Of a DNA stretch of 64,000 bases, positions 1-64,000 are shown piece by piece. Under the pieces are notes generated by a model. That model was not told the origin of the DNA and made no database searches. It saw nothing but the letters and a program-made list of their open reading frames with translations. The stretch comes from a virus. The DNA lies in IMG/VR virus record IMGVR_UViG_3300031509_000001, positions 1 to 64,000 of that record; one strand, given 5' to 3'. The stretch's first letter is position 1. Every line of letters starts with the position of its first letter. The position numbers and the translations under genes were made by a program.

Positions 1-2
1 AT

Positions 3-3000
3 GATCCGAAATTCAAAGAGATCAAGGAGCAGCGCATCACAAAGGGCATACCGAACTACAAGAATCTTCTCGACAGCTATTTTCGGATAACAGACACGCG
101 CCTTATTGCCAGACCGATTGGGATTGCTGTCGATAAGAGCGAGGGGAAAGGCGTGTGGCAAGAACGTGTTCCCATTTGTGTTGTGTTGACAGATGGGCAA
201 CACACAGTGGCCATCCCAGCCGGCCTTTACAAAGTCCTCAAGGACATCCGTGTATCCTATAATCTTCACGTGACGGATTTGGGCCGCGGCAGTCGCTACT
301 TACTGATAACGAACAAGCGCTCTGGGGAACCGATTGGCGTTATTGCCGGAAAGTCTGTAGGCAATAGGATTGCTCCTGTTGTTAACGCAGAAATTGTTGA
401 AGACCGGCTTCCGGACGGCACTGTCATTTACAGGCCTTCTTACACCAGAGTATATGATGATGAGCTGGTGCTTGCCGCACAGAATGGCGACCTGTTTGCC
501 CTAATTGAAGCATTCAATCGCGGCATAATCAATTCGCGGATTTTGTATAAGATTGACGAGCCGGTTGACTCCAAGTTATTCGTGCCTTCTCCAACCGGCG
601 AGAAAATCCCTAGGCGCACGATTGATCCTCGGGCGTTCTCAGGCACAACACAGGAATTACAGTCGCAACCGGTCGCAGAGGCTGCGCCTCCTAAGGAAGA
701 ACGACCAGCTGAAGCGGCGCCACCGCAACCTGCTCAAGAGCGCACAGAAGAGCCAGAAGTTATCCAGCCACAACCCGCTGCCGAGCCGGCTCCTGCGGTT
801 GTTTCTTCCGCAGCGGCGCAAGTTGCCGAGAAGCCAGCCGAAGAAAAAGTACAACCCGCAACGGCAGCTCCGCCTAAAGTGCCGCCCGCCCAGCCGATAC
901 TGCAACAGGAAGGAAGTTACTTAGACGCGATTAAAAACATTGCGATTCCGCTTTCGCTCCCATACTACAACAAGGACATTCGCAATATTGAATTCGACAG
1001 GAATGGCAATCTCACGCGGCAAGGGCTGCGTGCGTTCTTGAATCTGATTGGCTCTGAGAGCAGGCAATTCGCAATTGGCCTGATTGACCGATCGGGCAAG
1101 GTGAATAAGGATCTAGCGAATGATGTAGCGAAGCACATGATTCTTGTCGCTTCGCTACGCGGGCACATTCGCCTGTCTACTGCTGCGCCAGAAGTCGGCT
1201 CCACTGACGATCCAGTCATGCGTTTGTGGGATATTGTGCAATCGGGCAAATACGCAAACGTGCTGACGGAGTTTCTATCGAGGTTCAAGCCGCTGATCAA
1301 CATCCTAGCTGATGGCAAATGGACGGACGATCAAAGGTGGCCATTCCACTATATCGCTGCTGCGATACTGCTGCGTAACGACTACGATCTCAGTCAATCT
1401 CTTCCGGATGAGATGCGCCCATCTCAGGATCTGTTTGGAGTGTGGGAACCGATGGAGGGCTTGGGGAAGTGGACAAAGACGCTTGCCAGATTGCGTGCTT
1501 CATACATCACGCGTGAGTTGGCCAAGAATATCGACCTGCTCCCGAAATTCCTTGATCTACTTATCGACGCGGCTACGGGGGCGTACAACTCCATTCATAT
1601 TGAGGACAAGCTGCCCACGGACTTGCGGGGCATGGAGCGTGCGTTTTATTCGGAAGGGATTCTGCCGATCTTGGACGAGGTTATTCGCTCGTCCGGTAGG
1701 ACGCCTCTGCCGCGTGGTCAATTGATTTACGCAGCCCCTGAGGTGGCAGTGCCGAGTCCTGCTCCGGGCGGCGCCCTTCCTGCAGCCGAAGACTTGTTCG
1801 AGCCTAAGGATGTCGACGAGTTTATCACGCTTGTTGAACAGCTGCCTGATGGTTTTGAGTTGGCCACAGCATTGCGCATGGCCAAGCAGATGGGGCTTTT
1901 CAAGATTTTACCCGGCCTGCAGTTCAGCATCAGCAAAATGCCTGATGGCCGCGTTTTGGCCTACTACGACCCTGCGCGCAATCTTGTGGTTTACACCGTG
2001 CGAGCGCTCAACCAGCCGTGGCGGCTGACGGCGCATGAGTTGCTGCACGCCATCTTTGAAGCCCTCCCAGATGAGGAGAAGGCGCTGGTGCACAAGTTGC
2101 GCATGCGGGCTATCGAGCGTTGGCTGGCAAGTGGAGCCAGGAGTGAACGCGGTCCTTGGAATCGCTTGTTAGCGCTGACGGCACTGGGGATTGGGTCAGA
2201 ACCGCTGCTAAATGGCAGGCTTAATGTACCGCGCGAAATTTACCATCTAACGAGCGACACGGAGTTCTTCGTATGGATGCTGGAGCACAGGCTGGAATCG
2301 GCCCTTCTGGATCTTGCCCGCAGCCAGACAGAACGAAGCTTGTTGCAGCGACTGTGGGATCGCGTGTTGAGCGCAATCAGGCGTGTCGTCGATTGGGCCA
2401 AGGGACTGATGGCCAGATTGCGCCCGGATTGGGACGATGAGCTGAAACGCAATATAAACCGTTTCTGGGATCGCCTGTTGGAGGCGATTGAGAATCCTGG
2501 CGTTGCTGCGATGCCTGAGCGTGCCATGGCTGTTCCGAGTGGCGAGCCCGTGATTCACTTCGCCTTGGACCCTGACGGATGGGCTGCTCCATACGTCGCT
2601 GCAACAAGCACAGAGATGTCTGCCAACGTTGAAGCGGCTCGGCGGTTCGCCACGGCTTACATCAGGGGCGCCTTGGAGAACATGGCTGGTAGCCTGGACA
2701 AGCTCCGCAAACAGGACGAGTTTGCTATCGCAGAGCAACGCGAAATGGAGCGCCAAAAAAACACAAACCGCGATTTTGGCGCTGTGCTTGCGGCTATCGA
2801 TGCGGTAATCGATCTTGAGCGCTTTGCAGCCGAGACTGGTCTTGATCCCTACGAGCCCGAAGGCTTTGCAAGGCTGGTGCAGGCTGTTCAGGACCGCCAG
2901 AATGCCGTCAGTGGAGATGCTTACCGCCAGGCTATTCAGGCGTTGCAGAGATTCCGTCATGCTTTCTATACGTGGTCTGCCTACTTGTACGCCAAGGATC

Positions 3001-6000
3001 TTGCAGACAACATCGTCATGCGCGATGCGGCAGTGCGCCAGCTAACCTATTTGCGGGTGCTACGTGACAACGAGGAGCTCATGGAGCCAGGCGCTGCTGA
3101 GCTTATTGCTGGCGACGTGCCAACTTATGACATCGCTCTTCCTGGCATTAAAGAGCGCATTGCAGAGCTGGAAGAGGAGGTGGCGAAATGGGAGAAGGAG
3201 GTGCAGGATTCCGAGAAAGAACTGGAGAATTTCATCAGTCGCCACGCTGCCGGTCTGACGCAGCCCATGCTTTCTGGTGAAGTCTGGCCGCTTGAGTCTT
3301 TGTATCAGCCCTTGATTGAGCAGCAACGCATTAAAGAGATTCCAGACAACGATTGGTGGGCCCCGGACACATTCCGCACCGTGTTCACTGAGCGCGTCAA
3401 CCAGTTGGTCGAGCTGGCGATCACGAGCGACAGCAACCGATACCAGCAGATGGTGCTGTACAAGACCGCTGCCGATCAACACCTTAAAGCCTTCGCGCGA
3501 GGGGATTATCGAATTTCGGAAATTGGCTTCTCAGATTTGGTCTCGATCACCGAGCGTGCCCTTGCTGCGCTGTATGAGAACAGAGGGGACTATTCAGAGG
3601 AAGAGCGGCGAGCGATTGCGGCCTCATTTGTGCACGCCGTCTTGAAATTCAATTATGCCAGAGACCGCGCTTTCAATGAATACATGACCAAGATCAACAT
3701 TTTGGCCAACAAAGTAGACTGGATTGCCTACAGCCTGCTTGCGAAAGAGCGACTTCAGGTGGTAGCGCAGAAGCTGGCTGAAGCGCTTCAGGCCGCGAAG
3801 TGGCCCGAGACCAAGCCATACTCCAATGCAGAGGTCGCCTATGGCATTGTTCGAATGGCGACCATGTTGGCCAAGTTGCTGAAGGGCGCGATCAAGAAAC
3901 TTTCGCCTTCACAAGCTATTTCACTCGTCAAGGGGCTAGTGGACGCAGCTCAGGCAGTTGCAACACGGGCCACAGGGGTTCCGACGATGCAGGCTAAAGC
4001 GGCGCTTTACCGTGAAGCCGCCGCTTCCGCGTTGAATACATTCCTGACGGCGCAGAAGGCTGCCAAAAAATCTGCTGTCGTCCCCGAGAAAGTCTCCAAG
4101 GTTATTGGCCTGTCTGATGCAATGCTGGCTGTGATCATGGAGTTGATGGCGACCAATCCCACCATCAGCCGAGGCATGATTGGGCTTGTAGCCACGATGG
4201 TCCGTGGCGATGAGCGCATCAAGCCCTTGATGGAAGCCATCACAAAACGGTTGGAAGACATCAGCCGATATTTGAGGCAGCGCCGCGCCATTCGAAAGCG
4301 TAAAGCGCAGGCTGCTGGCAAGAAGGCAGGCACAGCGGGTGCGCAAGCCAAACCGGCTCCTCAGGCGGATGAGCAGCAACCCATCAAGGAGCTCGACAGA
4401 AATGAAATCCGATTGCTTAAGCAGCATATCGAGACCATTCTGACGTGGATTGACTACGATCTGGATCCGCAAATAGCCGAGCTGAAGAGAAATCTCATCG
4501 AGGCCAAGTCTGATCTGGATGCGCTTTTGAACGCTGTTGCGATCTGGAATGGCGTCACCAATCGCTCCTTCCCGAGGGCAGACGGGACCGGCGATACTCC
4601 CTTCTGGGAGGTGTGGAACGATGCCATGCGCATCTCGGGCTTGTCCCGCGTGATGGTAACGGTGGGGCCAGAGGACGATAGGACAGGTTCCGGCACCATC
4701 GTATTCCAGAGCTTCCCGGGCGCTCGTGAAGTCATAATCAGCCCGTGGAACATGTACCCACAACAGACTATCCTGCTCGAGTTGAGTCGTTGGTCGAAGA
4801 AGGCTATTGAATATATCGCCACGACGCGGGCGCTAGAGCGGAAATACCGTGAGTTTATTAATGCTACCCGCGGAAAGACTGAGCAAGAGATTGCTGAGAT
4901 GATCAAGACGGGGCAGATTGAAGAAGCCCAGACGCCGGAGAGTCTGGGCTATGATCCGTTGATTGCCAACGGCCTGGAAAATGCACTCATTACACACGCC
5001 GCGTATTTCGCCGGCGAAGTCCCGTTTGATATCGAGTCACCCGAGCACGAAAGCTCGCTGCTTCGCTTCATCAGTTCCACCAAGTTTACACACACGCTGG
5101 AGCAACTCATCTCGTGGATCCCACAGCCGTTCAGAACGCCGCTGAAGATTTGGCTGGCCCGCTGGGCCAATCAACGGTTGGAGCTTGGGAAGATCTACAC
5201 CGAATACCTGCCACGGATCAATCAGGCCAGGCTTAAAGCCATGCAGGCGTTTGGCACCATGAGTGAGCCCGAGTATCGCACTCTGGTGTGGGCGCCTCTG
5301 ACAGAGTATGCCCGTCAGCATGGCGTTCGTGTAGAGCCGGGCATTAAGCTTCGGACGGGTCACGTTATCACAAAAGAAGATCTTGAGCTCCTGAGGCTGG
5401 TCCATTCGTTCGAGCGCGATCTGCTTCGCTTATCTCAGAAGATTCACGGCCATGATCCCAACCTGGGCATTGTGGACGCTGTGGTTGGAACGATGTTCAG
5501 TGTTGGCGGAGTCACCTATGCGCGCTATGCGGGGTCTGTTGGTACTTATGGATTGCCGCGGAGGTTGAACGATGCTGGTTATGCGCTGCTGGAACGCCTT
5601 GCTGTTGCGTATTCAAGAATTCGAGGTGACGAAAAGCTGAACACTCAGTACCGCTCTCTGATGAAGGGTGGATGGAAGGCTCTTTATGAGACTGGCGCGC
5701 GATTTGAAGGGGGCTTGCAGCCTATCCCAGTATTCCAAATGTTAATTGAGCCATGGTTGTCAGCAGAGTATACAGGCATTGCGGAGGCGTATTTGACGGA
5801 CGCGTTGCGCCATCGGTCTGATGTTGCAATGGAAAGGTCGGATTGGTGGCTCCAAGTACTGCGCAAAGCTGCAGAGCTTTATTTGGCAGAAGCAACACTA
5901 CAGAACAAGAGGCTTGAACCGAACTCCGTGCTTCCACCGATGCCGACCCAGTGGAAGCAGATCATACCCTATGTGGCCGAGGCGCTGGAGCAAATTGGCG

Positions 6001-8942
6001 ACCTGCCGGAGGAGATACAGGATGACGAGGATGCGCTTTACTATTATGCAGCCTTCAAGGTATTTGAAGACTTGGATCGAATGGCGCGGTTTGCCGTGTC
6101 GGCCACGAATGCGGAACGGTTCCAGAACATGGCCACGCGGGCCGCTCAGGCGGGGGGCCGATCTTTCCTGAATGAGTTTACCAAACCTGCCGGGACGCTG
6201 GTGTTGCCATCGGCAGTGTACACCCATGGCGTTCTTACGGATGGCGAGATGCAGATGGCGACGCTTCGAGCGCAAGCGTATACATTTGTAGAATTTGCGC
6301 TGGCGATCAAGCGTGCGCGAGCCCATGTGGAAGAAACGGAACGCGTGCTTTCTGCGGGCGGCTGGAACATCTCTGGCCTCAAAAGCATCCGGCAGCTTGT
6401 GCCCCTAATCAGAGCCTTGGAAGAATCTGTCATCTCTCTGGCGACTCTGGCTTGGACAGGCAGGTCTGCTCGCGATCCGATTTTCCTCTCGATGATCAAA
6501 TCCGTTCTGCTCTCAAACATTGTGGTCACGTTGCGCAACCTGACTCTGGGGCCGATTTTGGCGTGGATTCACAATGCGCAGTTGCTCAATGTGTCCAGGG
6601 CGCTGGCGACATGGGTTACGATTAAACAGGCAGCAGCCGCAACATACCACTTCGTGCGTGACCTGTCGGTATCAAGCGCCAGAAGCGCCAGGGTGCTCAT
6701 GGGTCTGCCGGCCTCCGTATTCAGGGCGCTTTGGCGGCGCAAAGGTGTCCGCGAGGCCGTTGAATCCTTCCTTCAGAACCTGTCGGATGCTGTTGTAACA
6801 GATCTGGTCCGGAACGTCAGCGCTACAGGATTCTCGCTAAGCCGGCGCACGGCGCACATGACCTACTTAACCTGGATCATGCGCAAAGTTCACAAAACAT
6901 TGGCTGATGAGGCAATGTGGCGTTCGCCCGGGATCAGCGGTCTTGCCCATCGCATTGGCCGCGGCCTTCGCGCCGGGGCGTCTGCAGCAACACAGATCCT
7001 GCGTTCTATCGGCACAGAGATCGCTGACGTCTATTTGAACTCTATGGCTGTTGACAGCGCGGCTGCCATTGAACGGCACCTCGAGGAGATAGCAGAGAAG
7101 GTTTACAACCGGCTTACCAACAACCGCGATGTAGATGAAGTTCAAACCCTGGCCAGAGGACTACTGCCGATTATCCCTGCCAGAGGATCACGCTTCAGAA
7201 TCACGGATGAAGATATCAGCGATCGCAGTCTTCCGGCTGATCGGGCTGAACATGCGGCTGAGTTGCGTGATTTGATGGAAGAGGCCGGCATCAATCTGGA
7301 CACGCTCATTCTTGGGACAGTCAAGCGCATGGCTATAGAGGAGGCACGTCGCTTCCAAGAATCGGGCGGGCGGATTATGCCGGGTTCGCAGAAGCTGGAG
7401 CTGAGTGTTCTGGACGAGCAGCAACGCATTGATTTGATGCGGGCACTGATGCGCAGGTTCAATCAGGGCGACATTGTCAACCGTCCCATTGTCGCCATTC
7501 TTGATACCACCAAGCGCACCATCCTAACCTTCATGGGGTATTCGATTAATTTCTTGCATCAGTTGATTGCGTTTATTGCTGGTAAGCCTGCTACAAGGCT
7601 TCCAGACAAACTGCTGCTGGCCCTGTGGAAAATTCTGTGGCTGGCCATGGTGGTACTGTTCTTTGGCCAGGTTTCGATCAAGACGACCAACGAGGTCAAG
7701 CAGTTCGTGTTTGGCGATCCGCCGACTGTGCCAACCGTGTTTGATCTCGACTTCTGGAAGAACTGGACGCTGGCCAAGCGATCTCTGTTCTTCTCAGTAC
7801 TCCTGGGCCTTCCTTTGGTTGGCGACCTATTGGCTCGAGCCGCTGGCGTAGTGTTTGGCAACCGTGGTTGGACGCTGACTGACCGCGTCTTGGCCGTTCG
7901 GCTTGTCGACGATTTCTTCAGCACAATTTTCAACACGGGCAAAAACCTGGTCAGCCTGGTAACATCCGAGAGGCCATTTGAGAACCGTATTCGCGACGTT
8001 TTTGAACCCTCCTATCAGGCGTTGACGCGTTATGTGTGGTTTGCAACGCCGTTTGTTCGTGCGGTCTCTGAGACTCGTGACGCAGCCATTGAGTTGCGCC
8101 AGGCGCGCAGCATGGCCCGGTACTATGCCACGCTGTCGGGTGTTGCGACGGAGCAAAAGGCCAAGACCGCTGTTCGGATTTCAGAGCAGCCAGATGTTGT
8201 TCGGCAGAGAATTTTGACAGACATTGCGGCGGCTGCTGCGCAGCGAGATCCACAAGCACTTAAGGCTGCGATTGACGAGCTTGTAATCTACTTCCGTGAG
8301 CGTGGATCTGTGGATCCGGAACGCAGCGCCCAGACTGCGCTACAGGGCATCAATCCGTTCCATCAGGTCGCTGATGGCCGAACGCCGGATGATGCTGAGA
8401 TCAGCAGGATACTGGCAACGGCGACACCAGAAGCCAAGACCGCCATTGCCAAGGCCTATGACAATTATCTTTGGGCGAAGAATGTGGCTTCCAGCCTGCT
8501 TGGCACTAGGCGCGATGTTGGCCTTGGCGGGCGAGGCGGCGGGGCGATCATTCCGGGGCGCGCAGTATCGATCCGCGGCGCGTTGCCCGGGGCCGTTACG
8601 CGCAGGCTGAAGATTCCGAGGCCAAGGTCGACTGTTGCTGCTGCTGAAGAAGCCGCAGAACCACTGACCGTGCTACGTCGGCCAGAACCGCCCTTGCGCA
8701 TTCCGGGCCGCAGGGGGCTCATTACCGGGCGGAGATTGGCTGGTCGAGCGCCATCTATCCCGAGGGCGCCCTTGGTCGGCAGACTGCTGCGAGTCCGTAT
8801 TGGCACTGGCGCGGGCGCCGCCAGGGCTGGAATGGCCGAACATCGACCAATCCCGCGCTTGGGCCGCATCGTAGAGCGCCGGCTGGTCGCAGGCCGCAAG
8901 GAACCCGCAAGAGCATTACGCATGCCAATTGGCAAAGCCTAG
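3..8942 (+). CDS. Giant polyvalent / internal virion protein, 3' part
   Basis: The frame is open from the window edge to a TAG, so the visible 2979 residues are only the C-terminal part; GTG at 153 is just the first internal start codon. Numbered from that GTG, a Pro/Ala/Glu-rich linker spans about 165-255. A zincin-type metallopeptidase motif HELLH lies at 628-632, with a plausible third zinc ligand Glu704 in a TEFFVWMLE segment. Long helical and coiled-coil stretches follow. A segment with the pattern LLSNIVVTLRNL resembles the helical domains of phage large polyvalent proteins (LPD38-like). Two hydrophobic segments lie near nt 7610-7670 and 7780-7850. The last 140 residues are very rich in Arg, Gly and Pro and probably bind nucleic acid. 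Such proteins are thought to be packaged and injected with the DNA. I see no T7-like RNA polymerase motifs. The domain assignment beyond the metallopeptidase is inference. Confidence 0.8.
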   Translation, partial: DPKFKEIKEQRITKGIPNYKNLLDSYFRITDTRLIARPIGIAVDKSEGKGVWQERVPICVVLTDGQHTVAIPAGLYKVLKDIRVSYNLHVTDLGRGSRYLLITNKRSGEPIGVIAGKSVGNRIAPVVNAEIVEDRLPDGTVIYRPSYTRVYDDELVLAAQNGDLFALIEAFNRGIINSRILYKIDEPVDSKLFVPSPTGEKIPRRTIDPRAFSGTTQELQSQPVAEAAPPKEERPAEAAPPQPAQERTEEPEVIQPQPAAEPAPAVVSSAAAQVAEKPAEEKVQPATAAPPKVPPAQPILQQEGSYLDAIKNIAIPLSLPYYNKDIRNIEFDRNGNLTRQGLRAFLNLIGSESRQFAIGLIDRSGKVNKDLANDVAKHMILVASLRGHIRLSTAAPEVGSTDDPVMRLWDIVQSGKYANVLTEFLSRFKPLINILADGKWTDDQRWPFHYIAAAILLRNDYDLSQSLPDEMRPSQDLFGVWEPMEGLGKWTKTLARLRASYITRELAKNIDLLPKFLDLLIDAATGAYNSIHIEDKLPTDLRGMERAFYSEGILPILDEVIRSSGRTPLPRGQLIYAAPEVAVPSPAPGGALPAAEDLFEPKDVDEFITLVEQLPDGFELATALRMAKQMGLFKILPGLQFSISKMPDGRVLAYYDPARNLVVYTVRALNQPWRLTAHELLHAIFEALPDEEKALVHKLRMRAIERWLASGARSERGPWNRLLALTALGIGSEPLLNGRLNVPREIYHLTSDTEFFVWMLEHRLESALLDLARSQTERSLLQRLWDRVLSAIRRVVDWAKGLMARLRPDWDDELKRNINRFWDRLLEAIENPGVAAMPERAMAVPSGEPVIHFALDPDGWAAPYVAATSTEMSANVEAARRFATAYIRGALENMAGSLDKLRKQDEFAIAEQREMERQKNTNRDFGAVLAAIDAVIDLERFAAETGLDPYEPEGFARLVQAVQDRQNAVSGDAYRQAIQALQRFRHAFYTWSAYLYAKDLADNIVMRDAAVRQLTYLRVLRDNEELMEPGAAELIAGDVPTYDIALPGIKERIAELEEEVAKWEKEVQDSEKELENFISRHAAGLTQPMLSGEVWPLESLYQPLIEQQRIKEIPDNDWWAPDTFRTVFTERVNQLVELAITSDSNRYQQMVLYKTAADQHLKAFARGDYRISEIGFSDLVSITERALAALYENRGDYSEEERRAIAASFVHAVLKFNYARDRAFNEYMTKINILANKVDWIAYSLLAKERLQVVAQKLAEALQAAKWPETKPYSNAEVAYGIVRMATMLAKLLKGAIKKLSPSQAISLVKGLVDAAQAVATRATGVPTMQAKAALYREAAASALNTFLTAQKAAKKSAVVPEKVSKVIGLSDAMLAVIMELMATNPTISRGMIGLVATMVRGDERIKPLMEAITKRLEDISRYLRQRRAIRKRKAQAAGKKAGTAGAQAKPAPQADEQQPIKELDRNEIRLLKQHIETILTWIDYDLDPQIAELKRNLIEAKSDLDALLNAVAIWNGVTNRSFPRADGTGDTPFWEVWNDAMRISGLSRVMVTVGPEDDRTGSGTIVFQSFPGAREVIISPWNMYPQQTILLELSRWSKKAIEYIATTRALERKYREFINATRGKTEQEIAEMIKTGQIEEAQTPESLGYDPLIANGLENALITHAAYFAGEVPFDIESPEHESSLLRFISSTKFTHTLEQLISWIPQPFRTPLKIWLARWANQRLELGKIYTEYLPRINQARLKAMQAFGTMSEPEYRTLVWAPLTEYARQHGVRVEPGIKLRTGHVITKEDLELLRLVHSFERDLLRLSQKIHGHDPNLGIVDAVVGTMFSVGGVTYARYAGSVGTYGLPRRLNDAGYALLERLAVAYSRIRGDEKLNTQYRSLMKGGWKALYETGARFEGGLQPIPVFQMLIEPWLSAEYTGIAEAYLTDALRHRSDVAMERSDWWLQVLRKAAELYLAEATLQNKRLEPNSVLPPMPTQWKQIIPYVAEALEQIGDLPEEIQDDEDALYYYAAFKVFEDLDRMARFAVSATNAERFQNMATRAAQAGGRSFLNEFTKPAGTLVLPSAVYTHGVLTDGEMQMATLRAQAYTFVEFALAIKRARAHVEETERVLSAGGWNISGLKSIRQLVPLIRALEESVISLATLAWTGRSARDPIFLSMIKSVLLSNIVVTLRNLTLGPILAWIHNAQLLNVSRALATWVTIKQAAAATYHFVRDLSVSSARSARVLMGLPASVFRALWRRKGVREAVESFLQNLSDAVVTDLVRNVSATGFSLSRRTAHMTYLTWIMRKVHKTLADEAMWRSPGISGLAHRIGRGLRAGASAATQILRSIGTEIADVYLNSMAVDSAAAIERHLEEIAEKVYNRLTNNRDVDEVQTLARGLLPIIPARGSRFRITDEDISDRSLPADRAEHAAELRDLMEEAGINLDTLILGTVKRMAIEEARRFQESGGRIMPGSQKLELSVLDEQQRIDLMRALMRRFNQGDIVNRPIVAILDTTKRTILTFMGYSINFLHQLIAFIAGKPATRLPDKLLLALWKILWLAMVVLFFGQVSIKTTNEVKQFVFGDPPTVPTVFDLDFWKNWTLAKRSLFFSVLLGLPLVGDLLARAAGVVFGNRGWTLTDRVLAVRLVDDFFSTIFNTGKNLVSLVTSERPFENRIRDVFEPSYQALTRYVWFATPFVRAVSETRDAAIELRQARSMARYYATLSGVATEQKAKTAVRISEQPDVVRQRILTDIAAAAAQRDPQALKAAIDELVIYFRERGSVDPERSAQTALQGINPFHQVADGRTPDDAEISRILATATPEAKTAIAKAYDNYLWAKNVASSLLGTRRDVGLGGRGGGAIIPGRAVSIRGALPGAVTRRLKIPRPRSTVAAAEEAAEPLTVLRRPEPPLRIPGRRGLITGRRLAGRAPSIPRAPLVGRLLRVRIGTGAGAARAGMAEHRPIPRLGRIVERRLVAGRKEPARALRMPIGKA

Positions 8943-8990
8943 TGGCGACTCCTTGCTAGTAGGCCGCCGCAAACCTGCATCATCGGTCAA

Positions 8991-9019
8991 TTGACACGGA
9001 AGGCATGTTCGTGTAGGAT
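8991..9019 (+). promoter_or_regulatory. Consensus sigma70-type promoter, leaderless
   Basis: TTGACA (8991-8996), 17-base spacer, TAGGAT (9014-9019). The expected transcription start falls on the ATG at 9026, so the mRNA would have no 5' leader. The box CCTTGCTAGTA (8951-8961) lies about 30 bases upstream of the -35 element and recurs upstream of the R1 RNA promoter. Confidence 0.75.
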
Positions 9020-9025
9020 GGCGGC

Positions 9026-9571
9026 ATGATGAACCGCGACACTACCGCTTCTACGACTCAACAACCAACAGTCGAGGAACCGCGGCCTGTAGAGGATGTG
9101 GCCCAGCAGCAGCAGCAGCAGCAGGCTGTGGCTGCAGTGCAAGGAGGGGACTATGGGAAGACACTTCTTCAGATGTTGGACATGTTCCCTCCGTGGCTTG
9201 TGATTACGCTGGCTAGGGACCTCAAGACGGGCCGCGCGCTTGCCTACAAGGAAATCAGCCACCGCAGTGGCGTCTGCATGCGGACCATTTGTCGCATGGC
9301 CCATGAGCGAACTTGGGCAGACCACTCGATTCAGGTTGTTTCTGCGGTTTTGAATGCCGCCGGCTTCAATCCCTCTACGTGGCCCGCGTGGAAGTCCTAC
9401 ATCCTAAACTCTGTGCGCCGCGAAAAGCCGTTCCGCTATTTGTCGCGGAAGAAGCGACGATTGAAGAAGTTGCTGGTTATGGTGGCAGCATCGCGCACTG
9501 CTGGTGGCGGTGCTGTACATGGCGGAGAGCAGGAACGGGAAGGGCAGGTTGCAGAATCAGACGTTGATTGA
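9026..9571 (+). CDS. Helix-turn-helix DNA-binding protein, putative regulator
   Basis: 181 residues. The N-terminus is polar and carries a run of seven Gln encoded by a CAG repeat (about nt 9105-9124). Residues 68-112 read like a helix-turn-helix: ALAYKEISHRSGVCMRTICR. The C-terminus is basic (RKKRRLKKL) and then acidic. A consensus promoter ends six bases before the ATG ATG start pair and there is no Shine-Dalgarno sequence, so it is probably translated from a leaderless message. It opens the replication gene cluster and is a candidate transcription regulator or origin-binding protein. The family is not recognised; the function is inferred from the helix-turn-helix only. Confidence 0.75.
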   Translation: MMNRDTTASTTQQPTVEEPRPVEDVAQQQQQQQAVAAVQGGDYGKTLLQMLDMFPPWLVITLARDLKTGRALAYKEISHRSGVCMRTICRMAHERTWADHSIQVVSAVLNAAGFNPSTWPAWKSYILNSVRREKPFRYLSRKKRRLKKLLVMVAASRTAGGGAVHGGEQEREGQVAESDVD

Positions 9572-9595
9572 TTGGGCATAAAGGGGGGGGCGCAT

Positions 9596-10432
9596 ATGAA
9601 CACGACTCCTGATGCTATTGCCGCCGACACTGGCGATAGCGCAAATAGCAAGGCTGCTGCCAAGCCAGGGGCAAAGATTCTGCGGGCCATCGGCTATCAA
9701 GAGGGGCTCAGCCTGATTGAGGCCGGGCTGCTCCTGAAGCTGGTTGAGTCCTATTGGAAGGATGGTCCGTCTGCTTTCCGCGTTGAACACTACGCGGATT
9801 TGTTTCTCAGCCACCAGCAGATACTGAGTGCGTTTCAGAATTTGGTAAGCCGCGGGATTGTGCAGATCAGCCCTGAAGGGTATTGCATTCCTGTGGAATT
9901 CGCCAAATCTGTGCGTTCAGATGCGCGCAGGCTGCAAGCGCTGCAGGAGTACAATGAGCACAGGTTGAGCTTCAAGCTGGCCGATGTTGGTGATGTCATA
10001 AGCGAGGAGACGCTCCAGAAATTCAATCAGTTTTGGTCAGCGTACCCGAAGGTCAAGGGGCGGACATGGCACAAGACCATTGCCCTTCGGGCGTTCGTAC
10101 GGGCGCTGCGCGTGGCTCCGCTGGAGCGCATTCTGATGGGGCTGGAGATCGCCAAGCAATCCCCGCAGTGGCGGAGAGATGGCGGACAATACATTCCCAT
10201 GCCCAGCACGTTCCTGAACCAGCGGCGCTGGGAAGACTACATCGCCGACAAACAGAATGCTTTGGCGTCGCCAAATGCCAAGGAGAACGCCCGTTACGTC
10301 GGGAAGGGCATCATCATTGGCCAGCGCATGTATACAGCTCAAACTCCGCCACAACGTGAGGATTTCAACACTGAGCGAGAGTACATTGAGGCACGAGCAA
10401 AATGGGCCGTTTGGCTTGCCCAGATGGGCTGA
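9596..10432 (+). CDS. Phage replication protein, putative helicase loader/initiator
   Basis: 278 residues from the ATG at 9596, which is preceded by the purine-rich AAGGGGGGGG at 9581-9590; an upstream in-frame TTG is less likely. The N-terminal half contains a winged-helix-like segment (ADLFLSHQQILSAFQNLVSRGIV). The C-terminal half has the pattern FWSAYPKVKGR followed by QYIPMPSTFLNQRRWED. That pattern is typical of the C-terminal domain of phage and plasmid replication proteins that recruit DnaB, such as lambda O/DnaT-like proteins. The DnaB gene follows after 44 bases, which supports a role in loading the helicase. The exact family is an inference. Confidence 0.7.
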   Translation: MNTTPDAIAADTGDSANSKAAAKPGAKILRAIGYQEGLSLIEAGLLLKLVESYWKDGPSAFRVEHYADLFLSHQQILSAFQNLVSRGIVQISPEGYCIPVEFAKSVRSDARRLQALQEYNEHRLSFKLADVGDVISEETLQKFNQFWSAYPKVKGRTWHKTIALRAFVRALRVAPLERILMGLEIAKQSPQWRRDGGQYIPMPSTFLNQRRWEDYIADKQNALASPNAKENARYVGKGIIIGQRMYTAQTPPQREDFNTEREYIEARAKWAVWLAQMG

Positions 10433-10476
10433 GCCCAGTACACTGATGTCCAGCAGTCATCTACAATATCCTGCCT

Positions 10477-11901
10477 ATGTCCACCGCCACAGGCATAGTC
10501 GGCTCGGCGGCCAAGCGCTCCACGGTGCAATCATCTGCGGCCAACAAGGAGGCAGTGCAACAACAACTGCCGCCACACGACACAGAGACAGAACGCGCGC
10601 TGCTTTCTGCCTGCCTTGCTGATCCAGATGTGGTACCGCGCGTCTACTCCCTAATCCGCGACCGGTATAAGATTTTCTGGGAACCGGCCCATCGGCTTGT
10701 GTACAAGGCCATCATCGAACTTTGGCAACAGGGCGTTCAGCCTGACATCATCTCAGTTTACAACAGGATTAAAACCTACCGAGATTCCTATGGTCGTTCT
10801 GGCGCAGATCTGGTGAGTGCGCAGGCCTTGGCCGAAATAGCCAACGCGCCGGCTTCATCGGCCAACGTTGAATATTACCATGACATCCTTCGCGCTCGTT
10901 ATCTGTGTCGGCAATTGATTGCCTATGGCAAGAGGCTTGAAGAACTCGCCATGGCATGGACGGATGACACACCGCCAGATGAACTTTACAGCCGCGCCGT
11001 ATCCGAGCTTTCCACGATTCGAGATGAATCTAACACAGTCGATTACGTGCCCATCACGCAGACATTACGAGAGATTGATGAGGATTTGGGGCGTGTGATG
11101 AATGGCGATGTCATCATGGGGGCCACCACGGGCTATTCTGATCTAGATCGCATTATCGGTGGCCTTCGTGCGCCTGACATGATCATTGTGGCCGCCCGCC
11201 CCAGCGTGGGCAAGACTGCCATGGCGCTCAACGTCGCCATGAATGCCATGGAGCGAAATGGCAATGACTTCTCTGTTGGCATTTTCTCACTGGAGATGAG
11301 CCGCAAGGACATCGTGACTCGCATGTTGTGTTCCATGGCGCGCGTTGACACACGTTTTACCCGCGGCGGCACCATTACCAAGGATGAAGTCAATCGTCTT
11401 GCTTCCTGCGCCATGCGCATGGCCATGTATCGCGATAGGATTGTGATTGACGATCGTTCTGGAATTTCGATAGGAGAGCTCTGCGCATCTGCGCGCATCA
11501 TGGCCATGCGATTCAACATCAAGCTTTTGGTCATCGACTATCTGCAGTTGTTGCACAGTTCCCGAAGGCATGCCAATCGAAACGAAGAAGTGGCGCACAT
11601 CAGTCACCAGATCAAAGCCCTGGCTAAAGAGCTGAACATTCCCATCATCCTGATCAGCCAGCTCAACCGAAATGCCGCGCGCAGCGATTATCCGTCCATT
11701 GCAGACCTTCGAGACAGCGGAGTGGTGGAAGAAGACGCGGACATCATCGCGTTGCTCCGCAAGGAAGACAGCCAGGAGCCAATTGTGGGGCTGGAAATGA
11801 TCATAGCCAAAAACCGAAACGGCCCAACAGACACGGTGCCGTTTGTCTTCTTTAGGACGTGCCAACGAATTGAATTGCAAACCAAGACCGCCAATGTCTG
11901 A
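10477..11901 (+). CDS. dnaB: Replicative DNA helicase DnaB
   Basis: 474 residues, close to bacterial DnaB. The N-terminal domain (about 30-160) carries the usual ERALLSACLADP segment. A linker leads to the RecA-like domain with Walker A ARPSVGKT (240-247), the SLEMS motif (271-275), Walker B LLVIDYLQLL (350-359) and the DLRDSG-VEEDAD segment. All catalytic elements are intact. It should unwind DNA ahead of the fork as a hexamer, loaded by the preceding protein. Its end overlaps the next gene by 8 bases. Confidence 0.97.
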   Translation: MSTATGIVGSAAKRSTVQSSAANKEAVQQQLPPHDTETERALLSACLADPDVVPRVYSLIRDRYKIFWEPAHRLVYKAIIELWQQGVQPDIISVYNRIKTYRDSYGRSGADLVSAQALAEIANAPASSANVEYYHDILRARYLCRQLIAYGKRLEELAMAWTDDTPPDELYSRAVSELSTIRDESNTVDYVPITQTLREIDEDLGRVMNGDVIMGATTGYSDLDRIIGGLRAPDMIIVAARPSVGKTAMALNVAMNAMERNGNDFSVGIFSLEMSRKDIVTRMLCSMARVDTRFTRGGTITKDEVNRLASCAMRMAMYRDRIVIDDRSGISIGELCASARIMAMRFNIKLLVIDYLQLLHSSRRHANRNEEVAHISHQIKALAKELNIPIILISQLNRNAARSDYPSIADLRDSGVVEEDADIIALLRKEDSQEPIVGLEMIIAKNRNGPTDTVPFVFFRTCQRIELQTKTANV

Positions 11902-12367
11902 CGCCAGGCTGATGCTGTCATCGCTGGAAGGCTTGCTGTCGCCGTGCTGTTTGTCTGAATGCGTTGGCGAACGCGTCATGGCTGCATCGATCTGGATGCC
12001 AGATGGGACATTTGCCAAGACAGACCAGTGGACCCGGTGTTTGCACTGCGGCATGTATCCGGCTCAGTTGATTGAGCCAGAATTTTGCAATGACGGGCTT
12101 TGTCGTTCTGTGATTCTAAAGGCACCGCGATTGTTTATGAACGATCCAGCGGTTATCCTTGCACGCAATGAGCCCGTGTTTACCAATGACACGCTCGAAC
12201 GAGAAGAACAGGTGCGTCGGTACGGCTGGATTGTACTGCCTGTCCCACTGGACCTGCTCTGCCTGGTGTGCCGCGCACTTCAAGCAGGGGATGTCCGGCA
12301 CAAACGTTATCTGGTCTGCATTCCTAGCCGCCCTGGATTTTTTGGTGTTGTAGTGGAGCGTCTATGA
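11894..12367 (+). CDS. Unknown protein with CxxC motifs
   Basis: 157 residues starting at the ATG that overlaps the dnaB stop (ATGTCTGA). It has a CLHCGMYP segment and further cysteines (CNDGLC, CLVC) that could bind zinc. The middle contains a hydrophobic strand pattern (GWIVLPVPLDLLCLVC). It is translationally coupled to dnaB and to the next gene. No family recognised. Confidence 0.7.
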   Translation: MSDARLMLSSLEGLLSPCCLSECVGERVMAASIWMPDGTFAKTDQWTRCLHCGMYPAQLIEPEFCNDGLCRSVILKAPRLFMNDPAVILARNEPVFTNDTLEREEQVRRYGWIVLPVPLDLLCLVCRALQAGDVRHKRYLVCIPSRPGFFGVVVERL

Positions 12368-12762
12368 AAACCAAGCATCCAAAACCAACAGACCGATCCG
12401 TCACCTGCTTTGCCACCATGTGCTGCTGGCAAAGGGTTAACAACGACGAACTGGACCACGCTGCCGTCAAATGCGCGGTGTGTAATCGGCCAGCGGTTGT
12501 GATCGCGTTCCAAGCCACCCCACAGTTTGCTGACGCAATCTACGATGCGATTCGAGTCAACACACCCAAGGCAGCCCTGCGCATGCTCGGGCCTGGCTGG
12601 CGACAGATAACGCCCTGGCAATCCCTGGATCGTCATCTGAACAGCATGGAGCGTCTGTGGTACGAGTACGGCGCTGATGCGTCTGCAGTTGTGCTTGCGC
12701 GCTACCTGACGAGCTTTGCTCTATTTGCAAGGCAGGTGGATTCGCAAGAGGAGGACGCTTGA
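12364..12762 (+). CDS. Unknown small protein
   Basis: 132 residues; its ATGA overlaps the previous stop. It has several N-terminal cysteines (TCFATMCCW, CAVC) in a zinc-ribbon-like arrangement, then a helical C-terminus. It is the last gene before a strong terminator, so it probably closes the transcription unit that starts at 9.0 kb. Function unknown. Confidence 0.7.
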   Translation: MKTKHPKPTDRSVTCFATMCCWQRVNNDELDHAAVKCAVCNRPAVVIAFQATPQFADAIYDAIRVNTPKAALRMLGPGWRQITPWQSLDRHLNSMERLWYEYGADASAVVLARYLTSFALFARQVDSQEEDA

Positions 12763-12839
12763 CGGGCAAGCGCCCATATGCTATGTATTGATTGGGTAGC
12801 GTCTAGGTACCCTCGGGAGACCCCTAAAGGCAGCCCACA

Positions 12840-12896
12840 AGGCGTGCCGCGCGATGGCGTGATGGCTCTCGGCGCGCGGCACGCCTCTCTCTTTTT
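12840..12896 (+). terminator. Rho-independent terminator
   Basis: A perfect 14-bp inverted repeat (arms 12840-12853 and 12873-12886, GC-rich) is followed by CTCTCTTTTTG. It lies downstream of the dnaB cluster. The rest of 12763-13010 shows no gene. Confidence 0.85.
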
Positions 12897-13010
12897 GCAT
12901 CCACGACGCAAACATGACGTATCGTGCAATTTCGTGTTCGCAGCCGGGCCTTGTCCACGCAACTCGTTGCTATTCTTGGACTTCCAACCAAGCGGGGTGT
13001 ACTTTTGTGC

Positions 13011-13841
13011 ATGAAGACACACGCGCGCGCATCGCAACGCGCAACGTCAACAACTAAAACGATTGTATGCGTAAGCGATCTGCATGTCGGGTCGAGGCTG
13101 GCTCTGTGCCCCAAGAAGCTGAGCCTGAAACAGGGGGGCGAGTAAAGCCCCTCAAGGGCTCAGCTTGCGCTGTATGAGGTTTGGGCCAAGCTGGCCGAAC
13201 AATGGCGGAGGCCTGACATCTTGGTTTGTTGCGGCGATGCGATCGACGGACAAGGGACCAAAACGCGCGGGACAGAACAGTGGTCCACTGACCTGGAAGA
13301 CCAGTTGTTCGCTGCTGCAGACCTGCTGCGGATGTTCAAGGCTGACAAGGTACTGCTGATCAACGGCACCGGCTATCACGTAGACGCAGGCGGTCGTCCC
13401 TTGGAATCTATCCTTGGCGAGCTTATCAGCGCTGAAGTTGTGGGGCCTTACGGCTCACGCAGCGCTGAGGAGATTTTCCTGCGCATCGGAGGCAAAACAT
13501 TCCATTTTGCCCACCACATTGAGATTGGGAGCGGTTGGTACAAAACCACTCCTTTAGCCAGAGAGCTGGTCTTCGCATTATTGAATGAGACCAGCAAGCA
13601 CCGCGTGGACGTCGTCCTACGAGGTCACGTCCACTACTTTGTGGGCGTGGAGTTCAGTCGTCAGCGGGGTTACATCGTGCCCTGCTGGCAGATGCAGACC
13701 AGGTACATGATTCGGAGGGGCCCGTTCAGGATGGTGCCTGAATTTGGTGCTCTGCGTTTTGGCGTTAAGGATGGATCGATCAATGTCCAAAAGTTCATCT
13801 TCAAACTCGAAGAAACCAAGCCTCAAGTCATACAGCTCTGA
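13011..13841 (+). pseudogene. Calcineurin-like metallophosphoesterase split by in-frame TAA
   Basis: All metallophosphoesterase motifs lie in one frame: SDLHVG (codons 22-27), GDAIDG (about 75-80), NGTGYH (GNH-type) and RGHVHYF. A TAA at 13143-13145 (codon 45) separates the first motif from the rest. In related phage enzymes, as I recall them, the position is usually Tyr in a GG-x-Y-x-PS-x-x-Q context, and here GGE-stop-SPSRAQ fits that alignment. A single-base nonsense change is therefore the simplest explanation. TAA ends other genes here, so reassignment is unlikely. A TTG at 13221 could restart a fragment lacking the first metal ligands. Programmed readthrough or assembly error remain possible. 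Confidence 0.8.
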
Positions 13842-14130
13842 CATCACGCTGGAACGCGTGATTCGGCTGCTACGGCCTGATAAGCCTGTCTTGCCTCAGC
13901 GTAAATGCGCCCAGTGTCTTACGGGCCCGGAGTGGGCGGAGCTGTGGGGCATTGGGATCAACACCGCCAGGAAGATCATCCGACGTTTACTGGGCTTGCA
14001 CTACTTGAAGCGCGGGATTAAGCGCGTGCATGCAATCAATGGTATGCTTCTGACCGTGACGTGCTACGAGCCCACTAATCTTTTGCGGCGCTCGGCAAGT
14101 ATCACCCAGAAGCAAAATGCCAAAGACTAG
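13783..14130 (+). CDS. Small winged-helix-like protein
   Basis: 115 residues from ATG 13783, overlapping the end of the phosphoesterase by 59 bases. The N-terminus is Ser/Lys-rich. Residues about 45-85 (GPEWAELWGIGINTARKIIRRLLGLHYLKRG) look like a helix-turn-helix or winged helix. It ends head-on against the minus-strand operon with a 4-base overlap. Probably a DNA-binding protein; family unknown. Confidence 0.65.
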   Translation: MSKSSSSNSKKPSLKSYSSDITLERVIRLLRPDKPVLPQRKCAQCLTGPEWAELWGIGINTARKIIRRLLGLHYLKRGIKRVHAINGMLLTVTCYEPTNLLRRSASITQKQNAKD

Positions 14131-14435
14131 GGCTTGGTCTTCTCTTTCTCTTCTGGGCGCTGGGTGGGGCCACCAGAGGACAGCATGCGGCGCGCGATGG
14201 CGTCCAGCGCGTCGTCTTCTGCCAGCGCGGCGATCGCTTTCACAAATTCCCACGTTTCCCTGGTCGGCTTGTAGTTTTGGCTCAAGTCCATGTGATAACG
14301 CATGACCAGTTTGGTTCTAACCTGCTCCCACGCCTCATCGGCTTCGGTAACAGCGCTGATCTTCCGCAGTACTCGCTGCACTTCGTCCGGGCTTTTGAAG
14401 CCTGCTGCTCGCAATGCGTTAGGGACTTTCGTCAT
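14127..14435 (-). CDS. Unknown helical protein
   Basis: 102 residues, helical and charged, with a Lys/Glu-rich C-terminus. It is the last gene of the minus-strand replication operon and overlaps the end of the gene before it by 17 bases. Function unknown. Confidence 0.7.
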   Translation of the reverse strand: MTKVPNALRAAGFKSPDEVQRVLRKISAVTEADEAWEQVRTKLVMRYHMDLSQNYKPTRETWEFVKAIAALAEDDALDAIARRMLSSGGPTQRPEEKEKTKP

Positions 14436-14652
14436 CCTGAATCACCTCCACCGTGATGTACGGGGCATCTCCGCCCCAGTGTTTGGTCAGTTCTCCAACC
14501 GATTCATACACCGGTAGAAAACCGACCGAACCATTCCGTCTTAGGTCATACTTGAGAGCTGTGATACCCGCCGGCCAGTCGACAATGACCGAGGACCATT
14601 TCATTATGAGCATGGGGATGTAGACTTTTTTGCCAGAAGTTTTCTTAGCCAT
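14419..14652 (-). CDS. Unknown small protein
   Basis: 77 residues from the ATG at 14652 (MAKKTSGKKVYIPML). The longer frame upstream has a Pro/Arg/Cys composition unlike the rest and is probably not translated. Beta-rich by eye. Function unknown. Confidence 0.6.
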   Translation of the reverse strand: MAKKTSGKKVYIPMLIMKWSSVIVDWPAGITALKYDLRRNGSVGFLPVYESVGELTKHWGGDAPYITVEVIQDDESP

Positions 14653-14681
14653 AGAAAGCACTCCGGGTCTATCGCGCCCAC

Positions 14682-14870
14682 TCACGCCCCTGCTTCCGTT
14701 TGTCCGCCGCGGGGCTGGGGTGCCCCAGCAGCAGAAAGTCTTGCCCGGCAGGCCCGCTTCACTCGGACGCGGATGGCGGCACAGAACCGGCAAATGCAGC
14801 CAGCCGGATGCCCGACAACCTTATGAGCCCGCCTCCGAGCCCAGCGATCTACTTGGCCTGTAGTGATCAT
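14682..14870 (-). CDS. Possible small basic protein with CxCxxC
   Basis: 62 residues, very Arg-rich, with a CICRFC motif. It starts 3 bases after the previous stop and fits the tight packing of the operon, but composition alone cannot prove it is made. Confidence 0.4.
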   Translation of the reverse strand: MITTGQVDRWARRRAHKVVGHPAGCICRFCAAIRVRVKRACRARLSAAGAPQPRGGQTEAGA

Positions 14871-14873
14871 GGC

Positions 14874-15263
14874 TTATAAATCCATCGGGAGTTGCAGAGA
14901 ATCTGTTGGTTCATTCCTTGCATTCTTCTGGGGCCTTCGGCGTTCTTTCTGCGCTTTAACGTGGGTTGCCCAGCGCTTGTTGATGACCTCCAGCGCCTTG
15001 GCTGCCGGAGGTACCTGCGCCCAGAATTGCCCAAACAGCATGAAATTTACCATTACGCAAGCCGTTACGGGGTCTTCATGGCCGGGGGTGAAGCCACCGC
15101 GGATGCCCGACGGGCCAGTCAACGTAACCTGGTAGCCATCATCCTCCCATGACCCTCCGCCTGCTTCGACAACCTTGCGAAAGACCTCCAAGGTGCTTCT
15201 GTCGTTAGCTGCGATGGCCCAGGCGTAATCAGCCAGACGTTCTGCAAGATCACTGTGGTTCAT
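14874..15263 (-). CDS. Unknown protein
   Basis: 129 residues. It begins with a helical segment (MNHSDLAERLADYAWAI), then a Gly-rich beta segment, and ends in a basic tail. It lies between the RusA gene and a possible 62-residue gene. No family recognised. Confidence 0.65.
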   Translation of the reverse strand: MNHSDLAERLADYAWAIAANDRSTLEVFRKVVEAGGGSWEDDGYQVTLTGPSGIRGGFTPGHEDPVTACVMVNFMLFGQFWAQVPPAAKALEVINKRWATHVKAQKERRRPQKNARNEPTDSLQLPMDL

Positions 15264-15292
15264 AGAAATTTAAGTGCCTGGAACCCCAGATT

Positions 15293-15748
15293 TCAGTCTG
15301 GGGTGGTTGACAAGAATTTAATGACAACAGATGTCATGTTGACATCGGCATACTCTTTGACGACTGCCTGATAGATGATCTGGCTATCATCACGCCAGAC
15401 CACACCGGTTAGCGCGTCCTCAACGGCCCTCAAGAGCTTGGTTAGGTCTGGCTTGACGGTCGGATACGCTGGAGCAGAGGACTTCACCGCCCCCCTGGTT
15501 GTGTAGTGTGCCTTTGGTCTTCGGAACCTGAAGACGATGAAAAGCCTAATCGGCTCAGAACGCGGGACCCAGCCTGACGGCAATGCACTCCGGGCCGCCT
15601 CTTGTACCATGGCCATCCACAGTCGCCCCCTCTCTCCTGTGTTGTCTGATACAGCAACGCCCAAGGAGCCATCCTTGCGACGAATGGGGAAGGCTCGTTT
15701 ACTACCGCGCGGTACCGGTTTGCCTGCCACGTCGAACTTGATGATCAT
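15293..15748 (-). CDS. rusA: RusA-type Holliday junction resolvase
   Basis: 151 residues from ATG 15748. The signature KPDLTKLLRAVEDALTGVVW-RDDSQ (99-123) carries the conserved acidic residues Asp101, Asp111, Asp120 and Asp121 of RusA endonucleases, which cut four-way junctions symmetrically. The N-terminal G-KPVPRGSKR segment also matches the family. In a phage it would resolve branched recombination or replication intermediates before packaging, consistent with the annealing protein and nuclease in the same operon. Confidence 0.92.
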   Translation of the reverse strand: MIIKFDVAGKPVPRGSKRAFPIRRKDGSLGVAVSDNTGERGRLWMAMVQEAARSALPSGWVPRSEPIRLFIVFRFRRPKAHYTTRGAVKSSAPAYPTVKPDLTKLLRAVEDALTGVVWRDDSQIIYQAVVKEYADVNMTSVVIKFLSTTPD

Positions 15749-15779
15749 ATGCCACAAGTGTCAAGGTAGTGGGTTAAAG

Positions 15780-16604
15780 TTAAAGAAACAGCAACGCCTG
15801 TGTGTTGATCTGTTCTAGAGCCAGCCGGGCGTATCCCGACGAAAGGACGTGCATGTCTACAGCATACTCAGGTTCTAGGCAGCGAATGGCTCGCTCGAAA
15901 CACTTGGCTCGAACTGCGGTTTGAATGTTGAAGGCAGTGCTTAACCCTACCATCGCTGATGGACTCCAGCGGTTACTGCAGTCTATGGATATGTCCGCCC
16001 TACATTTGGCACTCATCGACGGAGGGTAGAATTGGATAATGCAAATACCGCGACGCACAGCCTTGCTCCACGACTTCCAGCTATTATAGAGTAGCTGCAA
16101 CATGTTCTTATCAGTGGCAATCGTTAGCACTGGCTCGTCATCATAGCAATACCGTATTTGGCACTCATTGCAAATGGGGCGCGTTAAGATAGCTTGAATG
16201 GGTTCTGTATTACTTTTGCAGGGCCTACCATCTGCTAGTGGGGCAAGCCGAACTCGCGCATCCCTATCCTGAGAATTCAACCTAAATATGGTGATTTTAA
16301 TGTTGTTTCCGCATCCCATCAATGCGTCCAGCGTTCTGAACAGATGGATGGGGCGCATTCTGACAGCTTTCGGCCTGTTCTTTGCTGGCGGGGCTGCGTT
16401 TATGGCAGGACTATCAAGGGCCACCATTAGCCCGGGCTCTAGATATAGAACACAACGCAACGTGCGCTCGTATTCATCACCACGCGCATACAGCCATAGC
16501 TCATCATATTCGCCAGGATCGTAGCCTGTCAAAATGTCTGACAGGCGCGCGTGCAGGCGCTGTGCTTGCGTGGCGTCAATTGTGATGGATGCTATTGGTT
16601 TCAT
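15780..16604 (-). CDS. Candidate second sliding clamp-like protein
   Basis: 274 residues from ATG 16604; a longer frame upstream is unlikely. It resembles nothing strongly. The order of elements recalls a two-domain PCNA/gp45-type clamp: an initial strand-helix (ITIDATQAQRLHARLSDIL), a segment MRPIHLFRTLDALMGCGNN then ITIF that mirrors the PCNA interdomain hairpin region, a second strand-helix (LTIATDKNMLQLLYNSW) and a C-terminal VRAKCFERAIRCLEPEYAVDM segment. It has many cysteines. The clamp reading is inference from pattern only. Confidence 0.4.
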   Translation of the reverse strand: MKPIASITIDATQAQRLHARLSDILTGYDPGEYDELWLYARGDEYERTLRCVLYLEPGLMVALDSPAINAAPPAKNRPKAVRMRPIHLFRTLDALMGCGNNIKITIFRLNSQDRDARVRLAPLADGRPCKSNTEPIQAILTRPICNECQIRYCYDDEPVLTIATDKNMLQLLYNSWKSWSKAVRRGICIIQFYPPSMSAKCRADISIDCSNRWSPSAMVGLSTAFNIQTAVRAKCFERAIRCLEPEYAVDMHVLSSGYARLALEQINTQALLFL

Positions 16605-16785
16605 GCCGGCACTCCTGATCTTTGTCTGGCCGCTTGTAGGGACATGGATCGTTAATGTGCCACGCGCCACAAGTCTTGCATCGCGTCAAGCTCAGCAGGA
16701 TGATCATGGACGCCATGACTATGACCCAGGCCAGGAATATGGCTAATGCCACGAACTCCAGGATGTCGAGTAGTGTTGCGATCAT
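16576..16785 (-). CDS. Small membrane protein with zinc-ribbon motif
   Basis: 69 residues. Residues 1-32 form one hydrophobic helix (LLDILEFVALAIFLAWVIVMA), followed by CKTCGAWHINDPCP, a zinc-knuckle-like motif. It overlaps the next gene by 29 bases. Probably an inner membrane protein; function unknown. Confidence 0.6.
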   Translation of the reverse strand: MIATLLDILEFVALAIFLAWVIVMASMIILLSLTRCKTCGAWHINDPCPYKRPDKDQECRHETNSIHHN

Positions 16786-16788
16786 AAC

Positions 16789-17283
16789 TCATTCTCCGGT
16801 TTGGATTTCACGGATCAAACGTATACGACTGCATAGCCGTAGTCCCCACATCACATCCCGCACCATAGGGGACAGGAGATCGCTCAAGTGCAGATAGTCA
16901 CCATCACGTGTCCAGCCAAATACGGGTTCAAGGTTGTAGCAGAGAGTCCTTGCTCTGCGCAGCTTTTCACGCCATGGCTCATATTCACACACATACATGC
17001 TGAGTTTCTGGCAATTCACTCCGATATAACGACTCATGAGATCCGCAAATTTGGCCGCCTGATCAGCCGTAGCATAGCAGAACAGTGGCCCGCAGCCAGG
17101 CTGTGGCTCGATCCATTGGCCCACGGGGTACGTCAGGGCTGAAGATTCCGGCGCAAACGGACTGTAGAGCAGGCCGCGCATTCCTTCCATGACGATTTTA
17201 TAGCCGAGCCTCATGTCGATTGCTCCGGATGGCGATTGCCCTGGCCAATGTTTACGCAGGCTGCCATAGCGTCGAGCCATCAA
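16789..17283 (-). CDS. Unknown protein
   Basis: 164 residues, mixed alpha/beta, with several Cys. It starts at MMARRYG, overlapping the preceding gene by about 30 bases. Family unknown. Confidence 0.65.
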   Translation of the reverse strand: MMARRYGSLRKHWPGQSPSGAIDMRLGYKIVMEGMRGLLYSPFAPESSALTYPVGQWIEPQPGCGPLFCYATADQAAKFADLMSRYIGVNCQKLSMYVCEYEPWREKLRRARTLCYNLEPVFGWTRDGDYLHLSDLLSPMVRDVMWGLRLCSRIRLIREIQTGE

Positions 17284-17590
17284 AACAAACCATCATCTTC
17301 CCATGAGCGTCTGGCGGAATAGGCATCGTGTCGTAGTGACGTCGAGCCTCATCCTTCTTGTCCCAGACACCTCTGCACTCGAACGTGTATCCTGTAGGGA
17401 TTTTGTAAACCACGCCAACAACGCAGGGGGTCGTTTGTGGAATCATCTTGCGAATCAGCGTGGCCACAAGATGCAGGTATGCCGTCTCAATCGGCCCTGA
17501 GGCCCGCAGCAAGGCAATATCCTGCGTTCCTGGTTCAGATCCTGTTCTGACCAGGGCTGCGTGATCGTCACGTGTTACTACGCGAAACAT
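17252..17590 (-). CDS. Unknown protein
   Basis: 112 residues, beta-rich by eye (FRVVTRDDHAALV; VVGVVYKIPTGYTFECRGVW). It lies 9 bases after the preceding gene in the clamp operon. Function unknown. Confidence 0.65.
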   Translation of the reverse strand: MFRVVTRDDHAALVRTGSEPGTQDIALLRASGPIETAYLHLVATLIRKMIPQTTPCVVGVVYKIPTGYTFECRGVWDKKDEARRHYDTMPIPPDAHGKMMVCFDGSTLWQPA

Positions 17591-17599
17591 ATGTATTGC

Positions 17600-18169
17600 C
17601 TACTGCTGGCTTTGCGTGACGGGAACACCGTGAACGTAATTCAGCGCCTCTGCAATTTCGCTTGCAATCTTGAGCGCGGTCGGATCATTGGGATCGGACG
17701 ACGGGCGATACACGGTGCACACATATTCACGTTCAGCGGATGAACGACTTTCCTTCCATACTACAGCGTACCATTCTCCATCTGATTCCACGCGCTCAGC
17801 GACGAAACAATACTCCGGCGCAAGTTCTTTGGCCTGTATTTCAGCTTCCACAAGCACGCGTGCCCAGCCGCGCAATCCCCAGCCAGGTTGTTTCATGTAG
17901 ATTCTTTGGAGCTGGAACCCTCTAAGCGCCGAACACTTCGGGCTGGCCAGCTCACGCACAATCCTTTGTCGCAATACCGGCTGTAGCACGGGTTGACCCG
18001 TCTGTTCATCAATCTCAATAGGATCGTAGAAACGGCGGCGGACAGGAGTTAGCGACGCCTGTGCCTGTGGCTGCAGCAGCGGCACCTGCAGGCCGCGCTC
18101 GAACATTTTGGCAATATCACGGTCGGCAGGCGTGTTGGGCCCTTGCTCTGGGATCGCGGGTTCACTCAT
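17600..18169 (-). CDS. Unknown protein downstream of clamp
   Basis: 189 residues. The N-terminal third is Pro/Gln-rich and likely disordered. It includes QVPLLQP, a short hydrophobic stretch that might act as a clamp-binding peptide because the sliding-clamp gene lies directly upstream. The remainder is a compact alpha/beta domain. The family is unknown and the clamp-binding idea is speculative. Confidence 0.65.
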   Translation of the reverse strand: MSEPAIPEQGPNTPADRDIAKMFERGLQVPLLQPQAQASLTPVRRRFYDPIEIDEQTGQPVLQPVLRQRIVRELASPKCSALRGFQLQRIYMKQPGWGLRGWARVLVEAEIQAKELAPEYCFVAERVESDGEWYAVVWKESRSSAEREYVCTVYRPSSDPNDPTALKIASEIAEALNYVHGVPVTQSQQ

Positions 18170-18193
18170 AGTACACGCAATGATGAGATAACA

Positions 18194-19408
18194 TCACACA
18201 TTCTTCATCAAAGGCATAATGTAGCAGCACTGCTGGTTCTGGCTGTCGACAAAAAAGACGGGCCAGGTGTCCCCATATACCTCAATGCGAATGGTCTCAT
18301 CGCCCGTCACATCCAGGTAATCCAGCACATACTGGGGGTTGATGCGGACTTCTATCTTTTCCCCCTCATATGAGAGTGTTTTCACTCGCTCTGAAGCTCG
18401 GCCATACATGTGGCCAACGGATCGAATTCCGATGGTCTGGCCGAATGTCATGAAGATGCCGAAGGCCAACGGATCACGCGCCATTAAAGACGCACGCTGA
18501 ACCGCCTTCAGCAAATCGGATCGATTCACGGTAAGCTGTGCTTTCACTGTCATGTCCTTGAGAAGCTTGCTGTAGTCAGGGTACTCATAATCAATCAGCT
18601 TGGCCTTTAGGCTGAGGCTTCCCACGCCGCGACATTCAGAGCACTCCATGACAATGTGATCGTTATCCAGCGTCAGGTGCACCATACTGTCTTTCCGCGT
18701 CGCCAGCGTTAGAGAGTGAATCAGCAGGTCAGCGGCAAGTTCTGGCACTACATAGCACAGCACGCCCTTAGTAGTGCGGTCAATCTTCTTGTTGACCAGC
18801 GCAAGTCGTTTGCCGTCTGTCGATACCAGGCGCAATGTCTCATCCTGGAACTCAAACAGTATGGACTGCAGCACATATCGACTCTCTTTGTTTGTAGCTA
18901 CGGCATAACGTGTTCCCCGCAACATGCGAATCCATTCTTCCGCGGCAAAACTCACAGTTATGTATGGCTTAGTCGGCAGAGGAGCATTCGTGTTGTACCA
19001 ACTTCCGTCTACACTGGCCATGTCAGCCGGAAAATCTTCTGGATTCGGCGTATCCAGGCAGTATTCCAGGTCTTCAGCTACCAGCATGACCTGGTTATCA
19101 GCCACCCAGGATATGTGTGTCTTCTCCTGATGCATCAGCCTTACTAAAGGCATAGCGGTAATCATCGGCAGCAGCACATCCCGCGCTTTGTCCTCGTTGA
19201 CCTTGCACGGGATTTCCACTGCCATGCGCGCGTCCAGCCCGGTGCAACAAATTTCTAGAATCCCAGGATAACCTGGGTTTCCGCTAGGTTTTTGCAACAC
19301 CCGCGCGCGCGCGCATAACAGCGCCGGCGTGATTGCTCCCTTGGGCACCGCCGGAGCTACAATTGACAACGCCTCTCGCAATGCCTTGGTTTCAACGGTA
19401 ACGTTCAT
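18194..19408 (-). CDS. dnaN: DNA sliding clamp, DnaN-like beta subunit
   Basis: 404 residues from ATG 19408, preceded by GGGGGC; the longer frame upstream covers another gene. The order fits the three-domain beta clamp: MNVTVETKALREALSIVAPAV at the start, the middle FEFQDETLRLVSTDGKRLALVNKKI element, and a C-terminal NPQYVLDYLDVTGDETIRIEVYGDTWPV segment ending in CCYIMPLMKNV. All are typical of DnaN. It forms the ring that tethers the replicative polymerase to DNA. A phage-coded beta clamp without a phage polymerase in view suggests use of host polymerase III. Confidence 0.9.
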   Translation of the reverse strand: MNVTVETKALREALSIVAPAVPKGAITPALLCARARVLQKPSGNPGYPGILEICCTGLDARMAVEIPCKVNEDKARDVLLPMITAMPLVRLMHQEKTHISWVADNQVMLVAEDLEYCLDTPNPEDFPADMASVDGSWYNTNAPLPTKPYITVSFAAEEWIRMLRGTRYAVATNKESRYVLQSILFEFQDETLRLVSTDGKRLALVNKKIDRTTKGVLCYVVPELAADLLIHSLTLATRKDSMVHLTLDNDHIVMECSECRGVGSLSLKAKLIDYEYPDYSKLLKDMTVKAQLTVNRSDLLKAVQRASLMARDPLAFGIFMTFGQTIGIRSVGHMYGRASERVKTLSYEGEKIEVRINPQYVLDYLDVTGDETIRIEVYGDTWPVFFVDSQNQQCCYIMPLMKNV

Positions 19409-19419
19409 AGCTACGCCCC

Positions 19420-19632
19420 CTATGCAAACAGTTCGTACATGATTCTTTGCCAATACAGCCGCGGTATTCCATTCACAACCTGTGTTGTGACTTCCCACAA
19501 CCGCGGCTGTAAACCGGTGTGTGATGCAGCCGCCATGCAAGCCACATCGAGATTGGTAAAGTAGTACTTGAACAGGACCCGCGGGCAATCTGAGGGCACC
19601 TCCAAGATGTAGTAGGAATGTGTGGGGTTCAT
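19420..19632 (-). CDS. Unknown small protein upstream of clamp
   Basis: 70 residues, aromatic-rich (HSYYILEVPSDCPRVLFKYYF). It ends 11 bases before the clamp start and begins 13 bases after the lysozyme-like gene, so it fits the operon. Function unknown. Confidence 0.6.
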   Translation of the reverse strand: MNPTHSYYILEVPSDCPRVLFKYYFTNLDVACMAAASHTGLQPRLWEVTTQVVNGIPRLYWQRIMYELFA

Positions 19633-19645
19633 AGAGCACTACGGG

Positions 19646-20023
19646 TTATTTCAGTGCATTCAGCGCACTCTTGACCTTCTTCCAATAGACCAGCGTTGCC
19701 GGTTTTAGGTGCCCTTGTGGCCCCCCGTTATGCACACGGGCCACCATTTCCGCATTGGTCAGCGGCACCTTGTGCCTAATCATGTAGGCGCGCATGATGC
19801 GCTTGCTGCCTTCCAGTGTCCAACGCATGTCGGGCGTGATTCCCGGATCTACATCTTGCGCATCCCTGACATAGGCCATGTGGATTTGCGCAGGGCCGAT
19901 AGCCTTGCCATTATCACCTACAGCCTTCAGATTGCCGCCAGATTCCACCTGCACAATGGCCCTAAAGATGCGGTCAAACGCGGCTTCTTCTTTTGGGTTC
20001 AATTGAATGGTCTTATCACTCAT
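19646..20023 (-). CDS. Lysozyme-like / lytic transglycosylase
   Basis: 125 residues with the lysozyme-fold pattern AIVQVESGGN (catalytic Glu27 candidate), GKAIGPAQIHMAY and a later ARVHNGGPQG segment, as in short SLT/lysozyme-like phage enzymes. It should cut the glycan strands of peptidoglycan. It lacks a signal peptide, so export would need a holin. It overlaps the nuclease gene by 8 bases (ATGAGTGA) within the replication operon, far from the holin-like genes at 57 kb. It could be the endolysin or an entry lysozyme. Confidence 0.75.
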   Translation of the reverse strand: MSDKTIQLNPKEEAAFDRIFRAIVQVESGGNLKAVGDNGKAIGPAQIHMAYVRDAQDVDPGITPDMRWTLEGSKRIMRAYMIRHKVPLTNAEMVARVHNGGPQGHLKPATLVYWKKVKSALNALK

Positions 20024-21314
20024 TGCTGAGTTCTCCTATTGGCAAGTCATTTGATTCTTCCGTAGTATAGAGATTGAGAGACGGCTTGCGCGCGCCTTTG
20101 AGTTTCAGCAACCGCGGTGTGCCATCCCCGCTCTCTCTCAGACAATGGCCAATGGCACTGGCAATGTAATCGCGCGCTTCGCCTTCAGACATTTCAAATG
20201 CCATGGCGATCTCTTTCACCAGAGAGCTTACAGACATGTTGCAGCAGCGGAGCAACACCTCTTCTCCAAGCCCGCGATCGCGCAACACATTGAACGCGGT
20301 TACGGTGTCAGTAATCTGTTCGCGTTTTGCGGGCGGCGCTTTTCTCCAACCGAGTTCTTCCAGCTCGTCATCTGAGAGAGACAGCAACACGGATTTCGCC
20401 CCCTCAATCATGGCCTCAAGATCACTGCGGTAATGCATAATGATGCTGGCCAAACGCGGGTTTGACTGCAGCATGGCCCGGCTCGATTCCTGTCCTGCAC
20501 CCAAAAGGAACCCTTGCAGCCTGGCTACACAAACGTGCTTGGCCTGGCACCACTTGCAATGCCAGCCAGCGATGAGGGTGGTGTCATCATCCATGGCGGC
20601 CATGAACAGCGCCTTCACCGTCATGGTCTTGCTCACAACCGTTTCATGCCCAATCCAGTCTGAGTCTTCACACTCAATTGGGCCTTCTAGGTTGTACAGC
20701 GGGATTTTAATGTAGACCAGCCGGGCGCGTCGAACCTGCGATACATCTCCGGATAAATACTGGTCAATGTAACCAGTTACTGCGGCCCACATCTGCCATG
20801 ATTTGTCCGCAGTTTCCCCGATATCCTCCAGCATGGATCGATGTGGCTGTTGGATTGTCTTGTAATCGATCACCAGCAGATCTTTGGTAGACGGGTTGTA
20901 CCACAGGCAGTCAGCCTTGGCGCTACCGATTTTACTACCATTCCAATTGATGAACATGCGATGCTCAACGTACTGCTGAGCATGTTCTTCTGACATTCCG
21001 GCTGCATGCGCAACACACAGCATCGCGTTGTAGGCGTTGATTGCCATGTTGCCCCAGTTAAGCTCGCGTTTGATTCGCTCCACATCGCTCAACCCTTTGG
21101 GCATGGGCGGCTCAGGAATCGTTTCTCCGCGGGCAATGCATTCAATGGCGGCATGCATGGCCGTTCCATCACGCATCGCATCGGTTTCAGCGCGTGGTAC
21201 GGTTTCCTGGATCTTCCACGACCCCGGACATTTGGCAATCAGCCAAAGTCGAGATGCGGATGGAAGGCCGGCTCTCTCATCGACTATAGTGGATTGGAAA
21301 GTAGGCGTTTCCAT
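20016..21314 (-). CDS. PD-(D/E)XK nuclease with Cys cluster (Cas4/RecB-like, DUF2800 type)
   Basis: 432 residues. Motifs in order: SASRLWLIAKCPGSW with Cys29, GTAMHAAIE with His54, ADCLW (Asp135), LLVIDYKT with Asp150 and Lys152, then HCKWCQAKHVC with Cys253, Cys256 and Cys262. One N-terminal and three C-terminal cysteines are the pattern of Fe-S-stabilised RecB-family exonucleases. It follows a putative annealing protein and so probably acts as the exonuclease half of an exo/annealase recombination pair. The C-terminal third is helical and of unknown role. Confidence 0.85.
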   Translation of the reverse strand: METPTFQSTIVDERAGLPSASRLWLIAKCPGSWKIQETVPRAETDAMRDGTAMHAAIECIARGETIPEPPMPKGLSDVERIKRELNWGNMAINAYNAMLCVAHAAGMSEEHAQQYVEHRMFINWNGSKIGSAKADCLWYNPSTKDLLVIDYKTIQQPHRSMLEDIGETADKSWQMWAAVTGYIDQYLSGDVSQVRRARLVYIKIPLYNLEGPIECEDSDWIGHETVVSKTMTVKALFMAAMDDDTTLIAGWHCKWCQAKHVCVARLQGFLLGAGQESSRAMLQSNPRLASIIMHYRSDLEAMIEGAKSVLLSLSDDELEELGWRKAPPAKREQITDTVTAFNVLRDRGLGEEVLLRCCNMSVSSLVKEIAMAFEMSEGEARDYIASAIGHCLRESGDGTPRLLKLKGARKPSLNLYTTEESNDLPIGELSNE

Positions 21315-21342
21315 GTCGCTGGCCTCGTAGCTGGCCGGTTGT

Positions 21343-22644
21343 TCACACTAGCAAATCGTCAATAAAGGTTCCCTGCTCTTCGTTCTTCGGAGCACGCTGT
21401 GTCTGCGGTTGTTGAACCGAAACCTTCGGTGCCTGCGAAGATGTGCTAGCTGCTAGGTTTTTCAGGCCTTCGATCGTAGACGCAGGATCACTTAACAGTG
21501 AGTCGAGCCTCGATTCTGGCCACTGCGAAAAATCAGCGCCCCAGCCGACCTTCTTGGCCGCTTCTGCTAAACCAGTACGGTCAAGCCCCATGGACTGTGC
21601 CACAGCCAAAAGCTTCTCAATTTTCTCCGATTTGCTTAACGGGCGGTCCATATTGGTCTGTTGAACCTGCTTCTGCTGCTGCGACACAGATTGATCAGCA
21701 GTGGCTGCAACATTGGCCTTGGCGGCGGCGCCCCTGGATCGACCACCGGTGGCCCGCGGCTGGCTTTGCTGTTGAGCGACCTTGGGTTCCGGGCCAGCAG
21801 GGGATTCCTGTGGCTCTTGCTTTGGCTGAGTGTGCGTCTCTTGCGACTCAGTTGCGTCAGCCTCCTCGGATACCTCAGTGGCAAACGCTTCCTCAACCGT
21901 CATCTCACCATCGCGAATAGCTGCATAAATCCCACGCAGCGTGGACAATTGTGCAGGAGTTAGGTTGTCCAGCGATTGCGCCCCGACCACACGGCATGCC
22001 ACAATCTCTGATACGCCAACACGCCGCAGCCAATCGCGGATGCCCGCAATGGCCTTTGGCGTTACAGGTTGCTGGCGCTCGATTGCTTGCATTACAGTGT
22101 TAACCACAGAACGAGGAATAACGCGAAGAATCGCGTTCCTCAGCGCCTTGGAAATGGCCACCTGCTGGTAAATGATGCGCAGACGATCGTGGAGCGGTTT
22201 TCCATGGCGATCAAGCGTGGGCACGATCACTTCCTCATTCCCCCACGCATTCGTCTGAACGTCCCAGGCAGAGCCTCGAGCGCGGATGTATTCCGGACGA
22301 CTCTCAATGACCGTTGCCCACACACGCAGGTTGCCCCAGTTTTGCATGATAATTTCGGCAAGCCTAATAGAGGGCCCCTTGACCACCTTGGTTTCTCCGC
22401 TTTCGCGGTCCCGGTAGCGCAGAGTGTAAACCATGGACTCCGAATCCATCAGGGCCTCGGCCACAATGGCCTGCATGGCCTTCTGCCGATCGCGCGGATA
22501 GGCCTTGGCGGTGGCCACCTGCACGTCAACGGCAGCCTTCTCAAGGTAGGTCACGATTTCAGGCTGCTGCGCAACTGCGGCAGGCTGGGCCGACATGATT
22601 TCGACAGGGTCATCGACGGGTTGAATTTGGTACTGCTTGGTCAT
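21343..22644 (-). CDS. Putative single-strand annealing recombination protein
   Basis: 433 residues from ATG 22644. The conserved core (about 60-200) has the pattern YTLRYRDRESGETKVVKG, PSIRLAEIIMQNWGNLRVW and ISKALRNAILRVIP. That pattern is common in a phage family that I associate with recombination but cannot name for certain. The middle is Gln/Pro/Glu-rich and disordered, and a small helical domain follows. It is the first gene of the operon, directly upstream of the RecB-like nuclease, which supports an annealing-protein role. It is driven by the promoter at 22714-22742 through a leader with a 9-bp hairpin. Confidence 0.65.
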   Translation of the reverse strand: MTKQYQIQPVDDPVEIMSAQPAAVAQQPEIVTYLEKAAVDVQVATAKAYPRDRQKAMQAIVAEALMDSESMVYTLRYRDRESGETKVVKGPSIRLAEIIMQNWGNLRVWATVIESRPEYIRARGSAWDVQTNAWGNEEVIVPTLDRHGKPLHDRLRIIYQQVAISKALRNAILRVIPRSVVNTVMQAIERQQPVTPKAIAGIRDWLRRVGVSEIVACRVVGAQSLDNLTPAQLSTLRGIYAAIRDGEMTVEEAFATEVSEEADATESQETHTQPKQEPQESPAGPEPKVAQQQSQPRATGGRSRGAAAKANVAATADQSVSQQQKQVQQTNMDRPLSKSEKIEKLLAVAQSMGLDRTGLAEAAKKVGWGADFSQWPESRLDSLLSDPASTIEGLKNLAASTSSQAPKVSVQQPQTQRAPKNEEQGTFIDDLLV

Positions 22645-22679
22645 GGCTTTGTTTGTGTTTGTGGTTCCGTCTCTCAATC

Positions 22680-22707
22680 AGTCTTGCGCACCATCTTTCG
22701 CAAGACT
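22680..22707 (-). promoter_or_regulatory. Leader hairpin
   Basis: AGTCTTGCG (22680-22688) and CGCAAGACT (22699-22707) form a perfect 9-bp inverted repeat in the leader of the minus-strand operon, between promoter and first start codon. It could be an operator or an RNA hairpin. Confidence 0.55.
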
Positions 22708-22713
22708 GCCGCC

Positions 22714-22742
22714 TTTATACACGTGCGCGCACTTCTTGTCAA
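22714..22742 (-). promoter_or_regulatory. Consensus sigma70-type promoter of the replication operon
   Basis: On the minus strand, TTGACA (22742-22737), 17-base spacer, TATAAA (22719-22714). A further TTGACA lies just upstream. The palindrome GTTGCT-agtc-AGCAAC at 22773-22788 contains TTGCTAGT about 30 bases upstream of the -35 element, a box seen near two other promoters. Confidence 0.8.
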
Positions 22743-23199
22743 CACCTGTTTTTGCGCTGTCAAGTGCCGAACGTTGCTAGTCAGCAACACGGGTCAAAAG
22801 TTGTTTTTATCGCCAAATTGGCACAAAACATGCTTGCAGTGGCTTGAAACCTCTGAGCGGTTGACAGCAAGCCGCAATTTGCGTGAGTATGCATCAGCGG
22901 CTGGCCAGGAGAAAAGATGCTGGCGGTTCGATCAGAGGCGTTACCGCAGACCGCGTGCGGGTGAACCCATGCGCAAGGCCGCCAGAAGCCGCGGAATCGC
23001 CCTGCCAGCCGCCTTAGTCCTCAAGGGGACACACCATAGCCGACGCCAAAGAAAATCGATCCTAGGCCGTTTTAAAGCGATTGCAGGGGCATTCTGAATC
23101 TTGAGCCCGCCGCAACCACCAACAGCAGTGCGCCGTCGTACATGCCAAAGCCCAACCTTGCTAGTAAGCCCAACTTCGCAAAGCCTCGCACAAGACCCC
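22743..23199. other. Non-coding stretch between divergent promoters
   Basis: There is no convincing gene on either strand; the long plus-strand frame here is the antisense of the annealing protein. It holds the TTGCTAGT palindrome (22773-22788), the 39-bp repeat (23052-23090) and a CCTTGCTAGTA box (23156-23166). Confidence 0.6.
23052..23090. repeat. 39-bp dispersed repeat, copy 1
   Basis: It begins AAAATCGAT and ends near AGCGATTG plus a G-rich tail. It matches 30171-30209 at about 30 of 39 positions in the same orientation. Both copies are in non-coding DNA around the structured RNAs. Confidence 0.6.
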
Positions 23200-23227
23200 T
23201 TGACAAGACAGAAGCAATGCCTATACT
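23200..23227 (+). promoter_or_regulatory. Consensus sigma70-type promoter of RNA R1
   Basis: TTGACA (23200-23205), 16-base spacer, TATACT (23222-23227), then GCCCCTCAG. The R2 promoter is followed by GCGCCTCAG, so the initial sequence is shared by both RNAs. The CCTTGCTAGTA box lies at 23156-23166. Confidence 0.85.
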
Positions 23228-23234
23228 GCCCCTC

Positions 23235-23760
23235 AGTCAGGCAGCAGACTGTGCCTGGTCAGATGACTCCGCGTCCGAGAGTTGATATCGGCGTTCTCAA
23301 GCACCAGCACAGTCGATCCGGTGTCCAACACCGGCCAGAGCGGTGAGTGCGGGGATAGCCCAACGCCGCTAGCCACTCTGCGGTTGCCAGACCAAGCCCG
23401 GAAGCGGGATGGCCATGCCGGGCAGCGTGGGCCGAAAGGTCAGAGCGCGGCTGGGAGAGGGTGGCGGCCCTCTGAGAGTCTGACCAACCGTGGACCCCGC
23501 CAGGACCCACGGGCTGCACGGTCCCCACGACCGTAGGGCGAGGCGAGGGGCCAGACGCGATCTGGGTATCCAAAGCCTGCCCTTGAGCAGCATACAGGCG
23601 AACCTTAGAGCCTAGTTCATAAAACCGCAGGCCCTAGGGGATGGGCCTATGCTGCCCAAGGGCGGGCTCAGGTACCTCCGCGATCTGGGCATCCTTAGTT
23701 TCAGAGTAGCCTACCTTGTAGATTAAGGAGCACGTAATTTAAGGAGTACGTAATTCAAGG
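23235..23760 (+). ncRNA. Large structured RNA R1, unrecognised family
   Basis: No plausible gene lies in this stretch, yet it is dense in paired elements: CCGGTGT/ACACCGG (23319-23335), GGTCAGA/TCTGACC enclosing AGAGGG/CCCTCT (23438-23485), CCGTGG/CCACGG (about 23488-23512), ACGGTC/GACCGT, and the long-range pair GCAGCATA (23587-23594)/TATGCTGC (23648-23655). It also holds a GGGCCGAAAGGTC element (23429-23441). It starts at a consensus promoter. At least seven blocks recur in the same order in R2 (minus strand, 31198-30554), with compensatory changes. I see none of the hallmarks I know for RNase P, tmRNA, 6S or self-splicing introns. The 3' end is set only by where the similarity to R2 stops. 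Confidence 0.85.
23725..23760 (+). repeat. 16-bp tandem repeat near the R1 end
   Basis: AAGGAGCACGTAATTT (23725-23740) is followed directly by AAGGAGTACGTAATTC (23741-23756) and a third AAGG start. R2 carries a related GTACGTAATTCAAAGG near its end. GCGATCTGGG-Y-ATCC is also repeated within R1 (23557-23571 and 23680-23694). Confidence 0.65.
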
Positions 23761-24136
23761 AAGTCCTTGGAAATCCTCAAAGCTGAAGATCCATTCTTCT
23801 CAGTTGATCTCAACCCTGCTCAAAACTTTAGCATCAAGTCTAAGGGAATAAAACACAGGCGCCGGCTTAATCGCTGACTCACACGAACAAGCCGCAAGCG
23901 CACACAAAACAAGCTCTCTAGACTCAACGCATCGCAAGTGCAGAGAAAACACACGCTAGGCCGCAATCTTTTGATACCGCAATGCACAAGTCCAAGGGAA
24001 ACACAAATTTTCACTCTACCCCGCAGGCTTGAACGTGGCTGGCGCGCGCTTAAACGCACGCAGTCATAATCCGACTGAAGGTTTTAGCCATCGCTGGCAT
24101 AAACATTTGGCGCTATAGGGGCAAAAAGAAAGGCGC
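23761..24136. other. Non-coding stretch before the early block
   Basis: A-rich with no gene. It holds a degenerate direct repeat (AAGTCTAAGGGAA at 23836 and AAGTCCAAGGGAA at 23988) and one GCTTAAACGC (24048-24057), the inverse of the motif cluster at 29.9 kb. No clear terminator for R1 was found. Confidence 0.5.
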
Positions 24137-24165
24137 TTGACATTGCGCAACGCATTGCGTAAACT
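24137..24165 (+). promoter_or_regulatory. Sigma70-type promoter of the early block, leaderless
   Basis: TTGACA (24137-24142), 17-base spacer containing TTGCGCAA, TAAACT (24160-24165). Transcription should start within about three bases of the ATG at 24175. Confidence 0.75.
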
Positions 24166-24174
24166 TTATGCCGT

Positions 24175-25638
24175 ATGATGAATGCGCAAGAATTGATCAA
24201 GGCAGCATGGACAGCCAGGGCTCCATTAATCTGGCTTCAGGCACCAGACACATTAGAGGCGTTAGACTACACTGTTGCCGCCGTAACCAACGGCGCCAAA
24301 CCACCAAAGACTTGGACGTGGTCGCCTGTCACAGGATGGGACAAAGGCAGGAAGGAACCACCTTCTCTCAATCCAACTGATGCGATACTTGAGATTGCTG
24401 AAGCGCCACAGGAAAGGACACTCTACGTGGCCAACCGCCTTGGTGAAGGCCTTCAAAATGATGTTCCCTTTGCCGCTGCGTGTCAGCTTGCCAGAAGGAA
24501 ACTGGCCGCCGTAGGTTCAACGCTGGTGTTTGTGGTGCCAAGCGGCACCTTGCCGCCGCCTTCTATTGCCGCCGATTTCATCCAAGTTTCCCTGCCATTG
24601 CCTGACGACAATACATCTACACAATTGGCGCAAGCCGTTGTAAATGATTACTTTGCATCGTCTCAAATAGCCAAAGAGTCTGGGCTCCAACCCGACAAGA
24701 TTGTTCAAAATCTAACGCCCTACCTGCGTGGATTAACACGCTTTGGCGTTGAACAAGTTGCCGCCGTTGCCGCGGTTGCATCAGCAAGGTCAAAGCAAAT
24801 CGATATGGCCGCGGCACAAATCGCCAGGGCTCAAATGTTGGCTACCGCAGGGCTCCGTGTGATCCAGCCAGAGCCAGTTGAACTTCCTGGCTTGGAAGGA
24901 TTGACCGACTGGATCAGCCGCTTTCCGGTTCAAGCGGTTGTATGGATGGACGAAATCGAGAAGGCCATTGCCGGCTATGGGCTTGCTGGAAGGGGCGACA
25001 GCTCCGGCGTTACGCAGGATCAGCTTTCCGTGATCCTAACGACAATGCAAGAGTACAGGATGTTCGGTCTAATCCTAGTCGGCCCACCAGGCACAGGCAA
25101 AAGTGAATCGGCGAAACAAGCCGGCCTACGCCTTGGCGTGCCAGTCGTGCAACTCGACCTTGGAAGTCTGAAGGGTTCATACGTAGGTGAATCCGAACAA
25201 CGTGTCCGCAGAGCCATGGCCGCAATTGCTGGGCTTGGACGCGTGATGGTGATTGCAACGTCCAACGGGATTGATTCAGTCCCACCAGAATTAAGACGTA
25301 GGTTCGCTCTTGGAACCTGGTTTTGCGACTTGCCAGACACAATGGACCGCGCTAAAATCTGGGCTGTGTGGGGCTGGAAGTGCAAAATCGACGACAATTG
25401 GACCGACTTGGCCGCGGCTAGTGAAGGATACGCAGGTAGTGACATTGCAATGGCTTGCACCATCGCATCAGCCACAGGCCGCCCCATCCGTGAAGTGATG
25501 GAAAGAATCACGCCAGTCGGCGTTGTGGCCGCCGAACTGCGTGCAAGACTTCAACAGGCCGCCGCAGGCCGTTGGCTTTCCGCTAAAACGGGCAAAGTTT
25601 GCCCGTTAACACCGCAAACAAGGAAATTCACCGACTGA
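24175..25638 (+). CDS. Ycf46-like AAA+ ATPase with relocated Walker B segment
   Basis: 487 residues. The N-terminal part (1-165) looks like the degenerate first domain of Ycf46-type AAA proteins. The active domain has Walker A GPPGTGKS (303-310), YVGESEQRVRRA (336-347), sensor 1 VIATSNGIDSVPPELRRRF (359-377) and a C-terminal lid. The Walker B segment AVVWMDEIEKAIAG (254-267) and its following helix lie before Walker A instead of between it and sensor 1. The protein is thus a segment-swapped AAA+ module, with all key residues present. It is the first gene of a block with DUF1257-like and DUF2997-like partners, the same trio known around Ycf46-type genes. It starts ATGATG directly at its promoter. 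The cellular role is unknown. Confidence 0.85.
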   Translation: MMNAQELIKAAWTARAPLIWLQAPDTLEALDYTVAAVTNGAKPPKTWTWSPVTGWDKGRKEPPSLNPTDAILEIAEAPQERTLYVANRLGEGLQNDVPFAAACQLARRKLAAVGSTLVFVVPSGTLPPPSIAADFIQVSLPLPDDNTSTQLAQAVVNDYFASSQIAKESGLQPDKIVQNLTPYLRGLTRFGVEQVAAVAAVASARSKQIDMAAAQIARAQMLATAGLRVIQPEPVELPGLEGLTDWISRFPVQAVVWMDEIEKAIAGYGLAGRGDSSGVTQDQLSVILTTMQEYRMFGLILVGPPGTGKSESAKQAGLRLGVPVVQLDLGSLKGSYVGESEQRVRRAMAAIAGLGRVMVIATSNGIDSVPPELRRRFALGTWFCDLPDTMDRAKIWAVWGWKCKIDDNWTDLAAASEGYAGSDIAMACTIASATGRPIREVMERITPVGVVAAELRARLQQAAAGRWLSAKTGKVCPLTPQTRKFTD

Positions 25639-25657
25639 TCAATGGGGGAACGGAACC

Positions 25658-25939
25658 ATGCCTTGCTGGACAAGAATCGAGATTAAGCTTGCCCTTAAGT
25701 GGCCAGCTAAACACGTCACCGCCGCAGTTGCCCGCCTCAAGGGCTGGCAGAACAAAGGCGGAAAGTGGGTACATCAGGATGGGACTACGCTGAACGTTGA
25801 CGGCGAAACCGCCACACTAGTCGGCGCCAATCCAAAGGCCCATGTCCGGTCAATCGCCACAGAAATTGTTCGGCAACAGGCCCTTAGGTACGGATGGAAG
25901 GTCCAGTCAACACCACAGGGATTGAGGATAACGAAATGA
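25658..25939 (+). CDS. DUF1257 (Ycf35)-like protein
   Basis: 93 residues starting MPCWTRIEIKLALKW, with a central GGKWVHQDGTTLNVDGETATL beta segment and a C-terminal QQALRYGWKVQSTPQGLRI. This matches the overall plan of DUF1257 proteins found beside Ycf46-like ATPases in cyanobacteria and phages. It is 19 bases after the ATPase gene, so probably a functional partner. The assignment is by pattern and context. Confidence 0.65.
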   Translation: MPCWTRIEIKLALKWPAKHVTAAVARLKGWQNKGGKWVHQDGTTLNVDGETATLVGANPKAHVRSIATEIVRQQALRYGWKVQSTPQGLRITK

Positions 25940-26118
25940 ATGCTACTAGGAAAAACCACCGTTGGACTTGGCTCCGCGTTGACAGCATTGGCACACACGT
26001 ATGGCGTTGCCAGAAGTGCGGATTGGTCAAATACGTGGCCATTATCAAGAACCGCAGTGTCACGTGGTACAACGTTAACAACACCATTAGCCAGCAAAGG
26101 CCAAATTGCGTCTTATGA
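25936..26118 (+). CDS. Small zinc-ribbon-like protein
   Basis: 60 residues from an ATGA that overlaps the previous stop. It has WRCQKCGLVKYV and a later Cys, suggesting a partial zinc ribbon. Its own stop overlaps the next ATG (ATGA). It lies between the DUF1257-like and DUF2997-like genes. Confidence 0.65.
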   Translation: MNATRKNHRWTWLRVDSIGTHVWRCQKCGLVKYVAIIKNRSVTWYNVNNTISQQRPNCVL

Positions 26119-26333
26119 AGAATACCATTGATATCACAATCACCGAGGACGGGCGCGTCATCATCAGAACGTCGAGCATTGCATCGGCCGACCACCTTGC
26201 GGCCGAACGTATGCTAGCTGAACTACCAGCTTTGCTTGGTTCAGAGTCGGTACAACGGAGCCGATTGCCTAGCCAGGCACAACACCAACACCATCATCAC
26301 CAACACCATGACCATGAGCACCACGAACACTGA
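26115..26333 (+). CDS. DUF2997-like protein with His-rich tail
   Basis: 72 residues. The core IDITITEDGRVIIRTSS followed by a helix with AERMLAELPALLG is the DUF2997 pattern. The tail after residue 55 is unusual: HQHHHHQHHDHEHHEH, a potential metal-binding stretch encoded by a CAC/CAT simple repeat. With the AAA+ and DUF1257-like genes it completes a known three-gene association. Confidence 0.75.
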   Translation: MKNTIDITITEDGRVIIRTSSIASADHLAAERMLAELPALLGSESVQRSRLPSQAQHQHHHHQHHDHEHHEH

Positions 26334-27204
26334 AACCATGACAAACACCATGACCACAACAAAAGCCCCTACGATCACGGTTCGGCCAGATACCGTCTGT
26401 GTCTCTGTGTCCGCAAGCGCTTGGTCCAGAATCCGCACCATTAACCATACCGCACTTGCGGATGCGCTTGCGGCTCAACGCGATACAGAGTTAATCCAAG
26501 GCCGTGTCTGTATCGCTAGATCAGCGACAATCGACAAGATCGAAAGCTTGCTCCGCAACACGCGTGCTAACGCGTTGATGTACGCGGTTCGTGCCCCAAC
26601 GCTAAGGCTCTACCTGGCCAAGGAAGGCGTTATCCCGCGTATCCAAGACATTGTCCAGCAAGGACTTGCGGAGTTGCGTGTCCTTCTTCAGGAACTTGCT
26701 GAAGAATGGCCTGCTATCGTCGATTCTGCACGCGCACCAATCTCTGATGGCGGCCTTGGCGAACTGTTCCGGCCAGAATGGTACCCTACCAAAGATGAAA
26801 TTGTCACTTCCTACGGCCTACGTATGGACGTCATCAAGGTCACCATGACCACAGACGTTCTCGAGAAGGTTGCCAAAGAGGCCAGAGATGAATTGCGCTC
26901 CGCTTTCGTTGCCCTAGTCCAAGGGCTGATCGAACGGCTCGAAACCGGCCAACGTCTACGTTCAGACACGTTCGACGCGCTACGCCAGTTTGTGGCCACG
27001 TTCAACGCACGTGACGTAGTTGGGGATTCAGAGCTAGCGACTCTGGTTAACCAAGCCAAGGCCGCACTTCAAATTGTGCCTGCCAAAGTCTCTGGCAAGG
27101 ACGTTGACATGCGCACTACCGTTGCCGGCTTGCTGAAAGCCGTTGAACAACAGGCCGTTAGCTTGGTCACGCCAGAACGTTCGTTCGGTAGCGATGACGA
27201 ATAG
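26308..27204 (+). CDS. Unknown early protein, possibly DUF3150-like
   Basis: About 298 residues if it starts at 26308; ATGs at 26314, 26338 and 26350 are equally possible because the repeat-derived region encodes Met/Thr/Asn-rich sequence in this frame. The body is helical (AELRVLLQELAEEWPAIV; ARDELRSAFVALVQGLIERLE) with a central RPEWYPTKDEIVTSYGLRMDV. The plan recalls DUF3150 proteins found with phage AAA ATPases, but I could not confirm it. It shares the block's codon style and packing. Confidence 0.65.
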   Translation: MTMSTTNTETMTNTMTTTKAPTITVRPDTVCVSVSASAWSRIRTINHTALADALAAQRDTELIQGRVCIARSATIDKIESLLRNTRANALMYAVRAPTLRLYLAKEGVIPRIQDIVQQGLAELRVLLQELAEEWPAIVDSARAPISDGGLGELFRPEWYPTKDEIVTSYGLRMDVIKVTMTTDVLEKVAKEARDELRSAFVALVQGLIERLETGQRLRSDTFDALRQFVATFNARDVVGDSELATLVNQAKAALQIVPAKVSGKDVDMRTTVAGLLKAVEQQAVSLVTPERSFGSDDE

Positions 27205-27421
27205 CACCTTCAAATTCTTCTTGCGCGAAAAGAACCGCGCCATTGCCGCTGGTCCAATAGCTACCTTGGACGTGTATGGCCACAACGGCAATCAACCGAA
27301 ATACACCATTGTCGTACGCACCTACGGCGAAACCATGTCCGTAGAGCTATGGCGTGGATTACACCGGCTGGCAATTGATAGTTCAAGCCTAGCTCCGTCA
27401 CAGCCACAGCCAGCACACTAA
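27194..27421 (+). CDS. Unknown small protein
   Basis: 75 residues from an ATG overlapping the previous stop (ATGACGAATAG). It is beta-rich: IATLDVYGHNGNQPKYTIVV, then TMSVELWRGLHRL. The tail is Pro/Gln-rich. Function unknown. Confidence 0.65.
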   Translation: MTNSTFKFFLREKNRAIAAGPIATLDVYGHNGNQPKYTIVVRTYGETMSVELWRGLHRLAIDSSSLAPSQPQPAH

Positions 27422-27431
27422 ACCCTAACCA

Positions 27432-27477
27432 GCTCTGCGTTGAGCGTCCAATCCGTTAACGCAGAGCAACGCAGAGC
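27432..27477 (+). repeat. Inverted plus direct 10-bp repeat
   Basis: GCTCTGCGTT (27432-27441) is followed by two tandem copies of its reverse complement AACGCAGAGC (27458-27467, 27468-27477). Two alternative hairpins could form. It sits just upstream of a gene and may be regulatory. Confidence 0.6.
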
Positions 27478-27497
27478 GACATACACCACCAACACCT

Positions 27498-27746
27498 ATG
27501 AAAGCTTTTGTCTATTGCAAGATTATCGGTCCAGGCAATCAGGATGCGCGTTTAGTGTTAGCACGCGCCAAAGGCGGTTCCTGGGACTGGGTGGATATTG
27601 GCCAAAACCCAGAGAAATGGCTTGGTGTAAATGCTTCAACGCCAGGTGAAGCCGTAGACGCATTGATGGAAGCACTTTCAGCCGTAGCAGCGTCTATTGC
27701 GAACTTCCAGGCCAAATGCAAGAGCCAGGAAGCGCGCAACAATTGA
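27498..27746 (+). CDS. Unknown small protein
   Basis: 82 residues, a strand-rich start (MKAFVYCKIIGPGNQDARLVLARAKGGSWDWVDIG) and a helical end. It is isolated by the repeat at 27432 and the hairpin at 27820. Function unknown. Confidence 0.7.
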   Translation: MKAFVYCKIIGPGNQDARLVLARAKGGSWDWVDIGQNPEKWLGVNASTPGEAVDALMEALSAVAASIANFQAKCKSQEARNN

Positions 27747-27819
27747 CGCCTTCCATAGGCGCACCAAAGGAAAGTCTAGAGAATCTACACAACACCCGTC
27801 ACGTCAACGCCAACATCAG

Positions 27820-27847
27820 CAGCCACAAGGCAAACACCTTGTGGCTG
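27820..27847 (+). terminator. Perfect 11-bp hairpin, weak terminator
   Basis: CAGCCACAAGG (27820-27830), loop CAAACA, CCTTGTGGCTG (27837-27847), then TTCGCTTTCC. The tail is only mildly T-rich, so it is an attenuator or weak terminator. Confidence 0.5.
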
Positions 27848-27859
27848 TTCGCTTTCCGC

Positions 27860-27887
27860 TTGCATTTTGTGCGCTGCGGTGCATAAT
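27860..27887 (+). promoter_or_regulatory. Probable sigma70-type promoter, leaderless
   Basis: TTGCAT (27860-27865), 16-base spacer, CATAAT (27882-27887). The start point falls on or beside the ATG at 27895. Confidence 0.55.
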
Positions 27888-27894
27888 GAGCGGC

Positions 27895-28119
27895 ATGAAA
27901 AGGACATACTACATCGAGGCATGGACCGATTGTGGAGATTCTGAAATCTTCCAGTGTGAAGAGAAAGCTGTGCGCTGGCTGGTCAAAATGACCAGACATG
28001 GCGGCAGTGGCTGGTGCCTAGTACATGAACACCCCTACATGGAAGACGATTGCGCTTGCGCGCAATACGTAGATGACTACAACCCGCAAGTGGTCAACGG
28101 AAAGATCAACCGCTATTGA
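27895..28119 (+). CDS. Unknown small Cys/acid-rich protein
   Basis: 74 residues from MKRTYYIEAWTDCGD; an ATG three codons upstream would be inside the -10 box. It contains HEHPYMEDDCACAQYVDDY, possibly metal binding. No Shine-Dalgarno sequence and a promoter abutting the ATG suggest a leaderless message. Family unknown. Confidence 0.6.
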   Translation: MKRTYYIEAWTDCGDSEIFQCEEKAVRWLVKMTRHGGSGWCLVHEHPYMEDDCACAQYVDDYNPQVVNGKINRY

Positions 28120-28135
28120 AAGAGAAAGAAAGCAT

Positions 28136-28366
28136 ATGGCACGGCTCATCGCAGGCATCCAGGCGTGGAAAGGCGCCGGCAAGTCTGAAGTGACGCGCCT
28201 TGCTTCTCAAGAAGCCTCAGTCTGGCTCCGTGGCTGGCGTGGCGGCGTCACAGTGTGCGCTTTCTACGAGCCCCTAGGGAACATTAGGTTCAAGGTTTTC
28301 CGTGACCTTGGATCAACTTCACCAGGAAGTCGTTCCCTCATAGCGGAATTTGTCGTTCCGGAATAA
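28136..28366 (+). CDS. Unknown small protein
   Basis: 76 residues from ATG 28136 after a purine-rich AGAGAAAGAAAG. Pattern IQAWKGAGKSEVTRLASQEASVWLRGW. The GAGKS tract is a chance P-loop-like string in too small a protein. Its helix then strand plan recalls the N-terminal half of the two paralogues downstream, but similarity is low. Confidence 0.55.
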   Translation: MARLIAGIQAWKGAGKSEVTRLASQEASVWLRGWRGGVTVCAFYEPLGNIRFKVFRDLGSTSPGSRSLIAEFVVPE

Positions 28367-28372
28367 CTCCAA

Positions 28373-28408
28373 CCCTTGCTGGCATTCTTCCCAGCCAGCC
28401 AGCAAGGG
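28373..28408 (+). repeat. Perfect 11-bp inverted repeat
   Basis: CCCTTGCTGGC (28373-28383) pairs with GCCAGCAAGGG (28398-28408). No T-run follows. It lies 33 bases upstream of the next gene and may regulate it. Confidence 0.55.
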
Positions 28409-28441
28409 AAACCAACGGCTGGGAAAGAAAGGAAAGAAACC

Positions 28442-28828
28442 ATGAGTATGATGACTACTAGCATTGTTGGACGCTGGGCGGGCATCAAGTCTGCCGTTAA
28501 ATCAGAAGCAACCCGCGTCTTGGAAGAATATTCCAGGGCAAAACGGCGGGCCCAAGCCATTTGTGGTCAAGACATTGCCACACTGGCTAGGCTATGTCTT
28601 GGCAGCAAGTGCAATGTTGCTGTGTTCATAGTCAACGATGACCAACACAAGGCCGACATCGAGATTGAATTTCAGGAGCCATTTTACGGTGTCCGCGCCT
28701 TTCGGCCAGCCAGTGCCATCACACAGGAGCATTGGCCTGGGGAAATCGAGAGCTGGCAACAAGCCGTAGAGATCCTTAGGTCCACGGGTGAAGAGGAAAT
28801 TCTTTCAGCCTGGGAACGCGAAACTTGA
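28442..28828 (+). CDS. Unknown protein, paralogue A of the hairpin gene
   Basis: 128 residues from ATG 28442, after AAGGAAAG. It is clearly related to the protein at 29117-29482: RWAGIKSAVKSEATRVLEEY versus RWAALKRAVQQESARVLSEY, a shared CGQDI, EHWPGEIESWQQAV versus EHWPGRLADWEAVL, and the ending SAWERE. The gene itself is not unusually rich in hairpins. It ends before a terminator. Function unknown; the pair arose by tandem duplication. Confidence 0.7.
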   Translation: MSMMTTSIVGRWAGIKSAVKSEATRVLEEYSRAKRRAQAICGQDIATLARLCLGSKCNVAVFIVNDDQHKADIEIEFQEPFYGVRAFRPASAITQEHWPGEIESWQQAVEILRSTGEEEILSAWERET

Positions 28829-28855
28829 CGTTCCCAAACGCTAGCCTGTGTCCCG

Positions 28856-28888
28856 CCCCTAGGCCAAAAGCCTAGGGGATTTTGTTTT
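28856..28888 (+). terminator. Rho-independent terminator
   Basis: CCCCTAGGC (28856-28864), loop CAAAA, GCCTAGGGG (28870-28878), then ATTTTGTTTT. Confidence 0.85.
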
Positions 28889-29003
28889 CCGGAAAGCCAA
28901 GGGAAAAGAAAGGCCAGAGGAAAGCCAGAAAGCCAGTCCGCCAACCCGCCAACGCACCAGCCAACACCAACAGCGCGTTGTGCCTTCCACTTCATAAATC
29001 CGC

Positions 29004-29031
29004 TTGCGCGAAAACGCGGATTGTGTAGAAT
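29004..29031 (+). promoter_or_regulatory. Sigma70-type promoter of the hairpin gene
   Basis: TTGCGC (29004-29009), 16-base spacer, TAGAAT (29026-29031). The -35 region lies inside an imperfect palindrome (AATCCGC near 28997, GCGGATT ending near 29022), a possible operator. Here the leader is about 80 bases. Confidence 0.65.
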
Positions 29032-29039
29032 AGGCATCG

Positions 29040-29491
29040 CTGGCCTATGGTTGGCCAGTGGCTGCTACCTTCCGGTCGGGTGGCAGTGGGACAAAATGGC
29101 CGGGTTTGGAGGACAAATGGGCGCATCTGTCCGCTGGGCGGCGCTTAAACGCGCCGTCCAGCAAGAGAGCGCCCGGGTCCTCTCAGAGTATGAGAGGGCC
29201 TGGGCGCGCGTCCTGGCCGAATGCGGCCAGGACATCAGTCACAGGGTACCCCTGCCCCTGGGCAGGGGTGTCGCCCTATGGTATGAGCACGACGACGGCG
29301 GGTACAAACCCGCCGTCAAGGCCATTGTTGGGGGCGAGCCGCCCCTAACAATAGTCAAGTTGTCCCTGGCCGAACATTGGCCAGGGAGGCTTGCTGACTG
29401 GGAAGCCGTATTGGCTTCCCTTGTCTCCGTCACCGCCGAGACGATTGTCTCGGCGTGGGAACGGAAGGAGGAGGAGGCCTAGGCCTCCTCC
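29040..29491 (+). repeat. Array of about 13 consecutive hairpins within a gene
   Basis: Arms, in order: 29040-29045/29053-29058; 29062-29069/29079-29086; 29111-29119/29124-29132 (contains the start codon); 29133-29144/29151-29162; 29169-29185/29191-29207 (17 bp, two G-U); 29210-29219/29224-29233; 29248-29256/29261-29269; 29294-29303/29308-29317; 29324-29336/29340-29352; 29363-29371/29379-29387; 29400-29407/29413-29420; 29434-29442/29447-29455; palindrome 29470-29491. Loops are mostly 3-7 bases. Each arm is unrelated in sequence to the next, so this is not a repeat family but a string of local inverted repeats. Confidence 0.9.
29117..29482 (+). CDS. Unknown protein encoded by a hairpin-array gene (paralogue B)
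   Basis: 121 residues from ATG 29117, which has a good GGAGG (29108-29112); an ATG at 29096 is an alternative. It is a tandem paralogue of the 28442-28828 product (shared RWAALK, CGQDI, EHWPG and SAWERE segments), which shows that the frame is a real protein. Uniquely, nearly the whole gene is made of consecutive perfect or G-U-wobble hairpins (see the hairpin-array entry), so protein and RNA structure are encoded together. It has its own promoter and terminator. Confidence 0.75.
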   Translation: MGASVRWAALKRAVQQESARVLSEYERAWARVLAECGQDISHRVPLPLGRGVALWYEHDDGGYKPAVKAIVGGEPPLTIVKLSLAEHWPGRLADWEAVLASLVSVTAETIVSAWERKEEEA

Positions 29492-29502
29492 CCTCCATCA
29501 CA

Positions 29503-29534
29503 CCCCCAGGCGTTTGCCTGGGGGTTTTTGTTTT
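29503..29534 (+). terminator. Strong Rho-independent terminator
   Basis: CCCCCAGGC (29503-29511), loop GTTT, GCCTGGGGG (29516-29524), then TTTTTGTTTT. It closes the early block. Confidence 0.92.
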
Positions 29535-29905
29535 CCCGGCGCCGCTTCCCTGGTCCGCCGATCTGCCTTTCCCTTATCTTGCCGGTCCGCGTCTGGTCCG
29601 CTGGTCCGGTCCGATCTTCTCGACCGTTTCGTTGCCGATCTTGGCGCCGATCTTGGCCTTTGGCCATGCTTTGGCCTTTGGCTTTGGCCAAGCTTCAAGC
29701 CATTTGCTGTTGCTGGACCTTGGACCTTTGGCCTTTTGGCCTTTTTGGTTTTGGTTTTTGGCTTTCGTTTTGTCGGTCGGCCGGCTCGACGGCTTGGCTG
29801 GCTGGACGCGCGCAGCGTGCGGGGGGGCGGGGTTTTGGCCGCGGGCAGGCGGCGGAGTGAGGGTAGTATACATCCCTTCTCGATCCGACGCCTTTCTGAG
29901 CTCTC

Positions 29906-30007
29906 GCGTTTAAGCTCGTTGTTGTCTTATGTTCTTCCCAATCTCTTGCGTTTCAACGTCTCTGACTGTCCGCGTTTAAGCCTTTCCCTCTGACATCGCG
30001 TTTAAGC
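29906..30007 (+). repeat. Cluster of three GCGTTTAAGC motifs
   Basis: Identical copies at 29906-29915, 29972-29981 and 29998-30007, each preceded by C. Inverse copies (GCTTAAACGC) occur at 24048-24057 and 29143-29152. Five copies of a 10-mer within 6 kb is far above chance. Candidate protein-binding sites or origin iterons. Confidence 0.6.
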
Positions 30008-30111
30008 AGGGCTGTTTGTTTAAGATGTTGCCTTTTGTGATGTTTGTGATGTGGCGAGGTTTTGTGTGAGCTCTGTGTTTTTCTATGCCTTACGTGTCGT
30101 TTTCGCGTTTA

Positions 30112-30131
30112 TTTGACTTATAGGCGTGTTT
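30112..30131 (+). repeat. 20-bp inverted repeat flanking R2, left arm
   Basis: TTTGACTTATAGGCGTGTTT. Its reverse complement occurs at 31443-31462 with one difference. The two arms bracket the R2 region. Confidence 0.7.
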
Positions 30132-30170
30132 GTTGAGGGAGGGCGCATGGAGGGTAGCGGGGCAGGTGAG

Positions 30171-30209
30171 AAAATCGATTGTAGGCGATTTTAGAGCGAT
30201 TGTGAGGGT
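30171..30209. repeat. 39-bp dispersed repeat, copy 2
   Basis: Begins AAAATCGAT and contains AGCGATTG; about 30 of 39 positions match 23052-23090 in the same orientation. Confidence 0.6.
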
Positions 30210-30553
30210 GTTTACGGTTAAGAGGTGAGAGGTGAGGTATGAGGTATGATGAGGTGTGAGTTCTGGTTGCTGTGTTGCTTCTTTCTTTCGTTGTGTGATG
30301 TTGTGTGATTGCGTTTTTGTGTGTGCGTTTTAGTTTTCGTTCTTTGTTCTGCGCGCGACTTTTTGAGGATTAAGCGACAACGAAGCGAAGTCTTCTCAAG
30401 CAATTGAGGCGTTTCTTGTACATTGTACGCCTCTCTTTCTTTTAACTACGAGCGTTGTTGTTTTCCTCTTTCAACGTTGTGTTGAACAAGGAGAGCCTCT
30501 TAGGTGTTGTAGTAAACGTAGCGTTTCTTTCAGTAGATGAGGTTCTATATATA

Positions 30554-31198
30554 CCTTTGAATTACGTACGTTCTTCCTCTTCCTCCTGCTTGCCGGGGCT
30601 ACCTGAGCGATCCGAGGCTTTCCCCTTTAAGGCAGCATAGACCCAACCCCCAAGGGGCTTTGGAGAAGGTTTTGGTTCTTTTTTCTTCTCCTGCCCTTTA
30701 GGGTTGCGTCGTATGCTGCCTTGGAGGGGGGGTGGAGGGGGTTGTTTTGTTCTCCTCCTCCTCTTGCCGTACGCTCCGTCGCGTCCGGGTTTCCCCTTTG
30801 TTCCTGATTCCTTGGTTTTGGTTTTGGTTTCAGGAACAAGAGCAGCCCGAGGGTGGGGAAGGTCCTCCTCGGTTGGCCAGACTATTGACGGTACACATTC
30901 CACCGTCCCTGACTGATGCCTTCTAGCCTTTCGACCCTGGCCGTGTGATGTTGTGTCAGGTCCCCCTGCTATCACACATCGATGGATTGTAGCCGTGTCT
31001 GGTTAGCAGCGGTCGTGTCTTCGTTCTCGCATTCACCAGACATGAGGGGCTGTTTGACCCTTTGGGGGGGAAGGCAAAACGCCTGCGCTTGGGCTCGGCG
31101 CTTGTCAAAGAACGCTGAACGCCGATATAACTCTCGGACGCGAAGTCAATCTCCGAGCCTCGCGCAACACGCACGTTGAGTGCGTGCTACAACCATCT
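30554..31198 (-). ncRNA. Large structured RNA R2, homologue of R1
   Basis: Read on the minus strand from 31198. Shared with R1, in order: CTCAG start; CGCGTCCGAGAGTT then ATATCGGCGTTC (31142-31117); GGTGAATGCG; GGGTCGAAAGG (about 30937-30927); TCTGGCCAACCG through CGGGCTGC (30881-30842); GACGCGA; GCAGCATAC paired over 74 bases with TATGCTGCC (30720-30712/30639-30631); GCTCAGGTA (30608-30600); GTACGTAATTCAAAGG (30569-30554). Further stems are CACGCAC/GTGCGTG, TGTCTGGT/ACCAGACA, GTGTGAT/ATCACAC, GACGGT/ACCGTC, TTGTTCCTGA/TCAGGAACAA and GGAGAAG/CTTCTCC. Several stems differ from R1 by compensatory changes. Purine-rich insertions make it longer than R1. A 137-residue frame inside is low-complexity and absent from R1. 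Confidence 0.85.
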
Positions 31199-31205
31199 GA
31201 GGCGC

Positions 31206-31234
31206 ATTCTACGCACGTGTGGTGTTGGTGTCAA
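31206..31234 (-). promoter_or_regulatory. Consensus sigma70-type promoter of RNA R2
   Basis: On the minus strand, TTGACA (31234-31229), 17-base spacer, TAGAAT (31211-31206), then GCGCCTCAG as in R1. A CGTTAACG palindrome lies about 30 bases upstream. Confidence 0.85.
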
Positions 31235-31532
31235 GAGGTGAATTTGCAGTTTTCTGCGATAACGTTAACGAGTGCGTTCTGTATTGATGTTTTTGTGATG
31301 TGATGTGATGTATCGCGTAGTGTATTTTCATCTTTCTGCTCTCACTCTGCTCTCAGTCACTCACGCAATTGACTCAACTCTTCACAGAAGGCCCTGAAAC
31401 AAGGCGTTTTGATGGCAGGGGTGTGAATGCGGGTCAGTGATCAAACGCGCCTATAAGTCAAAATGTAACGTTAAAGTGGGGGTGTATAGAGAGGCCTCTG
31501 GTTCTTGGTTCTGGTTCTGCTTGTGATTTCCT
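31235..31532. other. Non-coding stretch upstream of R2
   Basis: No gene seen. It contains a GTGAT simple repeat (about 31294-31312) and the right arm of the 20-bp inverted repeat. Confidence 0.5.
31443..31462 (-). repeat. 20-bp inverted repeat flanking R2, right arm
   Basis: Reverse complement of 30112-30131 with one difference (C for T). Confidence 0.7.
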
Positions 31533-32381
31533 TCAAGCCCTACGCTGCTGTACTGCGTTCCATGAACCGAGCCCTTGCAGTGCGTAGTAGCAGTTAGGGC
31601 AGACGTTGATGAGGGTTTGGTTTTGCCAGGGCAGAAGAGTAAGCTCTGTGATCCCTGTCCATCCGCAGAAGTAGCAGGAGGAGAAGATGTGAGTTCTGCC
31701 TTCGGCTGAGTACAGGGCTTTCGTATGCTCGTGACAGAAGGGGCTGTGGTAGGTGATGCCCTTTTGCGGTTTGTACGAGGCAACAGGGGCGTGACAATCT
31801 GGCACAGCGCAGATTGTGCGCGTGAGCTTGATCCAGTTCCTGTGTCGTATTCTGCGTACGCTTTTGGAGACTGTAAAGGGTGTGGCGCTGATTTGCATGA
31901 AGGCAGCGTGAGGTAAATCCATCTCCTTATCCCAGGGGATGTCAAACGGTTTATGAATCGCTGGTGGGGGGCCAGCCTTGTTTTTGTGCTGCTGTGTGCG
32001 TTGAATTGCCTTGCGTCGCAGGAGGCTGTGATTGATTCGTGCCAGAATTGAGAGGGACAGAATCAGGTGTGTGCCGGAATTTTCCGGAGAGGATAGAGCG
32101 ACCAGAGCAGAATGCATGCACCAGCGTTTGGGGTTCGGTGCTTTTCGAAAGGCTCTGACTGCCTTGGCTGCGTATTGGCCTTTTCTTTGCAACGTATCGA
32201 ACAAGATGTGAATCTTGTCTGCTGTAGCTGAGGCCATTACGGACATGGCCATTCTCCAGCCTTCAGTGCTCTTGGGCGTGGTTTCCTGGGGGTTTTCCAG
32301 TCTTTGTTCAAGGCTGGAGTAGTAGGCGTCCAGCGTACTGGCAAGTGCATACTGGCGTCTTGATCGCATGTGTGCCACCAT
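31533..32381 (-). CDS. Unknown protein with C-terminal zinc-binding region
   Basis: 282 residues. The N-terminal half is helical and basic. The C-terminal part has repeated Cys/His pairs: CAVPDCH, FCHEH, CYFCGW and CPNCYY, which could bind two zinc ions. It is divergent from the nozzle-like gene and the only gene between R2 and the structural genes. It could be a nucleic-acid-binding protein, perhaps acting on R2, but that is only a neighbourhood argument. The start may instead be the ATG at 32369. Confidence 0.75.
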   Translation of the reverse strand: MVAHMRSRRQYALASTLDAYYSSLEQRLENPQETTPKSTEGWRMAMSVMASATADKIHILFDTLQRKGQYAAKAVRAFRKAPNPKRWCMHSALVALSSPENSGTHLILSLSILARINHSLLRRKAIQRTQQHKNKAGPPPAIHKPFDIPWDKEMDLPHAAFMQISATPFTVSKSVRRIRHRNWIKLTRTICAVPDCHAPVASYKPQKGITYHSPFCHEHTKALYSAEGRTHIFSSCYFCGWTGITELTLLPWQNQTLINVCPNCYYALQGLGSWNAVQQRRA

Positions 32382-32444
32382 TAACTTGTGTGTGGACGAT
32401 GAGATTTAACAAAGTTGATGCGTATCGCCTCGTAGAGAGATGTT

Positions 32445-34292
32445 ATGGCAGCAAGTAGAATTGCGCAACCGCGGAGGCGGTCACTCTTTTCGTCGCCTGG
32501 ATCCTCGTGGTCGGCAGTGAGTCTCGGAGGTGCGCTGTTGGACACGCTCAGCGATCCGCCGAGGCCTGATGCGATTCGGTTTCGTTTGAACATGGAGCTT
32601 ACCAGAGGGGGTGGAGAAGGGGCAGGTGGCCCTATGGAGGTTCGCCCAAGGCAAGGTTTTATCCCCCTTTGGTTCAACGGGATTGGGGTTCCTGCGTACT
32701 GGGGTAAGGATGTAGACCTGCGGATTCAACAGCCTTCGGAGACGTTGCCACGGCTTGAATTGCGGTTGGTCAATGAATTTACGCGGAGTGATGGAGTTGG
32801 CCGGTTGTGGGCCTTTGGTGTGAAGCGAGTGGGGTACGAATGGGGCGGGACTGGAGCGTGGGTGTTGAATGAGCCCGGATTAGACTGGAGGGCCCTGACG
32901 ATGCCGTCCTCATGGCAGGGGCAGGGGTTTGACTGGGCTTACGGGTATGAGGTCCCACAAATTGCACAGATGCATGACAAGCTGATTTACGTAGCTTCGG
33001 GGACCAAGCCCTTTGCGATCGACATGCACACGTATGCCCTGGAGAAAATACCGAGCCTTACCGAAGGTCAAGGAGGGCTCGATCCTGTCACCGAGGCCAA
33101 GGTTTGTCTGGCGCACAAGGGGATGATCCTGTTGATGAACCTGCGCATGGGTGGGGTGGATTGCCCTACTCGCGTGGTCTGGTCGGACATTAACCGGTTA
33201 TACTTTGGCTTGCAGGATTTGGATGGAGTGGCTCCTGTGACCGGCTGGCAGGACCTTGAATACGGGGATGAGATCGTGGCTGCAGGGGAGTTGCACGACC
33301 AGATTGTGATTTACACAAGACGCGCGATCTGGACGATGCGTTTCCTGCCGACCACGAACAGTCTTTGGGCGTGGCGCAAGGTTTACGATGACAAGTCGGG
33401 CCGCTCAGGTTTGCCCGCGTATCGGTTTTCGCTGGTGTCAGATGGGCGCTTTCACTACTACGTGGGATATGACGGCATCTACAGGTTCAACCCGCTGATG
33501 ACGCAGCCGGAACGAGAGGCATGGATCGATGCCGCATCAGGCCTGATGTTCAAGCCTGACTCGAGACTGCGAATCAACCCGCTTGCACGGAATTCCGTTA
33601 TCGGGGCTAAGGTGCCCACTACAGACGAGATCTGGTTCAGTTGGCTGAGCGCTGATGCAGGTGGGTGGACACTGTGTCTGAACATCCCCAAACAGTACGC
33701 TGATTACATGGACGTTGGCTGGCAAGCGCTGGGTGGGTTCCGTGCGTTCGGTAGAAATGAACCGATTCCGATCGGTGTTTTGTACGATGACAACACGATC
33801 AAGCATATTCAGGCCGGGTTTAGTCGTTATGTGTATGAGATAACGCCGGAAGAGCGTCTGAGGCCGTTGTTGGGTAAACAGGTTGGCCCAAGTGGCTACC
33901 TTGTGTTGGCGTATGGGTTTGTTCCGGGGGCTGGTGGTGTGTCAAGGACACGTTTGACTGCTGTCCGTGCCGAGATGGGCCGGTTGAGCGGCGATGCTAT
34001 TGGTCTGGGCCTCAGGACGACCTCGGCGGCCAGGTTGATCGATCCTAACCGACAACTGATGCGTCTGGCGGCTCCGGCGCCGCTACAGTTTCGAGACTGG
34101 GGCGTGGCGAGGGTTTATGCGACCAGCAACGACCAGGAGATTTTAACCTGGGCAACGCAGGAGGAGGGTGTTTACATCATCTGGGAACTTACCGTGGGTC
34201 ACCCAAACGACACCAGTGCGCTTTCAGGGGGAAGCATTTCACTGGGGCACCTGTTGTTTGAGATCGCGCCGGTTGGCGTTACTCCCTACTAG
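32445..34292 (+). CDS. Tail nozzle / tail tubular B-like structural protein
   Basis: 615 residues, beta-rich. The central part has the pattern CPTRVVWSDINRLYFGL, then YGDEIVAAGELHDQIVIYTRRAIWTMRF and SDGRFHYYVGYDGIYRFNP, as in propeller-type tail proteins of T7-like podoviruses (gp12/nozzle family). It should form the distal tail tube. It lies alone on the plus strand and ends head-on with the minus-strand structural operon, overlapping by 4 bases. Family assignment is by pattern. Confidence 0.65.
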   Translation: MAASRIAQPRRRSLFSSPGSSWSAVSLGGALLDTLSDPPRPDAIRFRLNMELTRGGGEGAGGPMEVRPRQGFIPLWFNGIGVPAYWGKDVDLRIQQPSETLPRLELRLVNEFTRSDGVGRLWAFGVKRVGYEWGGTGAWVLNEPGLDWRALTMPSSWQGQGFDWAYGYEVPQIAQMHDKLIYVASGTKPFAIDMHTYALEKIPSLTEGQGGLDPVTEAKVCLAHKGMILLMNLRMGGVDCPTRVVWSDINRLYFGLQDLDGVAPVTGWQDLEYGDEIVAAGELHDQIVIYTRRAIWTMRFLPTTNSLWAWRKVYDDKSGRSGLPAYRFSLVSDGRFHYYVGYDGIYRFNPLMTQPEREAWIDAASGLMFKPDSRLRINPLARNSVIGAKVPTTDEIWFSWLSADAGGWTLCLNIPKQYADYMDVGWQALGGFRAFGRNEPIPIGVLYDDNTIKHIQAGFSRYVYEITPEERLRPLLGKQVGPSGYLVLAYGFVPGAGGVSRTRLTAVRAEMGRLSGDAIGLGLRTTSAARLIDPNRQLMRLAAPAPLQFRDWGVARVYATSNDQEILTWATQEEGVYIIWELTVGHPNDTSALSGGSISLGHLLFEIAPVGVTPY

Positions 34293-34963
34293 CACATCCA
34301 GTTCAATTCGCTCAGGTAGGCTCGCATGTGTTCACGAAGGGAAACCAACGTTTCCGGCCGACTCCGTGTTGCGACGCGATAGACGACGCTCTGCGTGGAA
34401 GAATCTGCGCAGGTCCATGTAATGGTGTTATCTTCCAATGACACGTAGGCGCTATCGAAGTAAACACGCTGTTGTAACGTGTTCAGTGCTTGCTGCCTGG
34501 CCGTCTCTCTGGCCTTTTCGTACGCATCTGCGAGACTGATTTGACTGGTGGCGGTTGCCTCTGCGCAAGCGCGTCCTTCGTCGACTCTGTAGAGGTCGAA
34601 TTTGATGGTGTCGTCCAGGAATCCGCCCGGCCCGGTGGCATCCACGCGAATCTGAATCTCCTTGAGCTTGTCGTTGGTGGTGATGCAATGGCCAATCGGG
34701 ACGTAAATCTCCCAGCGTCTGCCAGAAAGGTCCTGCACCCATTGGTAGGGGGTACCCAGGTTGTGCCCTGTAACGTTGTTATGCCAGGCGTAGAGCGGGA
34801 CAGGCAGGTCATACGAAGTAGTGCCCAGCACAATGAATTTGGTGGGCGCGTATGTACCGTGCGTGAGATCCTCCTCAGTGGTTCCCGACATCACAAGGAG
34901 GCCAACGCGCTCTGGCGGGTTGAGCGTAATTTTGTAGCAGGCAGGCACAGGATTTGCGGGCAT
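34289..34963 (-). CDS. Structural protein, last gene of the structural operon
   Basis: 224 residues. The first 140 look like a beta-sandwich (YKITLNPPERVGLLVMSG, FIVLGTTSYDLPV). A helical ADAYEKARETARQQALNTL segment follows, similar to the helices of the Cys-repeat domains in the upstream adaptor-like proteins, and it ends in a Cys. Probably virion-associated; exact role unknown. Confidence 0.6.
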   Translation of the reverse strand: MPANPVPACYKITLNPPERVGLLVMSGTTEEDLTHGTYAPTKFIVLGTTSYDLPVPLYAWHNNVTGHNLGTPYQWVQDLSGRRWEIYVPIGHCITTNDKLKEIQIRVDATGPGGFLDDTIKFDLYRVDEGRACAEATATSQISLADAYEKARETARQQALNTLQQRVYFDSAYVSLEDNTITWTCADSSTQSVVYRVATRSRPETLVSLREHMRAYLSELNWMC

Positions 34964-34968
34964 AGGTC

Positions 34969-37900
34969 TTACAACTCCTCTACATCAATACTGACAACAT
35001 GTACGCCTTGCATGTAGTAGGCCCAAACATCGGCGCCTTCCCCCGGAAAGTATCCGTGGCCCTCATAGCAGTATTGCGCACCGCCGCCGGGGCCTCGCCA
35101 GGTGGCACAGTCCACACACCGGAAGTATTTTTCTTCCTCGGGATAATGGCCAGCGGCTGTCTGCTGCTCAATGGCCACGCTTTGGAGTTGGGGCCAGATA
35201 AAGGTTTCAAACCAGCCCGCATTGGTGGTGCAATGCGGCCAGAACCAATCTGACGGACGTCCGGGGGCCTTGAGATACTGGATGAAAGGCTGGGTCTGCC
35301 AATTCGGTTGGTTCTTGAGCGTATGCCAACGGATCATGTGTGGCAGCATTTGCGAGCGTGCATAGGGCCAGACGATTGCCGTGCTGTTATCCGAAGTAGA
35401 CAGGTACAACCCCAGGGCCAGGTCTGGGTTGTTTCCGGCAGTTACTTGGAACTCAAAGGTGCTATCCAACAGGGCAATGGGGAATGGACTCAGCAACAGA
35501 GACATCACCGTGCTGTTCTGTGGCAGGCCGTAATCGGTAATCACAAGGTTGTCTCGCCATAGCGAAGCATTGCGAAGCGATGGCCACTGAGGCAGGACAA
35601 GGGCCGGATGTCCACCCGGGTCTTCGGAAGCTGTGGCTACAGGCATGGCTGTGGTATTCAATGTCCAGACTTCAAGTGGTTGGTCGGTAGATCGATTGTA
35701 CAGACTCAGCATGTAAAGGTTGAACCCAACGGCTGCCCCGGCAAACCTAAGGATGTCCGGATGTGCCCCCGGCCTGGCCCAAAGTGATGGATCCAGTTTG
35801 GCATGAACGATGGGCGCCCAGGAGCGGACGGCTGCACAGCCGCCCAGGTTGGCATAACTTCCGGATCCGGACAGATACTGTGTTTCCAGCTTGTTCAACA
35901 GCCCAGCGTGGAAGTTGGGGTGTCCGTGATGGAGCGAGGTATGATGAAAAATGAAGTCTGGGGACCAGTCCCACATTTCCCACGCACCCGACGGCCCTGT
36001 CCACGTAACCCATTGCCATTGCCAGATTCGTTCCTGCGCCGTAAGGCCCCAGTACCTCTGCCAGCCAGCCGACCATTCCAACCCTAGTGGAGTCATCCGG
36101 TTCTCTGTCACAACATCCCATCCGGCTGGCCGGTACGGGTCGTACAACAGAGGGCTCACATAACACGGCTTGAAATCCAGAATGCCCTCGCCTGTGTTGC
36201 GCCTGGTTAGTTGGCGCAGCTCCACACAACCCCAAAGCCGCACACGGACTCGGAATGTCCCCGCGCGATCAACGCCGTGCTCGGACAGCGGTACCCAACT
36301 GATGGTGCGCAACTCAGTTGGGTGAAGATTGTTTTCGCCAAATACAACGTTGGGCATGTGCGAGCAGTGATATTTCTCGCAGTAGGGCTGTCCCGTATAC
36401 TCGTTCGGGTCACCACTTGGGTTGATGCCCACGCCGCTGTACCAGCGTGCCTTTCGGGAGCCGACAGCAACACCAGCCATGCTGCGTTCGCTGCCTTCAG
36501 GTGGCTCGGGCGGTGGTTCTGGGGCGCCTGACGGGCAGTCTAACCGTTGAACAGTCTGAGGTGTAATCTTTTGTCTTTGCAGTGCAATGGGGACGCTCAG
36601 TATTGGTGTGTCATTCGGCCCTGGCGGCATTTGCCACGGAGGAACGTCCAGGCCGGCGGCGGCTTCATCTGACGTGACACATTCGTATGCTGAGGCTCTG
36701 TAATTGCCTGTTGGCACGGCCCCCAGTTCAATGTCCTGTGGGACATTGGTCGGCATGGGCATTGGGGTTGGGACAAGGCCGCGTGCATAGGGCGGGCACC
36801 CTTCCCCATCACAGAGAACATGGTTTGGATTTTGTGCGCAAGGGTTGGGCAGCTCAATAAAGTTCTCCTGCGAGAAGTCATCCTCCAGAACCGGCACACG
36901 ATCCGTGTCGTTGTGGAATCGAACTGAGTCAATCAACAGCCCTGCTGTGCCGGTAACATCCACTGCAAGCTGCGCAATTTCGATAATGACATCCGTTTGA
37001 TTTTGCGTCGGCGTGTATTCCAGACGCAATTCTGTCCAGGCAGCTTGATGCGTATTGAAGTCAAGCACACGCGAAGCAAGCTCAACCCTTGTACCTGCCG
37101 TCACGTAATAAGGCGGGCGCATGGCCGGATGCGCGCCGGCCAACATGTCTGCATCACGTGTGCGGTCGTGATGCTCTGTTGGATAGTTGCTGTCGTTCTT
37201 GTTGTACGCGGCCAGCTTGTACCACTGGCCGGTAGTAGCCGAGTGTTTCCAGACGATGACCCGGTCAAAGCCCGTGGGGAAACTGGTGGTGTTGGGCAGG
37301 GCGATGCGGACCACCGCCTTGCGCCTGGTCACGCTGGCGCTGGTGGGGTTGGCGGAAGGCATGGATTGCCCGCCGTTGTCATCCTGCCATGTAAATGCGT
37401 ACTGATAGGTTTCCTCTGGGATGGTGACGTTCTCCGGATCGTTCGGGTCGCCATCCTCTACGAGTGGAGCGGCCGGGTCCGGCGCTGCGCCCACGGAAGG
37501 AACGTCATCCAGCCGAATTAAGCTGATTTTTACCTTGTCTGTTCTGCCTAAAGGCAGTGCAACCCGGTTATTGGGCGCACAGACCACGCTGAGCCTGTAC
37601 TTCTTGTTGGCAGTCAGCGGATAGCGGTTGATGGACCACAAGACCGGCTGTTGACCGTCCACGGACAGCAAATCCATGTACTGGCCGCTGCCCGGCATGA
37701 CATCCCAAAGGCCGTTGCCCAGCAAACGACTGGTGCCTCTGTCCACCCACCAGTACTGCCAGCTTGCGTAGGACAGGTCCGGCCTAAGTATACTGTGCCC
37801 GCCGTGGTAGCAGTTCATGCCACACAGTCCGGCCAGCTCTCCGACCAACTGCAGATACGCAGGATGTTCATCGAGCGATCGAAAACTGACGTTGTGCACA

Positions 37901-38838
37901 GCTCGGATGTTGTAGCCGGGGCGGGCAAAGATGGCCGAGGTCAACGCTCCGTCTACACTGGGCGCAACGGCATAGCTGACGATCGTGACACCGAGAGACT
38001 GAATGAGCTGGAGCTTGTGGCGTATTGCGTCACTGTTCTGATTCGCTGTGATCTGGAAGTCGGACAGAATGCAAAGGATGGGGATGGTTTGTTCTCTGGC
38101 TTCCGGGTGTGCGGGGTCGTTCAGCAGGGCGTCAAAGTAGCTGTAGGCATAGTCCAGCAGCATAGTAAACGATGTCTTGTGCTGCGTGGCGGACATGGAG
38201 GCAGCGCGTTGGCGCAGGATCGCCCTTTCTGCACTGGCCGGTGTGCTGATGGGGATGACCTGTTCATGAGTAAATCCGATGATGGCGGCCTTGTTCTTGC
38301 GCAGGTTAAGTTTCTGCAGCAGATCGTTCAGCCAGTACTTGGTGGCATCCAGGCGGCGTCCAATCCGACCGATCGACATGGTCATGGACTCGGTTAGGTC
38401 GACGGCAAACAGGATGTGAGCACTCAAAGCCGCGCAGCAGGAATACGGGTCGTCGGAATCCAGGACTCGCACCGTCATGACTGCGGCGTACTCGGTATTG
38501 CGGTAGCGCATGCTGGCGCGCACCTGAGCAAGGCCAGGCTTCACGCCGATCAGCAGGCCATAGGATCCCCACTGCAATACGGACGGGTTGGAGCTGGTGA
38601 CCGTGACATGTTCGGTCACGTCCTCCTCGATGTACCGAGAGGCCAGCCTGCCTGATTCGATTGTGGTTCGGGCCATGACAACCCGCGTTGCCACGGCCAA
38701 ACCCTTGCAGAGAGTGTCGCGCTGTGGCCAGAAGAGAAGCTCGCGCGTTTCCGTACTGATCGGTGCCCCTGGGATTTCACCCGGCCAGGTAAGACACTCG
38801 CGTACGCGATAGATGACGTTGCCAATCGTGCTATTCAT
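34969..38838 (-). CDS. Large tail/fibre protein with Ig-like (BIG2) and von Willebrand A domains
   Basis: 1289 residues from ATG 38838, two bases after the previous stop; a GTG 5 codons upstream is possible. Residues about 55-127 resemble a BIG2 Ig-like domain (VTVTSSNPSVLQWG, GLAQVRASMRYRNTEYAAVMTVRV). Residues about 138-330 are a VWA domain with MIDAS DLTES (147-151), AAIIGFT and ILCILSDFQIT. A fibronectin-like segment follows near 480-560, then a long unassigned Trp-rich and Cys-containing region. Probably a tail fibre or adhesin that binds the host surface. A metal-dependent VWA adhesion module in a phage tail is uncommon. Confidence 0.75.
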   Translation of the reverse strand: MNSTIGNVIYRVRECLTWPGEIPGAPISTETRELLFWPQRDTLCKGLAVATRVVMARTTIESGRLASRYIEEDVTEHVTVTSSNPSVLQWGSYGLLIGVKPGLAQVRASMRYRNTEYAAVMTVRVLDSDDPYSCCAALSAHILFAVDLTESMTMSIGRIGRRLDATKYWLNDLLQKLNLRKNKAAIIGFTHEQVIPISTPASAERAILRQRAASMSATQHKTSFTMLLDYAYSYFDALLNDPAHPEAREQTIPILCILSDFQITANQNSDAIRHKLQLIQSLGVTIVSYAVAPSVDGALTSAIFARPGYNIRAVHNVSFRSLDEHPAYLQLVGELAGLCGMNCYHGGHSILRPDLSYASWQYWWVDRGTSRLLGNGLWDVMPGSGQYMDLLSVDGQQPVLWSINRYPLTANKKYRLSVVCAPNNRVALPLGRTDKVKISLIRLDDVPSVGAAPDPAAPLVEDGDPNDPENVTIPEETYQYAFTWQDDNGGQSMPSANPTSASVTRRKAVVRIALPNTTSFPTGFDRVIVWKHSATTGQWYKLAAYNKNDSNYPTEHHDRTRDADMLAGAHPAMRPPYYVTAGTRVELASRVLDFNTHQAAWTELRLEYTPTQNQTDVIIEIAQLAVDVTGTAGLLIDSVRFHNDTDRVPVLEDDFSQENFIELPNPCAQNPNHVLCDGEGCPPYARGLVPTPMPMPTNVPQDIELGAVPTGNYRASAYECVTSDEAAAGLDVPPWQMPPGPNDTPILSVPIALQRQKITPQTVQRLDCPSGAPEPPPEPPEGSERSMAGVAVGSRKARWYSGVGINPSGDPNEYTGQPYCEKYHCSHMPNVVFGENNLHPTELRTISWVPLSEHGVDRAGTFRVRVRLWGCVELRQLTRRNTGEGILDFKPCYVSPLLYDPYRPAGWDVVTENRMTPLGLEWSAGWQRYWGLTAQERIWQWQWVTWTGPSGAWEMWDWSPDFIFHHTSLHHGHPNFHAGLLNKLETQYLSGSGSYANLGGCAAVRSWAPIVHAKLDPSLWARPGAHPDILRFAGAAVGFNLYMLSLYNRSTDQPLEVWTLNTTAMPVATASEDPGGHPALVLPQWPSLRNASLWRDNLVITDYGLPQNSTVMSLLLSPFPIALLDSTFEFQVTAGNNPDLALGLYLSTSDNSTAIVWPYARSQMLPHMIRWHTLKNQPNWQTQPFIQYLKAPGRPSDWFWPHCTTNAGWFETFIWPQLQSVAIEQQTAAGHYPEEEKYFRCVDCATWRGPGGGAQYCYEGHGYFPGEGADVWAYYMQGVHVVSIDVEEL

Positions 38839-38840
38839 GG

Positions 38841-41390
38841 TCAATCGTAACACTGGAGGCCGATACCGTATGAGACCCTAATCACATACTCAGAACCACA
38901 CAATGTCGTTAGCTCGTCTTTAAACTCAGACACCTTCTGCGCCAGTTCGTCGCCAGCCTTGCGATTTGCCTCGTTTTTAGCGTCACTTGCCGATTGCTCT
39001 GTAATCTCTCCTGCTTCATTGGGCTTGGCTTGCACACAGTACTTGCCGGCATCAACGACGTGGCGTCGTTGCAGCCCTGGATTGTCGCTGCAATACACTG
39101 TCACGCACATGGCGTCATTGCAATACACACATCCGCGGTTGCGCAATTGCTCTTTGGCCTTCTGGCATGCTTGTTCCCATGCGGCGCGATCTGCATCCTC
39201 CTGTGTTTCCCTCTTCGTCTGTCCTGCTTCAACGATCGCCTTGGCGCAGGTCCTGTGCGCCGGGCTCTGATAGTCACCCTCCTCGATTTTCGGGCAGCAA
39301 ATCTCACATTCCTGCGTCGTATTCGATATGCCGCACTCGCACACATTCATCAGTGTCGACATGAGATAGTACCTGCCATACCCCTCAGCCAAGCGATTCG
39401 CCTCTTCCTTGCTGCGTGCACGGACGTAGTTTTCGGGGACCTTCAATTGGAGGCATTGCGGCCCTTGATCCCGTGCTCGACATCCGATGTCTTCACAGCA
39501 CATGACCATTTCGATGGGGTCGTTGCCTACCCATGATCCTGCGTCGCCGCCACCAGAGCCTCCGTCCCCGGTCGCAGTTCCTCCGCCACCGGCGCCGCCG
39601 CCTCCGCCTCCGCCACCGCCACCGGTTCCTCCTCCGCCGGTCCCGGTTCCGCCAGTGCCACCACCGCCAGAGCCGCCGGTTCCACCTCCTCCGGTTCCTC
39701 CTCCGCCGGCTCCTCCGCCGCCTGTCCCTGTGCCACCGCCAGGGCCCCCGAGGCCAGAGCCAACATCTGACGAATCGCGTGACCCAACGTCAACCAAAAT
39801 GCCACCACCCCCACCCCGTGGGACTACTGCAGGAGGCGTCGACGGAACCACTATCGGGGCTTCTTCTTCGTCCCGTGGAGTCGGCGGTGGGGGTGGCGGT
39901 AAAGGCGGTACTCCTGGATCGCCGGGTTGGCCAGGTTGCCTGGGATCCACTACACCGGTGTCAGTGGGAACAATTCTGGGCAGCCTCTCATCAACTGTAG
40001 TACGGCTATTGGTCGGAATGATTTGCAGTTCTTTGCGGACATCCAATTCAGGCCTGGCAACGCCATAGACAGAAGCCACCGTGCTGGCCACGTCAAAGTC
40101 ATTGGCGGGTAGAGCGCGGTCAAGGCATTCATACATCAGACGCGCGCGCACTTCATTGTATTCGCGCAGGGCCACCGCTGCGGCATCAGCATCTCGCCGC
40201 TGCACCAGGTTCCACCGATAGGCAGCCCACATCGCACATGCTCGTACCAGTGTCGGGTCATCAGGAATCCAATCCTGCTCCTGCCAGTAGTTTTTGTTGC
40301 CTGTCCAGTGGACAATCACGCTTTCATAGCTCTGAATCCACGGCGCCAGCAGGATCAGATTGTTGTGTACTGTCCACACGCCAGACAGGCTGCGCCCTGC
40401 AGACGAATCAGGTATGCGCGTTGGACGCAAGAATCCCATCGGCAGTGCGTCGCCTGATGCTGCAATGTCCAGTGCAAGATCAGAGCGCGGCACGGCTTCA
40501 AACGCCTTTGGACCGGATATGGACATGTCCAAACGGAAAAAGTCGCCAATACAAATGCCACGTTCAATAATCTGTCGGCTTACCACGTCGTACCATCGCT
40601 GGAACAGGCCGGATGGCACGTACTGGTACGGCACATAACCGCACCACTCGGTTTGCGTGGTTAGCATGGCCGGATTGGCTGAGTAGGGCGGACCGTAGAC
40701 GTACACATCTGCGCCGTAAAGGACCTCGGGCTCGTAAATTGGGCCGGTGATTTCCTCGATTTCCAGCCAGACAATGGTGTTGCTGTTGGACGGGATGAGG
40801 ACGTCAAATGTCTCTTCCTTGTTTGCTGCTACCCGGACGTCGAAGGATTGCTTGGCAACGTTGCGGCGGAGTGTCGGATGCCAGTGGCTGTTGTCGCTGG
40901 GGATGGCTGATGCGTAGTACACTGCGCCCCTGTATCGGATTTCAGGCCAGGTTGGCGGCACAGCAGGCACGGTAACCGAGTGTTTGAACACAATACGCAC
41001 ACCGATCTGAAACTCCAGCCTGGCCCGGAAAATCACATGCACATCAGTCCGGTTAAGCCGCAGCATGTCATGAAACAGGTATGTCCAGTGCCGCAGTTGG
41101 AGCCCGGTTTCAAAGGGCGTGCTTGGCTGGATATCGGGAGTTCGTGTAGCGACCGTGCCCACTGCCAGAACCTGTCCATCGGGCTTGGGAACGGCCGATG
41201 TGCCGCACTTGTACATGGTCGAGCAGTGCGGCACCATGTCGATCAAATTCCGCTGCAAGCAAGGCACCCAGAGCTGCAGATCACGCAACGCCTCAACGGC
41301 GTACTGGTTCCAATGCACACCATAACCCCTCGCATAGCCCGTAGGGGCTGCAATCTTCAGCATGGCATGCTTGAGTTCTGCAAAGGTCAT
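38841..41390 (-). CDS. Adaptor-like protein with Gly-rich linker and Cys-rich repeats (paralogue 2)
   Basis: 849 residues from ATG 41390, which overlaps the previous stop (ATGA); the N-terminus MTFAELKHAML then matches its paralogue MTFAEFRRAVR. Residues 1-450 are shared with the upstream protein: VPHCSTMYKCGTSAV versus VPHCATLYKCGTTAF, and TEWCGYVPYQYV versus TEWCGYIKYRYV. A Pro then Gly-rich linker follows. The C-terminus has Cys-rich, helix-containing repeats like DUF5977 (YVRARSKEEANRLAEGYG). It may form part of the head-tail connector or tail surface. Confidence 0.75.
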   Translation of the reverse strand: MTFAELKHAMLKIAAPTGYARGYGVHWNQYAVEALRDLQLWVPCLQRNLIDMVPHCSTMYKCGTSAVPKPDGQVLAVGTVATRTPDIQPSTPFETGLQLRHWTYLFHDMLRLNRTDVHVIFRARLEFQIGVRIVFKHSVTVPAVPPTWPEIRYRGAVYYASAIPSDNSHWHPTLRRNVAKQSFDVRVAANKEETFDVLIPSNSNTIVWLEIEEITGPIYEPEVLYGADVYVYGPPYSANPAMLTTQTEWCGYVPYQYVPSGLFQRWYDVVSRQIIERGICIGDFFRLDMSISGPKAFEAVPRSDLALDIAASGDALPMGFLRPTRIPDSSAGRSLSGVWTVHNNLILLAPWIQSYESVIVHWTGNKNYWQEQDWIPDDPTLVRACAMWAAYRWNLVQRRDADAAAVALREYNEVRARLMYECLDRALPANDFDVASTVASVYGVARPELDVRKELQIIPTNSRTTVDERLPRIVPTDTGVVDPRQPGQPGDPGVPPLPPPPPPTPRDEEEAPIVVPSTPPAVVPRGGGGGILVDVGSRDSSDVGSGLGGPGGGTGTGGGGAGGGGTGGGGTGGSGGGGTGGTGTGGGGTGGGGGGGGGGAGGGGTATGDGGSGGGDAGSWVGNDPIEMVMCCEDIGCRARDQGPQCLQLKVPENYVRARSKEEANRLAEGYGRYYLMSTLMNVCECGISNTTQECEICCPKIEEGDYQSPAHRTCAKAIVEAGQTKRETQEDADRAAWEQACQKAKEQLRNRGCVYCNDAMCVTVYCSDNPGLQRRHVVDAGKYCVQAKPNEAGEITEQSASDAKNEANRKAGDELAQKVSEFKDELTTLCGSEYVIRVSYGIGLQCYD
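39545..39765 (-). repeat. Glycine-rich linker coding repeat
   Basis: On the plus strand this is a CCG/CCA/CCT-rich run that encodes almost only Gly with some Thr, Ala and Ser on the minus strand. It joins the adaptor-like and Cys-repeat parts and is probably prone to length changes. Confidence 0.85.
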
Positions 41391-43888
41391 GGTACTTGCT
41401 GCAGCCGATCCAGATGCTTGCCGCGCAGTTTTAGTGTGTTCTGTCCAGTCCTGGTGACCGTAGTGCCGGAACCACACATCCCGCAACTGCTGACCCGGGT
41501 GGACTGAGGGCATTGTACAGCCGCCTCAGCCGAGGCATTGACTGCTGCGCCTTCTGCCAGATTCCGTGCCATTGCCTCATAGGTCGCTGCACGCGCGTTC
41601 AAGGCGTTCAAGGCGCTGGTTCTGTCATGGAATTGATACTCCGAGCCCTGCCCAATCTCCAGACAAACCTCTACCACTCCGTAGCCATATCCGACAGCTG
41701 TGCACGGCAACACGGCGCACACTTGCGTGCCCCCAAGGCCGAACGTGTAGCAGAGGTATTGCCGTTGTTGGCTGGACACGGCTGCAGCGCCCCAAGTTCG
41801 GCAAACGACGGCGGTTTCAGGGCACTGAGCTTCTGTTAAAGCGCGTTCAAGGCGATTCTTGAGCTCGGCTTCGGCCTGAGCGTTTAACTGCTGCATTAGG
41901 CCGGATACCACGGAGGTGTCACGGGCCGATGCGCCGCGCAGTTCTTGCTGAAACTCTGCCCTATCAACACAAGCGTTAACCTTGATGTCTGGATCTGCAG
42001 GACACTCTTGTTCGCGGCACACTCTGCGATTGCCGTATACACAAACCAAGTGCTCCGTAGCCCTGTTGCAGGCAATCTGTTGCGCGATCTGGTTGGCGTC
42101 GTCTTCGCTGACCGGGCTGATTACCTCGCCGGGCTCCACAACACCACGAACCTGCTGGCCGGACACGAGTTCAACATTGGCCCCGGACAGACATTCGGCA
42201 ACACACTCGGCTCGCACGGTGTTGCGGAACCCCTCTTCGGTCCTGCAACGGCCACTCAGCTGTTGGGCGGCCATTAACCGCGCGTAATCCTCGGCAAGCT
42301 GATTGGCCAGAGCCTTGGTTTGAGCACGGAATTGGTTGGCCTTGACCGTGATGGTGACCGATTCGTTGCCGTACTGGTTCAAGTCCGTGCAGGAATAGGT
42401 CCGCGTGAACGCATCGTTGCCGAACCATTCCTCTTGCTCTCCCCCGCCGCCTCCTCCGCCATCACCGCTATCACCCGGGGGCTGCACTGGGGGTTGTGTC
42501 GGAACCACCGGTACTGCTGTCACCTGTGCCAGTCCAAATATGGACTGCACGGTCGCGATCGCATCACCGCGCTGCTCCAGTGGTGTAGGCCGACTTTTCT
42601 GGATACAGTTGACGTACAGACCGGTGCGCGCGTCCTGATAATCTGCTTCCTGGATGGCTGCGTAGGCGTAATTCTTGTCGTAGAACTTGGCATGGTCACG
42701 TGCTGCTGCAGCAGCCACAGCGCGCAACACAAGGGGATCATTGGGGACCACGTCTGTGTCCTGCCACACCTTCTTGATCCCTGACCAATGCACAACCACG
42801 TGTTCGTACGATTGCACCCACGGCGCAATGTGAATCATGCCGTTGATGATCGTCCAAACACCGGCCAATGCACGGCCAGAAGGGTTGTCCGTATCGGACG
42901 TTGCGCGGATGTAGCCCAGAGGATACTGCCGCGTGGCAGCCAGGGGATTGGGAAGCTCATTCAGCCGTTGCGATACCCAGCCGGGCAGAAGGAATCGCCG
43001 GCACATCACCTGACAAAGCCCAGGTTGAAGTCCTCTGCCAGCAGTGCGTGGATCCTTTGCGTTAACCGCTTCTGCAACCTCCTTGTACCAGGTCTCGAAT
43101 ACCTCCGGACGCACATAACGATACTTGATGTAGCCGCACCACTCGGTGTCCGCGGTCAGCAGGGAAGGATTTCGTGAGTAGGGCGGGCCATACATGTCAA
43201 ACTGCAGCGCATACGACATCTGCGGCAGAGCATCATCGGAGGTCATTACTTCCCTCACCTCCGAGTAAATGGCCGAACGAGGCGACACTTGCAGGTCAAG
43301 ATCCAGCGTTGCGTGTTGGCCAACACTGGTCGTCAGAGTCCAATCTGTCCGATTCATCAGCCATCCTGTCGCTGGCTGAATGTAGACATTCTTGGTGCTG
43401 TCCGAATCCTTCCACCACGTGCGTCCCTTGATGGTGATCCTGCCGGGGGTAAATGGATAGGCCCCGTCGACCAAGCCGGAGAGCCTCACGCGAATCCCAA
43501 TGCGGTATTCCCATGTGGTTGTGTGGATCAGGGACAGGAACATCTTCATGCGCGGCTCGTTCGAAGGCGGACGAAACTCGCGCCTGCCAAGGAACAGGCC
43601 GGTGGCAAAAGGTGTAGAGCGTTCAGGAAGCGTTTTGGCGCGCTCCGAAACCACCCCAACCTCAAGTACCTTGCCAAGAGGGGCCTGAAAAGCAGTGGTC
43701 CCGCACTTGTACAGAGTCGCACAGTGCGGGACCAGCTCGACGTTTACCTGTCTCAGGCAGGGAACCCAGGTTTGTAGGTCTGAGAGGGCATCAGCAATGC
43801 TCTGGTTGTGAGCCTCAACGGTGTACGGCGATTCCCCCGCGGGAAACGCAAGCGCGCGAACCGCACGTCTGAACTCGGCAAAGGTCAT
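41387..43888 (-). CDS. Adaptor-like protein with Cys-rich repeats (paralogue 1)
   Basis: 833 residues. The N-terminal 470 residues are homologous to those of the downstream gene and begin with MTFAEFRRAVRALAFPAGES, a helix-rich start reminiscent of head-to-tail adaptor proteins. A short Gly-rich linker (about 485-500) leads to several DUF5977-like repeats with paired cysteines (VTITVKANQFRAQTKALANQLAEDYA; C-x-n-C). It lies just downstream of the capsid genes, consistent with a connector or tail role. The duplication differs in linker length and repeat number. Confidence 0.75.
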   Translation of the reverse strand: MTFAEFRRAVRALAFPAGESPYTVEAHNQSIADALSDLQTWVPCLRQVNVELVPHCATLYKCGTTAFQAPLGKVLEVGVVSERAKTLPERSTPFATGLFLGRREFRPPSNEPRMKMFLSLIHTTTWEYRIGIRVRLSGLVDGAYPFTPGRITIKGRTWWKDSDSTKNVYIQPATGWLMNRTDWTLTTSVGQHATLDLDLQVSPRSAIYSEVREVMTSDDALPQMSYALQFDMYGPPYSRNPSLLTADTEWCGYIKYRYVRPEVFETWYKEVAEAVNAKDPRTAGRGLQPGLCQVMCRRFLLPGWVSQRLNELPNPLAATRQYPLGYIRATSDTDNPSGRALAGVWTIINGMIHIAPWVQSYEHVVVHWSGIKKVWQDTDVVPNDPLVLRAVAAAAARDHAKFYDKNYAYAAIQEADYQDARTGLYVNCIQKSRPTPLEQRGDAIATVQSIFGLAQVTAVPVVPTQPPVQPPGDSGDGGGGGGGEQEEWFGNDAFTRTYSCTDLNQYGNESVTITVKANQFRAQTKALANQLAEDYARLMAAQQLSGRCRTEEGFRNTVRAECVAECLSGANVELVSGQQVRGVVEPGEVISPVSEDDANQIAQQIACNRATEHLVCVYGNRRVCREQECPADPDIKVNACVDRAEFQQELRGASARDTSVVSGLMQQLNAQAEAELKNRLERALTEAQCPETAVVCRTWGAAAVSSQQRQYLCYTFGLGGTQVCAVLPCTAVGYGYGVVEVCLEIGQGSEYQFHDRTSALNALNARAATYEAMARNLAEGAAVNASAEAAVQCPQSTRVSSCGMCGSGTTVTRTGQNTLKLRGKHLDRLQQVP

Positions 43889-43891
43889 TCA

Positions 43892-44368
43892 TCAGCCACG
43901 CACACGCTTGGTTTTCGGCACAAACCCGCCCACACTCGTAACCACACGGGCGGCCTCATCAGACTCCGTAGCTGTGGGGGCTGATGTGGGCTCTTGCGCC
44001 ACAGGGGATGCATCCGCCTCCTCCGCCGTAGGACCGGGCTGCTGGGGCAGCACCAGCGCCCGCGGGCGCGCGGTTTGCTGCACCGGGCCTGCGTCGAGCG
44101 GCGGATATGGTGTTGACAATGGACCGAATCTCAGAGATGGCGAATTTTTTTTTAGGTCCTCATACTGAGTTCGGTCAATCTCATGCACCCCAAGTACCTT
44201 GTTTACCGCCGCTGCCGTCAGCGCTTTCAACAGCGCTTGATTCTCGGGCGTCTCGTCTGTTTCATCCAGCTCGATGACCCCGAGATCATCAGCCAAAACC
44301 TCGAACGGAACAGGCTTGCCGGCCACGAACATCACGTTCGAGGCCATGTACTTGAGGAAGTACTTCAT
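43892..44368 (-). CDS. Small capsid-associated protein
   Basis: 158 residues right after the capsid gene. The first 70 residues are folded (YMASNVMFVAGKPVPFEVLADDLGVIELDE). The rest is Pro/Ala/Glu-rich and disordered with a basic end. Its place suggests a head decoration or completion protein. Not recognised by sequence. Confidence 0.6.
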   Translation of the reverse strand: MKYFLKYMASNVMFVAGKPVPFEVLADDLGVIELDETDETPENQALLKALTAAAVNKVLGVHEIDRTQYEDLKKNSPSLRFGPLSTPYPPLDAGPVQQTARPRALVLPQQPGPTAEEADASPVAQEPTSAPTATESDEAARVVTSVGGFVPKTKRVRG

Positions 44369-44391
44369 GGCTCGTCAGCTATTGCTGGTCA

Positions 44392-46074
44392 TTACTGAGG
44401 CAGATAGGTGGCACCCTCAACGGCGTGCTCAGGCACCTCAGCGCTGAAGTTTTCAATGATGGCGTTACCCATCGGGCACTCCAGAATCGCCGTCCAGGTA
44501 ACCGAATGGAGAACCCGCTCAACGCTCTCAACCTCCATGACGCACTGGTAGGCCGGATCGACAGCGGCCAGGGTCTTCAAGTCGCCAGACTTCAGCTCGA
44601 CACGCTTGGACGCGATAATGCCGGGATAAATCCCTGCAAAATCAAGGATCCACAGCGATCGGGCGCTGGTCTCCATCGCAGTGCTGATCCGGGCCGCGGC
44701 ACTTAGATAATCGTCGAAGAAGTTGTGCGTGACGATATTCATCGTAACCGCCGGCCAGAACAGCTTGTACGACCGGTAGTTGAACCCAAACGGCGCGGTC
44801 TTGGGCGGCTCGGCGCCGTCCACCTGAATGTTCAGCCTGGCCATGTTGTCGCTCTTGGCGTTGTAGTAGCGCAACATGGCGGTGTTAATGCGCTCCGCAG
44901 TGGCGCTGTCGGTGAAGATGTCGATCTGATCGGCCTTCTCGCCCAGACCCTCACGCACACGCTTGATCTGATACAGCACCCTGAAGAGGGCCGGCAGATT
45001 CAATTTCTGGCCCTGGCAGTCGTGGATGCGTCCGCACTGGGCCAGCTGTTCGTAAATTCCGACGGCATTCGCTCGCTTCCCAATGCATCGGCCGCCTTCG
45101 ACGCCGAGGCCGGTCGTTGAGGCGAAGATGGTAATGGACGGAAGCTGATCGTAATCGTGCAACGTTTGATTCGGCAGAGGCTTGCCCCAGAAGAACTGGT
45201 TGGTCCACCGCTTCTGCCAGTCGAGCATGATCTGCTTGTTCTTTGCAATCTCGTCCAGATCGCCGTATTCGCGATACAGCGGGTTGCCTTCCAGCAAGAG
45301 CTTGCGCCATTTGCGGTAGAGGCTGGAACTGCAAAGGGCATTCCGGCTCGTCTCGATCCAGAAGGGTACATCTTTCCAGTTCAGGTAGGCCGGGGCCTCA
45401 GCGCACCATTGCTCGTAGTCACTAACGTTGGGAACGCCGCGACGCAGCAGCCCGTCCACTGGAGCCTGAGCCTTGGCGGTGGGCAGGAAGGTGTTCTCAG
45501 CGGCCAGCCAGATGCGAACCTTGTTACCCACGATGGCTGAATCCACAATAACCCAGCCGGTTTCGGTCGCAGACTGTGCCGTGCTATTGTACCCGTGAAT
45601 CGATACGCGCAGGCCGGGCGGGAACGAATCCACGCTGATCGGGATGTTGGTGACCGACTCTGCGTCAACGCGCCAGCTTGACCTCAATCCGCGCCAGCTC
45701 TTCGTAGTATCAGCCTGCCCCGCGCTCACTCGCCAGTACTCGTTGTTAATGGCGCTGTATTGCCGGGCCAGAATAAAGGGCGCAATCTCAATCAATCCCG
45801 AGTTGACCCGCCGCGTAATCAGACGCCGCGATAGGTTCACGCGATTGGCCATGAGAAATTCGTAAAGCCCGTACTGCCTGGCTTCGCACACGCCGATCTC
45901 GATGTCATGAAACAAGAGACCGTGCATGACACGGTAGTAATCTCCATCTTTGAAAAGCTCTAGGTCATCAACAGTCAGCGGCTTGGCATCACAGAGCGTG
46001 ACCGTGCCGCACTGCTTGATGTTCGTCCCCAGCACTGGCGCGCAACGCTGAAAAGTTTCAGGATTCAGTGGCAT
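44392..46074 (-). CDS. Putative major capsid protein
   Basis: 560 residues, 31 bases downstream of the scaffold-like gene. Mixed alpha/beta with a long N-terminal arm and late segments such as LWILDFAGIYPGIIASKRVEL and YQCVMEVESVERVLHSVTWTAILECPMGNAI. The position (portal, scaffold, this gene) and size argue for an HK97-type capsid protein, but no signature is obvious. It has more Cys than usual for such proteins. Confidence 0.7.
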   Translation of the reverse strand: MPLNPETFQRCAPVLGTNIKQCGTVTLCDAKPLTVDDLELFKDGDYYRVMHGLLFHDIEIGVCEARQYGLYEFLMANRVNLSRRLITRRVNSGLIEIAPFILARQYSAINNEYWRVSAGQADTTKSWRGLRSSWRVDAESVTNIPISVDSFPPGLRVSIHGYNSTAQSATETGWVIVDSAIVGNKVRIWLAAENTFLPTAKAQAPVDGLLRRGVPNVSDYEQWCAEAPAYLNWKDVPFWIETSRNALCSSSLYRKWRKLLLEGNPLYREYGDLDEIAKNKQIMLDWQKRWTNQFFWGKPLPNQTLHDYDQLPSITIFASTTGLGVEGGRCIGKRANAVGIYEQLAQCGRIHDCQGQKLNLPALFRVLYQIKRVREGLGEKADQIDIFTDSATAERINTAMLRYYNAKSDNMARLNIQVDGAEPPKTAPFGFNYRSYKLFWPAVTMNIVTHNFFDDYLSAAARISTAMETSARSLWILDFAGIYPGIIASKRVELKSGDLKTLAAVDPAYQCVMEVESVERVLHSVTWTAILECPMGNAIIENFSAEVPEHAVEGATYLPQ

Positions 46075-46104
46075 ATCTCAACTATGTCACGTGCCTGCCA
46101 CACT

Positions 46105-47655
46105 CTACTCTGCAAGAAGCTCACGGAGAAACTCTTCGGCTGGGTCCGCACCAGCATGGCCACCCCCAGCGCCCTTAGATGCACCACGTGGCACAGAGAT
46201 ACTGGACGGAGATGCCTGAAGTGGCTTGCTGCCAGCTGCGGGTTTTGAAGATTTCTGGTTTGACGGCGGTGTGCCCTTGGTTTGATCCTTAGCTAGCCCG
46301 CGCTTTTTGGCAGCCCATTTCTCAATAGCCTCAATCTCTTTTTGGTAGGCTGTTTTGGCCGTCTCAGCGAAGTGATGCCGGAGCATCAACAGGGCGTCTT
46401 CCTCGCGTAACGTCCAGTACTTTTCTCGTTCTGCAGGACTCATTTTTGCGTATTTCTCCAATGGTGCAAAGTCTTTGCCGTTGTACACCCTTTTCTCCTT
46501 GGGCAAAGCTGCGATCTGCTGCTCTTTTTCGATGATGAAATTGTCCAGCCACTGGTGCGTCGGATTGTTCGGATCGTAAGCCTTCAGGCCGCGCCAGATC
46601 TGCATGAGCTCAAAGGCTGCGGGCGCAAGGCCACCGGCGATCGTGCCTACAATCGTCCGATAGGCAACTGGGTCTTCCTCGGCAATCTTTGCCAGCTTCT
46701 CCTGGTTAAGCTTGCCGTTGTTGTCGTAAATATCGAGGTCGACATCGTCAGAGCCGAGCGTTTTCTTAATTTCCTCAACAGTCTCTCGGATTAGGCTGTC
46801 CGTGTCGGCGGCAATGGAGGCTGCAATTTGCTGTTTCTGCGCCTCGGTCTTTTGCTTTTCGACTAGTCGCTTCTCAACGTCTTCTGCAATACGGCTGAGT
46901 CGCTCTTCAGCCTTGAGCTCTACCAGTGCCTCATTGTAATCATCGTCTTCCCAGGCGATTTTGTGTTTCCTGGCGATTTCAGCGAGCTCATCCTCATGGT
47001 CCTCGTCGCGCCAGGTTTCGCCAGGATTTTCGGCCTCCCACTTGGCTGCGTATTCCTCAGCCTCTTTCAGGGATGCCAGATAACGATCTCGGATGCCCTT
47101 GTACTTGTCTGGATAAATGGCTTCCATCCGGGCCAGAACTTCCAGCCGGCGCTTTTCGGCTGCATCAAGCTGCTGTATGAATGCTTCTTCTGGGCTGGTT
47201 GTGTCTTTGGGTGGTGGTTCTGGCTTGATGGGTGGCTCGTTTGTTTGTTCCAGCGCTTCGGGCTTCTGACGCAACAAGTCGGCTGCTTTGGCTGCAGCTC
47301 TTTCTGCAATCTTGCTGATGCTTTCCTCTTCCTCTTCCTCTTCAGCCTTCTCTTTGGGCTCAGGCTCTTCAGCGACTTTCTCCTTCTTTTCTCCAGCCTT
47401 TTGTTCCCGCTTCCGTTCCTGTGCCTTATCAAGCCCAAACTGGAGGCGGAAGAACCCCTCTAGATCCGGCGCCTCCTCATCCTCGCTTTCGCGCGGTGGC
47501 GGTGGTTCAGGCTGGACTGCTGCTTCTGAAGTATCGCCAAATTCATCATCGTCGCCCTGCTTCAGCAGAGCCGCCTCGGTTTCATGCCCAGGCGGCATGG
47601 GCTCTTCCTTCTCGAAGTTCTTCTCACCCTTCTGTTCTTTGGCTTGCTTGCTCAT
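46105..47655 (-). CDS. Putative scaffolding protein
   Basis: 516 residues, extremely rich in Glu, Lys, Ala and Gln, with long coiled-coil segments (about 60-130 and 250-300) and a Ser/Pro/Gly-rich tail before LLAE. It lies between portal and capsid genes, the standard position of scaffolds that guide capsid assembly. No protease domain was seen. Confidence 0.75.
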   Translation of the reverse strand: MSKQAKEQKGEKNFEKEEPMPPGHETEAALLKQGDDDEFGDTSEAAVQPEPPPPRESEDEEAPDLEGFFRLQFGLDKAQERKREQKAGEKKEKVAEEPEPKEKAEEEEEEESISKIAERAAAKAADLLRQKPEALEQTNEPPIKPEPPPKDTTSPEEAFIQQLDAAEKRRLEVLARMEAIYPDKYKGIRDRYLASLKEAEEYAAKWEAENPGETWRDEDHEDELAEIARKHKIAWEDDDYNEALVELKAEERLSRIAEDVEKRLVEKQKTEAQKQQIAASIAADTDSLIRETVEEIKKTLGSDDVDLDIYDNNGKLNQEKLAKIAEEDPVAYRTIVGTIAGGLAPAAFELMQIWRGLKAYDPNNPTHQWLDNFIIEKEQQIAALPKEKRVYNGKDFAPLEKYAKMSPAEREKYWTLREEDALLMLRHHFAETAKTAYQKEIEAIEKWAAKKRGLAKDQTKGTPPSNQKSSKPAAGSKPLQASPSSISVPRGASKGAGGGHAGADPAEEFLRELLAE

Positions 47656-47981
47656 GGCTGTACTGCAATCGTGGTTCTCGTCGGCTTGATTTGACCTTGT
47701 CGTATGGCTTCCAACATCCTAATTGCATTCAAAATCCACTTCACCTCTAGCCATGACTTGTCACGCCTGTCAAGTGCCTCAGCTAGATAAGAGCTACACG
47801 GGCTACCGTTTTGGTCGGCGAGTTTGATGGAGTCTTCTATCGCCTGTGAGGCAACCTTGCGCGCCTCAGACAGCAGCGTTTCCAGCAGCATGTCATAACA
47901 TTCAGAAGCCAGCCATGCATCCCATCGCTGGAGTGCATCCGGAGTGATGGGCCGTTCCTGGATTGGGAAAAGCTGGTTCAT
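47652..47981 (-). CDS. Unknown small protein between portal and scaffold
   Basis: 109 residues, helical. Its ATGA overlaps the portal stop, and it overlaps the scaffold start by 4 bases. Probably a head-assembly accessory protein. Not recognised. Confidence 0.65.
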   Translation of the reverse strand: MNQLFPIQERPITPDALQRWDAWLASECYDMLLETLLSEARKVASQAIEDSIKLADQNGSPCSSYLAEALDRRDKSWLEVKWILNAIRMLEAIRQGQIKPTRTTIAVQP

Positions 47982-50491
47982 GGAAGCTCGCCAGCCTGTT
48001 CAGCTTCTGTCATTGTCGTATTGGGCTCGGTTTCTTCCGGTCGCCCACCGCCCCTAGTGCGACCTTCCTGTGCGGCCTCCGCCACAGCCATTGCTGCTTC
48101 GCGCTTGGCCAACTCTGCTGATGTCTTGGCAAGCTTCAATGCCATCTCTGCGCGATGCTTATCCTGCATCTGGCGCATTTGCTGTTCTGTGCGCTGACGC
48201 ATGAGCTCGGTCTCAGCCTGCGCTTTCATAGCCTTGATCTGAATGTCGGCCAGGGCTTTCTGCACCTTGATTGCCGTCTCGGCATCCATCTGCTTCTGTT
48301 CTTGAATCGCCTGATGGAGGGCGCCAATGGCTTGGGCCATTTCCCCAATGGCCTGTTCGTGCTGTTGCATCTTTTGAGCGATGGGGGCGACCACCGATTC
48401 GCCGATTTGCTGGGTCAGGACCTGCATCCCCTCCGCAACCGTACGAAGTATCATTTCGCGGACGGTTTCAGGGTTCTCTTGTTCATCGCTCAAAAGCCTG
48501 AAGCTCTGCGGCGCGCCGGCCAGTCTGGCAGCCTCCTCGATAATCCTGATGATGGGCTCAGCGCCAATGGCCTGGAAAATATCCGGCTTCGACGCCACAA
48601 CTTGCACCACCTGGAACATGGCCGTGGCGAGTTGATTGTTGCGCTGCTGATCAATCTCGCTCTTCGCCTCAGCGAAGGCTGCCATCTGAAGGGCTTCCTT
48701 GGATGTCCGTACAATCCAGCGCCGGCTTCCTCGCTCCAGAATCTTGAAGCCGATCTCTTCAATGAGCTGCTCGGCCTGTTCCCCGTAATTGGAAATCTCA
48801 GCGATAATCTCGCCGGGCTCGAAATGTTCCATGAGCGCCTCGTACAACTGGCGCTTCCAGGCCTCCACTCCTGCGTCGATGTGTGCGCCGATGTATTGCA
48901 GTCTCGTATTGGAATACATGGACAGCGTGCGGATTTCTTCGGCGCTCTGGTAGTGATGGGCCGCTGCCCCGAGCTCCGCTGCGCTGATCTGCAGGACGCG
49001 CTCCATGATGTTCAACACGGAGCCCATCGTCTGCACCAGCTCCGCCACGCTTTGTTTTGGCAGCTCAACAACTTGGAAGGCCTTCGTAATATCCGTGCCC
49101 ATGCGCGGCAGCATGGCGCCGTCAAAACTCAGAAAGTTCAGCGACCGGTACTTGCGGTCTCCGGATTGCTCCAGCTGCTTGATCGCGCTCTCGGATACCG
49201 CGTTCCTGTCGTAGTAGATGATTGTCAACAGGTTTTGTTTGCAGACCAGGATGATGTTGCTCAACAGGTTGGCAATCTGGTCCTGGAACGGCAATGTCTC
49301 CAAAGCAATGGAACCCTGCAGGTTTGCGTGTGGGTCGTAGTCGTAGCCAACAAACCAAGCCGGCGTATAACCGCACGGTTCAGCCCACAACACAGTGTCA
49401 TCGCCTGCGATGATGAACCTGTGCCAGACAGGGTGACGGTAGTTGCCGATGCCGTATTCAGCCGGCACCAGCTTCATGTAGAGCGTCGTCAGAATGATGC
49501 TGGCATCGCGCGTGGTGGTGGGGCTGTAAACCAGCACGGACTCTTCGCGCGTAAGCGGCGCAAAAGTACTGGCGGGCGGGCGAATCGCGCATTGGTAGAC
49601 TTCGGCGAAGTAGTTGCGTGCCGCTACGGTCTCGAACCAGTTGTGTGACGTTACGATTGCATCGCGATTCCAGAACAGACGGTTGCTCAAAATGTCGCCC
49701 CACCGGTACACCTCCCAGCAGCCCACCCATTCAGTCCCCGAGTCTGTGTTGAGCGTGCTCAACGGATGCCGCTGATCCCAGAACACCCGCGTGGGGTGCG
49801 GGATCATGTAGCGCAGTCCCTGCCGGACCACCTCTGCTTTGCCGGTTTCGCCGTTGATTTTGCGCTCCTTGAACCACTCCTCACGCGGAAACACGATTGC
49901 TATACCGTACTTCGCAGCCTGCCCAATGGCTTCACGTAGCGTTGTTTCATAGCCCCACCATGTACTAAGCAGCTTGACCACTTCCTGCACCACTTCTGTG
50001 CGCACACGGTCCTCCAGGCGCCTGCGCATCGGCACATAGGTGAGCAGTGGGTCCCTTCTTCGGTCGGCAAAAAGTTTGGCAGCCCGCAGCGTAGTATAGG
50101 CCTTAACGATAGGCACAAAGACTTCGAAAAAGAGCGGTGGATTCAGAGCGTACGCCTTCTTCCCGTTTCGATCGATCTCAGTAAAGACCGACAGCGGGTT
50201 GACCCCGTACGCCTCAAGGGCGCGCCGAGTGCTTTCCTCGTCCATCCGCTTGGACAGCACATGCTGAATGATCGGGATGTAAATCTGTGAGGCGGGGAGC
50301 TCGTAGGAATAGTCAATTGCGGCATACGTCTTGTAATCGGCCAGTCGCTCGGCAATTCCTGTTCGAACGCGCTCCCGGATGACCTCATAAAGGGCCCTGA
50401 GCCGCTTGGGTCTGTCCTGTGGCGGGATTGTGAAAACGGCCTTGTACGTCGCCGGGCTAACGCTCAGTTGTGCGAGCTGCTTCAGTCTCAT
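47978..50491 (-). CDS. Portal protein
   Basis: 837 residues, in the size range of large podovirus portals. N-terminal helices (MRLKQLAQLSVSPATY, RALYEVIRERVRTGI) precede a beta-rich wing, and a long helical and coiled-coil C-terminus (about 640-810, Gln/Glu/Ala-rich) matches a barrel/crown extension. The middle segment LETLPFQDQIANLLSNIILVCKQN resembles the podovirus portal clip/stem region. It is the first structural gene of the minus operon after a small gene, next to the divergent terminase. It should form the dodecameric DNA channel. Confidence 0.8.
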   Translation of the reverse strand: MRLKQLAQLSVSPATYKAVFTIPPQDRPKRLRALYEVIRERVRTGIAERLADYKTYAAIDYSYELPASQIYIPIIQHVLSKRMDEESTRRALEAYGVNPLSVFTEIDRNGKKAYALNPPLFFEVFVPIVKAYTTLRAAKLFADRRRDPLLTYVPMRRRLEDRVRTEVVQEVVKLLSTWWGYETTLREAIGQAAKYGIAIVFPREEWFKERKINGETGKAEVVRQGLRYMIPHPTRVFWDQRHPLSTLNTDSGTEWVGCWEVYRWGDILSNRLFWNRDAIVTSHNWFETVAARNYFAEVYQCAIRPPASTFAPLTREESVLVYSPTTTRDASIILTTLYMKLVPAEYGIGNYRHPVWHRFIIAGDDTVLWAEPCGYTPAWFVGYDYDPHANLQGSIALETLPFQDQIANLLSNIILVCKQNLLTIIYYDRNAVSESAIKQLEQSGDRKYRSLNFLSFDGAMLPRMGTDITKAFQVVELPKQSVAELVQTMGSVLNIMERVLQISAAELGAAAHHYQSAEEIRTLSMYSNTRLQYIGAHIDAGVEAWKRQLYEALMEHFEPGEIIAEISNYGEQAEQLIEEIGFKILERGSRRWIVRTSKEALQMAAFAEAKSEIDQQRNNQLATAMFQVVQVVASKPDIFQAIGAEPIIRIIEEAARLAGAPQSFRLLSDEQENPETVREMILRTVAEGMQVLTQQIGESVVAPIAQKMQQHEQAIGEMAQAIGALHQAIQEQKQMDAETAIKVQKALADIQIKAMKAQAETELMRQRTEQQMRQMQDKHRAEMALKLAKTSAELAKREAAMAVAEAAQEGRTRGGGRPEETEPNTTMTEAEQAGELP

Positions 50492-50553
50492 GACCGCTCG
50501 GCCTCGTTAAAACGAAATGTCGGCACATGGAATGCCGACACCCGGTTGATGGA

Positions 50554-50886
50554 CTACTGTCCCTTGCCAATGACCGCCAGAATAGCAGGAATCGGCTGCC
50601 CCTTTCCGCCGGGCTTCCTTACCGACTTTTCTTCCCTTGGCTTTTGCACTTTCTTGACTTCGCCATACTCCTCCTCGGTTTCGGTTCCGCCAACCTCTTC
50701 TGCGCCAAGCACCTCAAATTCTCCGGGTGAAATTTGACGGACCCGAATGCTCAAGGTGTATTCCTCTCCGTCCTCCCATTGCAATACAAATGGCCAGCGC
50801 TCATCATGTGGATCCAATGAGAGTCGGTTGTCGTATGCGCCGGGTTCATCTTCCCGCATGCCGAGAACAGTGGGATCATTCGCCAT
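50554..50886 (-). CDS. Unknown acidic protein upstream of portal
   Basis: 110 residues from ATG 50886, preceded by AAAGGGA. The middle is beta-rich (ERWPFVLQWEDGEEYTLSIRVRQISPGEFEVLG) and the tail is acidic then basic. It heads the structural operon and is divergent from the terminase with an 83-base gap. The gap contains a TTGACT-17-GTATGG-type minus-strand promoter candidate. Function unknown. Confidence 0.65.
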   Translation of the reverse strand: MANDPTVLGMREDEPGAYDNRLSLDPHDERWPFVLQWEDGEEYTLSIRVRQISPGEFEVLGAEEVGGTETEEEYGEVKKVQKPREEKSVRKPGGKGQPIPAILAVIGKGQ

Positions 50887-50969
50887 AGTGCATTCCCTTT
50901 CAGTTGTTGACAGTCCAGACTGCCGGAGCAACCATACCTACAAGACGCAGCGCAAGTCAAGGCCTCCAT

Positions 50970-52532
50970 ATGCCGATTTTGCCCGATGGTAGTTGGGTCC
51001 CGCTGATGACCCAGCGGCAGATCGAATTGTTTAATCTCTGCCGAAGCCGGCAGAAGACCTTCGTCCTTGCTTCAGGCCCAAGACTGTCCGGGAAAACGTT
51101 GGCTTGCTTACATGCGCTTTGTGACCACGCATGGAATACGCCGAATGCCAACATCTGCATCGTTACCGTTACACAAAGCGCCGGCATGGACTCCGGAATT
51201 TGGACCGACCTGACCGAAATGATCCTGCCACAATGGATTGAGGAGGGCAATTTTGGCATGCGCTGGATACGCCGCCCAAGTGTATCCGGTGTCACAAAAA
51301 AGCCTTACTGCATCGTCAACAACCGATACGGGCACAACGTCAAGATCCAGCTCGAAAGCCTAAAAAACGAGACAGAAGCGGAAGCGCGATTCAAGGGGAA
51401 GCGCTATTCGATGCTGCTTGTAAACGAGCTCTCCAACTTCCGGAATCCAGCAAGCTTCAGGACCTGGGCAGAGTGCCTGCGTATCGTCGGCCTAAAGCCA
51501 CAGATGCACTTGTTCCTGGCCGACACAAACCCCTCTGACGAAGGCACAAATAGCTGGATCTACAAAATCTGGTACGACCTTCCCGTAGTCGACTTTAACA
51601 GGCAGCAGCATGACCAAGAATCCGAAGAACTCAAGGCCTACAGGTACCTGCAACCCCTCGTCGGCAAGGTGGAGTTCACGTTGGAAGACAACATCCTCAT
51701 CGAGCCGGAACGGATCCAGCGACTCAAGGCCGCCTACGCAGGCGACCCAGACCAATATGCACGATATGTCCTGGGCAAATGGGTCACGGCCACCACAGAT
51801 TCACTTTTCTACAGCGTATTCAAGGAATCGATTCACGTGGTTCCGCCAATCCCTACTGGTGCTGGCGACGACCGCGAAATCATGGTCCCAGAGCCTGAGT
51901 GCAGCGAGCTCATTACCGGCTGGGATCCTGGCGTCAGCAATTGCGCAACCGTAATCGTCGAAAAGGTCATCGCCAATCTAAATGGCGAGCCCACAAGCTA
52001 CTTCAAGGTGCTGGACGAACTGGTGGTCATCGGCCAGACGGTAGATATATCTGGGTTTGTGTATCAGATTGCGCAAAAGCTCAAGTATTGGCAGTCTGTT
52101 ATCGGCAAATCGATCTCATGCAAGCACTACTCTGACAGATACGCGTTTGACGTTAAAGAGCCAATGGGCAACCGCTATTTGCATCAGATTATTTTTGACG
52201 AGTCGCCCATTGACACTCCGGGGGGGCCGATTACGCTCATCGCCGCCGAACGTGGGAAGGGCAGCGTAGCACAAAAGGTTGAGCTGCTTAGACAGCTCTT
52301 GTTCCAGCGCAGAATCTTCTTCAGTCGGTACAAGGCCCCAATGTGCATACAAATGCTAAAAAGCATCAAGCGAGGAAGAACCGCCCTGTCCGTAATAGAC
52401 ACAGCCAGCCAGTACAAGCACGTGTTTGACGCGCTCATGTACGCCGTAGCATCCGAATGCTACGACGAGATCGCCAGGATGGTGGCGACCAAACGATTCA
52501 AGGAAGACAGCTATGTGCCGGTGCTGATATGA
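50970..52532 (+). CDS. terL: Terminase large subunit
   Basis: 520 residues from ATG 50970; an ORF start 22 codons upstream would overlap the divergent gene's control region. Walker A is GPRLSGKT (36-43). The Walker B position reads MLLVNEL (148-154), with Asn where Asp is usual but the catalytic Glu kept. The RuvC-like nuclease begins at ITGWDPGVSNCATVIV with Asp319. It should cut and pump phage DNA through the portal. It is on the opposite strand to portal and capsid. Confidence 0.92.
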   Translation: MPILPDGSWVPLMTQRQIELFNLCRSRQKTFVLASGPRLSGKTLACLHALCDHAWNTPNANICIVTVTQSAGMDSGIWTDLTEMILPQWIEEGNFGMRWIRRPSVSGVTKKPYCIVNNRYGHNVKIQLESLKNETEAEARFKGKRYSMLLVNELSNFRNPASFRTWAECLRIVGLKPQMHLFLADTNPSDEGTNSWIYKIWYDLPVVDFNRQQHDQESEELKAYRYLQPLVGKVEFTLEDNILIEPERIQRLKAAYAGDPDQYARYVLGKWVTATTDSLFYSVFKESIHVVPPIPTGAGDDREIMVPEPECSELITGWDPGVSNCATVIVEKVIANLNGEPTSYFKVLDELVVIGQTVDISGFVYQIAQKLKYWQSVIGKSISCKHYSDRYAFDVKEPMGNRYLHQIIFDESPIDTPGGPITLIAAERGKGSVAQKVELLRQLLFQRRIFFSRYKAPMCIQMLKSIKRGRTALSVIDTASQYKHVFDALMYAVASECYDEIARMVATKRFKEDSYVPVLI

Positions 52533-52900
52533 GCATTAGCATTGCCAGGTTCAGACGAAAGTTGGCAAGGTGTTTGCGCCTTGCGTGTGCGCTCTTGGTG
52601 GCTGCGGTGGTTTCATGGCGAGAACCCAAGGTCGCATTCTGGAAGATTTTGGCCGCGTTTCAATCTTGGAGGCTTCTGCGTTCGAATGCGCCCAGGGAGG
52701 CTGTCATGCGACGCTACAGAAGTTGCCTTTCCTGTCCTATTTTTTACAAGCCCCTGCGTACATGTGGTACGCCGTTAAAGAGTGAACTGCGTGGCCTGGG
52801 GTGTTATTGTAACATGGAAGCGAAGGTTGCATACCAGGAAGCGACCTGTTGGCTGAATGACAATGTCGGTGGACGTTTTACAAGACGAGGTTGGCTTTGA
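52529..52900 (+). CDS. Small zinc-finger protein with N-terminal hydrophobic segment
   Basis: 123 residues from an ATGA overlapping the terminase stop. A hydrophobic stretch (LRLACALLVAAVV) lies near the start. The C-terminal half has CLSCPIFYKPLRTCG, GCYCNMEAKVAYQEATCW, a cysteine pattern common in small phage zinc proteins. Role unknown. Confidence 0.7.
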   Translation: MSISIARFRRKLARCLRLACALLVAAVVSWREPKVAFWKILAAFQSWRLLRSNAPREAVMRRYRSCLSCPIFYKPLRTCGTPLKSELRGLGCYCNMEAKVAYQEATCWLNDNVGGRFTRRGWL

Positions 52901-53372
52901 TATTGCTGTGGGGCCTGCGGTTTTAGATCCACTGCTGCCAACACAGCAACAAAACCTAGCTGCTACAAGCCCGGTAGATGACCCCGGGGATCCTTCAGTA
53001 TGGGGCGCCCCGGACGTGCTGCGGAGCGATGTTGTGTCGGCAATGGCCAACTACGCGCAGTGGCTGGAGCCCAGGCTGCGGGATGGTGTGGCCAAGGTGG
53101 CCGTTTTTGAAACTGTGTCCCTTCTCGTCGATCAACTCCGCCAACTCAAGGAAATGACCGGTGATAAGGATTTGCGGCCAAACGAGAGAATCGCAGCCGC
53201 CAAAGCCGCCAGCGAGGTCGCCAGATCGGTCGCAGAACTGGCCAGTCAGCTGGAATCTCTGGCCAAGCAGTCATCCCTCCAAGCTTTAGGCGCTTCAAAT
53301 AAGCCTCCTCCATCAGGTGCCATCATGATCAACAACCAGGTGGTGCTGGACAAACCAACTCAATCCTCATGA
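52857..53372 (+). CDS. Unknown helical protein, possible terminase partner
   Basis: 171 residues. The N-terminus is disordered and the rest is helical (AVFETVSLLVDQLRQLKEMTGD; NERIAAAKAASEVARSVAELASQLESLAKQ). It overlaps the zinc-finger gene by 44 bases. It could be a small-terminase-like protein from its place, but no helix-turn-helix is evident. Confidence 0.6.
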   Translation: MTMSVDVLQDEVGFDIAVGPAVLDPLLPTQQQNLAATSPVDDPGDPSVWGAPDVLRSDVVSAMANYAQWLEPRLRDGVAKVAVFETVSLLVDQLRQLKEMTGDKDLRPNERIAAAKAASEVARSVAELASQLESLAKQSSLQALGASNKPPPSGAIMINNQVVLDKPTQSS

Positions 53373-53761
53373 GCTATCGTGGATACATCCCCAATTTTAC
53401 CCCACCGTTTCAGTTGGTTCTACCAAGCCGGCCCACCGAACAGCCCATTGTATTCGGCACACAGGACCCAGAGGGGGTGGTGCCAGGAGCGCCAGGGCAG
53501 TACTACGTCAACACCAACACGATGCGAATGTGGCTCAAACTCGGTGGTGTCCAGGAACTCGGATGGAAAGAGGTGGGCATCTACGTCCCCGGCGGCGATG
53601 GAGGCGGCGGTGGCGGCACCGTCCTGGCCGGAAGCTACGACAACCCGAACGGCCTCATCTTGGCCGCAGCGCCAGCTCTCTACTACAGCTTTAATGGAAC
53701 CGTATGGGCCAAAGGCACGACACAACTTTCAACTGAAGGATGGTACCAACTCATAGGCTGA
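53369..53761 (+). CDS. Small virion/tail-type protein
   Basis: 130 residues. It has GQYYVNTNTMRMWLKLGG, a GGDGGGGGG hinge, and a C-terminal ALYYSFNGTVWAKGTTQLSTEGWYQL of the kind seen in phage fibre-associated modules. It overlaps both neighbours and precedes the spike gene. Structural role inferred. Confidence 0.65.
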   Translation: MSYRGYIPNFTPPFQLVLPSRPTEQPIVFGTQDPEGVVPGAPGQYYVNTNTMRMWLKLGGVQELGWKEVGIYVPGGDGGGGGGTVLAGSYDNPNGLILAAAPALYYSFNGTVWAKGTTQLSTEGWYQLIG

Positions 53762-56166
53762 TTTGGGTTGTCATTGCGATCACGGCGGCAACGGCATGGG
53801 GTCAAATGCCGCCGCCACTGATCCGCAACCCCTACACGACCAACACGCCGCCTAACGGATGGCAGGCGCTACAGTTCTACCTGGAGGCAGGCCAGTGGAT
53901 TTCGATGTCTCAGAGCGGGCAGAAGTGGCGAATCAGTTCCACGCTTACAGATCCCCTGACCAACGGCTACACTGGCAACGTGCGCTTCCTCGGCTCCTCC
54001 AACTACTTCAGCGGCAACGTGCGGATTGACGGGAGCCTGAGGCTGGGAGGAGACCTGATCGGCACCAACGTAGTGCCACTGGTCGCACTGCAGGCCTCTG
54101 GAACAAGGGATGGGACCACCTACCTTCGCGGGGATGGCCAATGGGCTGTGCCCGGCCCTAACGACGTGTTCATCGTTGCTCCTCGGGCCACCGGGAACGG
54201 AGCCCAGGACTGGCCGAACTTGCAAGCCGCGCTCGATCAGACCACAAACGCCACACATCTGTATGGAGCACGGACTTACGTAATCATTCCGCCCGGAATA
54301 TACGTCATAACACAGGCGCTAACGCTGCGGGCCCATGGCATTACAGTGTGGGGAAGCGGCATTGACCGGACCTTAATCATCCAGCAATCCTCCACTGCGC
54401 CAGTCTTTGTCGTTCATGGAGTGACGGGTAACTACGGCGGCACGAACCAGCTTTGGTGGGCTGAAATCGGCAATATGCGGATCACGAAGACGCATGAACC
54501 GATCAGTGTTTCCACCAGCAGAGCATTTGACTTCGCGTCAGGTGTTTCTGGTTCACAGAAAGCCTCCAGGCTCATTTTGCGCAGGATCAAGGTCGATAAT
54601 TTCTATATCGGCGTCTACATCGGGCATGGCGTCGGCCTGCTAGCTGAGCAATGTGAAATGTATGGGAACAACTACGGGTTTTACCTTGCACACGCCGATA
54701 ATGCCGAGTTAAATCACGTGTACCTTGGCGACGCCGAGCATTCTACATACCGAACCAATCTGTTTGAAGCGCCACACAGCGCTGGCATTGTCTGGCGGCC
54801 GCTAGATGGTATCGCCGGCAAGGTTCTGACTCTTCGCTCGTTTGAAGGCCGCCGAGTAAACAACATCCTGGCGGCCACCAACGGAACTGTGCGAGTCTCT
54901 GCCGGAAACCTTGAGCTTATGGCAACCGGCCCAGCGTTTGTCTTTCATAGGCCATTTGCCGTGGATATTAACGGGGTCCGCGTGACGAGGGTGAACACCA
55001 ATTATAACCCGGTAATTCTCTGCAACGGCGCTTGCGAATATTTGCGTGTCCATGGTCTTAACCTTCTCGATGACCTATCGCCATCCCCGCCGATTTGGGT
55101 GAATCCGCACACGGCAGCACTGCCACATTATTCGGGAATGCCCGTCACAATCTCCAATGTAGCCAATGGCCAGACATACACCGCACCCTTCTTCGAACCG
55201 CGCCTATCGGGCCCTTTTCTACGCGCCGGCGGATCGAGTTCTGTAAGGCTGCTGGGTCTTGATGGCAACAGCACGGCACAGGGCGTTCATGTTACGAACG
55301 GGCTAATGCTTGTCGGGACCAATCTTGTTACAACAAATATCCCCGTGAGCTCTATTGCGGCCACGGGCACGCGCGACAGCACAACGTTCCTGCGGGGGGA
55401 TGGTACTTGGGCGCAGCCCTCGAGTGGGGGGCTCAGCAACCCGCCGATGCCCGGCCTTACTGTGGCCAGCCATGACACCAATCAATGGGCCTGGTATCGG
55501 ACCGCCGTCGCCCCCGGATCCGAAATCATCAGCATGTGGGCGCAGGCGCCTAATAGCGGAACATCGCCAGCGGCCTCGCCAGGAGCAAACTTCTCTCAGG
55601 ATGGAGCCGTGGCGTTCACGACGACAAACAGCTCTGGGCAACAGGTTGCTGGCAACCTACTATTGAGGACGAACGCAAGCGGTGTGACTACGCGAATTCG
55701 ATACAGCGGCAATATTGTGCCTGCAGTAAGAGCGATGGCGCTCGTTTATCACGTCTTGGCTGTTGATCACCCTGCAGACCTTAACGTATATGCCGGGTGG
55801 ATCAGCGGTAATGCAGGCGGTCAGACTGATTGGCCGCAGACAGCCCAAACTTACGCGATCTTCTACTCTACGAACGGCGTGTGGCATGCGTTCGTGCGCA
55901 AGTCAAGCAGTGAGGCCGTGAACGTTCCGATCGGGCTGAACGTTGAGGCTGGTCGGGCCTACCGCCTGAGCATCAATCGGAATGCAGACGGAAGCTTAGA
56001 CTTCTTTATCAACAATAGGCTCGTAGCAACGGTGGATGCGTCAAATGCGCCCCCCGATGACCACGCTGCTGCCCCGGTAATCTGGGTGCGCACGAAATCG
56101 GCTACCACCTTGGATTGGCGGTGGTACAAATCGCAGGTGGATTACATGCCTGATCCTTGGCCATGA
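53740..56166 (+). CDS. Tail spike with beta-helix domain
   Basis: 808 residues. Residues 7-22 are hydrophobic and resemble a signal peptide, odd for a virion protein. Two copies of a fibre motif (GTRDGTTYLRGDGQWA at 121-136; GTRDSTTFLRGDGTWA near 543-558) bracket a right-handed beta-helix of the pectate-lyase-3 type (VIIPPGIYVITQALTLRAHGITVWGSG, then parallel-strand repeats). The C-terminal part is a jelly-roll, carbohydrate-binding-like domain (YRLSINRNADGSLDFFINNRLVATVD). It probably binds or cleaves a surface polysaccharide. Confidence 0.8.
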   Translation: MVPTHRLIWVVIAITAATAWGQMPPPLIRNPYTTNTPPNGWQALQFYLEAGQWISMSQSGQKWRISSTLTDPLTNGYTGNVRFLGSSNYFSGNVRIDGSLRLGGDLIGTNVVPLVALQASGTRDGTTYLRGDGQWAVPGPNDVFIVAPRATGNGAQDWPNLQAALDQTTNATHLYGARTYVIIPPGIYVITQALTLRAHGITVWGSGIDRTLIIQQSSTAPVFVVHGVTGNYGGTNQLWWAEIGNMRITKTHEPISVSTSRAFDFASGVSGSQKASRLILRRIKVDNFYIGVYIGHGVGLLAEQCEMYGNNYGFYLAHADNAELNHVYLGDAEHSTYRTNLFEAPHSAGIVWRPLDGIAGKVLTLRSFEGRRVNNILAATNGTVRVSAGNLELMATGPAFVFHRPFAVDINGVRVTRVNTNYNPVILCNGACEYLRVHGLNLLDDLSPSPPIWVNPHTAALPHYSGMPVTISNVANGQTYTAPFFEPRLSGPFLRAGGSSSVRLLGLDGNSTAQGVHVTNGLMLVGTNLVTTNIPVSSIAATGTRDSTTFLRGDGTWAQPSSGGLSNPPMPGLTVASHDTNQWAWYRTAVAPGSEIISMWAQAPNSGTSPAASPGANFSQDGAVAFTTTNSSGQQVAGNLLLRTNASGVTTRIRYSGNIVPAVRAMALVYHVLAVDHPADLNVYAGWISGNAGGQTDWPQTAQTYAIFYSTNGVWHAFVRKSSSEAVNVPIGLNVEAGRAYRLSINRNADGSLDFFINNRLVATVDASNAPPDDHAAAPVIWVRTKSATTLDWRWYKSQVDYMPDPWP

Positions 56167-56462
56167 CACAATTGCTTCGCGGCATGCGTCTTCAGATTGT
56201 ACTGTTGGCGTTACTGGCCAATGCAGCTTGGCTTTTCTGCGGAGGCTGCAAGTGGGCGGCGGCTGAACGTGAGCGTCGTATTCTGCATATACAGCAAGAG
56301 GCCGATCGAATCGAGTGCGATCACCAAGCATTACCGGAGTCAAGGAAGATTGAGCCGCCGGTTTTGCTGTGGGTAACGACAAATGGGGCCTCCAGCCATT
56401 TGAGGTGGCCTTGGAATCTACCGCCAGCGGCAAGCATTTTGCCTAAACGACTAGACGACTAA
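56163..56462 (+). CDS. Small membrane-anchored protein
   Basis: 99 residues from an ATGA overlapping the spike stop. One hydrophobic helix (LQIVLLALLANAAWLFCGGC) is followed by a charged helix (AAERERRILHIQQEADRI) and a Pro-rich end. The plan is like an inner-membrane spanin, but this is only a topology argument. Confidence 0.6.
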   Translation: MTQLLRGMRLQIVLLALLANAAWLFCGGCKWAAAERERRILHIQQEADRIECDHQALPESRKIEPPVLLWVTTNGASSHLRWPWNLPPAASILPKRLDD

Positions 56463-56464
56463 TT

Positions 56465-56893
56465 ATGAAACTGGAGCAAAAGCTTATGGGTAGGGTTATG
56501 ACTCTCTGGACGTTGTTTACAGCGACAGGCGTCTTGTTGGGCGCGATGTTTCATTTGGCGTGGGACCATCCGTGGCATGGGATGCCGGGGCTTGAGTATG
56601 TGCTGGTGGGTGACAGGAACCCGTCCGTCATTACCAACGAGCCCCGCAATGCGCACACTGTGATTTTCACGGCCAGCACGAATCTGATGATCTCGGGGCC
56701 CCTGAGCACTGGCACGTGGTATTACGTGTGCTACGCCGTTTTGAGCAACGTCTGGTCTGAGCCGAGTAATGTGTTGGAGGTGCGGATTCCCGGCCCTCCA
56801 ACGAACATGGTGCGCGTGGCGGTTGATGTGTCGCCGGACATGCGTTTGTGGACCAACGCAGGCTTTATCAGGCTGAGGATTGGACAGCCATAG
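56465..56893 (+). CDS. Membrane-anchored fibronectin-like protein
   Basis: 142 residues. One N-terminal transmembrane helix (VMTLWTLFTATGVLLGAMFHLAW) precedes a fibronectin III-like domain (ISGPLSTGTWYYVCYAVLSNVWSEPSNVLEVRI). Probably exposed outside the inner membrane. Role unknown. Confidence 0.6.
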   Translation: MKLEQKLMGRVMTLWTLFTATGVLLGAMFHLAWDHPWHGMPGLEYVLVGDRNPSVITNEPRNAHTVIFTASTNLMISGPLSTGTWYYVCYAVLSNVWSEPSNVLEVRIPGPPTNMVRVAVDVSPDMRLWTNAGFIRLRIGQP

Positions 56894-56911
56894 ACGTGCG
56901 CGGAGGGATCT

Positions 56912-57190
56912 ATGTCTGGGTTGCGATTTGATCGTTCCATCAATTTGGGGCATCTGGTGGTCCTTTTCGGACTCCTGATGAACGTAGGCGCCATGGTGGT
57001 CACATCGGCCAAGCAATCACAACGTGTTGAAGTGATCCTGGCTGAGCACGAGCGACGCATTGTGGCGCTTGAATCAGCGGTGGCCGAGTTGACCAAGTTG
57101 TCGTGGTTTATGAAGGAAAATCTTGCCGTGTTGACGAGCATAGTCAACCGGCAATCCCGTATGGACAGTAGAATGTTGGACAAACAATAA
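56912..57190 (+). CDS. Small membrane protein with coiled coil
   Basis: 92 residues. One transmembrane helix (about 12-31) and a coiled coil (about 35-80). This plan is common in phage lysis cassettes near holins. A purine-rich GCGGAGGG precedes the start. Confidence 0.6.
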   Translation: MSGLRFDRSINLGHLVVLFGLLMNVGAMVVTSAKQSQRVEVILAEHERRIVALESAVAELTKLSWFMKENLAVLTSIVNRQSRMDSRMLDKQ

Positions 57191-57202
57191 AGCGAGTAGC
57201 CT

Positions 57203-57469
57203 ATGGAAAAGACCGCACTGATTACGTTGGTTGTGCCGATCGTTATTGAGGTGCTGAAGGTGCTGGCGCCGCGCTTCCCGAAGCGTTGGTTGCCGATCCT
57301 GGCTCCTATCGTGGGTGCGTTGGCAGACATTCTCGCTCATTTCAGCGGCCTATTGTCGGAGAGCAATCCGGCAATGGCTGCCCTGTACGGCATGGCCGGA
57401 TCCGGCCTGTACGATATCTACCATCACGTCTATCGTAAGCCGTCGTCCTCTGTCAAAGCGCAGGAATGA
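57203..57469 (+). CDS. Holin-like membrane protein
   Basis: 88 residues with two hydrophobic segments (ALITLVVPIVIEVLKVLA; WLPILAPIVGALADILAHFSGLL) and a third weaker one, then a polar C-terminus. Size and topology fit a holin. The lysozyme-like enzyme it might release is coded 37 kb away at 19.6-20.0 kb. Confidence 0.6.
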   Translation: MEKTALITLVVPIVIEVLKVLAPRFPKRWLPILAPIVGALADILAHFSGLLSESNPAMAALYGMAGSGLYDIYHHVYRKPSSSVKAQE

Positions 57470-57864
57470 GTGAGCTTTGGGCCAAGCTGTTGTCCATCCT
57501 TGGGGCCGCGCTTGTGCGATACGGCGTGTTACTGCTTGTGCGAGCGAGTCGGCGCAGGATGGAGGATGCCGGCACGCAAGCGAAGCTGACCCGACAGTGG
57601 AAGGCTTATGTGGCGCGCAACATTAAAAAGCAATTGGATCGGCAGCAAAACCGCCTTGACGTCTGGCTTTTGTTGCCGATCATCCTGCTGCTGGCCGGGT
57701 GCACCACACGCGTTGTGGTGATTGACCGGTCTTCGGATGTGGTGCGCCTTGGCAAGGGTGTGAAGGGCGAAATCTACGTCTTGCGCGATGGGGAATGGGT
57801 TTCCATCGGCAAGGCGGCACTACCGGAGGGGTGGTATGCCGGCCCGGGCCCTGAAAGCGAATGA
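57466..57864 (+). CDS. Membrane protein with internal lipobox
   Basis: 132 residues. One N-terminal hydrophobic helix and a basic helical stretch are followed by a second hydrophobic segment ending LAGC (76-79), a good lipobox, then a small beta domain (TTRVVVIDRSSDVVRLGKGVKGEIYVLRDG). The second half alone would make a normal lipoprotein if translated from the internal TTG near codon 58, so this may be two nested products, as with Rz/Rz1 spanins. Confidence 0.6.
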   Translation: MSELWAKLLSILGAALVRYGVLLLVRASRRRMEDAGTQAKLTRQWKAYVARNIKKQLDRQQNRLDVWLLLPIILLLAGCTTRVVVIDRSSDVVRLGKGVKGEIYVLRDGEWVSIGKAALPEGWYAGPGPESE

Positions 57865-58050
57865 GTTTGACGGAGTGTGGGCCGATCTGTTGGGCACTTG
57901 CGGCCATACGGGTGTATGGTGCGCACTAGTCACGTCCATACGGTCAGACACTACTGTCGGAGTTGATAACGTGCCTCTCCGGCAGAATTGTGTTCCGATG
58001 TTCCCCAGCGGCCCCACTCCGTCTTTAGCTAGAAAGTGGGAGGTCAAGGG

Positions 58051-58326
58051 ATGGCAAAATGGAAAGTTCTGGCCTGTCCATCGTGTAATGGTCGAGGCGT
58101 TGTAGCCTTGTACACTCTTGGTGGTACGGACTTCATTGGGCCGACTGAGTGTCCGGACTGCAGTGGCGGGGTGGTGTTTGTCTCAGATAAGGACCGTGTT
58201 GCGGATTATCCAGGCGGCCCGCTTCGTGGACAGTGGCCTGGGGCATTTGCACGGGCGGCTCAGGTCTTTTGGACCACACCGCCTGTGCTTGTTGATGAGG
58301 GCCAGAAGCCATGCAAGGGCCACTGA
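58051..58326 (+). CDS. DnaJ-type zinc-finger protein
   Basis: 91 residues from ATG 58051 after GGGAGG. CPSCNGRGVV and CPDCSGG are two CxxCxGxG-type motifs that together bind one zinc, as in DnaJ central domains and many small phage proteins. The region 57865-58050 before it has no convincing gene. Confidence 0.7.
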   Translation: MAKWKVLACPSCNGRGVVALYTLGGTDFIGPTECPDCSGGVVFVSDKDRVADYPGGPLRGQWPGAFARAAQVFWTTPPVLVDEGQKPCKGH

Positions 58327-58739
58327 TACCATCATTACACGTTGATGTTCCTGAGACTCCTCGGACGCCAATGCCGTCGGATGCTCCGGCGGCGTTGGCG
58401 CTCTGGAACGAGGACCAACAGAACAAGTGGGCCCTCTGGCGCGAGCGGTTGATCATCTCTTTGGATCAGCTAGCGCAGGCAGTATCCAGGTTGTATGGTG
58501 ATCTGTCAGGCACGGCGCTGCTAATCCAGCAGTTGCAGAATGGGATTGGCTCGCTGCAGTCGGCGCTGAACAATCTGCAGGGTAATGACCTTGCGCAACT
58601 GCTGCAGCGTATGGATGCAATTGAGACGCAAATCTCAGAACTTGTGAGTCGCATTGAAGACCTAGAAGGGCGCATGGATGACGCCGAGGACAGGCTGGAC
58701 GATCACGAGGCCAGAATTTCCGCGCTGGAGGGAGGATGA
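58311..58739 (+). CDS. Coiled-coil virion-type protein
   Basis: 142 residues. The second half is a heptad-rich coiled coil (LQRMDAIETQISELVSRIEDLEGRMDD). It overlaps the previous gene by 16 bases. Probably a structural or chaperone component upstream of the internal virion proteins. Confidence 0.65.
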   Translation: MQGPLIPSLHVDVPETPRTPMPSDAPAALALWNEDQQNKWALWRERLIISLDQLAQAVSRLYGDLSGTALLIQQLQNGIGSLQSALNNLQGNDLAQLLQRMDAIETQISELVSRIEDLEGRMDDAEDRLDDHEARISALEGG

Positions 58740-58742
58740 TAT

Positions 58743-59906
58743 ATGCCCAGTTTGATGGTAAGACAACCTGTGTCGTATATGCCGTGGCAGGATCCGCTGT
58801 CCACAACGCGCTCGCCTGCTGAACGCGACTGGCTTCGTCGATCTGCTGCGCATCAACAATCTGACTGGCAAGCCTTAATGAATGCGCTTGGGCCACAGTT
58901 GCGACAGCAGGCCTGGTGGCAGACGCGGACTCCAGCCGACCTGTTTGCCACACAGGAGTTTGTCCGTTCTCCTGCGCTTGCCGGCTATGCGCAACAGATG
59001 CAGCAGGGGCTCAACACGCTGTTGGGGCAGGATGCGCGCACGGCTGCGAGGGCTGGCGGGTTACTTGAACAGCAGATTCAGTCTGTTGCTGCCCAGCGGC
59101 CTCAGATTATGGCCGCCTATGACCAATTGGCAGGGGCAATTCGCGGGGCAATGGCTGGAACACAACAATGGGCTTCACCGGAGTCGTTCCAGCAACGCAT
59201 CGCCCCATTTTATCAGGCCTATACACAGGGGCTTCTCAGGCAGGTTCAGCCGCGCAGAGAGGCAGCCATTGCCGACCTGATTCAGCAACTAAACCAAGCG
59301 CAACAGGCCAGAGAGTCTTTTGCGTCCAATCAAATGCGACAGATTGCCGACCAAGCTGCTCAGATTGCAACGGCCAATGCTCTGCGCAACGTGAACATCT
59401 GGGGTGCTGCGCAGGGGGCACGCGGGGCGGGGACATCCCTGGCGACCCTGGCGGCAAGGGCTGCGACAGAGGCTGCCCTGCCCTTCCAGTCGCAATGGGC
59501 GCAGACGATGCTGAACGTGCTGGGTGGTCGTGGTAATGTCGCTGGAGCCACATTTGACGCGCGCCGCTATGGGACAGAAGCTTTGGCTGGCACACTGGCT
59601 GACCTGTACAGTCGTGGGGCCGGCATCGTCGATTACACAACCCGCATGGCACCGGGCTTCTATCAGAGCATGCTGGGATATGGAGCCCAACTGGCTGACC
59701 TGCCCAGGCAGCGGCTTCTCATGGATCTTGGCCTTACGGAGCAACAACTGCAGGCTGTAGGGCAGCAGCGTGATATTCAACAGGATGCTTATCAGCGCGC
59801 GCTACAGAACATCGCCGCCTGGGCGCAATTGCGCGGGCTTGGTGTGGAGGACGTGGTCTATCCTCGGTTCCCCAATTACATCGGCATTCCAACCTACTTC
59901 GTGTAA
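58743..59906 (+). CDS. Putative internal virion protein
   Basis: 387 residues, rich in Gln and Ala, helical, with a Gly-rich central hinge (GAAQGARGAGTSLATLAARAA). It starts 3 bases after the previous stop with GGAGG upstream. Its place before a coiled-coil protein and a giant protein parallels the internal core genes of podoviruses (T7 gp14-gp15-gp16). Inferred from order and composition. Confidence 0.6.
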   Translation: MPSLMVRQPVSYMPWQDPLSTTRSPAERDWLRRSAAHQQSDWQALMNALGPQLRQQAWWQTRTPADLFATQEFVRSPALAGYAQQMQQGLNTLLGQDARTAARAGGLLEQQIQSVAAQRPQIMAAYDQLAGAIRGAMAGTQQWASPESFQQRIAPFYQAYTQGLLRQVQPRREAAIADLIQQLNQAQQARESFASNQMRQIADQAAQIATANALRNVNIWGAAQGARGAGTSLATLAARAATEAALPFQSQWAQTMLNVLGGRGNVAGATFDARRYGTEALAGTLADLYSRGAGIVDYTTRMAPGFYQSMLGYGAQLADLPRQRLLMDLGLTEQQLQAVGQQRDIQQDAYQRALQNIAAWAQLRGLGVEDVVYPRFPNYIGIPTYFV

Positions 59907-59909
59907 CAT

Positions 59910-61160
59910 ATGGCGACGGTTCTTGACCTGATCTACAATCCGACCAGCCAACTGCCTTATCAGGACAGAATGCTGGTCCCTGTAGCAGCCCCGAGCATTT
60001 TCGGGGCGATTCAGCAGGTGCAGCAACTGGCCGCGCAGCGAGCCGAGGCAGACGCGATTGGGCGGCAGTCGTTGGCAGCGGCACTGAGGCAACAGCAGCT
60101 TCTTGCCGCACAACGCGCCGCGCAGCAGCAGCAGCTTGCGGCACTTAATGCCTTGGCCGCAATGGAAGCAGCGGAACGCCAGCGCCAATTTGAGGCAGAA
60201 CAGCAATACCGAAAGCAGGCATTGGACTACGGCCTCAAGCGAGACCTTTTATCCGAACTCGACAAGCGCCAACGCGAAATCAAACAACAGGCGCTGACGG
60301 CAGAAAAAGAAGCCGCAGATCTTGCTGTTGGCGTCCTCGAAGAAGCGGAGAATCAGGCCAAACAAGCAGCGGCATCGCGACTTTCTGCTCTGCAAAGCAT
60401 TGTTAACCAGAAAAATCCGCTGCCCTACCTGGACACAATCCCACAGCTTTTTGAAGAAATTGCCGCAACAACCGAGGACCGATCGCCACTCAAGTCCTAT
60501 GCAGCTCATTTAAAGGCACAGCTTGATGAATTCAATCGTCTCTACGACTCTGTGTCCAATTCAGCCAACGAGGCCAATCTGATTCTGGCCCAGGAACTTC
60601 AACGCCAGATCGAACCGATTGGCCCAAAGGCGATTGCTGAACAGATCTGGCTGAACATGTCGCCTGAACAGCGAGCGACGGTGGGCGCGAACAAATCACA
60701 GGCAATCCAGAAACTCAGGAATGATCTGCAGCGCGCCATGGAGACAAGGCATATTCCTGATCTTGTGAGGTTCTTGGAGCTTGCAGGGCTTGGAGTTTCT
60801 GTGACTGCTGCCAAACAGGAAGCACTACGGCGCGTGAAGGCAACATTGGACGATCAGGCAAGACGATTCTTGCAGCTGGGACCGGCAGGGTTCGAGCCAG
60901 GACTGGCCAAACCGCCATCGCCTTCAATCGTGGATGAATGGGTTGAGTCTGCGTTGCAAATTAAGCCTCTTGTGCCCAGCAAGCCATTGTCAGAAAAATA
61001 CAAGATTGCCAAGGAAGCATCAGAGAAGGCTTCGTCTCCATTCTTGAAGGAGCTTGAAAAGCTGCAGAACATGCGGCGAATGATAATGGCCGAAGAAACG
61101 AGGCCCAGAGAGTCGATGAGACAGCCCAGCGCCTTGCAGTCTCTGTCACCAACTCGGTAG
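59910..61160 (+). CDS. Putative internal virion protein, coiled-coil
   Basis: 416 residues with a long Gln/Ala/Arg coiled coil (about 45-150), then a helical domain and a basic end. It is 3 bases downstream of the previous gene. Probably the second protein of the internal core or injection apparatus. Confidence 0.6.
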   Translation: MATVLDLIYNPTSQLPYQDRMLVPVAAPSIFGAIQQVQQLAAQRAEADAIGRQSLAAALRQQQLLAAQRAAQQQQLAALNALAAMEAAERQRQFEAEQQYRKQALDYGLKRDLLSELDKRQREIKQQALTAEKEAADLAVGVLEEAENQAKQAAASRLSALQSIVNQKNPLPYLDTIPQLFEEIAATTEDRSPLKSYAAHLKAQLDEFNRLYDSVSNSANEANLILAQELQRQIEPIGPKAIAEQIWLNMSPEQRATVGANKSQAIQKLRNDLQRAMETRHIPDLVRFLELAGLGVSVTAAKQEALRRVKATLDDQARRFLQLGPAGFEPGLAKPPSPSIVDEWVESALQIKPLVPSKPLSEKYKIAKEASEKASSPFLKELEKLQNMRRMIMAEETRPRESMRQPSALQSLSPTR

Positions 61161-61176
61161 TGGATTCACATTGCCT

Positions 61177-64000
61177 ATGGCTCTCGACGTTTTGGAACGG
61201 AATCGCATTCTGGAAGGCGGGGTCATAAGGTCTCCACTCATGGGGCTGGGGGCTGAGGATCCATTGGAGAATGAGCTTGGCGCAGAAGAACGACTCAATC
61301 TGGGACGCAATCCTCTTCTGCAGGGAGGGGTTGTTCGGTCTCCATTGATGGAGGCTCAAGCGCCGCCGCCTCCTCAAGATGAGGATTTGCAGCAAGAGGG
61401 TATTCAGTGGCAGCCAGAGGTTAGGCGCGGGCGCGCTTTACAATCCTTACGCGATCTTCTCCTGGGTGTGCCAGAGGGGGCTCTGCAAACCTACCGCGGA
61501 GCAGGGCAGATGCTGGGCGCCCTAGTCGGCGCGCCACCGCGTATTGAGGACGTTGAGCCTACCAGTATTTACGGTCAATACGGGCGCGGCTTGGGCTCTG
61601 CGTTGGCACCTCTTGCCGTGATTGCAGGCGGGGCATTGTTTGGTGTCAGCGCCCCTGTATCGGCTGGCATTGGCCTTGGCGTCATGGGTTTAGCAGAAGC
61701 CTGGGACGCCTACCAACGTGAACTCCAGAGGCAGAAAGAAGAAGAAGGCGGTTTTAACAAGGACAAGGCGCTTGCCAAGGCGGCTCTGTACGGCACTGGC
61801 TCTACTGCTTTGGAATTATTTATTGGCAAGGGCCTGCACGTTGCCGGGGTGAGCCCATCGGATGCTCTTTATCGCCTTTCAAGGCGGTTTTCTGGTTCTG
61901 CGGCCACAGCTAGGATGGCCACAGAACTAAGCGCTTCTGTGGTGGAAAACCTTGCGGAAGAGGCGTCTCAACGCGCGCTTCAGGACATCATTGTCGAAGG
62001 CAAACTGACGCCCGGCGTTGTGGAGGAAGGCGTCATGGGTGGCCTGATCGGCCCGCCTGCGGTCTTGCTGGGCAAGCACGGAATTCGAGGTGCACTACGG
62101 CTGCGAGCGGCCATTACAGGTCGACAACCTGAAACCACAGTCGAGCAGCTCCTTCGTTCTGCCGGTGTTGAGGCAGCCCATGCCTCGTCCGCTGCGGAAT
62201 TGTTTTCGCAGGCCGCCGATGTTGTAGCAGACGCCGAGAAAATCCTGCCAGCGATCACACGACGAGAAGACCTGCAGCCCTACCTTACAGATGCAAATCG
62301 CACTGCTATTGCGCAAGGGCGTGCGCCCGATCCGTTTGCCAATCCTCAGCGGCCAGACGGAGCGGCCCTGCTGTGGAATGCATACAATGCGTTGATAGAT
62401 GCCGGCGTACTCGCTCCACAGACGCGATTGACGGACGATGGGAGAACAATCCTAGAAAGGTTTTCTCGCAGCCTCGCCCAATTGCAGGCAGCCGACCGGC
62501 TGGCTGGGCGACACGGCTCAGATGTAGCCAAACAGGTATTAGAAACGATCGAGAGGATCTATGAAGGAAAAGACATTGAAACAGGTAAGGTTCCTTCTGT
62601 CGCGGGCGAGTCCGTTGACCAACGCGCAGAAGGAAAGGCTAAAGAGGGAGTTGCGCAGCGGAGAGGTGCGCATCGTGAAGCGACCGAAAGGCCGACAGGG
62701 CGGCGCGGGGCAGAAGCGCCGCGTGCCCAAAGTAAGGAAGTATTCGCCGCGATAGGGCCTGAGGATTTACGCAAGCGCGTCTCTGCGTTATTGGAAAAGG
62801 CCCGCAAGCAGGTGCAGCAAGCCAAGCCGCAACAGCAGACTGCTGCTACAGCCCATCAGCCTGAACAGCAGCCTGCCACAGTGGCTCCGGCCCAACCAGC
62901 GCCTCAGCCTTCCACACAAGCGGTACCTGCTGCGCAGCCGGTCCAAGAGATGCCACCGCCTCAGCCTGCAGCAGTCCAGCCGGTCGCGGAAGGTGCGGAA
63001 ACGAAACTTGAGGCCGCGCAACAGGAAGCAGCGGCCCCCAGGCAAGAGCAGCCCGAGGCTCCTCGCCCTGCAGAACAGCCGACTGCCCAGCCACAGCCAC
63101 AAGAGGCAACTGCAGAAGCAGTGGCTCCGCCCCTGCAGCAAGAGGTGCAACCCGAAGTGCAGGATAAATTCAAGGAGCACCTGGACAGCATCTGGTGGCC
63201 TCTGCAGAGCGACCTTGCCGATTACGCTGAAGCGTCCAAAACGCAGCCGACCAAGGCCGCGGCCACGATGCGCAAAACCTTGGCGCAGGAGATTCGCAAT
63301 CACATCGAGCAGATTCTCAATCAATATGGCCCTGGCGCTGCGCGGCAATTCTTGCTTTTGATCGGGCGCGCGCAAAAGAAACTAGGTGTAACCATTATCC
63401 CCAAATCCAGCAAACTTTGGGAAAAGTTCCTCAACAAAAAGGAATACAAGGCTTTTGTACTGCGAGGCGTCTTGCCTGAGCCCGTCTACGAACACGTTGC
63501 ATTCACGAAGCAAGAGCGGCGCCAAATGATTCGTTTGGGGCAGCAGCCTCCACCGTCACAGCCTGCTCCTGCCAAACAGCCTGCCGCGCCAGCAGCGACA
63601 CCTGAAGAACCACGGCGCGAAGAAGCCCGAGTTGAGGAGCCCATTGCGCCCACGCCGCAAGCAACAGAGGCGGCAGAACAGCAGCCGCAGCCTGAGGCAG
63701 AAGCTGCCAGCACTGAAGCACAGCGCCGAGAAGAAGAAGTGCCACCACCGCAAGCTGTTCAGCCTCCTGCACAGCAGCCCGCGCCACCGCAGCCTCAACT
63801 GCCCGCAAGAGTTGAGACGCCAGCAGCAGTAGCAGAACTACCTGATTACAACATCCAGGCCAGAGACGCCGATAGCCATGAGACTTTCGAGCGTTACATC
63901 GCTTTCGGGAAAAATGTTAGTGTTGTAATAAGTTCGACGCATATACCGTTTATCGCTGAATCTGAGAAAAAGCATTGGTCTAAGGAAGACGAGAAGGCGC
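61177..64000 (+). CDS. Giant polyvalent / internal virion protein, 5' part
   Basis: The frame starts at ATG 61177 and is still open at the window end (941 residues seen). The N-terminus repeats itself (RNRILEGGVIRSPLMG and RNPLLQGGVVRSPLME). A Gly/Ala-rich hydrophobic part (about 140-180) may insert in membranes. Helical domains and several Pro/Gln/Ala/Glu-rich linkers follow (about 545-660 and 785-890). The linkers resemble that of the 2979-residue protein at the other end of the window, so both may be one gene of at least 3900 codons in a circular or permuted genome. Confidence 0.75.
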   Translation, partial: MALDVLERNRILEGGVIRSPLMGLGAEDPLENELGAEERLNLGRNPLLQGGVVRSPLMEAQAPPPPQDEDLQQEGIQWQPEVRRGRALQSLRDLLLGVPEGALQTYRGAGQMLGALVGAPPRIEDVEPTSIYGQYGRGLGSALAPLAVIAGGALFGVSAPVSAGIGLGVMGLAEAWDAYQRELQRQKEEEGGFNKDKALAKAALYGTGSTALELFIGKGLHVAGVSPSDALYRLSRRFSGSAATARMATELSASVVENLAEEASQRALQDIIVEGKLTPGVVEEGVMGGLIGPPAVLLGKHGIRGALRLRAAITGRQPETTVEQLLRSAGVEAAHASSAAELFSQAADVVADAEKILPAITRREDLQPYLTDANRTAIAQGRAPDPFANPQRPDGAALLWNAYNALIDAGVLAPQTRLTDDGRTILERFSRSLAQLQAADRLAGRHGSDVAKQVLETIERIYEGKDIETGKVPSVAGESVDQRAEGKAKEGVAQRRGAHREATERPTGRRGAEAPRAQSKEVFAAIGPEDLRKRVSALLEKARKQVQQAKPQQQTAATAHQPEQQPATVAPAQPAPQPSTQAVPAAQPVQEMPPPQPAAVQPVAEGAETKLEAAQQEAAAPRQEQPEAPRPAEQPTAQPQPQEATAEAVAPPLQQEVQPEVQDKFKEHLDSIWWPLQSDLADYAEASKTQPTKAAATMRKTLAQEIRNHIEQILNQYGPGAARQFLLLIGRAQKKLGVTIIPKSSKLWEKFLNKKEYKAFVLRGVLPEPVYEHVAFTKQERRQMIRLGQQPPPSQPAPAKQPAAPAATPEEPRREEARVEEPIAPTPQATEAAEQQPQPEAEAASTEAQRREEEVPPPQAVQPPAQQPAPPQPQLPARVETPAAVAELPDYNIQARDADSHETFERYIAFGKNVSVVISSTHIPFIAESEKKHWSKEDEKA

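Follow-up and report, generated by a model that had tools for sequence, protein, structure and literature searches.

What does this phage carry in its two long intergenic regions? The stretch analysed (the window) covers 64,000 of the 66,135 bases in a linear virus record of IMG/VR, and its genes for a large terminase, DnaB helicase, sliding clamp and exonuclease (Table 1) show the source virus to be a tailed phage. Region R1 (plus strand, 23.2–23.8 kb) lies in one of the two intergenic regions and region R2 (minus strand, 31.2–30.55 kb) in the other. The reading that we prefer, with a probability of about 0.8, is that they are paralogous, trans-acting large phage RNAs of an undescribed family, with a shared architecture, sigma-70 promoters and no shared reading frame.

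Homology and promoters of R1 and R2

R1 and R2 are evidently homologous, strongly diverged copies of a large, presumably non-coding RNA of about 530–640 nt, with ends placed by the promoter and by the last shared block. Their local alignment scores 166.5, against 51.0 +/- 8.1 and a maximum of 78 when R2 is dinucleotide-shuffled 500 times. At least seven blocks of R1 had been described as recurring in order on the minus strand in R2, and at that place we find twelve short blocks in identical order. The strongest of these, block A (TGACTYCGCGTCCGAGAGTT(G)ATATCGGCGTTC), is identical in 31 of 33 columns, a substitution and a gap making up the other two (E 1.6e-7). A covariance model of both copies, run over the whole record, matches only R1 and R2 (172 and 58 bits), while a model of R1 by itself reaches R2 through block A alone, because R2 carries insertions. 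The low-complexity linker of R2 is without an R1 counterpart. Coordinates are collected in Table 1.

In both copies a sigma-70-type promoter agreeing with the consensus at 11 of 12 positions stands directly upstream of the shared motif GCSCCTCAG. Sites with at least 11/12 agreement number three in the 64 kb window, against 0.35 expected from base composition, and two of them are the R1 and R2 promoters. The third (TTGACA-18-TATGAT at 16532, minus) lies inside an open frame of the same strand. Transcription of both regions should begin at or just after the CAG of the motif, and much of GCSCCTCAG would therefore be discriminator, outside the RNA, which would also account for the shared 5' edge. 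The preliminary description was thus right that the motif is shared, but as the start of the RNA it is misplaced, being mostly discriminator just upstream of the predicted transcription start. Similarly, the extent it gave for R2 (30554–31234) holds as a location but takes in the promoter, the RNA itself being predicted from about 31199. No terminator was seen at the 3' end of R1 or of R2.

Table 1. Positions of R1, R2, their predicted parts and selected phage genes in the window
Feature	Position	Strand	Remarks
DnaB helicase	10477-11901		
Sliding clamp	18194-19639		
Exonuclease	20016-21314		
R1 promoter, predicted sigma-70 type	23200..23227	+	TTGACA-16-TATACT, 11/12
R1, predicted paralogous structured RNA	23235..23760	+	about 525 nt
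5' domain of R1, closed by P1	23236..23392	+	P1 GTCAGGCAGC / GTTGCCAGAC (23236-23245 with 23383-23392); contains H1, block A (23264-23296), H3, H4
H10 long hairpin of R1	23574..23668	+	
Shared 3' block in R1	23748..23758	+	ACGTAATTCAA
Shared 3' block in R2	30557..30567	-	ACGTAATTCAA
R2, predicted large structured RNA	30556..31199	-	about 640 nt from a predicted start near 31199; its shared 3' block runs to 30557
H10 long hairpin of R2	30622..30729	-	conserved GCAGCATA/TATGCTGC; inner loop AACCCTAAAG
Variable linker of R2	30730..30770	-	purine- and C-rich; unalignable to R1
H9 hairpin of R2	30798..30839	-	TTGTTCCTGA/TCAGGAACAA
Middle region of R2	30847..30937	-	GAAA hairpin, H7, AGTCTGGCCAACCG, CCGAGG/CCTCGG, GGGCTGC
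P1 3' strand of R2	30981..30993	-	GCTACAATCCATC; separate fold
H4 of R2	30996..31042	-	TGTCTGGT/ACCAGACA; conserved inner loop GGTGAATGCG..GCTAACC
H3 hairpin of R2	31048..31083	-	separate fold
H1 arm of R2	31084..31166	-	encloses block A
Block A of R2	31117..31148	-	best conserved sequence; forms a hairpin whose loop GAGTTATA is conserved
P1 5' strand of R2	31186..31197	-	GATGGTTGTAGC; pair probability about 0.9
R2 promoter, predicted sigma-70 type	31206..31234	-	TTGACA-17-TAGAAT, 11/12
Large terminase	50904-52532		

Common fold and compensatory changes

Folded separately and without an alignment, R1 and R2 take the same topology in the 5' domain. A long-range helix, P1, closes a junction that contains H1 with block A, H3, and H4, the last formed around GGTGARTGCG...GCTARCC. 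The two copies have P1 at the same place in different letters. This helix had been missed in the preliminary description, to which the evidence of the promoters, H1 and H3 is likewise an addition. The common architecture continues from the junction domain through a middle region to the long hairpin H10, and agreement between the copies is poorer in the 3' half than in the 5' domain.

The likeness of the folds was measured against 627 shuffles in which the twelve conserved blocks were held fixed and the rest was shuffled, pairs being counted between the same segments of the two minimum-energy folds. R1 and R2 share 101 pairs, compared with 43 +/- 14.5 in the shuffles, and 52 in the 5' domain alone, compared with 18.5 +/- 8.1; none of the 627 shuffles reached either value. 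With the blocks fixed, the fold energies (z of -3.9 for R1 and -5.9 for R2) lie beyond all 627 shuffles, and for the whole sequences z is -4.3 and -6.8, respectively.

A core alignment without gaps compares the 5' domains of these two sequences from one phage, and in it 18 of the 43 pairs are double changes that keep pairing, versus 1–2 when the 3' partner strand is slid. Paired cells make up 97.7% of this alignment, as opposed to 32–44% after sliding by 1–3 columns. All helices matched by hand hold 92 pairs, 39 of them double changes, a count that is biased towards the structure, because both folds were used to guide the matching. One-sided changes in these helices number four, all passing through G-U wobbles, and mismatches occur three times in R1 and never in R2. 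The cleanest in-register double changes are three in H4 and one each in CCGNGG and GGYYAGA. H3, H5, H7 and H9 have wholly unrelated arms and display conserved position, not residue-level covariation.

The stems singled out in the preliminary description behave differently in the folds. The best of them is AGAG/CTCT, replaced by TGTC/GACA in R2, with pair probabilities of about 0.95 and 1.0, and the hairpin with unrelated arms ACGGTC/GACCGT and TTGTTCCTGA/TCAGGAACAA is recovered at 0.9 and 0.97. The change from CCGTGG/CCACGG to CCGAGG/CCTCGG is an in-register double change as claimed, but the helix has a probability of 0.88 in R1 and only 0.03 in R2. Likewise, the replacement of GGTCAGA/TCTGACC by GGCTAGA/TCTGGCC is real in the sequence and yet the stem is not favoured (0.35 in R1, 0.03 in R2); in R2 the preferred helix is GGCCAG/CTGGCC, which encloses a GGUC-GAAA-GGCU hairpin. 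Nor does R1 favour GCCCGG/CCGGGC (0.08), while its R2 counterpart reaches 0.57.

Fold energy does not discriminate between the sense and antisense strands; strand assignment rests on the promoters and the wobble pairs. The claim that selection keeps RNA structure rather than sequence is borne out by the common 5' topology, the shuffle tests, the double changes, the G-U intermediates and the promoter of each copy.

Searches for relatives and comparison with known RNAs

Blastn searches with R1 and R2 gave nothing among phages, save one meaningless 28-nt match, and no relative among plasmids. Pattern scans, which demand exact matches to blocks from two sequences and which distant relatives could escape, found no relative in IMG/VR (block A; H10; the GAAA hairpin with block E; blocks E-F; blocks B-C) or, for block A, in 85,000 bacterial and archaeal genomes. 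The IMG/VR matches inspected were due to chance, three of them on reading and others by their remaining blocks and local score. Of four genome matches to block A, three proved protein-coding on reading and the fourth lacked the other parts of the RNA. The two-copy covariance model had no match in 58 loci or in some 1190 bacterial genomes from three phyla, nor was it matched by an AAA-gene relative in Tunturi_3 and a 181-kb contig. Relatives of the phage itself are few: its terminase and neighbouring proteins match at 20–30% identity or not at all, besides one short identical contig. That contig (IMG/VR 3300026509_000150, 14.9 kb) has a 100% identical terminase and ends short of R1 and R2.

Neither region matches Rfam at gathering scores, and the Rfam models for ROOL, GOLLD, OLE, RNase P RNA and group I/II introns give no match at gathering scores or at E up to 10. 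MicroRNA matches at relaxed scores fall only on the long H10 hairpin or on low-complexity stretches and were set aside as noise, as were comparable chance matches at those scores. ARAGORN found no tRNA or tmRNA in the window. With compensatory structure, a promoter of their own and no protein frame, R1 and R2 nevertheless have the features of large structured phage non-coding RNAs in the broad sense.

The best comparisons within this broad kind are ROOL and GOLLD. ROOL forms a homo-octameric cage and is frequently, although not universally, found near tRNA islands; GOLLD expression is raised during phage lysis. Both are known to form homo-oligomeric RNA-only cages (PMC12286853). ROOL is a large, highly structured RNA of phages or prophages whose function is not known; it has a variable linker, measures 659 nt in one example and can match 16S rRNA in abundance (PMC12286853). 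R1 and R2 are also phage-borne, several hundred nucleotides long and highly structured, and the stretch at 30730–30770 of R2 is reminiscent of the ROOL linker; however, they lack a match to the Rfam ROOL model and tRNA genes in the window, and occur as two diverged copies in one genome. GOLLD is a large phage RNA of which one part is conserved and the other less so, and it has been recovered in pull-downs together with ribosomes (PMC12286853). R1 and R2 likewise have one better conserved part, but it is the 5' domain whereas GOLLD keeps its 3' region, and they are without an Rfam match or nearby tRNAs. OLE resembles R1 and R2 in its length of about 600 nt and ornate structure. It differs in being a chromosomal RNA of Gram-positive extremophilic and anaerobic bacteria (PMC12054373) and in having known protein partners (PMC12286853), and its Rfam model has no match here. 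On their sequences, R1 and R2 most likely make up a large phage RNA family not described before, like GOLLD and ROOL in scale and setting and members of neither.

Rival readings, proposed role and surroundings

R1 lies upstream of an AAA ATPase gene (24175) on the same strand, and bacteria commonly have large structured leader RNAs, so R1 might be a cis-acting leader or attenuator regulating that gene, R2 having once done likewise for another gene. However, the AAA gene has its own promoter (TTGACA-17-TAAACT at 24137, 38 nt before the ATG and about 380 nt beyond the end of R1), and downstream of R2 its strand is free of genes for about 1 kb, to beyond 29480; a leader role is therefore unlikely. 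Quite unlikely, too, is a structure acting as DNA, such as replication or packaging origins with folding single strands, or protein-binding regions. Such a function would suit the position of both copies in the phage's two long stretches of non-coding DNA, the other repeats near both (a 34-nt repeat at 23050 and 30169, and GCTTAAACGC sites) and a minimum of the cumulative GC skew at about 28 kb. Yet the extra repeats are ordered and oriented differently at R1 and at R2, strong promoters stand exactly at both 5' edges, and every one-sided change goes by way of a G-T pair, as fits RNA.

We regard it as very improbable that a small mobile or intron-like element left two copies: the 21-bp inverted repeat that flanks R2, facing inward, would fit such an element, but has no counterpart at R1, encloses no transposase or other gene, and shows no target duplication in the sequence, while there is no Rfam intron match and the conserved 5' edge is promoter. 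Decayed protein genes, or a chance similarity of GC-rich non-coding DNA, are scarcely credible. A 137-codon open frame does overlap R2 (30562–30975, minus), but it has no R1 counterpart; in R1 each of the three forward frames contains many stops, and R1 and R2 have no reading frame in common, their translated matches being short, mixed in frame and broken up by stops. Homology and shared fold, moreover, beat all shuffles. That these are functional RNAs and not decayed genes, as first proposed, agrees with the absence of a conserved frame and with a promoter for each copy.

By their sequences, R1 and R2 are predicted to be transcribed as separate units, each behind a strong predicted promoter of host type; their structure appears to be kept by selection, and a few loops are conserved letter for letter. 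Host RNA polymerase would make both from the onset of infection, early and at a high level, and each RNA would fold on its own. The conserved loops, GAGUU(G)AUA in block A, the inner loop GGUGARUGCG/GCUARCC and AACCYUARAG in H10, may be sites of contact, whether inside an RNA particle that is compact or multimeric or with a partner from host or phage. Both RNAs would then act in trans during infection, as has been proposed for GOLLD and ROOL, the two copies being specialised. A bolder and doubtful version is a new class of RNA machine in which diverged paralogues cooperate, for example as two chains of an RNA-only particle or as versions for different host targets. To our knowledge, very few bacterial or phage RNAs of such size and complexity have been described. 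An unrelated RNA family, duplicated and diverged in one genome, would offer an independent case for asking why phages make large structured RNAs, and its two paralogues a built-in comparison, showing which loops cannot change.

Several other sequences are found around the two regions. Upstream of R2 (31533–32381, minus) an orphan protein of 282 aa with several Cys/His pairs is encoded; it has no Pfam, PHROG or phage match, and a metal-binding domain is possible. The 21-bp inverted repeat TTTGACTTATAGGCGYGTTTG lies at 30112–30132 and 31442–31462, 1351 bp apart and 95% complementary, with no further copy in the window. The 34-nt repeat AGAAAATCGATNNTAGGCNNTTTTANAGCGATTG (23050–23083 and 30169–30202, both plus) is 85% identical, with none expected by chance; one copy lies upstream of R1, the other beyond R2 on its 3' side and in antisense orientation to that RNA. 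GCTTAAACGC has five exact copies, at 24048 and 29143 (plus) and at 30007, 29981 and 29915 (minus), and a near copy at 23865. Several copies are followed by GTCA, and those beyond either RNA on its 3' side share its orientation; the copies are possibly protein-binding sites or part of longer transcripts. From the last plus-strand gene to R2 (29560–30560) the plus strand is T-rich and of low complexity, with TTTGGCC-type repeats; the strand of R2 is A- and C-rich there, and the AT skew falls to -0.4.
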